A stretch of DNA of 22,384 bases, taken from a virus. Below, one piece after another: positions 1-22,384 of this stretch; position 1 is the first letter of the stretch; each line of letters starts with the position of its first letter. Under the pieces are notes generated by a model, which saw nothing but the letters and a program-made list of their open reading frames with translations, searched no databases and was not told the origin of the DNA. Position numbers and translations under genes: made by a program. The stretch is taken from IMG/VR virus record IMGVR_UViG_3300004448_000480, positions 1 through 22,384 of that record; one strand, written 5' to 3'.

Positions 1-356
1 TTTTTCCAATACTTACGACCCATATCTTCTAAAGACGGATCTTTAAACCAAGGACGAACCTCAGTTAGTACTGGACAAACTTCGCCATACATTTCACCAC
101 AAGGTACTTGTACAGTTACTGGTTTGTTTTCTCCGCCTACTACACCTGGGAAGGTGAGACGAATCATTTGTCGCTCTACCCAAAAGAAATCGTTAGTAGT
201 ATCAGCATCAGGTAAAAACCTAAGTGTAGCTGAAGTACCTTCGTCGATATTCCAATGTGGATAAATTGCGTTGTCGCTCTGTTGAGAGCTGTTTGAGTTT
301 GAACCTTTCGATTCCATTGCCGAGAGCTTTGCTCGGATTTCTGCTAATGAGGCCAT
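1..356 (-). CDS. 32: gp32 single-stranded DNA-binding protein (N-terminal part)
   Basis: The first 118 codons of a protein whose 3' part lies beyond the left edge. gp32 coats single-stranded DNA during phage replication, recombination and repair. The start at 354-356 is preceded by AGGAG 8-12 nt upstream. The N-terminus (MASLAEIRAKLSAMES) resembles the short helical cooperativity arm of T4 gp32. It is followed by a Ser/Asn-rich linker and then the core-domain start, with the family-like segment ATLRFLPDADTTND and later WFKDPSLEDMGRKYWK. Around the usual zinc site only two cysteines are visible (CGEMYGEVCPV), and no preceding histidine or third cysteine, so the zinc site looks incomplete. It has its own sigma70-type promoter, separated by a terminator from the late genes. 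The family assignment rests on remembered marine gp32 proteins. Confidence 0.8.
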   Translation of the reverse strand, partial: MASLAEIRAKLSAMESKGSNSNSSQQSDNAIYPHWNIDEGTSATLRFLPDADTTNDFFWVERQMIRLTFPGVVGGENKPVTVQVPCGEMYGEVCPVLTEVRPWFKDPSLEDMGRKYWK

Positions 357-417
357 GATGTTTCTCCTATGATTGCCATGTTTGCCATATGTGTTACTTG
401 CATAAGTGCTCGTAACT
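357..417 (-). promoter_or_regulatory. gp32 mRNA leader, possible autoregulatory structure
   Basis: The predicted transcript start near 417 gives a leader of about 61 nt. It begins with a 5-bp inverted repeat (GTTAC at 416-412 with GTAAC at 397-393, 14-nt loop). Two direct copies of ATGGCAA (388-382 and 379-373) follow just before the Shine-Dalgarno. T4 gp32 represses its own translation through a leader pseudoknot plus a single-stranded tract. An analogous role here is inference only. Confidence 0.3.
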
Positions 418-423
418 GGGTTT

Positions 424-452
424 ATTATACTTGCCTAGATAAAGAAAGTCAA
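424..452 (-). promoter_or_regulatory. sigma70-type promoter for gp32
   Basis: On the minus strand TTGACT (452-447) and TATAAT (429-424) are separated by exactly 17 nt. That is a near-perfect host housekeeping promoter, unlike the GATAAATA late motifs elsewhere. It would start RNA near 417 and express gp32 early, before the late sigma factor is made. Confidence 0.8.
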
Positions 453-506
453 CCGTTTATTTTGTATTAAATGTTGACACATTTTTCTTTAACATGTTTA
501 TTTAGC

Positions 507-533
507 AAAAAACCTGCACTAGGCAGGTTTTTT
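507..533 (-). terminator. Intrinsic terminator at the end of the late block
   Basis: A perfect 11-bp stem (507-517 with 523-533) has a 5-nt loop. The inner part is CCTGC/GCAGG and the outer part is A6/T6, so the hairpin can terminate in either direction. It lies 44 nt past the stop of the 419-aa gene and upstream of the gp32 promoter, so it insulates gp32 from late transcription. Confidence 0.85.
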
Positions 534-554
534 ATGGGTAGTCTACACTAAGTG

Positions 555-568
555 ACGCTTCACAGCGT
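555..568 (-). other. Small 3' hairpin with GUGA tetraloop
   Basis: In the minus-strand RNA, ACGCU and AGCGU pair as a perfect 5-bp stem around a GUGA loop of the GNRA type, 8 nt after the stop codon at 577-579. It sits upstream of the terminator at 507-533 and could protect the 3' end of the late mRNA. The rest of 357-576 holds the terminator, the gp32 promoter and the gp32 leader, with no gene. Confidence 0.4.
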
Positions 569-576
569 TCTTTTTA

Positions 577-1836
577 TTATAGTATATCGTATTGTTCTAG
601 GAATGTTTTGTAATCTTCACCTAAGTCTACAGTGTTATTTACAGTAGGAGTATTTGTATTTGCCCCAAGTAAACAACTTTTAATAGTACCGTATTCAAAT
701 TGGTTAAGTTGTCCACCGCTAGTAATCTTCTTACTAACACCCTGTAAGTATGCAGATAGTTGGCTGTCATTTGCAGAAAAACTTAACTGATTAACTTGGT
801 GTCCTAGTCTTGCTTCTGGTGTTGCAAAGTCTACTAAGTCATTTTCTCTTAATAGATCTTTTAGATTAGCAAATGATTCAGTTGCTACTGCTTTTGTAAT
901 GTAACTTTCAAATGCAGTTTTCTTAAAGGATAATGATTTTAGTTGTCCTAATACATTACCTACTTTATCATCAAAATGTGATACTGTAAATTTATCTCTT
1001 AGATCAAAATCATCATCTTCTGAAATTTCAATTGCTGTAGTTGATAAGTTTTCAATAGTTGATTCGTATGTTTTAGCACCACTTAATTTCTTAAATGTGT
1101 TTTTAATGTTTTCGATGTTCTCTACTGCTAGTTGAACATACTCTGCATTATCTTCGTTCATGATTTTTGCTGTTCGTACATAGTTAACAAATTCTCTGAG
1201 CTTCTTAAGATCCTGTGCCATTTCGATAATGCTAGTAGCACTTTCATCAAATACTTCACCACCTTTTTGCACATGGCGAGCCATTGCTCTAGCCATTGCT
1301 AAATTGTTCTCAGGTAGTTTAAATCTTTCATCGCCGCGTTGTATAAAGATACTGTGTATGTTTCTGCTTCTTGAACCACGCACTTCTTCATTAACTGCTT
1401 TCTTATGTTTAACAACAATCTTCACATTGTCTAAAGATTGATAACTTGTTTTGCTAGACCCTGACATTGTGTCGAAGCCTTCTTTAATATCTGCCATGTC
1501 TTTCTCCGTTTGGTGAGCAATGTCTTGACTTTCCCCTCTGGCTTTTAATTTTTTACCAAACACTTTATAGTCAAATTTCATTAAGTAGTCGTGTGCAATG
1601 TCTTTTAACATTGTTCTTACTTTATGGTTAGCGAGATCTTCGCTTGTATTTAATATAACTGTTTCTGTTTGGTAATCAATTCTAACTAAAATGTTAGGAT
1701 CTGTTACAACAAAACGTGTTGCTTGAGTTGGATCAATTACCTGTTTGCCATCGGCTGAAAAACTATCTACGCCAAAGCCAAATCCTTTAAGTATATTAAA
1801 TACTTTTTCTGCTGTTGCTGTTATATTTACGCTCAT
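577..1836 (-). CDS. Conserved phage protein of unknown function (419 aa)
   Basis: Last gene of the minus-strand late block, directly after gp17. I recognise no enzymatic motif and see no signal peptide or membrane segment. The protein is soluble, rich in Lys, Asp and Glu. The middle part around residues 165-200 (IHSIFIQRGDERFKLPENN, followed by ARAMARHV) resembles a segment I remember from uncharacterised marine T4-like phage proteins. The region about 200-260 is likely helical. It has no Shine-Dalgarno: the late motif GATAAATA ends 5 nt before ATG, so the late transcript may start at the AUG itself. The company of packaging genes and the late promoter suggest a virion or assembly role, which is inference. 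Confidence 0.75.
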   Translation of the reverse strand: MSVNITATAEKVFNILKGFGFGVDSFSADGKQVIDPTQATRFVVTDPNILVRIDYQTETVILNTSEDLANHKVRTMLKDIAHDYLMKFDYKVFGKKLKARGESQDIAHQTEKDMADIKEGFDTMSGSSKTSYQSLDNVKIVVKHKKAVNEEVRGSRSRNIHSIFIQRGDERFKLPENNLAMARAMARHVQKGGEVFDESATSIIEMAQDLKKLREFVNYVRTAKIMNEDNAEYVQLAVENIENIKNTFKKLSGAKTYESTIENLSTTAIEISEDDDFDLRDKFTVSHFDDKVGNVLGQLKSLSFKKTAFESYITKAVATESFANLKDLLRENDLVDFATPEARLGHQVNQLSFSANDSQLSAYLQGVSKKITSGGQLNQFEYGTIKSCLLGANTNTPTVNNTVDLGEDYKTFLEQYDIL

Positions 1837-1841
1837 AATAC

Positions 1842-1849
1842 TATTTATC
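1842..1849 (-). promoter_or_regulatory. Late promoter motif GATAAATA, 5 nt before ATG
   Basis: The minus-strand string GATAAATAGTATTATG joins the motif to the start codon of the 419-aa gene. With T4 late spacing (motif at -13 to -6), +1 falls on the A of ATG. It lies between the gp17 stop and the next start. Confidence 0.7.
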
Positions 1850-1852
1850 TAT

Positions 1853-3433
1853 TTAAAGGAATCCAACTGGTAGTGGAGCGTCATCGTCGTTGTCGTAGTC
1901 ATCAGTGTCTACAATACCACTATTAACAACATCATAAACAGCATCTTCAAATGTGCTAATATAATTAATCATTCTAACATTAAGCATCATTGCCATGACT
2001 AAATCGTCCATTTCCCCTGGCTTAGCCTTAAAACTATTACCCCTAGATACAAAGTTTTTCAATTCACTTACTAGTGCTTTACTTTTAATATGTATCCTGT
2101 CTTGCTCTAATAGCCTTTTGAAGTTTAAACAGGCTTCCATTTTGCTTCTATGTCCTGTATGAAATCCTTTACGGCCACGTTTGCCTTGTACTTTTTTAGG
2201 ATCGTGTAAGAAATCACCTGGGAAGTTTTCTTCACCTGTGTCTCTAATAACTACAAGTGCCGCTTCGCCGATAGTGTTATTCTCTACGGTCCAATATAAA
2301 CTTTTACAACCACTGTTCTGTAAGTATGTTAACATTTCCATTAACATTCGCATTTGGCCTTCTACTGGCGTTCTGTTGTGTGCCCATTCTCCTACTTGCG
2401 TCATAGTTGACACATTCATAACTTGTATGGCTGCGTTGTCGCCTCCTGTTCCGCTACTTGGGTCTAATGTTAAACTGTATATGTGATTAGGATTAGGTTT
2501 GTCGTACCAACGAGCTTCTCCCATTTTACCTATAGGGTCAACGCCTCTCATTTCAACTAACTGTAGAGGACTAATAAGTGTTTCATCATATATGATAAAT
2601 TCACATTCATGTTCTCGTCTAAATCTTTCCTCACCAATCCTTGCTCGTTCTGCTGATGCCCAATCTTCATCACGCTCAGGGTGAGAAATCCATGTTGACA
2701 GATATCCTTTGAATCCATTTCGGCCAACTTCTTGTTCATTGCCGTACTCGTCAAACAACTTGTTTGCTTCTGCCCAAATAAGTGCAAAAGTATCATCGTC
2801 ACTGTTAGGCGTACTTGTTACAATACAAGCACCACCTGTACTTAGTGTAGGAGATAGTGCTGTCCAAAACTCTTTAGCAATACGAGGAGGAACAAACGCA
2901 AACTCGTCTAAGTATATAAGTGTTAAGGACATACCACGTCCAGTGTTTTCAGTTGTTGTAGTACTTACAATACGACTACCATTATCAAAGGTAATGCTAC
3001 CTTTATTGTATTCTGTAACACCTGCTCTAATATGATCAGGAGCACATTCGTATGCATAACGAACTCGTTGCATAATTTCACTAGCACCCGACTGCTTGTG
3101 AGCCGCTACTAGTATTGTACTGTCTGGCTTGAACATTGCAAACCAAAGTAAGTAACCTGCTGCTACAGTGGTTTTACCCATCTGTCTGCCTAGCATGTTA
3201 ATACTAAATCTGTTGTTGTTATAGTTTTCTATTAAGTCTAACTGATAGTCAAATGGTTCAAAGTCTATGCCACCTCTTGTAGGATGCTGTATACGCATAT
3301 GGTTAACCATAAAGTATAATGCACCTGAGTCAGGGTCAGCACAGTTCTTAAAATCTTTTAAAGTTTTTTCGTCGTAGGCAACTTTAGCATAGCCTTGCTT
3401 AATTAAACTAGAATCTACGGTTCCTCTAGCCAT
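1853..3433 (-). CDS. 17: gp17 terminase large subunit (packaging ATPase/nuclease)
   Basis: Motor that pumps DNA into the prohead and cuts the concatemer. The ATPase domain shows Walker A GRQMGKTT (82-89), Walker B LIYLDEF (172-178) and the coupling motif TSTPN (206-210). The C-terminal RNase H-like nuclease shows the acidic residues D324 (LTLDPSSGTGGD), E384 (VENN) and D476/D477 (MDDL). At 526 aa it is shorter than T4 gp17 (610 aa) but has both domains complete. Its start overlaps the end of the SGNH-like gene by 8 nt, which suggests translational coupling. The small subunit gp16 is three genes upstream rather than adjacent as in T4. Confidence 0.97.
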   Translation of the reverse strand: MARGTVDSSLIKQGYAKVAYDEKTLKDFKNCADPDSGALYFMVNHMRIQHPTRGGIDFEPFDYQLDLIENYNNNRFSINMLGRQMGKTTVAAGYLLWFAMFKPDSTILVAAHKQSGASEIMQRVRYAYECAPDHIRAGVTEYNKGSITFDNGSRIVSTTTTENTGRGMSLTLIYLDEFAFVPPRIAKEFWTALSPTLSTGGACIVTSTPNSDDDTFALIWAEANKLFDEYGNEQEVGRNGFKGYLSTWISHPERDEDWASAERARIGEERFRREHECEFIIYDETLISPLQLVEMRGVDPIGKMGEARWYDKPNPNHIYSLTLDPSSGTGGDNAAIQVMNVSTMTQVGEWAHNRTPVEGQMRMLMEMLTYLQNSGCKSLYWTVENNTIGEAALVVIRDTGEENFPGDFLHDPKKVQGKRGRKGFHTGHRSKMEACLNFKRLLEQDRIHIKSKALVSELKNFVSRGNSFKAKPGEMDDLVMAMMLNVRMINYISTFEDAVYDVVNSGIVDTDDYDNDDDAPLPVGFL

Positions 3434-4238
3434 TGTTAGTTCCTAAATAGTTGCGTTCACTTGCATAGTTAATAAGTGCAGTTGCTAATTTTTTATGTCC
3501 TTCTATAGTCGGATGACCCCTATATGCATCAGGGTCGTTATCGCAAACACTTGTTCCATAGAATATTTTGTTTGATAAAAATCTTGGTCCTAAATGTTCC
3601 GCTATGCCGCCAAGTATTTTTTTAGTTCTAGCAGTTCTACCAGGAACCCACCAAAACAAATAATCTATATTGTTTTGTTCGAAGTATTCTTTTGCTCTAG
3701 TAAAATGACTTGTTACTTCTCCAATGTGCTTAAATATTTCTTCGTGCGAAAATTGTCTTCCGGGTGGATACCACATTTCTACTTCTTTGTAATACTTAGA
3801 AAGCTCTTCCGGTAATACATTGTTAATAGACACTTCTTCTGTGCTTTCAGTTAAATCATCATTTATATGTCTTTTTATAAAGTATAGTTCTAAATCTGTA
3901 AGGTCTTCTTTTTTAACAAATGAAACTGGTTGTACTAGTTCTCCATTTGTTGTTTTTACTTTTTGCCACTGCCTATATCGTATTGCAGTTAGCTCAATTA
4001 CAACACGGAGATTGTCAAACGAACCATGCTTTTGCTTATATGCTTCGCAGAACTCTATGGTTTGATCTACTGAGGATTGTGGGGGTTTGCCGTTATAGCA
4101 ATGCTTGTATAATTTTGCGTCGAGAATTTCTGCTAAAAATTCAGCATAACTCGGTGAAGGGTTATTTAATTTAGAATCTTCGTACTCTTCATTCCAGCCT
4201 GTTGCAAAACTAGAACCGTTAACATATAAATCTGACAT
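3426..4238 (-). CDS. SGNH/GDSL hydrolase-like protein
   Basis: A 270-aa protein with the ends of an SGNH hydrolase. Near the N-terminus VNGSSFATGW (6-15) could be block I, with S10 in the place of the catalytic Ser. Near the C-terminus GHPTIEGHKKLA (241-252) resembles block V, which carries the catalytic His; D237 is a possible Asp partner but not at the usual DxxH spacing. ELTAIRYRQW (82-91) sits where the third block would be. SGNH enzymes are esterases or acetylhydrolases, but the substrate is unknown and activity is not certain. No signal peptide is seen. The gene has a late motif 5 nt before ATG and overlaps gp17 by 8 nt, so it is made together with the packaging motor. Confidence 0.65.
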   Translation of the reverse strand: MSDLYVNGSSFATGWNEEYEDSKLNNPSPSYAEFLAEILDAKLYKHCYNGKPPQSSVDQTIEFCEAYKQKHGSFDNLRVVIELTAIRYRQWQKVKTTNGELVQPVSFVKKEDLTDLELYFIKRHINDDLTESTEEVSINNVLPEELSKYYKEVEMWYPPGRQFSHEEIFKHIGEVTSHFTRAKEYFEQNNIDYLFWWVPGRTARTKKILGGIAEHLGPRFLSNKIFYGTSVCDNDPDAYRGHPTIEGHKKLATALINYASERNYLGTNNG

Positions 4239-4243
4239 GCAGA

Positions 4244-4251
4244 TATTTATC
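4244..4251 (-). promoter_or_regulatory. Late promoter motif GATAAATA, 5 nt before ATG
   Basis: On the minus strand GATAAATA is followed by TCTGC and then ATG of the SGNH-like gene. It overlaps the stop codon of the upstream 137-aa gene. No Shine-Dalgarno is present. Confidence 0.65.
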
Positions 4252-4663
4252 AGCGGATGAGTTTGGCCTTCAGTGTATCGCGGAGTCTATCAATGATTGT
4301 TTGCTTATTAGTGGTATATGCAGGGTCTTCGCCGCCGCCATCGCATGGTGCTTCTGGCTCTTCTTCACTATCAGGTTTTACAATAACTGCTGTTTCTGGC
4401 TCTTCGTCGCCTGATACTTCAGCTTCTGGTTCTTCTTGCTTAGGTAATGTAATGCCTGCTAGTCTTAAAACATCATGTAGTTCTTGCATACTTGAGGCAT
4501 TTGCACTAACTGTTACACTTGCATCGCCTTTAGACTTAGTTTTGCTGTATGTTACATTCTCTTTTTCTTCTTCTTGATCAGGAATGCCATAAGCATCGCC
4601 CATCCCTGGCATCATACCTTCCATTAAATTTAATAATTTTTTGTTCTCGTCATGATTATTCAT
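4250..4663 (-). CDS. Small acidic protein of unknown function (137 aa)
   Basis: Not recognised. A Met/Gly-rich N-terminus (LMEGMMPGMG) is followed by a Ser/Thr stretch, a short conserved-looking helix (SMQELHDVLRLAGITLPK, residues about 58-75), a strongly acidic, probably disordered Glu/Pro-rich tract (about 76-115) and a basic helical tail (IDRLRDTLKAKLIR). A Shine-Dalgarno (AGGAAAG) precedes ATG. It lies in the late block between the two terminase genes. The charge pattern would fit an adaptor or chaperone-like assembly protein, but that is a guess. Confidence 0.7.
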   Translation of the reverse strand: MNNHDENKKLLNLMEGMMPGMGDAYGIPDQEEEKENVTYSKTKSKGDASVTVSANASSMQELHDVLRLAGITLPKQEEPEAEVSGDEEPETAVIVKPDSEEEPEAPCDGGGEDPAYTTNKQTIIDRLRDTLKAKLIR

Positions 4664-4675
4664 TATACTTTCCTA

Positions 4676-5371
4676 TTACTGCCTTGCTGCTGATTGACTG
4701 ATGTTGTCAGCTTCTTTAGTCTGTTCACCTGTGCGGCCCATGTTAGGCTGGTTCATCATGTCGTCATGCATTTGTCTTAAGTCATCACCCATCATTTGAG
4801 ATTTTGTTGGGTAGTTAGTAAAGTAGTCTGCACCTTTTTCTGCTTTAAGTTTTTGTAACTCTGCTAAAAACTTAGTATTGTATGCTTCGCCAAATAAATC
4901 AAAGTCTTCAATTTCTGCATTTTCGTTCTCATAATGGTCGAAACTTTCTTGTGCTAATTCTGCATCATCTTCGTTTACTGTTCTATCTTCGTCTCTAACT
5001 TTACGCTCTGCAGCCATATCGCTTTCGATTCTTCTTGGGTCATTAACACCGTAGCATAATACTCTACTGTGATCTAAACCTAAGTTAACTGCTAACCATA
5101 CTTCTAAAATTCTTTCATTGACTGGGTATTTTAAGATAATATCTGAACTACATACTTCGCTAGTACACTGCACACCTTTGTAACGCACAAACTCTATTGG
5201 GTTTTCTTCTATCGGTGTTCTTTTAAAAGGAGTAGCACTAACTAAGTTATACTTTGCTAAACAACTTTCGACTTTGGCCATGTGTTCAGCACCGCAATCT
5301 GCAGCAAACTTAACTCTGTATCCGTATTCCTTTTTAAAGGATTCTGTTATATATTCGTTTAATAATTTCAT
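4676..5371 (-). CDS. Unknown late protein (231 aa)
   Basis: Not recognised. The N-terminal half (1-115) looks like a folded domain with several cysteines (C26, C37, C69, C74) and a segment ending in RVLCYGVNDPRRIE. The second half is acidic and Gln/Asn/Met-rich and is probably extended or helical (DDLRQMHDDMMNQPNMG). No membrane segment is seen. The start at 5369-5371 has AGAGAGA just upstream, and a late motif (5404-5411) gives it a leader of about 27 nt, unlike the leaderless neighbours. It sits between gp16 and the 137-aa gene, so a packaging or head role is possible by position only. Confidence 0.7.
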   Translation of the reverse strand: MKLLNEYITESFKKEYGYRVKFAADCGAEHMAKVESCLAKYNLVSATPFKRTPIEENPIEFVRYKGVQCTSEVCSSDIILKYPVNERILEVWLAVNLGLDHSRVLCYGVNDPRRIESDMAAERKVRDEDRTVNEDDAELAQESFDHYENENAEIEDFDLFGEAYNTKFLAELQKLKAEKGADYFTNYPTKSQMMGDDLRQMHDDMMNQPNMGRTGEQTKEADNISQSAARQ

Positions 5372-5402
5372 ATTGTCTCTCTAAGTAATCCAATCGTTAC
5401 AA

Positions 5403-5903
5403 CTATTTATCTTTTTTATTAGATTTATCTTCGCCCTTCATAATCCTTAATAGTTCGTTACGATCATATACTGCTGTAGGGCCAGTGTCGTCATAGCCAT
5501 CATTTTGATTTTTTGTTTTATCTAGTCTTGCTTTTTTCATCATCAAGTCTAATTGTTGAAGTTTTGCTTTTGTTTTTGTATCTTTTGCTTCCAGTGCAAT
5601 CTTTAACATGTTACTAGCTTCTGCAAATATTTTACCTGCAGCCATGTCACTAACATTCATACCCAAGCTCATTAGTTGTGCATAACTGTCTAGTGCTTTA
5701 GATGATATATCATCCATTTCAGTTTCATGGTCGCCTAATCCTTTAATTTCTTTAAATGCATCATTGATCTTTTCTGCGATGGTTAAACCGTTATTTACTA
5801 TCTGTATCTCTTGTTTTGTTTCTGCTATAGTAGGTACTTTTTCCTCTTCTAATGCTTCTTCCATAGATGGGAGATTAAATTCTTCTTCTAGTTTCTTTGT
5901 CAT
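5403..5903 (-). CDS. 16: gp16 terminase small subunit (probable)
   Basis: A 166-aa, highly charged and helical protein. Residues about 65-125 (from SKALDSYAQLMSLG to MMKKARLDKTK) have the layout of the central helical hairpin of T4 gp16. That hairpin forms rings that bind DNA ends and stimulate gp17. The acidic N-terminus and Lys-rich C-terminus (DKSNKKDK) flank it, and the length matches T4 gp16 (164 aa). Its ATG overlaps the desaturase stop as ATGA. The presence of gp17 in the same block supports the call, though three genes separate them. The match is to pattern and position; sequence identity with T4 is low. Confidence 0.7.
   Translation of the reverse strand: MTKKLEEEFNLPSMEEALEEEKVPTIAETKQEIQIVNNGLTIAEKINDAFKEIKGLGDHETEMDDISSKALDSYAQLMSLGMNVSDMAAGKIFAEASNMLKIALEAKDTKTKAKLQQLDLMMKKARLDKTKNQNDGYDDTGPTAVYDRNELLRIMKGEDKSNKKDK
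5404..5411 (-). promoter_or_regulatory. Late promoter motif GATAAATA with short leader
   Basis: Lies at the very end of gp16, overlapping its stop codon. The predicted +1 is an A at 5398, which leaves a 27-nt leader with a Shine-Dalgarno for the 231-aa gene. Confidence 0.6.
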
Positions 5904-6622
5904 TGTTTAAATCCTAGTTTGATCAACTGTATTGTTCTGCCGCCTATGTCTAGAGGATGAAACAATGTTTCTCGTTGTGTTTCGTGATGTAATGTGTGAA
6001 AACCTTCTCCAAAAGTAAGAAGTCCTACAATTAAATCATTGTGTGCTTCGCCGTTTCTGTGTGAGTAAGAAAACACAGAACTACCTATTAGTTTAGCAAA
6101 TCCGGCTGGTGCTAACCAAGCATATATTAGTGCAAATGGATCTATTAATGATAGTACTAGTGCATATACTGCTATAAACTCCCAATAGTACTTAACCTGT
6201 GCCCTATATAAGTTATCCCTTAATAAGTTACCTGCCCATTTAACATTTGGTTCTGTAAACACTTGTAAAAAGTGTGCGTAAAAGTATCCTTTAAATAAAG
6301 GACTATGTGGATCTTTTTCTGTATCAGTAAACTTATGATGTGCTCTATGAGTTGCTACCCAGAGTATTGCAGGGCCTACCATCATTATGTGTGCAAAGAA
6401 TAACATTACTAGTTCAAACCATTTAGGACATTTAAACATCTTGTGACTTAAATATCTATGATAACCTAATGTTAATCCAAACAACATTATACAGGAATAC
6501 ATTGTTGCACCAATAGCCCATTGTGTTGCTGTTGCGTACATAAACATAGGCACAATGGCAAGCATACTGGCTACTTGTCCAGCGAAAAGACTATATTGCA
6601 TTCCTGCTTTACCTAATTGCAT
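5900..6622 (-). CDS. Membrane fatty acid (acyl-lipid/acyl-CoA) desaturase
   Basis: A di-iron membrane desaturase that would put a double bond into acyl chains. All three histidine boxes are visible: HRYLSH (55-60), HRAHH (92-96) and HTLHH (209-213), plus the accessory SHRNGEAHN (187-195). Hydrophobic segments lie at about 11-50, 68-90 and 147-182, as in the family. At 240 aa it is short but complete. It is a host-type metabolic gene set inside the packaging genes, between gp4 and gp16, with an ATGA overlap to gp16. The late motif ends 5 nt before ATG. It needs host electron donors, since no ferredoxin or cytochrome b5 domain is fused. Lipid desaturases are known from cyanophages; the exact substrate and bond position cannot be told here. 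Confidence 0.93.
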   Translation of the reverse strand: MQLGKAGMQYSLFAGQVASMLAIVPMFMYATATQWAIGATMYSCIMLFGLTLGYHRYLSHKMFKCPKWFELVMLFFAHIMMVGPAILWVATHRAHHKFTDTEKDPHSPLFKGYFYAHFLQVFTEPNVKWAGNLLRDNLYRAQVKYYWEFIAVYALVLSLIDPFALIYAWLAPAGFAKLIGSSVFSYSHRNGEAHNDLIVGLLTFGEGFHTLHHETQRETLFHPLDIGGRTIQLIKLGFKQ

Positions 6623-6627
6623 AATGC

Positions 6628-6635
6628 TATTTATC
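6628..6635 (-). promoter_or_regulatory. Late promoter motif GATAAATA, 5 nt before ATG
   Basis: The minus-strand string GATAAATAGCATTATG leads straight into the desaturase start. There is no Shine-Dalgarno, and the predicted +1 is the A of ATG. Confidence 0.7.
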
Positions 6636-6636
6636 G

Positions 6637-7092
6637 TTATTTTTTACGTTTCTTAGGATTTCGAGGTTTATTGTTTTGAAATATCTGATCTTCGTTGATT
6701 ACTTTGAAACGAATGCCTTTACGTTTGCACCATTCTTGTGCGGCAGTCCACTTAGCGGCATTGATAGCAACTTGTATTTGCTGTCCTTTGCCTCTAGCAT
6801 TTTCCATTGTGGTTTGATTTGCTGGCTTAATTTCAATTAGCTCAACATGCTCTGCTCCGCCTTTGTCTATGTATTGTATCATAAAGTCTGGTACATAGTT
6901 AGTGTATTTGCCTGTTAATGGGTTACGGTAAGGTATTTTAACGTTTTCGCTATCCCATTTTTTTATGTTAGGATGGCTATCACACATACGCATAAAAGCA
7001 AGTTCCCAACTACTTCTGTAGTATGGTTTCTTACCGCCAGCATACTTTTCCGTGTTTACTACTTCGTAAACACCCTGAGCAAATTTCTTCAT
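6637..7092 (-). CDS. 4: gp4 head completion protein (nuclease-fold)
   Basis: Close in pattern to T4 gp4 (also called gp50), which finishes DNA-filled heads before tail joining. Recognisable segments are YRSSWELAFMRM (25-36), IPYRNPLTGKYTNYVPDF (53-70) and ELIEIKP (84-90). Together they give the PD-(D/E)xK nuclease residues E30, D69, E87 and K89. Length (151 aa) matches the family (about 150 aa). The C-terminus is very basic (NPKKRKK). Its ATG overlaps the stop of the 144-aa gene as ATGA, so the two are probably translationally coupled. Confidence 0.92.
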   Translation of the reverse strand: MKKFAQGVYEVVNTEKYAGGKKPYYRSSWELAFMRMCDSHPNIKKWDSENVKIPYRNPLTGKYTNYVPDFMIQYIDKGGAEHVELIEIKPANQTTMENARGKGQQIQVAINAAKWTAAQEWCKRKGIRFKVINEDQIFQNNKPRNPKKRKK

Positions 7093-7523
7093 GGTTGTAT
7101 AAGGCCAGCGACCTTGCTTTTACTGTTTACTGTTGGTATTGCAACACCTACTCTACTTCCTATTGGTCGCAAAGTGTTTATAGCATCATATGCATCAACA
7201 GTTAAGTTAAGAGAATTTTCATTAACATCAAAGTATTCAAGTGGGTCTATATTACTTGCATCTGCTACTTCTAGTAAAACACTAGACATTGCTTTTGCAG
7301 CGGGTTTTTTAAAACCAAGTTTTTGTAACTTGCTTTCTAGCATACTAACTTTTGCAGGGTCAAATGTTTTGTTTGATTTGGCTGTTAGTGTTGCTAATAG
7401 TTCTGAACTAGCTTCCGGGAGTGGAAATTTTATAGTTGCAGACTCTAAGTAGGCCGTTAATGCGCCGTCAACAACATTGTATTTTGTAGCATTACCAAAT
7501 GTATCGTATAATGATGAGCTCAT
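7089..7523 (-). CDS. Unknown late protein (144 aa)
   Basis: Not recognised. It is a soluble protein of mixed composition: a Ser/Thr/Ala-rich N-terminal half, a basic helix (KLQKLGFKKPAAKAM, about 66-80) and a C-terminal segment LRPIGSRVGVAIPTVN. It is coupled by ATGA overlaps both to the tube-like gene upstream and to gp4 downstream, so these three proteins are made from one message. A role in tail or head completion is suggested by position only. Confidence 0.7.
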   Translation of the reverse strand: MSSSLYDTFGNATKYNVVDGALTAYLESATIKFPLPEASSELLATLTAKSNKTFDPAKVSMLESKLQKLGFKKPAAKAMSSVLLEVADASNIDPLEYFDVNENSLNLTVDAYDAINTLRPIGSRVGVAIPTVNSKSKVAGLIQP

Positions 7524-8446
7524 GACCTGCTAGTTCCAATAGCCCTAAAAGATGAGGCGGCTTTTTTACCATCCATAATTGCTTGTTGAGCTCTTTCCCG
7601 GTTATCGTCTGGAGTACCTAAAAAGTCATTTTGTCTTGTATTCTTAGGGCCTTGACCACCTAAGCTATCAGCACCTTCTTGTGCCCATTGACCTATAAGA
7701 TCAAGTAGGCCGCCTTGCGATAATTCAATGTTTTGTTCAAGTCTAGCTCTGTCCTGATCATCTAAAGCAAAGTTAAATTTACTATTAACTGTCATACTTT
7801 CTATTTCAAAATCAATGTCGAATGTTCTAAATCCAGAATCAGTATAGTCTAATGACTCTGGAGTAAATGAAGTAATTTGAGGTCTAAATAAAATATACTC
7901 AACACCTCTACCACCATGGTAATTAACTATTCTTATACTTTCGATAAAATGTGTTTCAGCATGTATATCCATACCTGCGTCGTTGCTAGTATATGTGTCT
8001 GCCATAAATGCACTAGGCTTAACTGTAGAGATAGCATTACTTTCCCATTGTTTTGGATCACCATCTCTTTCATTTCCGTCGCCGGTACCTGTTCTATTAC
8101 GGGGATCGTTATATTGAAATGCAAAGTACTTCATGAACAATGTTAACCATTCGTTGCCAATAGTATCTACTACAGTAATACTACAAGGGCCGTAATCGAC
8201 CCCTGTTTGTACTATTCTACGATGATTGTATTGTCTTTTAACTGCTGTTTGAAAAGTGATTTCAGGAATTTTAGCAGTTTGTACTAGTGTACTAATTTGT
8301 GTTCTAAAGACACCGGAATTATCCAAAACTTCTGCAATCTTTGGGTTAAAGTGAAATTCAACGAATCCTTGAAATTTCTGTCTAGGTGGCGTAACGTTAG
8401 GTTTGAACCTATCTGCATTACGCCAATTTCTAAAGAATATTGACAT
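7520..8446 (-). CDS. Second tail-tube-fold protein (gp19/gp54-like)
   Basis: A 308-aa protein following gp19 with a 16-nt gap. The core (about 25-220) reads like the myovirus tube fold: FQGFVEFHF, then a strand-rich stretch with KIPEITFQTAVKRQYNHRR, ITVVDTIGNEW, and later ESIRIVNYHGG and FDIDFEIESM. An acidic Asp/Gly/Asn loop (about 115-130) is inserted. The C-terminal 85 residues are helical and Gln/Asp-rich. T4 has several tube-fold proteins besides gp19 (gp54, gp48, the gp3-type terminator), and this could be the tube initiator gp54. I cannot choose between them. A weak Shine-Dalgarno (TAGGACAA) precedes ATG. Confidence 0.55.
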   Translation of the reverse strand: MSIFFRNWRNADRFKPNVTPPRQKFQGFVEFHFNPKIAEVLDNSGVFRTQISTLVQTAKIPEITFQTAVKRQYNHRRIVQTGVDYGPCSITVVDTIGNEWLTLFMKYFAFQYNDPRNRTGTGDGNERDGDPKQWESNAISTVKPSAFMADTYTSNDAGMDIHAETHFIESIRIVNYHGGRGVEYILFRPQITSFTPESLDYTDSGFRTFDIDFEIESMTVNSKFNFALDDQDRARLEQNIELSQGGLLDLIGQWAQEGADSLGGQGPKNTRQNDFLGTPDDNRERAQQAIMDGKKAASSFRAIGTSRS

Positions 8447-8462
8447 ACTTTATTGTCCTAGA

Positions 8463-9095
8463 TTAACCTAAGGTACTTGAAATAAGTCCTTCAGCTAAAT
8501 CAGTAAACGGATTACCAGTTGTGCCTCTACCTGCTCCAGCATTATCACCTGCTTCATGTAGTGCGTTATCAAATCGTAAAGTTAAAGTAATAATCTGTGA
8601 TTCTGCTGCTGAGTAATCATGATCACCATACGTTACGTTTTGAATAAAGCAACCTTCTAAGTTCCATACTTCAGTAGCCGATGCATTGTCAGTACCATCA
8701 AGTACTTCAATGTTAGTATCAAATTTGAAATCATTTGAAGCGGCTGCTGTAGTTTGCTGATAGTGGTTAACTTGTCGTTGTACTTGGTTACCAACAATTT
8801 TCGCAACACTACTTGTGATATCATCTCTAATGACAACATCAACTGTTTGCCATGTATGCTTACCTTGTAGATATACTTTACTGTTGAAACTATGTATTTC
8901 TACTTCGTCAACACTAACAGAAGGCCTAGTTACACTTTGGATGTTCTGGGTCATTGTAGTGGTATTTTGACTACCTGCAAACGGTGCAATAAAGTTTACA
9001 CGGAATCTGTACTTTAACTTCGGCATCAATATGCCAGCTGCTGACTTGGATGAGTCTGTTAGCGGCACTCCGAATTTATCTTTTGTTACTGCCAT
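8463..9095 (-). CDS. 19: gp19 tail tube protein
   Basis: Forms the stacked hexameric rings of the inner tail tube through which DNA passes. Tube-family segments are YRFRVNFIAPF (29-39), VTRPSVSVDEVEIHSFNSKV (55-74) and CFIQNVTYGDHDYS (149-162), followed by a strand ITLTLRFDNA. At 210 aa it is longer than T4 gp19 (163 aa), with a Gly-rich C-terminal tail. It has its own late motif at 9135-9142 and a strong AGGAG 8 nt before ATG. It is cut off from upstream gp18 by the terminator at 9188-9213, so its level can be set independently. Confidence 0.93.
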   Translation of the reverse strand: MAVTKDKFGVPLTDSSKSAAGILMPKLKYRFRVNFIAPFAGSQNTTTMTQNIQSVTRPSVSVDEVEIHSFNSKVYLQGKHTWQTVDVVIRDDITSSVAKIVGNQVQRQVNHYQQTTAAASNDFKFDTNIEVLDGTDNASATEVWNLEGCFIQNVTYGDHDYSAAESQIITLTLRFDNALHEAGDNAGAGRGTTGNPFTDLAEGLISSTLG

Positions 9096-9114
9096 TTTAT
9101 ATTCTCCTAAAATC

Positions 9115-9128
9115 TATAAATGTTTATA
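9115..9128 (-). promoter_or_regulatory. AT-rich inverted repeat at the 5' end of the gp19 mRNA
   Basis: TATAAA and TTTATA are perfect inverted copies with two bases between. They begin 1 nt after the predicted start of the gp19 late mRNA (9129). All pairs are A-U, so the hairpin would be weak. The same arrangement occurs in the gp18 leader. Confidence 0.4.
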
Positions 9129-9134
9129 TGCTAA

Positions 9135-9142
9135 TATTTATC
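9135..9142 (-). promoter_or_regulatory. Late promoter motif GATAAATA for gp19
   Basis: Followed by TTAGC and a predicted +1 A at 9129. The resulting leader is 34 nt and carries AGGAG at 9108-9104. It lies downstream of the gp18 terminator. Confidence 0.75.
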
Positions 9143-9187
9143 AAAAAGAACACAAAATAGTAAACTCGAGTTTTAATTTAGCCAAAA

Positions 9188-9213
9188 AAAAAGCACTCCG
9201 AAGAGTGCTTTTT
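9188..9213 (-). terminator. Intrinsic terminator with UUCG tetraloop after gp18
   Basis: An 11-bp stem (9188-9198 with 9203-9213) holds a GCACTC/GAGTGC core. In the minus-strand RNA the loop is UUCG closed by C-G, an unusually stable tetraloop, followed by nine U. It starts 20 nt after the gp18 stop and separates the sheath and tube transcripts. Confidence 0.92.
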
Positions 9214-9232
9214 AATTAGTTTAAGTATAAAC

Positions 9233-12040
9233 TTACGCTGTTGAACCCAAAGTATTTTGAATTCTAATCGGAATGTATATAAACTCAACTGCTTTAACAG
9301 GCTGTATAGCGATGTCAATGTGCAATTCGTTTCTATCAATTCTTGCCGGTGTGTTATTTGAACCGTCACATACTGTAACATAATCAAATAATCCACGTTG
9401 TGTAATTAAACCACTTAGTAGTCTATCAACAACACTTTTTGCATTGTTTCTAGTAACACTGTCGTTTGGCTCAAATAAGAACGGCTTAACTGCATCGTCA
9501 AGTTGCTCTCTAAGATAGATAACTAATCTTGAAACATTAACTCTGTCCAACGCACTTGCTGATGGGTTAAGAGTTTTTTGTCCAAATACACTAATGCCTC
9601 TTCCTGGGAATGACGCAATTGGGTTTACCTTGTTTAAGTATAAACCGTCACGTTGTCCTTCATTTAAAGAAACTGGGACGTATTCGCCTTCTGCTGAGTC
9701 TAAGTATCCTACTGATGTAGCATTACTAACTAAACCACGTTGGAAACCAGCCGGTGCAAACCAAGGGAAAGCAACCTGGTCATTGTATGCAAATGTACGC
9801 AATGCCATGTGTGATGCTGGTACTAAAATATTTGTACCATCAGTGTTAGTTGTTAATGCATGAGGATAGTAAACACCTGCCTGAGCACTTGAACTTACAA
9901 GACCGTTTTCACCGTTTTCTACTGCTGTATTAGCATTGGTTGCCCAAGCTGCTGTGCTAGTATTATCGGCTTTTAGTCTAAGTGGAGCGTCAACGATTGC
10001 AAAGACTGTGTCTTTTCTGTCAACACTTAATGCTATCATTTCGTCAGTTAGTTCAGGATATCCTGGAACTGCCACTAAGTTGAAACGGTTTGTTTCGTTA
10101 CGAATAGCATCGTTAGCAGTAATTGCTGCTTGTAATGATTTAGTAACTGCTTTACGTTGTGCTTTTCTTAACAATAAGCCTGTACCGTCTGCTGCGTTGC
10201 CTGAGAATGATACCCAAACATTAGCAGTAACAGAAGAACTTAATGCATAGTTAACACGCCATTCTTTAACATTACCACCCGAAGCTCTGTAGTTCCAGCC
10301 TAACATACCTTGTGGGTATAAAGCTGCACTTGGAGCATCAGCGTCTAATGAAGATGAAGACGATTGTCTAAAGTCATCAAACAATATACCATCTGGTGTG
10401 CTTTGATCAGCAAGATCAACTAGTACCCATTCAGTATCATACTTATAAAGTTTTAAGTTTTCAGTATCTGAGCTGTTTAACCAAACATCGCCAGTTGCTA
10501 AAGATGTAGTGCCGTCGCTTTGTACTGTTGGCTCTGTTGCTTTAGTTTGGAAATCAGTTGTTAAAGTTACCCATGTAGTTCCGTTATGTTCTAGCAAGTC
10601 AATATTGTTAGAACTAATATCAGCATCGTACCATAATGTAGCATTTGCTGTTACACCAACCGGTGCAGTTGCACTTGCAGTATGAGCTGCTAGGCTACGC
10701 TTAAAGTTACTTGTAGTAGCTGCTGCTAAGTTAAGATCACCTAACTGTACAGTAGTTGCTTCTGAACCTGCATTTAATTTAATGTCGTTACCTTTAGCGT
10801 TTACAAAAGTAATTACGCCAGCTTGGTTAGATACAACAATTTCAGTAGCATTAGTTGCTGCTGAAGCACTTGATAAAGCACTTTGAATGTCTGTTACAAC
10901 ATCGTCCATTGAGATATTACCACTTGTTGTACTTGTTACAAATACGTCAATTGGTGTTGCTGAACTATTGATCTGAATTTGGAAAGCTGCGTTAGATGCG
11001 TCTGCTTTAGTATCAGCAATTGCTGTATCAGAAACTGCCGCTGTACTTGTAAGTGTTAATGAACTTTCGCCGTTCCACTTATTTAATCTAAGTGTAGCAA
11101 ATCTTCCAAAGGAATCATCGAATGCATCAAACCAAAACGCACCTGCTACTAATGAGCCTGCTGTTCTATGGTAATCATATGCTTCTTTTGATGTATTAAA
11201 AATTGGAGCATCTTGTGATACAAATTGTCCAGTTGAAGCATTGTATGTTTTAACTTGGATGTTTGCGCCACTGTTAGGTGCTGTTGATTGCATGAACACA
11301 TCACCTGATGTTAAACCACCACCTGATTGTTTTTGTGTTGGAATACTTGTATGAGTTGCCCACTGGAAGTCTGCACTAGATTTAGCACTTGACCATGCAG
11401 ATGAACCTACATTATACCAGTTACCACCAACTTTTTCAAACACTGGAATGAAGTCATTCTGTGTGCCATCTTGTTTTAATGTAACTGCTGCAAATTTGCC
11501 GTTAGTTAAGTAAGATGTCTTAGGTACTGCGTTAGCATATACGTCGTTTTTACCAGTAATTGATACTGCTTGAGTGACCCACTTGCTACCGTCATATTCT
11601 TTAACACCAAATGTAGAACTACCTGTGTCAACCCAAATACTATTGGCTGCTGGTTTTGCTGCAGGTGCTGTTGCACTTGCTTCTAATTGGGATAAGTTTA
11701 CGTCTGCTCTTAGTACATATGCTCTGTTGGATAATCCTAAGAAACTATATGCTGCTGCTAGACCGTATTCGTTTGTTTCGTCTCCGTGAACTGGTGTTCC
11801 ACCGCTTACTTTAAATGATGGGTTACCAAAATTTTGTAGTAATTCACGCTGACTAGTTATATTATATAACTTGTTTGCTGTTGCCTTTGTTGTATAAGCC
11901 GCAGTTGAAGTTCCATCTGGTGCTGTCTTATCTTGTGCTGTTGCAATCACGATAAGAGGAACAGTACCAGCACCTGCAGGTGCGTAGAAACTTTCGTCTG
12001 ATACACTTATATTAACGCCTGGCGATACTAATGTTGCCAT
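9233..12040 (-). CDS. 18: gp18 contractile tail sheath protein, enlarged
   Basis: Polymerises around the tail tube and contracts on infection. The N-terminus (LVSPGVNISVSDES, 4-17; VLRADVNL, 109-116) and the C-terminal third match the sheath family, notably FPGRGISVFGQKTL (811-824), RLVIYLREQLDDAVKPFLFE (838-857) and a final strand VEFIYIPIRIQ. At 935 aa it is far longer than T4 gp18 (659 aa); the extra length lies at about 120-600. That insert holds several Trp-ended repeats: 132-155, 246-274, 299-323, 468-491 and 517-539. It also has a segment at about 352-425 resembling the Flagellin_IN type of domain. Such inserts should sit on the outer face of the sheath. AGGAG lies 8 nt before ATG; a late motif and a 5' leader hairpin precede it. 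Confidence 0.95.
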   Translation of the reverse strand: MATLVSPGVNISVSDESFYAPAGAGTVPLIVIATAQDKTAPDGTSTAAYTTKATANKLYNITSQRELLQNFGNPSFKVSGGTPVHGDETNEYGLAAAYSFLGLSNRAYVLRADVNLSQLEASATAPAAKPAANSIWVDTGSSTFGVKEYDGSKWVTQAVSITGKNDVYANAVPKTSYLTNGKFAAVTLKQDGTQNDFIPVFEKVGGNWYNVGSSAWSSAKSSADFQWATHTSIPTQKQSGGGLTSGDVFMQSTAPNSGANIQVKTYNASTGQFVSQDAPIFNTSKEAYDYHRTAGSLVAGAFWFDAFDDSFGRFATLRLNKWNGESSLTLTSTAAVSDTAIADTKADASNAAFQIQINSSATPIDVFVTSTTSGNISMDDVVTDIQSALSSASAATNATEIVVSNQAGVITFVNAKGNDIKLNAGSEATTVQLGDLNLAAATTSNFKRSLAAHTASATAPVGVTANATLWYDADISSNNIDLLEHNGTTWVTLTTDFQTKATEPTVQSDGTTSLATGDVWLNSSDTENLKLYKYDTEWVLVDLADQSTPDGILFDDFRQSSSSSLDADAPSAALYPQGMLGWNYRASGGNVKEWRVNYALSSSVTANVWVSFSGNAADGTGLLLRKAQRKAVTKSLQAAITANDAIRNETNRFNLVAVPGYPELTDEMIALSVDRKDTVFAIVDAPLRLKADNTSTAAWATNANTAVENGENGLVSSSAQAGVYYPHALTTNTDGTNILVPASHMALRTFAYNDQVAFPWFAPAGFQRGLVSNATSVGYLDSAEGEYVPVSLNEGQRDGLYLNKVNPIASFPGRGISVFGQKTLNPSASALDRVNVSRLVIYLREQLDDAVKPFLFEPNDSVTRNNAKSVVDRLLSGLITQRGLFDYVTVCDGSNNTPARIDRNELHIDIAIQPVKAVEFIYIPIRIQNTLGSTA

Positions 12041-12064
12041 TTTGTTTTCTCCTAATATATTAAG

Positions 12065-12080
12065 ATACGATTGATCGTAT
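12065..12080 (-). promoter_or_regulatory. 5'-terminal hairpin in the gp18 mRNA leader
   Basis: ATACGAT and ATCGTAT are perfect inverted copies separated by two bases. As RNA they fold to a 6-bp stem with a UCAA loop. The first base, A at 12080, is the predicted +1 of the late promoter, so the mRNA would begin with this hairpin. That is a known way to shield 5' ends from decay. Confidence 0.55.
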
Positions 12081-12085
12081 GCACT

Positions 12086-12093
12086 TATTTATC
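12086..12093 (-). promoter_or_regulatory. Late promoter motif GATAAATA for gp18
   Basis: Followed by AGTGC and a predicted +1 A at 12080, giving a 40-nt leader with AGGAG at 12053-12049. It lies in the 104-nt gap between gp1 and gp18. Confidence 0.75.
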
Positions 12094-12144
12094 AGAAATT
12101 GCGTATTATAGGAGTTTATGTAAATTGAAAGGTATTAGGGGATA

Positions 12145-12807
12145 TTATACTAGTTTAAGTGTTTGTTTGAATTCGCCTGTGGACCAGTCTCGAATGTCTT
12201 CTACTTGTTTTGCTAGGTCTTCAATTGTGCCGTTGTTTGTGATAATGTAATCTACTGGATGACCTGCCCAGTTCCATTCGCTTTCGTGTACATCTGCGTA
12301 TTTGGTTTTCATTATCTTGTGGCTAACTGCATTAGTGTGTGCTGTTTTTGCTGTTTCAAACCATTCAGGTAACTCTCCGCGTTGTACCCAAATAACAACT
12401 CCACCCATTTCTTTGATAAGATCTAATTCGTTTTTAAATCTTGCATCACTAATTACAGTACAAGGTGTATCTACATGTTGCTTTCTTATGCGATATTCTA
12501 AACTGTGTAACCAAATGTTAGGATCAAAGTGTGTGCGGAGTACATCTGTGCCTATTAGTTGCAAGGCTAATCGAGGAGTGAAGTTTGGGATACCTAGTTT
12601 GCGACCCCAGTATAGATCTGCTGTTTCACGGAAGTCTCTACTTTCAATAGTATCACCTTCCATTAATTCTCTTTGCCAACCAAATATAGATGCTGATAAG
12701 TCTTTTAACGGGGCTGCAAAACTATCTTCTACACAACCACGTTCTACAAACATGTTTGCTACTGTGCCTTTGCCTGACCCTATTAGTCCAACTAATCCAA
12801 TTATCAT
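12145..12807 (-). CDS. 1: gp1 deoxynucleoside monophosphate kinase
   Basis: Phosphorylates dNMPs to dNDPs with ATP, feeding DNA synthesis. The P-loop GLIGSGKGT (7-15) opens the protein. Further matches to the T4 gp1 family are the LALQLIGTDVLRTHFDPNIW segment (80-99) and the ISDARFKNEL segment (118-127), with the motif DxRFKNE typical of this kinase group. Length is 220 aa against 241 aa in T4. A weak Shine-Dalgarno (AGG in TAGGTTAACAT) precedes ATG. It lies 3 nt after gp13 and upstream of gp18, an odd place for a nucleotide-metabolism gene, and no early promoter is seen. Confidence 0.9.
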   Translation of the reverse strand: MIIGLVGLIGSGKGTVANMFVERGCVEDSFAAPLKDLSASIFGWQRELMEGDTIESRDFRETADLYWGRKLGIPNFTPRLALQLIGTDVLRTHFDPNIWLHSLEYRIRKQHVDTPCTVISDARFKNELDLIKEMGGVVIWVQRGELPEWFETAKTAHTNAVSHKIMKTKYADVHESEWNWAGHPVDYIITNNGTIEDLAKQVEDIRDWSTGEFKQTLKLV

Positions 12808-12810
12808 ATG

Positions 12811-13569
12811 TTAACCTATTACAAATCCTAGTGGGTCACTTCCTTCTTCCATCATGTGAACCGCTTCATTTAATTTCTCAAGTTCTGCTTGAGCTTCTGA
12901 TTTAAGTGCGTCACCGTTGAGTGTAATTGAACCACCTGCGCCTGGTAAGCCCGAAGTATACTTGCTTCTTGCTTCACCTAGCATAAACTTAGATTGTGCT
13001 AGTGAGTATGCACTTAACCAATCACTTGCATAGACATCTTTTAACAGTATCATTTCTGGTACAAAGTTATATACGCCTACTGCTACTTCTTCATTGTGTC
13101 TAACATTTCTTAAAATCTGTAATACTTTACTATTGCGATTCCAAATAAAGTTATATTCGCTTCCAAATATACGACCTACAGTTTCTTTGTACTGTGAGAA
13201 CGCATCGTAAACTGCTAGTCCACCTATTTGTCCTGCCTGCATCATATACATGTTGTTGAATGCAACATCAAACGGGTCAAAGTTTACACCACCGCTGTTA
13301 GTTCCTATGCCTCTACGGTAAAGTCTTCTAACTTCCATTACTTCGTCGGGCAATGTATATTCAGTTACATTTTCTTGTGTAGTAATAAAGATCATACTTT
13401 CTTCTACCGCATTAGAACTAAGTTGTCTATACTTAGCAAATGCTTTGTTGATAGCAACATCGTAATGTTCTCTATCAAGTTCTACATCAACAATACCATC
13501 TGCTAAACGCAGTTTGATTTCGCTAATGAGCTCTTCTCTGTTGCTGTAACCTATTTTATTAATCGCCAT
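12811..13569 (-). CDS. 13: gp13 neck protein
   Basis: Part of the neck ring that closes the filled head and accepts the tail. The N-terminal helices (EELISEIKLRLADGIVDVEL and YDVAINKAFAKYRQL) and the C-terminal region match the T4 gp13 pattern. The C-terminal match is a helix with LGEARSKY, then GSITLNGDALKSEAQAELEK and a final SDPLGFVIG like the PPFGILVG end of T4 gp13. At 252 aa it is shorter than T4 gp13 (309 aa). The late motif lies 5 nt before ATG with no Shine-Dalgarno. Its partner gp14-like is on the opposite strand 4.3 kb away. Confidence 0.9.
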   Translation of the reverse strand: MAINKIGYSNREELISEIKLRLADGIVDVELDREHYDVAINKAFAKYRQLSSNAVEESMIFITTQENVTEYTLPDEVMEVRRLYRRGIGTNSGGVNFDPFDVAFNNMYMMQAGQIGGLAVYDAFSQYKETVGRIFGSEYNFIWNRNSKVLQILRNVRHNEEVAVGVYNFVPEMILLKDVYASDWLSAYSLAQSKFMLGEARSKYTSGLPGAGGSITLNGDALKSEAQAELEKLNEAVHMMEEGSDPLGFVIG

Positions 13570-13574
13570 AATAC

Positions 13575-13582
13575 TATTTATC
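13575..13582 (-). promoter_or_regulatory. Late promoter motif GATAAATA, 5 nt before ATG
   Basis: The minus-strand string GATAAATAGTATTATG is identical over 16 nt to the one before the 419-aa gene at 1834-1849. It lies between the stop of the 378-aa gene and gp13. Confidence 0.7.
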
Positions 13583-13584
13583 TA

Positions 13585-14721
13585 CTAAAAGGCTTTTAAT
13601 ATGATAGTCGTGTCATTAAAACGCCCATTCATTTTAGTATCCGTTGTCGTAAGGTCCTTAAACGCCTTACTAAACTTAGTCCTGGCATTTCCTGTCCAAT
13701 TTTTAATTTGTTCTGCTGGTTTACGCAATGTTTTCTGTACACTCTTAGTAGGATGGAAGTCTTGTAATGTTGTACCTTTAACTGCCATGCCACTTTTTAA
13801 ATCATCTACTACATACATGCCTACTTTACGAGTCTTTGTGTTGTATACCCAAATTTCAGTTGCATCAATTACTTCTGTAGGATTAATACTTGCTATTCCT
13901 AGTGTGCTGTCATTGATTTGAAACTTTAGTTTGTCTACAAGTTTTTCTTTACTTACTTGCTTAGGCTTACGAGTCTTTCTGTTTGCTTTACCTGTTAAGA
14001 TAAATGCATCACAAGCGGCATTAATTTTTTCATATATTGCTACAAAGTCCTTACGCATTTTCTTATCCATAAAACCGTATGCTTCTTTGATATCTTCATC
14101 TTTCCATTCTTGCACTTCTAATGCTTCTGCATACTGATATGTAAAATCATCTTTGATAATCTTAGCATGGTTGGGCTTTACAACACCGCCACCGTACACT
14201 TTCATTTCTGTAAACGGATCAAACTTTTTGAGATCAAAATTACCTGCGGTTAACTCGTCTACATAGCCTTCCCAATTGCCAAGTAAGCCTTCTACTTGCT
14301 CACGCATTCGTTGTTGAATGCTAACTTTGGGTTTGGTATCTTTTGCCTTCTCTTCTTTTTCTTCTATGATGTTTTCGGCTTTGTGTTCCAGTGCAGGAAT
14401 CTTGCTTAACAAATATTCCTTAACATCGTCTGCCATGTAGCCATTTGTCTTGTGCCAGATGTAAGTGTGTTTAGCAAAAGAACTAAACCATACATCAGGT
14501 ACCTTTCTTAATTTTTTAATTAGCTCAGGGTCTAAACCGCTGTCTTTTTCTAACCAAGTAAAGATCGTAGACGCACATTTCTTATCTGCTACTTCGTAAT
14601 GCACAAAGTATTCAAAGTTGCGTACTAGTTTTGTTCGCTCTTCATCTGTTTTAAGTGTATGTATTGTCTGCCACTTAGGTTCGGGCATTAAATATATATC
14701 TTTTTGCTTTCTTCTTGCCAT
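13585..14721 (-). CDS. Unknown basic late protein (378 aa)
   Basis: Not recognised. A Lys-rich soluble protein: a first domain with several Trp and His (about 1-110, with VWFSSFAKHTYIWHK), a charged Glu/Lys linker (about 115-135), a helical middle (IQQRMREQVEGLLGNWEGYV) and a basic tract KANRKTRKPKQVSKEK (about 246-261). A strand-rich C-terminal domain follows (IWVYNTKTRKVGMYVVDD). The charge suggests nucleic acid or capsid contact, but no catalytic motif is seen. The start overlaps the stop of the 75-aa gene by 1 nt (TAATG). It lies directly upstream of gp13 in the late block. Confidence 0.75.
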   Translation of the reverse strand: MARRKQKDIYLMPEPKWQTIHTLKTDEERTKLVRNFEYFVHYEVADKKCASTIFTWLEKDSGLDPELIKKLRKVPDVWFSSFAKHTYIWHKTNGYMADDVKEYLLSKIPALEHKAENIIEEKEEKAKDTKPKVSIQQRMREQVEGLLGNWEGYVDELTAGNFDLKKFDPFTEMKVYGGGVVKPNHAKIIKDDFTYQYAEALEVQEWKDEDIKEAYGFMDKKMRKDFVAIYEKINAACDAFILTGKANRKTRKPKQVSKEKLVDKLKFQINDSTLGIASINPTEVIDATEIWVYNTKTRKVGMYVVDDLKSGMAVKGTTLQDFHPTKSVQKTLRKPAEQIKNWTGNARTKFSKAFKDLTTTDTKMNGRFNDTTIILKAF

Positions 14722-14948
14722 TAGTCACTCTCAATTTCGTAAGGATTATTATATACTTCTTTAACCAATGCTGGCCATTGATTAAATCCAACTATGCTAT
14801 TTTTATCTTTTAACGCATTTTTATCCTTTAGAAATTGAACAATACTAATAATCCCACCAAATTTCCCTGCTTTTTCACCTGCACGAAATGAGAAATAACT
14901 GTTGAGTATTACAAATACTCCAAAAATTATAATTGTAGGTAGGTCCAT
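14721..14948 (-). CDS. Small membrane protein (75 aa)
   Basis: One hydrophobic N-terminal segment (TIIIFGVFVILNSYFSF, about residues 5-21) is followed by a Gly/Lys-rich turn (RAGEKAGKFGG) and an amphipathic, charged tail. Similar tiny one-pass proteins are common and unnamed in T4-like phages; holin or spanin roles cannot be claimed from this. GGAG lies 8 nt before ATG. Translation is linked to the 378-aa gene by a TAATG overlap. Confidence 0.65.
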   Translation of the reverse strand: MDLPTIIIFGVFVILNSYFSFRAGEKAGKFGGIISIVQFLKDKNALKDKNSIVGFNQWPALVKEVYNNPYEIESD

Positions 14949-14965
14949 ATGTTGTTCTCCACTAA

Positions 14966-14986
14966 TAAAAACGCTATTTTAGCATT
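14966..14986 (-). terminator. Possible weak terminator after the radical SAM gene
   Basis: On the minus strand GCTA-AAA-TAGC, with two further outer A-T pairs across a mismatch, is followed by GTTTTTATT. It lies in the 59-nt gap after the radical SAM stop at 15008. The stem is short, so termination would be partial at best. Confidence 0.3.
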
Positions 14987-15007
14987 ATATATCATTGTTG
15001 TCAAGAA

Positions 15008-16876
15008 CTACTTATGATTGAGTGGTATAAATAGGTTCGTTTGCCAGTTTCGACGGCGGCCAAAGAATAGCCAATCCATATGTTCGTCTGCTGTTTTTGG
15101 GAAATCATTGTAGCGATCTTTAACTGTTACCGCTAAACAGTCAAGTATGTTTGATTCTAATTCAATGTGTTTAGGTTCATGCATGTAGTGGCCAAATTGT
15201 TTAGGCATAACGTTTGCTAACTTATCATAATCTCGTAATACTTCAGATGGTACTGTAGCATACAGCTCAGCAAATTGTAGAACTAGATCAACCATAGTAG
15301 GTATATAGTTGTTTGACTGCACAATAGGCATAAAACTGTTAATACCTTTCCATCCACCTTTAATAGTGTAGCCGCCAATTGTGTACAAATTGTATCCTGT
15401 TTCTTTCCACAGCATGTATGCTTCTTTATGTTGTTCAAACCATGTGTTAACAACTGGATCTGATTGTACAAATCTCATTAGGTCAGAATAAAACCTGCTG
15501 TATTTTATATCATAGTACCTGTATAAGTAGTCTGCAATGAGTGTGCTTATCCCGTAACTGTGCATTCCTACTACAAACCAAGAATACTTACTTAGGTCGT
15601 ACATTTCTTTTTCTGTTAATGTGCTAGAACTACTAATGATGTTAATTGATTCTGCTGTTCCGTTGTTTATCTCTTGCTGTACATCGCTAGTAGTTTCATA
15701 AAAATAGTCATATGCTCTAAATGTTTCTATTCCATATGTTTCTTTGTCTTCTACATTCATAGGAGCATTTTCGATCAATTGCAAATAAAAGATATCCATA
15801 TTGATAACATTGTTTTCAAACATTGTGTCAATAACAGCCATCCATGAATTGTATGTTTCGCCTGGCATGCCCATAATGAGTTCTGTCATAATTGGCAAAT
15901 TATATTCTTTTGCTTTTTGTGTAACTAATGCAACACTGTTAATCTTCATGTTATCACGTTTAACATTTTTTAATACTTCAGGTGTTGTTGATTGGAAACT
16001 TGCTGCTGGTGCGTTTTGAATATTAGCATCTAATAACTTTCTACCAATCTGATAAACTGCATCTATATTGTTTTTTGCGTAACTAGCACTAAGAACTGTT
16101 GGGTTGCCTGTTCTTTTATTTGCTTCTATCATGAAGTCTGCTATTTCTAAATCTCGTTTGAACGCACCAAAGTTACTTGCAGTAAAACTAAAATAATGCA
16201 TCTTGTTATCAGCACACCAATTAATCTCATCATGTATTCGTTGCATATGAAACTTATGCATTTTACTTGCTGTTGCACTACCCCAGTCACAGTAAGTACA
16301 CTTGAATGGACAACCTCTGTCCGTTTCTATTGTAGGCACCCATTCTATATCAGGGTTTGCTTCTATTAAACTATCAAATACTCCTGTTAAATACGGACTC
16401 GGTAAGTTGTCTAGTTCTTTTATTCTTTCGAACTGTAATGTTTTAGGCAAGTCCTCGTCTGCAATAATATTTCGCATAACTGCAAGTGCCGCTTGTTCCC
16501 CTTCGTTAATTGCTATAGAGTCTATGTATGGATGATCGTTAAAAAAGTTTTTATCTCGCCATGGTATTTCAGGGCCGCCGGCTACAATGATAATATCTGG
16601 ATTAAGTTTTTTGAGAGTTTTTAATAATTTGTAGCAGTAATTAATATTCCACATATACATACTGCAAAACACTACGTCACATTCAATGAGTTGCTCAACT
16701 GCATCACCTATTAACGGTCTTTGAAATATCCAACTGTGTATTTTAAAGTTATCTTGTATATCCTTATATTGATATACATAACTCCATAGACAGCCTAACG
16801 TATAAGGCAAGTACCAACTGTTTAAATGTTTTGGACCTGTCAGAAAATTTGGCTGTACTAATCCTACGGTTTTCAT
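15008..16876 (-). CDS. Radical SAM protein with B12-binding-like N-terminal domain
   Basis: A 622-aa enzyme. The N-terminal part (about 1-140) has the Rossmann-like layout of B12-binding domains seen in this superfamily, with VAGGPEIP (98-105) and NEGEQA (124-129). The cobalamin-ligating DxHxxG motif is not visible. The radical SAM core carries the cluster motif CPFKCTYC (C189, C193, C196) followed by DWGSA. About 250 C-terminal residues, rich in Tyr and Trp, are unassigned. Such enzymes carry out methylations, cyclisations or other radical steps, often on lipids, sugars or cofactors; the substrate is unknown. The ATG overlaps the epimerase stop as ATGA, so the two genes are translated together and may act on one pathway, perhaps surface polysaccharide. 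Confidence 0.88.
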   Translation of the reverse strand: MKTVGLVQPNFLTGPKHLNSWYLPYTLGCLWSYVYQYKDIQDNFKIHSWIFQRPLIGDAVEQLIECDVVFCSMYMWNINYCYKLLKTLKKLNPDIIIVAGGPEIPWRDKNFFNDHPYIDSIAINEGEQAALAVMRNIIADEDLPKTLQFERIKELDNLPSPYLTGVFDSLIEANPDIEWVPTIETDRGCPFKCTYCDWGSATASKMHKFHMQRIHDEINWCADNKMHYFSFTASNFGAFKRDLEIADFMIEANKRTGNPTVLSASYAKNNIDAVYQIGRKLLDANIQNAPAASFQSTTPEVLKNVKRDNMKINSVALVTQKAKEYNLPIMTELIMGMPGETYNSWMAVIDTMFENNVINMDIFYLQLIENAPMNVEDKETYGIETFRAYDYFYETTSDVQQEINNGTAESINIISSSSTLTEKEMYDLSKYSWFVVGMHSYGISTLIADYLYRYYDIKYSRFYSDLMRFVQSDPVVNTWFEQHKEAYMLWKETGYNLYTIGGYTIKGGWKGINSFMPIVQSNNYIPTMVDLVLQFAELYATVPSEVLRDYDKLANVMPKQFGHYMHEPKHIELESNILDCLAVTVKDRYNDFPKTADEHMDWLFFGRRRNWQTNLFIPLNHK

Positions 16877-17787
16877 TGCTTAATTTTTTTATACCAATAC
16901 TCTACAGTTTGTTGTATACCTGCATCTAGTGTCCAGTCCGGCTTCCATCCGAGCATTTTTGTTAGTTTACGATGACTACTATTCAGTAAATAAATCTCAC
17001 CTGGGCGTTCTGGTTTCTGATCCCATAAGATATTACCGTCCCATCCTAAGTGATATGCAATCAACTGTGCATAGTCTTTAATTTTAATTGCGTTATCTGG
17101 TCCTAAACAAAATATTTCGCCAGCTGCTTTATCAGGATTTTCTATGATGGTTCTCCATGCACTAAGTAAATCTTCAATATATATAAAATTTCTATAAGGT
17201 TCTGCATAGCCTAATGATATTTGATGTGGGTTTTTAATCATTTGAGTAATAATTTGCTCTGTTACAAAAAAATCATTGTCTTTTCTGCCGTAACAATTTG
17301 TTTGTCTAATAGCAGTAAAAGGCAATCCGTAACTTCTATGTGCATACTCTAAGTATTTTTCACATGCATACTTAGCAACGGCATATGGTGCATTAGGATT
17401 AGGCTGAGTGTCTTCGTCAAATGCTATAACATAGTTCTCTTTACCGTCTCTAATTAGATCACTAATTGGTTGCCAGCCGTATACTTCCATTGTACTAGCA
17501 AAAACAAAATTCTTTAAGTGTTTTAAGTCTCTACAACTTTCGATTAAGTTTACAGTTCCCACATAGTTAATTTCACTAAATGTTATTTGCTCATAAAAAC
17601 TTTGTTCTACTTCTGTTCTTGCGGCTAAATGTACAACAATCTCAGGATCAAAATCTTTTATTTGTTTAGATACTTCCTCGTGGTCTCTTAAATCAGCATC
17701 TAGCAAACAGATATCGTGTCGTAATGATAATTCCGGGACCATATGTTGTCCAATAAAGCCATCGCCGCCTGTAATAAAAATTCTCAT
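16873..17787 (-). CDS. NAD-dependent sugar-nucleotide epimerase/dehydratase
   Basis: Extended short-chain dehydrogenase. Visible are the NAD-binding GGDGFIG (G7, G10, G13), D30 at the end of the second strand, HLAA (53-56), the catalytic S98/T99 in FASTMEVYG and the Y135xxxK139 pair (YAVAK). Later family segments are RQTNCYG, RNFIYIEDL and LGWKPDWTL. Length (304 aa) is typical. It would act on a nucleotide-activated sugar; the exact sugar cannot be told. It opens the minus-strand block from a late motif at 17815-17822 with AAGGA before ATG. It is coupled by ATGA to the radical SAM gene. A likely role is altering host surface sugars or modifying a phage component. Confidence 0.92.
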   Translation of the reverse strand: MRIFITGGDGFIGQHMVPELSLRHDICLLDADLRDHEEVSKQIKDFDPEIVVHLAARTEVEQSFYEQITFSEINYVGTVNLIESCRDLKHLKNFVFASTMEVYGWQPISDLIRDGKENYVIAFDEDTQPNPNAPYAVAKYACEKYLEYAHRSYGLPFTAIRQTNCYGRKDNDFFVTEQIITQMIKNPHQISLGYAEPYRNFIYIEDLLSAWRTIIENPDKAAGEIFCLGPDNAIKIKDYAQLIAYHLGWDGNILWDQKPERPGEIYLLNSSHRKLTKMLGWKPDWTLDAGIQQTVEYWYKKIKQ

Positions 17788-17814
17788 TGCTTTGTCCTTG
17801 CGTGTAAGTGTAAG

Positions 17815-17822
17815 TATTTATC
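17815..17822 (-). promoter_or_regulatory. Late promoter motif GATAAATA for the epimerase operon
   Basis: Followed by CTTAC and a predicted +1 A at 17809, giving a 22-nt leader with AAGGA. It faces away from the plus-strand motif at 17842-17849, only 19 nt apart. Confidence 0.7.
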
Positions 17823-17841
17823 TGTCGGCGTTTTGAATCTT

Positions 17842-17849
17842 GATAAATA
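17842..17849 (+). promoter_or_regulatory. Late promoter motif GATAAATA, 5 nt before ATG
   Basis: The string GATAAATAGTGTTATG joins the motif to the start of the gp14-like gene. There is no Shine-Dalgarno, and the predicted +1 is the A of ATG at 17855. It forms the rightward half of a divergent late promoter. Confidence 0.7.
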
Positions 17850-17854
17850 GTGTT

Positions 17855-18916
17855 ATGCCAAAGTTATCGTTATGGAATCCCACAAAGACAAACGATTTTG
17901 ATTTTATTGATCGAATCGTTGGTGAGCACCTCCACGCTGGGGGTACTGGTGTGCATTTGCACAAATATTTAGGTACTCAGGCTATTGCGGACACAAATGA
18001 CCCTACTAGACCTGGAACTGACGGAAACAATAGCGAAGTTTTTATACAAGACTTATTGTTCCTGGAAAATAGAGATAGACGTTACGATAAGAACGTATAC
18101 GAACTGCGTGGGCAATACAACATTGGCGACAACGATGGTTTTGATCTTACACAGTTTGGTATGTTTTTAGCAAACGATACACTGTTTATGAATTTTCATA
18201 TCGAAAGCATGGTTGAAGCAGTAGGCAGAAAATTAATGGCAGGTGATGTAATAGAATTACCTCATTTACGAGATGATTTATTACTAGGCAGTGATGAGGC
18301 AATAAACAGATTTTATGTTGTTACCGATGCTAGTAGACCTGCAGAAGGATTTGACCCACGTTGGTGGCCACATTTATGGAGAGTTAAGTTAGGTCCTATT
18401 ACAGATTCACAAGAGTACAGAGATATTCTTGGCACTGGCGAAGAAGAGGGAGATCTTCGTAACCTCATTAGTACATATGCAGACGAAATTGCAATCAGTG
18501 AGGCTATATCAGAAGCAGCCGAATCAGATGTGCCGTTTGATTCTAAACTTAATAATACAGCACATTTATATGTAGACGAAGAGGCAAAAGGCAAGCCTAG
18601 AATTGATTTTGCTGGGCAAGACGGCTCTGCACCAAACGGTGCTACTATTGTAGGCAGTGGGGTATCATTCCCAACTACCGGCACTAATGACGGCGATTAC
18701 TTTTTGCGTACAGACTTTGTGCCTAACAGATTATTTGAAAAGCAAGGAACACGATGGAAGTTTGTTAAGTCAAATACTAAAGGTGCATGGACTGCTGCAA
18801 ATAAAATACTTGCAGGATTCATTAATAACGAGAATCTTGTTACTAACACAGATGGGCAAATTACTGGAGAGAAAGTCAATCTTAGCCAAGTAGTTAAACC
18901 CAAAACAGATAACTAA
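17855..18916 (+). CDS. 14: gp14-like neck protein
   Basis: Structural protein of the head-tail neck, by resemblance of order and spacing to gp14 of T4-like phages. Segments GTGVHLHKYLG (30-40), FDLTQFGMFLANDTLFMNF (96-114), RKLMAGDVIELP (125-136) and FYVVTDASRPAEGFDP (153-168) correspond to the IYIPR, FGM, EGDLIYFP and DPFYQLG regions of gp14. At 353 aa it is longer than T4 gp14 (256 aa). The extra C-terminal part holds a GDYFLRTDF...RW repeat (280-301) like those in gp18. I start it at ATG 17855, because the upstream in-frame TTG (17840) would overlap the late motif. First gene of the plus-strand operon. Confidence 0.65.
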   Translation: MPKLSLWNPTKTNDFDFIDRIVGEHLHAGGTGVHLHKYLGTQAIADTNDPTRPGTDGNNSEVFIQDLLFLENRDRRYDKNVYELRGQYNIGDNDGFDLTQFGMFLANDTLFMNFHIESMVEAVGRKLMAGDVIELPHLRDDLLLGSDEAINRFYVVTDASRPAEGFDPRWWPHLWRVKLGPITDSQEYRDILGTGEEEGDLRNLISTYADEIAISEAISEAAESDVPFDSKLNNTAHLYVDEEAKGKPRIDFAGQDGSAPNGATIVGSGVSFPTTGTNDGDYFLRTDFVPNRLFEKQGTRWKFVKSNTKGAWTAANKILAGFINNENLVTNTDGQITGEKVNLSQVVKPKTDN

Positions 18917-18934
18917 TATTTAAAGGAAAGAACA

Positions 18935-19405
18935 ATGTTTTTTGGAAAAGATACAAAACTAGATCGCGAAGCGGTTTTTGAACAATTAAAAATAGACGAA
19001 GGAGTAGTAAATGAAATTTATAAAGATCATTTGGGCTACCCAACTTTCGGAGTTGGCCACCTGGTCCTCGAATCTGATCCAGAGTTTGGACAACCAGTGG
19101 GAACACCAGTATCAGAAGAACGAACAAAAGAGTGTTTCGAGAAAGACCTTGATACAGCAATATCTGAATGCGAATTACTATACGAAGACGGATTCTTCGG
19201 AGACTTGCCAGACGAAGTCCAGCAAATCTTAGTTAATATGATGTTTAACATGGGCAGGACTAGACTAAGCAAGTTTAAAAAGATGCATGCCGCTATTATA
19301 GAAAGCGATTGGAAAACAGCCGCAGTAGAAGGTAGAGACAGCAGATGGCATCAACAAGTAACTAGCCGTGCTGAAAGATTAATGAAACGACTGGAAGAAG
19401 TCTAA
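18935..19405 (+). CDS. T4-type lysozyme (glycoside hydrolase family 24)
   Basis: Muramidase that cleaves the MurNAc-GlcNAc bond of peptidoglycan. The catalytic triad is present at T4 spacing: E22 in IDEG, D31 in YKDHLGYPT and T37, followed by FGVGH. Further matches are the MMFNMG segment and the RAERLMKRLEEV end. At 156 aa it equals a full T4 endolysin (164 aa) with no tail-spike or hub fusion. No signal peptide is seen, so release would need a holin, none of which is recognised here. AAAGGAAAG precedes ATG. Lying between neck and tail-completion genes, it could be the lysis enzyme or a virion-borne lysozyme; gene content alone does not decide. Confidence 0.95.
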   Translation: MFFGKDTKLDREAVFEQLKIDEGVVNEIYKDHLGYPTFGVGHLVLESDPEFGQPVGTPVSEERTKECFEKDLDTAISECELLYEDGFFGDLPDEVQQILVNMMFNMGRTRLSKFKKMHAAIIESDWKTAAVEGRDSRWHQQVTSRAERLMKRLEEV

Positions 19406-19411
19406 GGTATT

Positions 19412-19855
19412 ATGGAAGAGATGAGAGACCTAAACGAACAACGAGTTTGTGAATTATTAAATGACATAGTTGAGCTAGAGATGGCTGGTGTTGTTAGATA
19501 TGCACATAGCTCATTAATGATTACAGGTCCGTATAGAATACCTATTGTAACATTCTTACAAGAACAAGCAAATGAAAGTTTGCAACATGCACTACAAGCA
19601 GGTGAATTTATTACAGGCTTTGAAGGACACCCAAGTCAAAAGATTTCAAAGATAGAAGAAAATCACGATCATAGTATATTGCAAATACTTACAGAAAGTT
19701 TAGAACACGAATTGAATGCTGTCAGCAAGTACAAGGAACTATTAAATGAAGTTGCTGATGCAAGTATTATGCTAGAAGAATATGCTAGAGGACAAATTGG
19801 CATGGAAGAACAACATGCATTAGAGATTAAGAAGATGCTCAAGGACTTTGGGTAA
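19412..19855 (+). CDS. Bacterioferritin-like (ferritin-superfamily) protein
   Basis: A 147-aa four-helix-bundle protein, aligning without large gaps to bacterioferritin. Likely di-iron ligands are E23 (EMAGVVRY), E55/H59 (ESLQHA), E100 (EHELNAV) and E132/H135 (EEQH). E55 and H59 are four apart rather than the three of classical bacterioferritin, as in a bacterial subfamily I recall with a DESLLHA-type motif. The stretch FEGHP (70-74) lies where bacterioferritin has LEGLP. No haem Met at the usual place is certain. It could oxidise and store iron or guard DNA from peroxide. It starts 6 nt after the lysozyme stop (TAAGG acts as Shine-Dalgarno) and ends 15 nt before gp15, inside a late structural operon. 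Confidence 0.88.
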   Translation: MEEMRDLNEQRVCELLNDIVELEMAGVVRYAHSSLMITGPYRIPIVTFLQEQANESLQHALQAGEFITGFEGHPSQKISKIEENHDHSILQILTESLEHELNAVSKYKELLNEVADASIMLEEYARGQIGMEEQHALEIKKMLKDFG

Positions 19856-19870
19856 CAAAGGTAATATATA

Positions 19871-21220
19871 ATGGCAAAGAAAAATTTAGATTACTGGTAC
19901 GACGGACAAGTAAAAAGATACTTGCAACAACTTATCAGAATCTTTTCACATTTTCAGGTAGCAGAAAATACATCTAATGGTGTAAACTATAACACTGTGC
20001 CTTGTCGTTATGCAGATCAAAGTAGAATGGTTGCACAAATATTGCGTAACAATTCAGAGAATGCAATTAGCAGTGCTCCTTTTATAGCATGTAGTATTCA
20101 AAGTTTACAAGTTGCTAGAGATCGAATACACGATCCAAACTTTGTTAGCACTTCACAAGTTGCAGAAAGAGAATTCAATACAGCCACTGGGCAATATGAA
20201 CCTACACAAGGAAATTTATATACTGTACAGCGATACATGCCGGTACCGTACAACTTAACTTTACAAGTAGATATATGGACTACTAATACAGATACTAAAT
20301 TACAGATAATGGAACAATTAATGATATTGTTTAATCCTACTATCCAGTTACAGTCAAATGATAACCCATTAGATTGGAGTAATGTATTTGAAGTTGAATT
20401 AACAGATGTAGCATGGAGTAGCAGAAGTGTACCGCAAGGTGTAGATGAAACAATAGATATTGCAACTATGAGTTTTGCTGTTCCTATTTGGATTAATCCT
20501 CCTGCTAAAGTTAAAAAGCAAGCCATTATACAACAAATTATTACAGACATTCACGAAACAAACAATATAGAGGACTTAGGATTTGATACAGATCTCGCAG
20601 ACTTCTTTAAACAAGTACCTGATACAGCAGAAATTGTTACTACACCCGGTGATTACAAATTACAAATTGACGGTGCTAGTGCTGTATTACTAGACAGTGC
20701 ATATAATGGTGTTGTCTGGGCAGACTTAATTGAGATGCAGGGAGAGATAACTGCTACTAGTAAACTTAAATTAAATCTTACTAACGACAGTGATAACGAT
20801 TTAGATGCTGTTATAGGAAGTGTAGCCTTAAACACGTTAGATCCTACAAAACTTATATTTAACATTGATCCAGAAACATTACCTGCAGACACACTGAGTA
20901 ATGTAGATAAAATATTAGACCCTAGGGCATCATATCCAGGGGATGGAAATTTAATTGCGGAAGCAACAGGACAGCGATATTTAATTACAGAAGACATTAC
21001 TAAAACAGGATATCCTAATTGGGATATTGATGCTAGTGAAAATGATATTATAGAATACGATGGCACTAAATGGCTCGTGGTATTCGATGCCAGCACAATA
21101 GATGCTTTGCATTACACAACAAACACATATACATCGAAGCAATACAAATGGTACAATAGTTCGTGGGTTAGCAGTCACGAAGGTGTTTACAACACAGGAT
21201 TTTGGCGTTTGTTGCTTTAA
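19871..21220 (+). CDS. 15: gp15 tail completion / sheath stabiliser protein, extended
   Basis: Caps the finished tail and binds the neck. Residues 1 to about 235 follow T4 gp15: YWYDGQVKRYLQQLIRIFSH (8-27), VPCRYADQSRM (43-53), YMPVPYNLTLQVDIWTTNT (122-140), QIMEQLMILFNPTIQ (145-159) and IWINPP (206-211). T4 gp15 has 272 aa; this protein has 449. The added C-terminal 200 residues include NDIIEYDGTKWLVVFDAS (391-408) and a YKWYNSSW to FWRLL end (425-448), modules of the same Trp-ended kind found in gp18 and the gp14-like protein. AAAGG lies 8 nt before ATG. Confidence 0.9.
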   Translation: MAKKNLDYWYDGQVKRYLQQLIRIFSHFQVAENTSNGVNYNTVPCRYADQSRMVAQILRNNSENAISSAPFIACSIQSLQVARDRIHDPNFVSTSQVAEREFNTATGQYEPTQGNLYTVQRYMPVPYNLTLQVDIWTTNTDTKLQIMEQLMILFNPTIQLQSNDNPLDWSNVFEVELTDVAWSSRSVPQGVDETIDIATMSFAVPIWINPPAKVKKQAIIQQIITDIHETNNIEDLGFDTDLADFFKQVPDTAEIVTTPGDYKLQIDGASAVLLDSAYNGVVWADLIEMQGEITATSKLKLNLTNDSDNDLDAVIGSVALNTLDPTKLIFNIDPETLPADTLSNVDKILDPRASYPGDGNLIAEATGQRYLITEDITKTGYPNWDIDASENDIIEYDGTKWLVVFDASTIDALHYTTNTYTSKQYKWYNSSWVSSHEGVYNTGFWRLLL

Positions 21221-21225
21221 GAGGA
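21221..21225 (+). promoter_or_regulatory. Shine-Dalgarno that fixes the Nudix start
   Basis: GAGGA right after the gp15 stop codon lies 6 nt before ATG at 21232. An in-frame TTG at 21202 lies inside gp15 and has no such site, so the ATG is preferred. Confidence 0.8.
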
Positions 21226-21231
21226 AAGCAA

Positions 21232-21657
21232 ATGACTACAGCAGCAGGAGTTTTATTTCTTGCTAAAGACACAGGGAGATGTCTTTTTCAATTAAGAAAA
21301 GCAGACAAGCGATTTAAAAATACATGGGGTTTCTGGGGAGGCACTATGCATAAAGCGGAAACACCGTATACTTGTATTCAACGAGAACTAAAAGAAGAAA
21401 TTGGGTTCGTTCCAGAACTACAAAAGTTAAATCCTATAGATGTATTCCAAAGCAAAGATAAAAAGTTCTTTTACTATAGTTTTATATATGTAGTAGAGGA
21501 AGAATTTTCACCAATACTAAATGACGAAAGTGCAGGGTACTGCTGGGTAGACATTGACTGGTGGCCTACTCCGTTGCACACTGGTGCAAAAGTTACTCTT
21601 GTTAACAATAAAGGTGCAGAGAAAATACATACTATACTAGAAGTAAACTCCGGATAA
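21232..21657 (+). CDS. Nudix hydrolase
   Basis: Hydrolyses a nucleoside diphosphate linked to another moiety, with Mg2+. The Nudix box is perfect: G37, five residues, E43, seven residues, then RELKEEIGF (51-59). The 141-aa length is that of a single-domain enzyme. The preceding segment LFQLRKADKRFKNTWGFWGG fits the usual substrate-side strand, and the Trp-rich C-terminus (CWVDIDWWPTPL, 104-115) is the variable specificity region. Possible substrates include oxidised nucleotides, NDP-sugars, NADH and RNA 5' ends; none can be chosen. It follows gp15 by 11 nt on the plus-strand operon. Confidence 0.93.
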   Translation: MTTAAGVLFLAKDTGRCLFQLRKADKRFKNTWGFWGGTMHKAETPYTCIQRELKEEIGFVPELQKLNPIDVFQSKDKKFFYYSFIYVVEEEFSPILNDESAGYCWVDIDWWPTPLHTGAKVTLVNNKGAEKIHTILEVNSG

Positions 21658-21660
21658 ATA
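21653..21660 (+). promoter_or_regulatory. Late promoter motif GATAAATA, 6 nt before ATG
   Basis: Overlaps the Nudix stop codon and is followed by TACACT and ATG of the 208-aa gene. The predicted +1 is 1 nt before, or at, the A of ATG. No Shine-Dalgarno is present. Confidence 0.6.
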
Positions 21661-21666
21661 TACACT

Positions 21667-22293
21667 ATGAAAGGCGAAGTAATAGACTTCGAAGTTCTAC
21701 GAATACAAAGCGAACTAGAAAATTATAGTCGTACAGAGACATTACCGCACTTGTTGTTGAACGGGGCATACAATTTAGATGATATATTTGATGCCTACTA
21801 CGATAAACTAACACCCAAACACAAACTAATTGCAGATCATTTAAAGAGTAACTATGATACTACTTTAACTCACTGTATAACAAGTTTGCGTATTGCGTTG
21901 AAAAAAGAGTATGTGGCTGTGATGAATGATTTGTCTTCGGAGCATGAAGCGTTTATATTTGAACATGTTAGGAAAAAATATAGACCGGGAATGAATCCGT
22001 TAAGAGCATTGTATTACGAGATACGAGAAGTAAAAAGAACTTTTAGTAGTGAAAACGACTACCATATCTGGCTGGTTGAATTAATTACTGACAAAGGCTT
22101 TAGAAATATTCTCGAAGATGCCCTAACAAAAGACATAAAGAGATTAGAAAAAATTATTGCTAGATACTATTTGCCAATAGTTAAAAACTCTACCGATATA
22201 CCGCTCGAGCTATTTCATGCTAAACAAACTATTAGCGACTTCCGACATTATGCAACTGTGTTTAGAGATATAGACGGTTCAATGTTTGAGTAA
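21667..22293 (+). CDS. Unknown late protein (208 aa)
   Basis: Not recognised. It is soluble and mostly helical by composition, with many charged residues and no membrane segment. Possible helices are at about 35-60, 65-90 and 135-170; the last is basic (LTKDIKRLEKIIARYYL). It is the last plus-strand gene of the operon and probably has its own leaderless late transcript. Its stop codon (22291-22293) abuts the stop of the opposing gene at 22294 with no gap. Confidence 0.75.
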   Translation: MKGEVIDFEVLRIQSELENYSRTETLPHLLLNGAYNLDDIFDAYYDKLTPKHKLIADHLKSNYDTTLTHCITSLRIALKKEYVAVMNDLSSEHEAFIFEHVRKKYRPGMNPLRALYYEIREVKRTFSSENDYHIWLVELITDKGFRNILEDALTKDIKRLEKIIARYYLPIVKNSTDIPLELFHAKQTISDFRHYATVFRDIDGSMFE

Positions 22294-22384
22294 TTATTTA
22301 CTTGTGGCTATGAAAACGCCATCCCAATCTTTAGGAAGTTTTTGAGTCTTTTGAAATTCACAACGTTCAATCCACATATCATAA
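22294..22384 (-). CDS. C-terminal end of a minus-strand gene (partial)
   Basis: An open frame enters from the right edge and ends at TAA (complement of 22294-22296). Its last 29 residues run from DMWIERCEF through KLPKDWDGVFIATSK. The frame is supported by the abutting convergent stop and the absence of any other gene here. The end resembles C-termini of small enzymes such as methyltransferases, but too little is present to name it. Confidence 0.55.
   Translation of the reverse strand, partial: YDMWIERCEFQKTQKLPKDWDGVFIATSK

Follow-up and report, generated by a model that had tools for sequence, protein, structure and literature searches.

A gene for a ferritin-fold protein lies within a run of phage structural genes, and the locus raises the question of what a phage would do with such a protein. 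Iron limits growth widely in the ocean, and phage use of host iron has so far mostly been a matter of speculation about tail proteins. Here, we analysed the 22,384-nucleotide stretch of DNA from a large tailed phage that carries the gene (hereafter the window), together with its viral and cellular relatives. The protein is referred to as FTN.

An intact gene between lysozyme and gp15

The FTN open reading frame is intact, with an ATG start codon at 19412 and a TAA stop codon at 19853-19855. The gene and its immediate neighbours are as follows.

17840..18916, + strand: virion structural protein (vsp), first gene of the rightward run; PHROG 11591, E 2e-92
18935..19405, + strand: phage lysozyme, directly upstream of FTN; PF00959, E 3.2e-09; PHROG 13211, baseplate hub and tail lysozyme
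19404..19407, + strand: probable ribosome-binding site of FTN, AAGG, overlapping the lysozyme stop codon; predicted from the sequence
19412..19855, + strand: ferritin-fold gene FTN; 147 aa, four-helix bundle only; candidate ligands E23, E55, H59, E100, E132 and H135
19871..21220, + strand: gp15-like tail sheath stabiliser, directly downstream of FTN; PF16724 (T4 gp15), E 1.6e-29; PHROG 11196
21202..21657, + strand: NUDIX hydrolase, after gp15; PF00293, E 8.6e-17

The junction formed by the lysozyme stop codon and AAGG is retained in most of the closest relatives of the window. The T4-type late promoter sequence, TATAAATA, occurs once in the window. Since 3.1 occurrences are expected by chance, this match is not evidence for a promoter. 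FTN matched no family in PHROGs.

Elsewhere in the window, a fatty acid desaturase gene (PF00487; 5900-6622, - strand) is found amid structural genes. There are also genes for a B12-binding radical SAM protein (15008-16876, - strand) and a sugar-nucleotide epimerase/dehydratase (16873-17787, - strand). This pair is present in some relatives and missing from others at the same spot.

FTN has a ferritin fold without helix E

FTN belongs to the ferritin superfamily; it matches the Pfam family Ferritin (PF00210) with an E value of 2.3e-14 and a score of 54 bits (cut-off 24.5). An AlphaFold2 model, built from a 34-row alignment, has a mean pLDDT of 94 and contains four helices (residues 9-36, 43-69, 89-114 and 119-146). 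There is no helix in the B-C loop (residues 70-88), and the chain ends at helix D, so helix E is absent. The solved structures most similar to the model are all di-iron proteins of the ferritin family: 2qqy (Z 21.7), the mini-bacterioferritin 9qq4/9qq5 (Z 21) and DpsL 8w1e (Z 20). The top group also includes DpsL 8w1d and 2vzb, a 'thioferritin', and is closely followed by ordinary bacterioferritins and Dps. Helix bundles generally score high in fold comparisons, and sequence profiles independently reach the same proteins (8w1d, the best match among solved structures, E 2e-10; 9qq4, E 1e-9). A preliminary description of the locus had proposed a complete ferritin-fold protein between lysozyme and gp15. 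The PF00210 match, the four-helix model and the flanking PF00959 and PF16724 matches bear this out.

DNA protection was among the roles first suggested for the protein, and a four-helix subunit predicted to lack helix E would be compatible with a Dps-like 12-mer. FTN could then act in the manner of Dps, by coating phage DNA to protect it. However, FTN is acidic (pI 4.7, net charge -15) and has no basic N-terminal tail, its 70-88 loop has no BC helix, and its metal ligands fit a site within the subunit, whereas the di-iron site of Dps lies between subunits. Hence, protection of DNA by Dps-like binding is not favoured, and we consider it highly improbable.

The predicted di-metal site is modified

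The ferroxidase ligands of the mini-bacterioferritin Mper-mBfr are Glu16, Glu49, His52, Glu91, Glu124 and His127, and are hydrogen-bonded by Tyr23 and Tyr98 (PMC13168243). Five of the six ligands have counterparts in FTN. Thus, E23, H59, E100, E132 and H135 align with Glu16, His52, Glu91, Glu124 and His127, and are invariant across the rows compared. The second-shell tyrosines correspond to Y30 and Y107, both also invariant. The sixth ligand (Glu49 of Mper-mBfr, Glu51 of bacterioferritin) falls on S56, with E55 one residue earlier, and this generates the spacing E-x3-H. Helix B of FTN was aligned gap-free to 9qq4, 8w1d and 2qqy. Mapping onto E. coli bacterioferritin gave the same correspondences as the PDB chains.

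E55 and H59 are invariant in 81 of 81 rows of the close set (phages and nearest cellular copies) and in 29 of 29 rows of a wider set, in two rows of which S56 is replaced by Ala. The preliminary count of five to six plausible iron ligands was thus fair; five align with the mini-bacterioferritin set and the sixth falls on S56. The suggestion that E-x3-H denotes a subfamily whose metal site differs from that of E. coli bacterioferritin also holds and, as judged from the alignments, the motif is a true subfamily mark.

Since the equivalent of Glu51 is Ser56, the canonical ferroxidase site is not intact, and this counts against a role for FTN in handling iron. The altered site also makes a non-storage di-metal enzyme of ferritin fold (an oxidase, peroxide scavenger or Mn/Fe protein) the strongest rival explanation, with E-x3-H doing other chemistry. 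The pairing of Ser or Ala at the Glu51 position with an invariant E55 is consistent with such an enzyme. Residues H32, H73, H87, H99 and E133 are invariant too and suggest a different metal environment, and cellular FTN genes are not part of a fixed iron operon. Conversely, FTN keeps five of the mini-bacterioferritin ferroxidase ligands as well as the two second-shell tyrosines, and iron-sulfur genes are close to FTN in phages (see below). We regard a non-storage enzyme as possible but unlikely.

FTN is a haem-free relative of mini-bacterioferritins

Mini-bacterioferritins consist of a four-helix bundle only, without N- or C-terminal extensions, and DpsL has an extra helix in the B-C loop (PMC13168243). 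FTN, with neither a BC nor an E helix, has the mini-bacterioferritin build, and its similarity to Mper-mBfr (9qq4/9qq5) extends over 135 residues. The five shared ligands and two tyrosines add to the likeness, as does G39, which is invariant and equivalent to Gly34; Gly is typical of 12-mers. Judging from the four-helix-only build, FTN probably assembles as a 12-mer. Several features differ. Identity is 23%, the haem ligand position Met52 is L57 in FTN (invariant in the 81 and 29 rows), His29 is replaced by S34 (Ala in some rows), and Ser56 preceded by Glu55 takes the place of the Glu51 equivalent.

Other solved proteins are less similar in one respect or another. The best fold match, the Bacillus anthracis ferritin-like di-iron protein 2qqy (rmsd 1.5 over 137 residues), is 20% identical and retains E-x2-H in helix B, whereas FTN has E-x3-H. 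DpsL PA4880 (8w1d/8w1e), the best sequence match among solved structures, shares a bacterioferritin-type intra-subunit site. DpsL differs from FTN in possessing a BC helix and, often, tails, and 8w1d has a canonical six-ligand site with E-x2-H rather than E-x3-H with S56 at the Glu position. E. coli bacterioferritin shares the fold and five of its six di-iron ligands (E18, E51, H54, E94, E127 and H130). Its E51 falls on S56, and its helix E and haem Met52 have no counterpart in FTN. Phage-encoded ferritin folds are also present in BFVD (e.g. A0A8D9C9X5 and Dps-like proteins), but these are at most 17% identical to FTN, and many are Dps-like or in longer fusions.

FTN fully fits none of the five ferritin classes tabulated in PMC13168243, and the fairest description is of a haem-free relative of the mini-bacterioferritins. 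It represents a kind of mini-ferritin whose metal site has been altered. The fold and most di-iron ligands of a bacterioferritin are in place; the name bacterioferritin itself is too specific, given the missing haem Met and helix E.

FTN is found at two genomic positions

A single-sequence scan identified 42 viral FTN loci and an alignment scan identified 69, of which one is marginal (45% over 38 residues), leaving about 68. No record searched had more than one match. The loci occupy two positions, with L148 counted in neither. At position A, found in the window and about 20 independent contigs, all close kin of the window, the order is vsp-lysozyme-FTN-gp15-nudix, usually with equal spacing. 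FTN is not an assembly artefact, because the same lysozyme-FTN-gp15 order recurs in these independent contigs. Absence from all related phages, with assembly breaks on either side, had been named as grounds for doubting the gene; this is not what we find.

Position B accounts for about 47 contigs, one of them 340 kb in length. Here, the order is coiled-coil protein-ClpX-S21-like-CT-cupin-(cytochrome c)-FTN, where CT-cupin denotes cytidylyltransferase-cupin. The terminases of three position-B records are 65-72% identical to that of the window. Hence, position-B phages are relatives of the window phage and not unrelated viruses. In most position-B phages, the gene that separates ClpX from CT-cupin encodes the S21-like ribosomal protein (PF01165, 136 aa; L022:4803-5210).

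In relatives where the gp15 region was read (L066, L176-L183), vsp directly abuts gp15 and nudix follows, so that lysozyme and FTN are both missing from this interval. Two records with this neck order, G010 and G061, carry FTN far away at position B. Agrobacterium phage Atu_ph07 has a lysin, and no annotated gene separates it from the gp15-like gene. A tblastn search with FTN against 50,697 phage records gave no match, so no isolate contributed a locus. Taken together, these data indicate that one lineage has gained FTN in its neck run. The gp15 match of L180 and L181 (G060/G061; contigs of 217 kb and 340 kb) is in a frame read through one TAG, which could reflect stop-codon reassignment or be an ordinary stop.

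These positions bear on a link to the neck, tail or virion, which had been put forward for the gene. FTN might be an iron-carrying virion component, for example one attached near the neck or tail (the 'Ferrojan horse' idea), and the same-strand vsp-lysozyme-FTN-gp15 run in about 20 contigs accords with this. However, the gene is elsewhere in about 47 related phage contigs, whose neck operons, where read, run vsp-gp15-nudix. Phage FTN is no longer than its cellular relatives, with no virion domain or extension added, and is 65-68% identical to SAR86 proteins. A special link to the neck or tail is not upheld, and a virion role is very unlikely.

Purifying selection and possible exchange between phages

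For FTN, dN/dS between the window and its near relatives was 0.015-0.12 (pairs with estimable dS), and neighbouring genes gave values in the same range. The compared copies of FTN are under strong purifying selection. The 65-68% identity of the nearest cellular copies, and a position that varies among phages, might be expected of a neutral passenger recently picked up from the host, or of an assembly mistake. Such explanations are already contradicted by the dN/dS values and by the breadth of occurrence (about 68 viral loci). The phage copies also form a separate clade and have conserved junctions. We find this alternative scarcely credible.

In the FTN tree, rows from positions A and B are interleaved, and on well-supported branches the A label has to change three times or more. 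Exchange between phages would explain this more readily than several separate insertions into one and the same junction. In the ClpX tree, L204 and L232 (the latter in G023) are grouped among position-B phages. The G023 terminase is 96% identical to that of the window, and the G023 record ends inside CT-cupin. Over 4.3 kb, L204 is 80% identical to L232 at the nucleotide level. In L204 (3986-5191), the CT-cupin stop codon overlaps the start of the next gene, and there is no FTN at this B locus. L204, from a 29-kb fragment without FTN, would thus be compatible with a B site left empty in the position-A lineage. A search for a position-A contig complete at both loci yielded none, and the evidence for such a move is indirect.

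Iron-sulfur genes accompany FTN in many relatives

SUF iron-sulfur assembly genes are located 4-14 kb from FTN in many position-B contigs. SufB was found in nine of 16 position-B records searched, each time 4-11 kb from FTN, and SufS in all ten searched, which were chosen partly for having SufB. In three records (L253, L254 and L255 of G013, G010 and G061), the run is Hsp20-ClpS-SufB-SufC-SufD-SufS-SufT; a peroxiredoxin follows at some distance, and some other genes are interspersed. Pfam checks covered two of these three, and SufC was assigned from its position and a match to ABC ATPases. In some position-B phages, FTN adjoins, or is close to, a gene for an IscS-like protein or a cytochrome c. 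Phage SufB has a precedent in Microcystis phage MaAM05.

Two further observations count against iron handling. The window and the window-type contigs checked, all of them fragments, yielded neither SufB nor SufS. In cells, FTN has no fixed operon partner. In favour of iron handling, some genomes have the cellular homologue next to a gene for glutaredoxin, aconitase B, FumC or a 2OG-Fe(II) oxygenase. A literature search, too narrow to prove absence, found no relevant paper that links ferritin to phage and SAR86, or to phage SUF.

The family, ligands, selection and neighbourhood of FTN point to iron handling in the cytoplasm. The explanation that we prefer, with moderate confidence, is that FTN is a cytoplasmic, haem-free, four-helix mini-ferritin derived from SAR86-type gammaproteobacteria. 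Its task would be to handle iron in the course of infection and, probably, to support iron-sulfur assembly. According to this model, the gene would have been captured from such bacteria. FTN would oxidise Fe(II) at its intra-subunit di-metal site and hold iron inside the infected cell, so that free iron and peroxide are buffered. It may also serve as a source of iron, or as a safeguard for it, when iron-sulfur assembly encoded by the phage takes place. In the window lineage, placement between lysozyme and gp15 would lead to expression with structural genes; in relatives, the gene is in a region of stress and iron-sulfur genes. Iron storage or handling is the best of the options first named for this protein, and the SUF genes near FTN in relatives add support. 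The conservation of a ferritin across a group of jumbo phages, many of which have a SUF operon close to the gene, points to intracellular iron handling, a testable idea.

Kinship with SAR86 proteins

The nearest cellular FTN proteins are mostly from SAR86-titled contigs (65-68% identity). The SAR86 chromosomal ferritin-like protein (L045-L048, L050-L057) is equal in length to phage FTN and has the same invariant residues, but its gene neighbours are glutaredoxin or aconitase B, not phage genes. Homologues of FTN occur in 28 of 369 gammaproteobacterial genomes; the top three are 65-67% identical and the next 54-56%. A full-length CT-cupin match (52-56%) was found in only three of the 369, and these are the same three that have the nearest FTN (phage L041:5218-5991; cellular L192/L193). 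One of them, G065 (= L053, SCGC AAA168-P09), falls within the clade of SAR86-titled contigs in the FTN tree. The other two are small genomes of 1.2-1.3 Mb.

Because two genes, FTN and CT-cupin, are common to the phages and the same genomes, SAR86 is our leading guess at a host, though gene exchange is not proof of infection. Our searches found no well-described phage of SAR86, which is an abundant marine group, and the FTN/CT-cupin kinship gives a clue to which bacteria these uncultured phages infect. More tentatively, jumbo phages that probably infect SAR86 may carry an iron supply set. This would comprise a mini-ferritin that lacks haem, belongs to an undescribed subfamily and has an altered E-x3-H di-metal site, encoded close to a SUF operon and to ClpX/ClpS, Hsp20 and peroxiredoxin. 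The ferritin gene of one lineage would have moved into the structural gene run.

Within the clade of phage FTNs there is one cellular entry, on a long branch: L044, from a Pseudomonadales MAG (74% identity). This copy (L044:198-635) adjoins rimP/nusA/infB-like genes and starts about 200 bases from the contig end. It may represent a transfer or a binning error.
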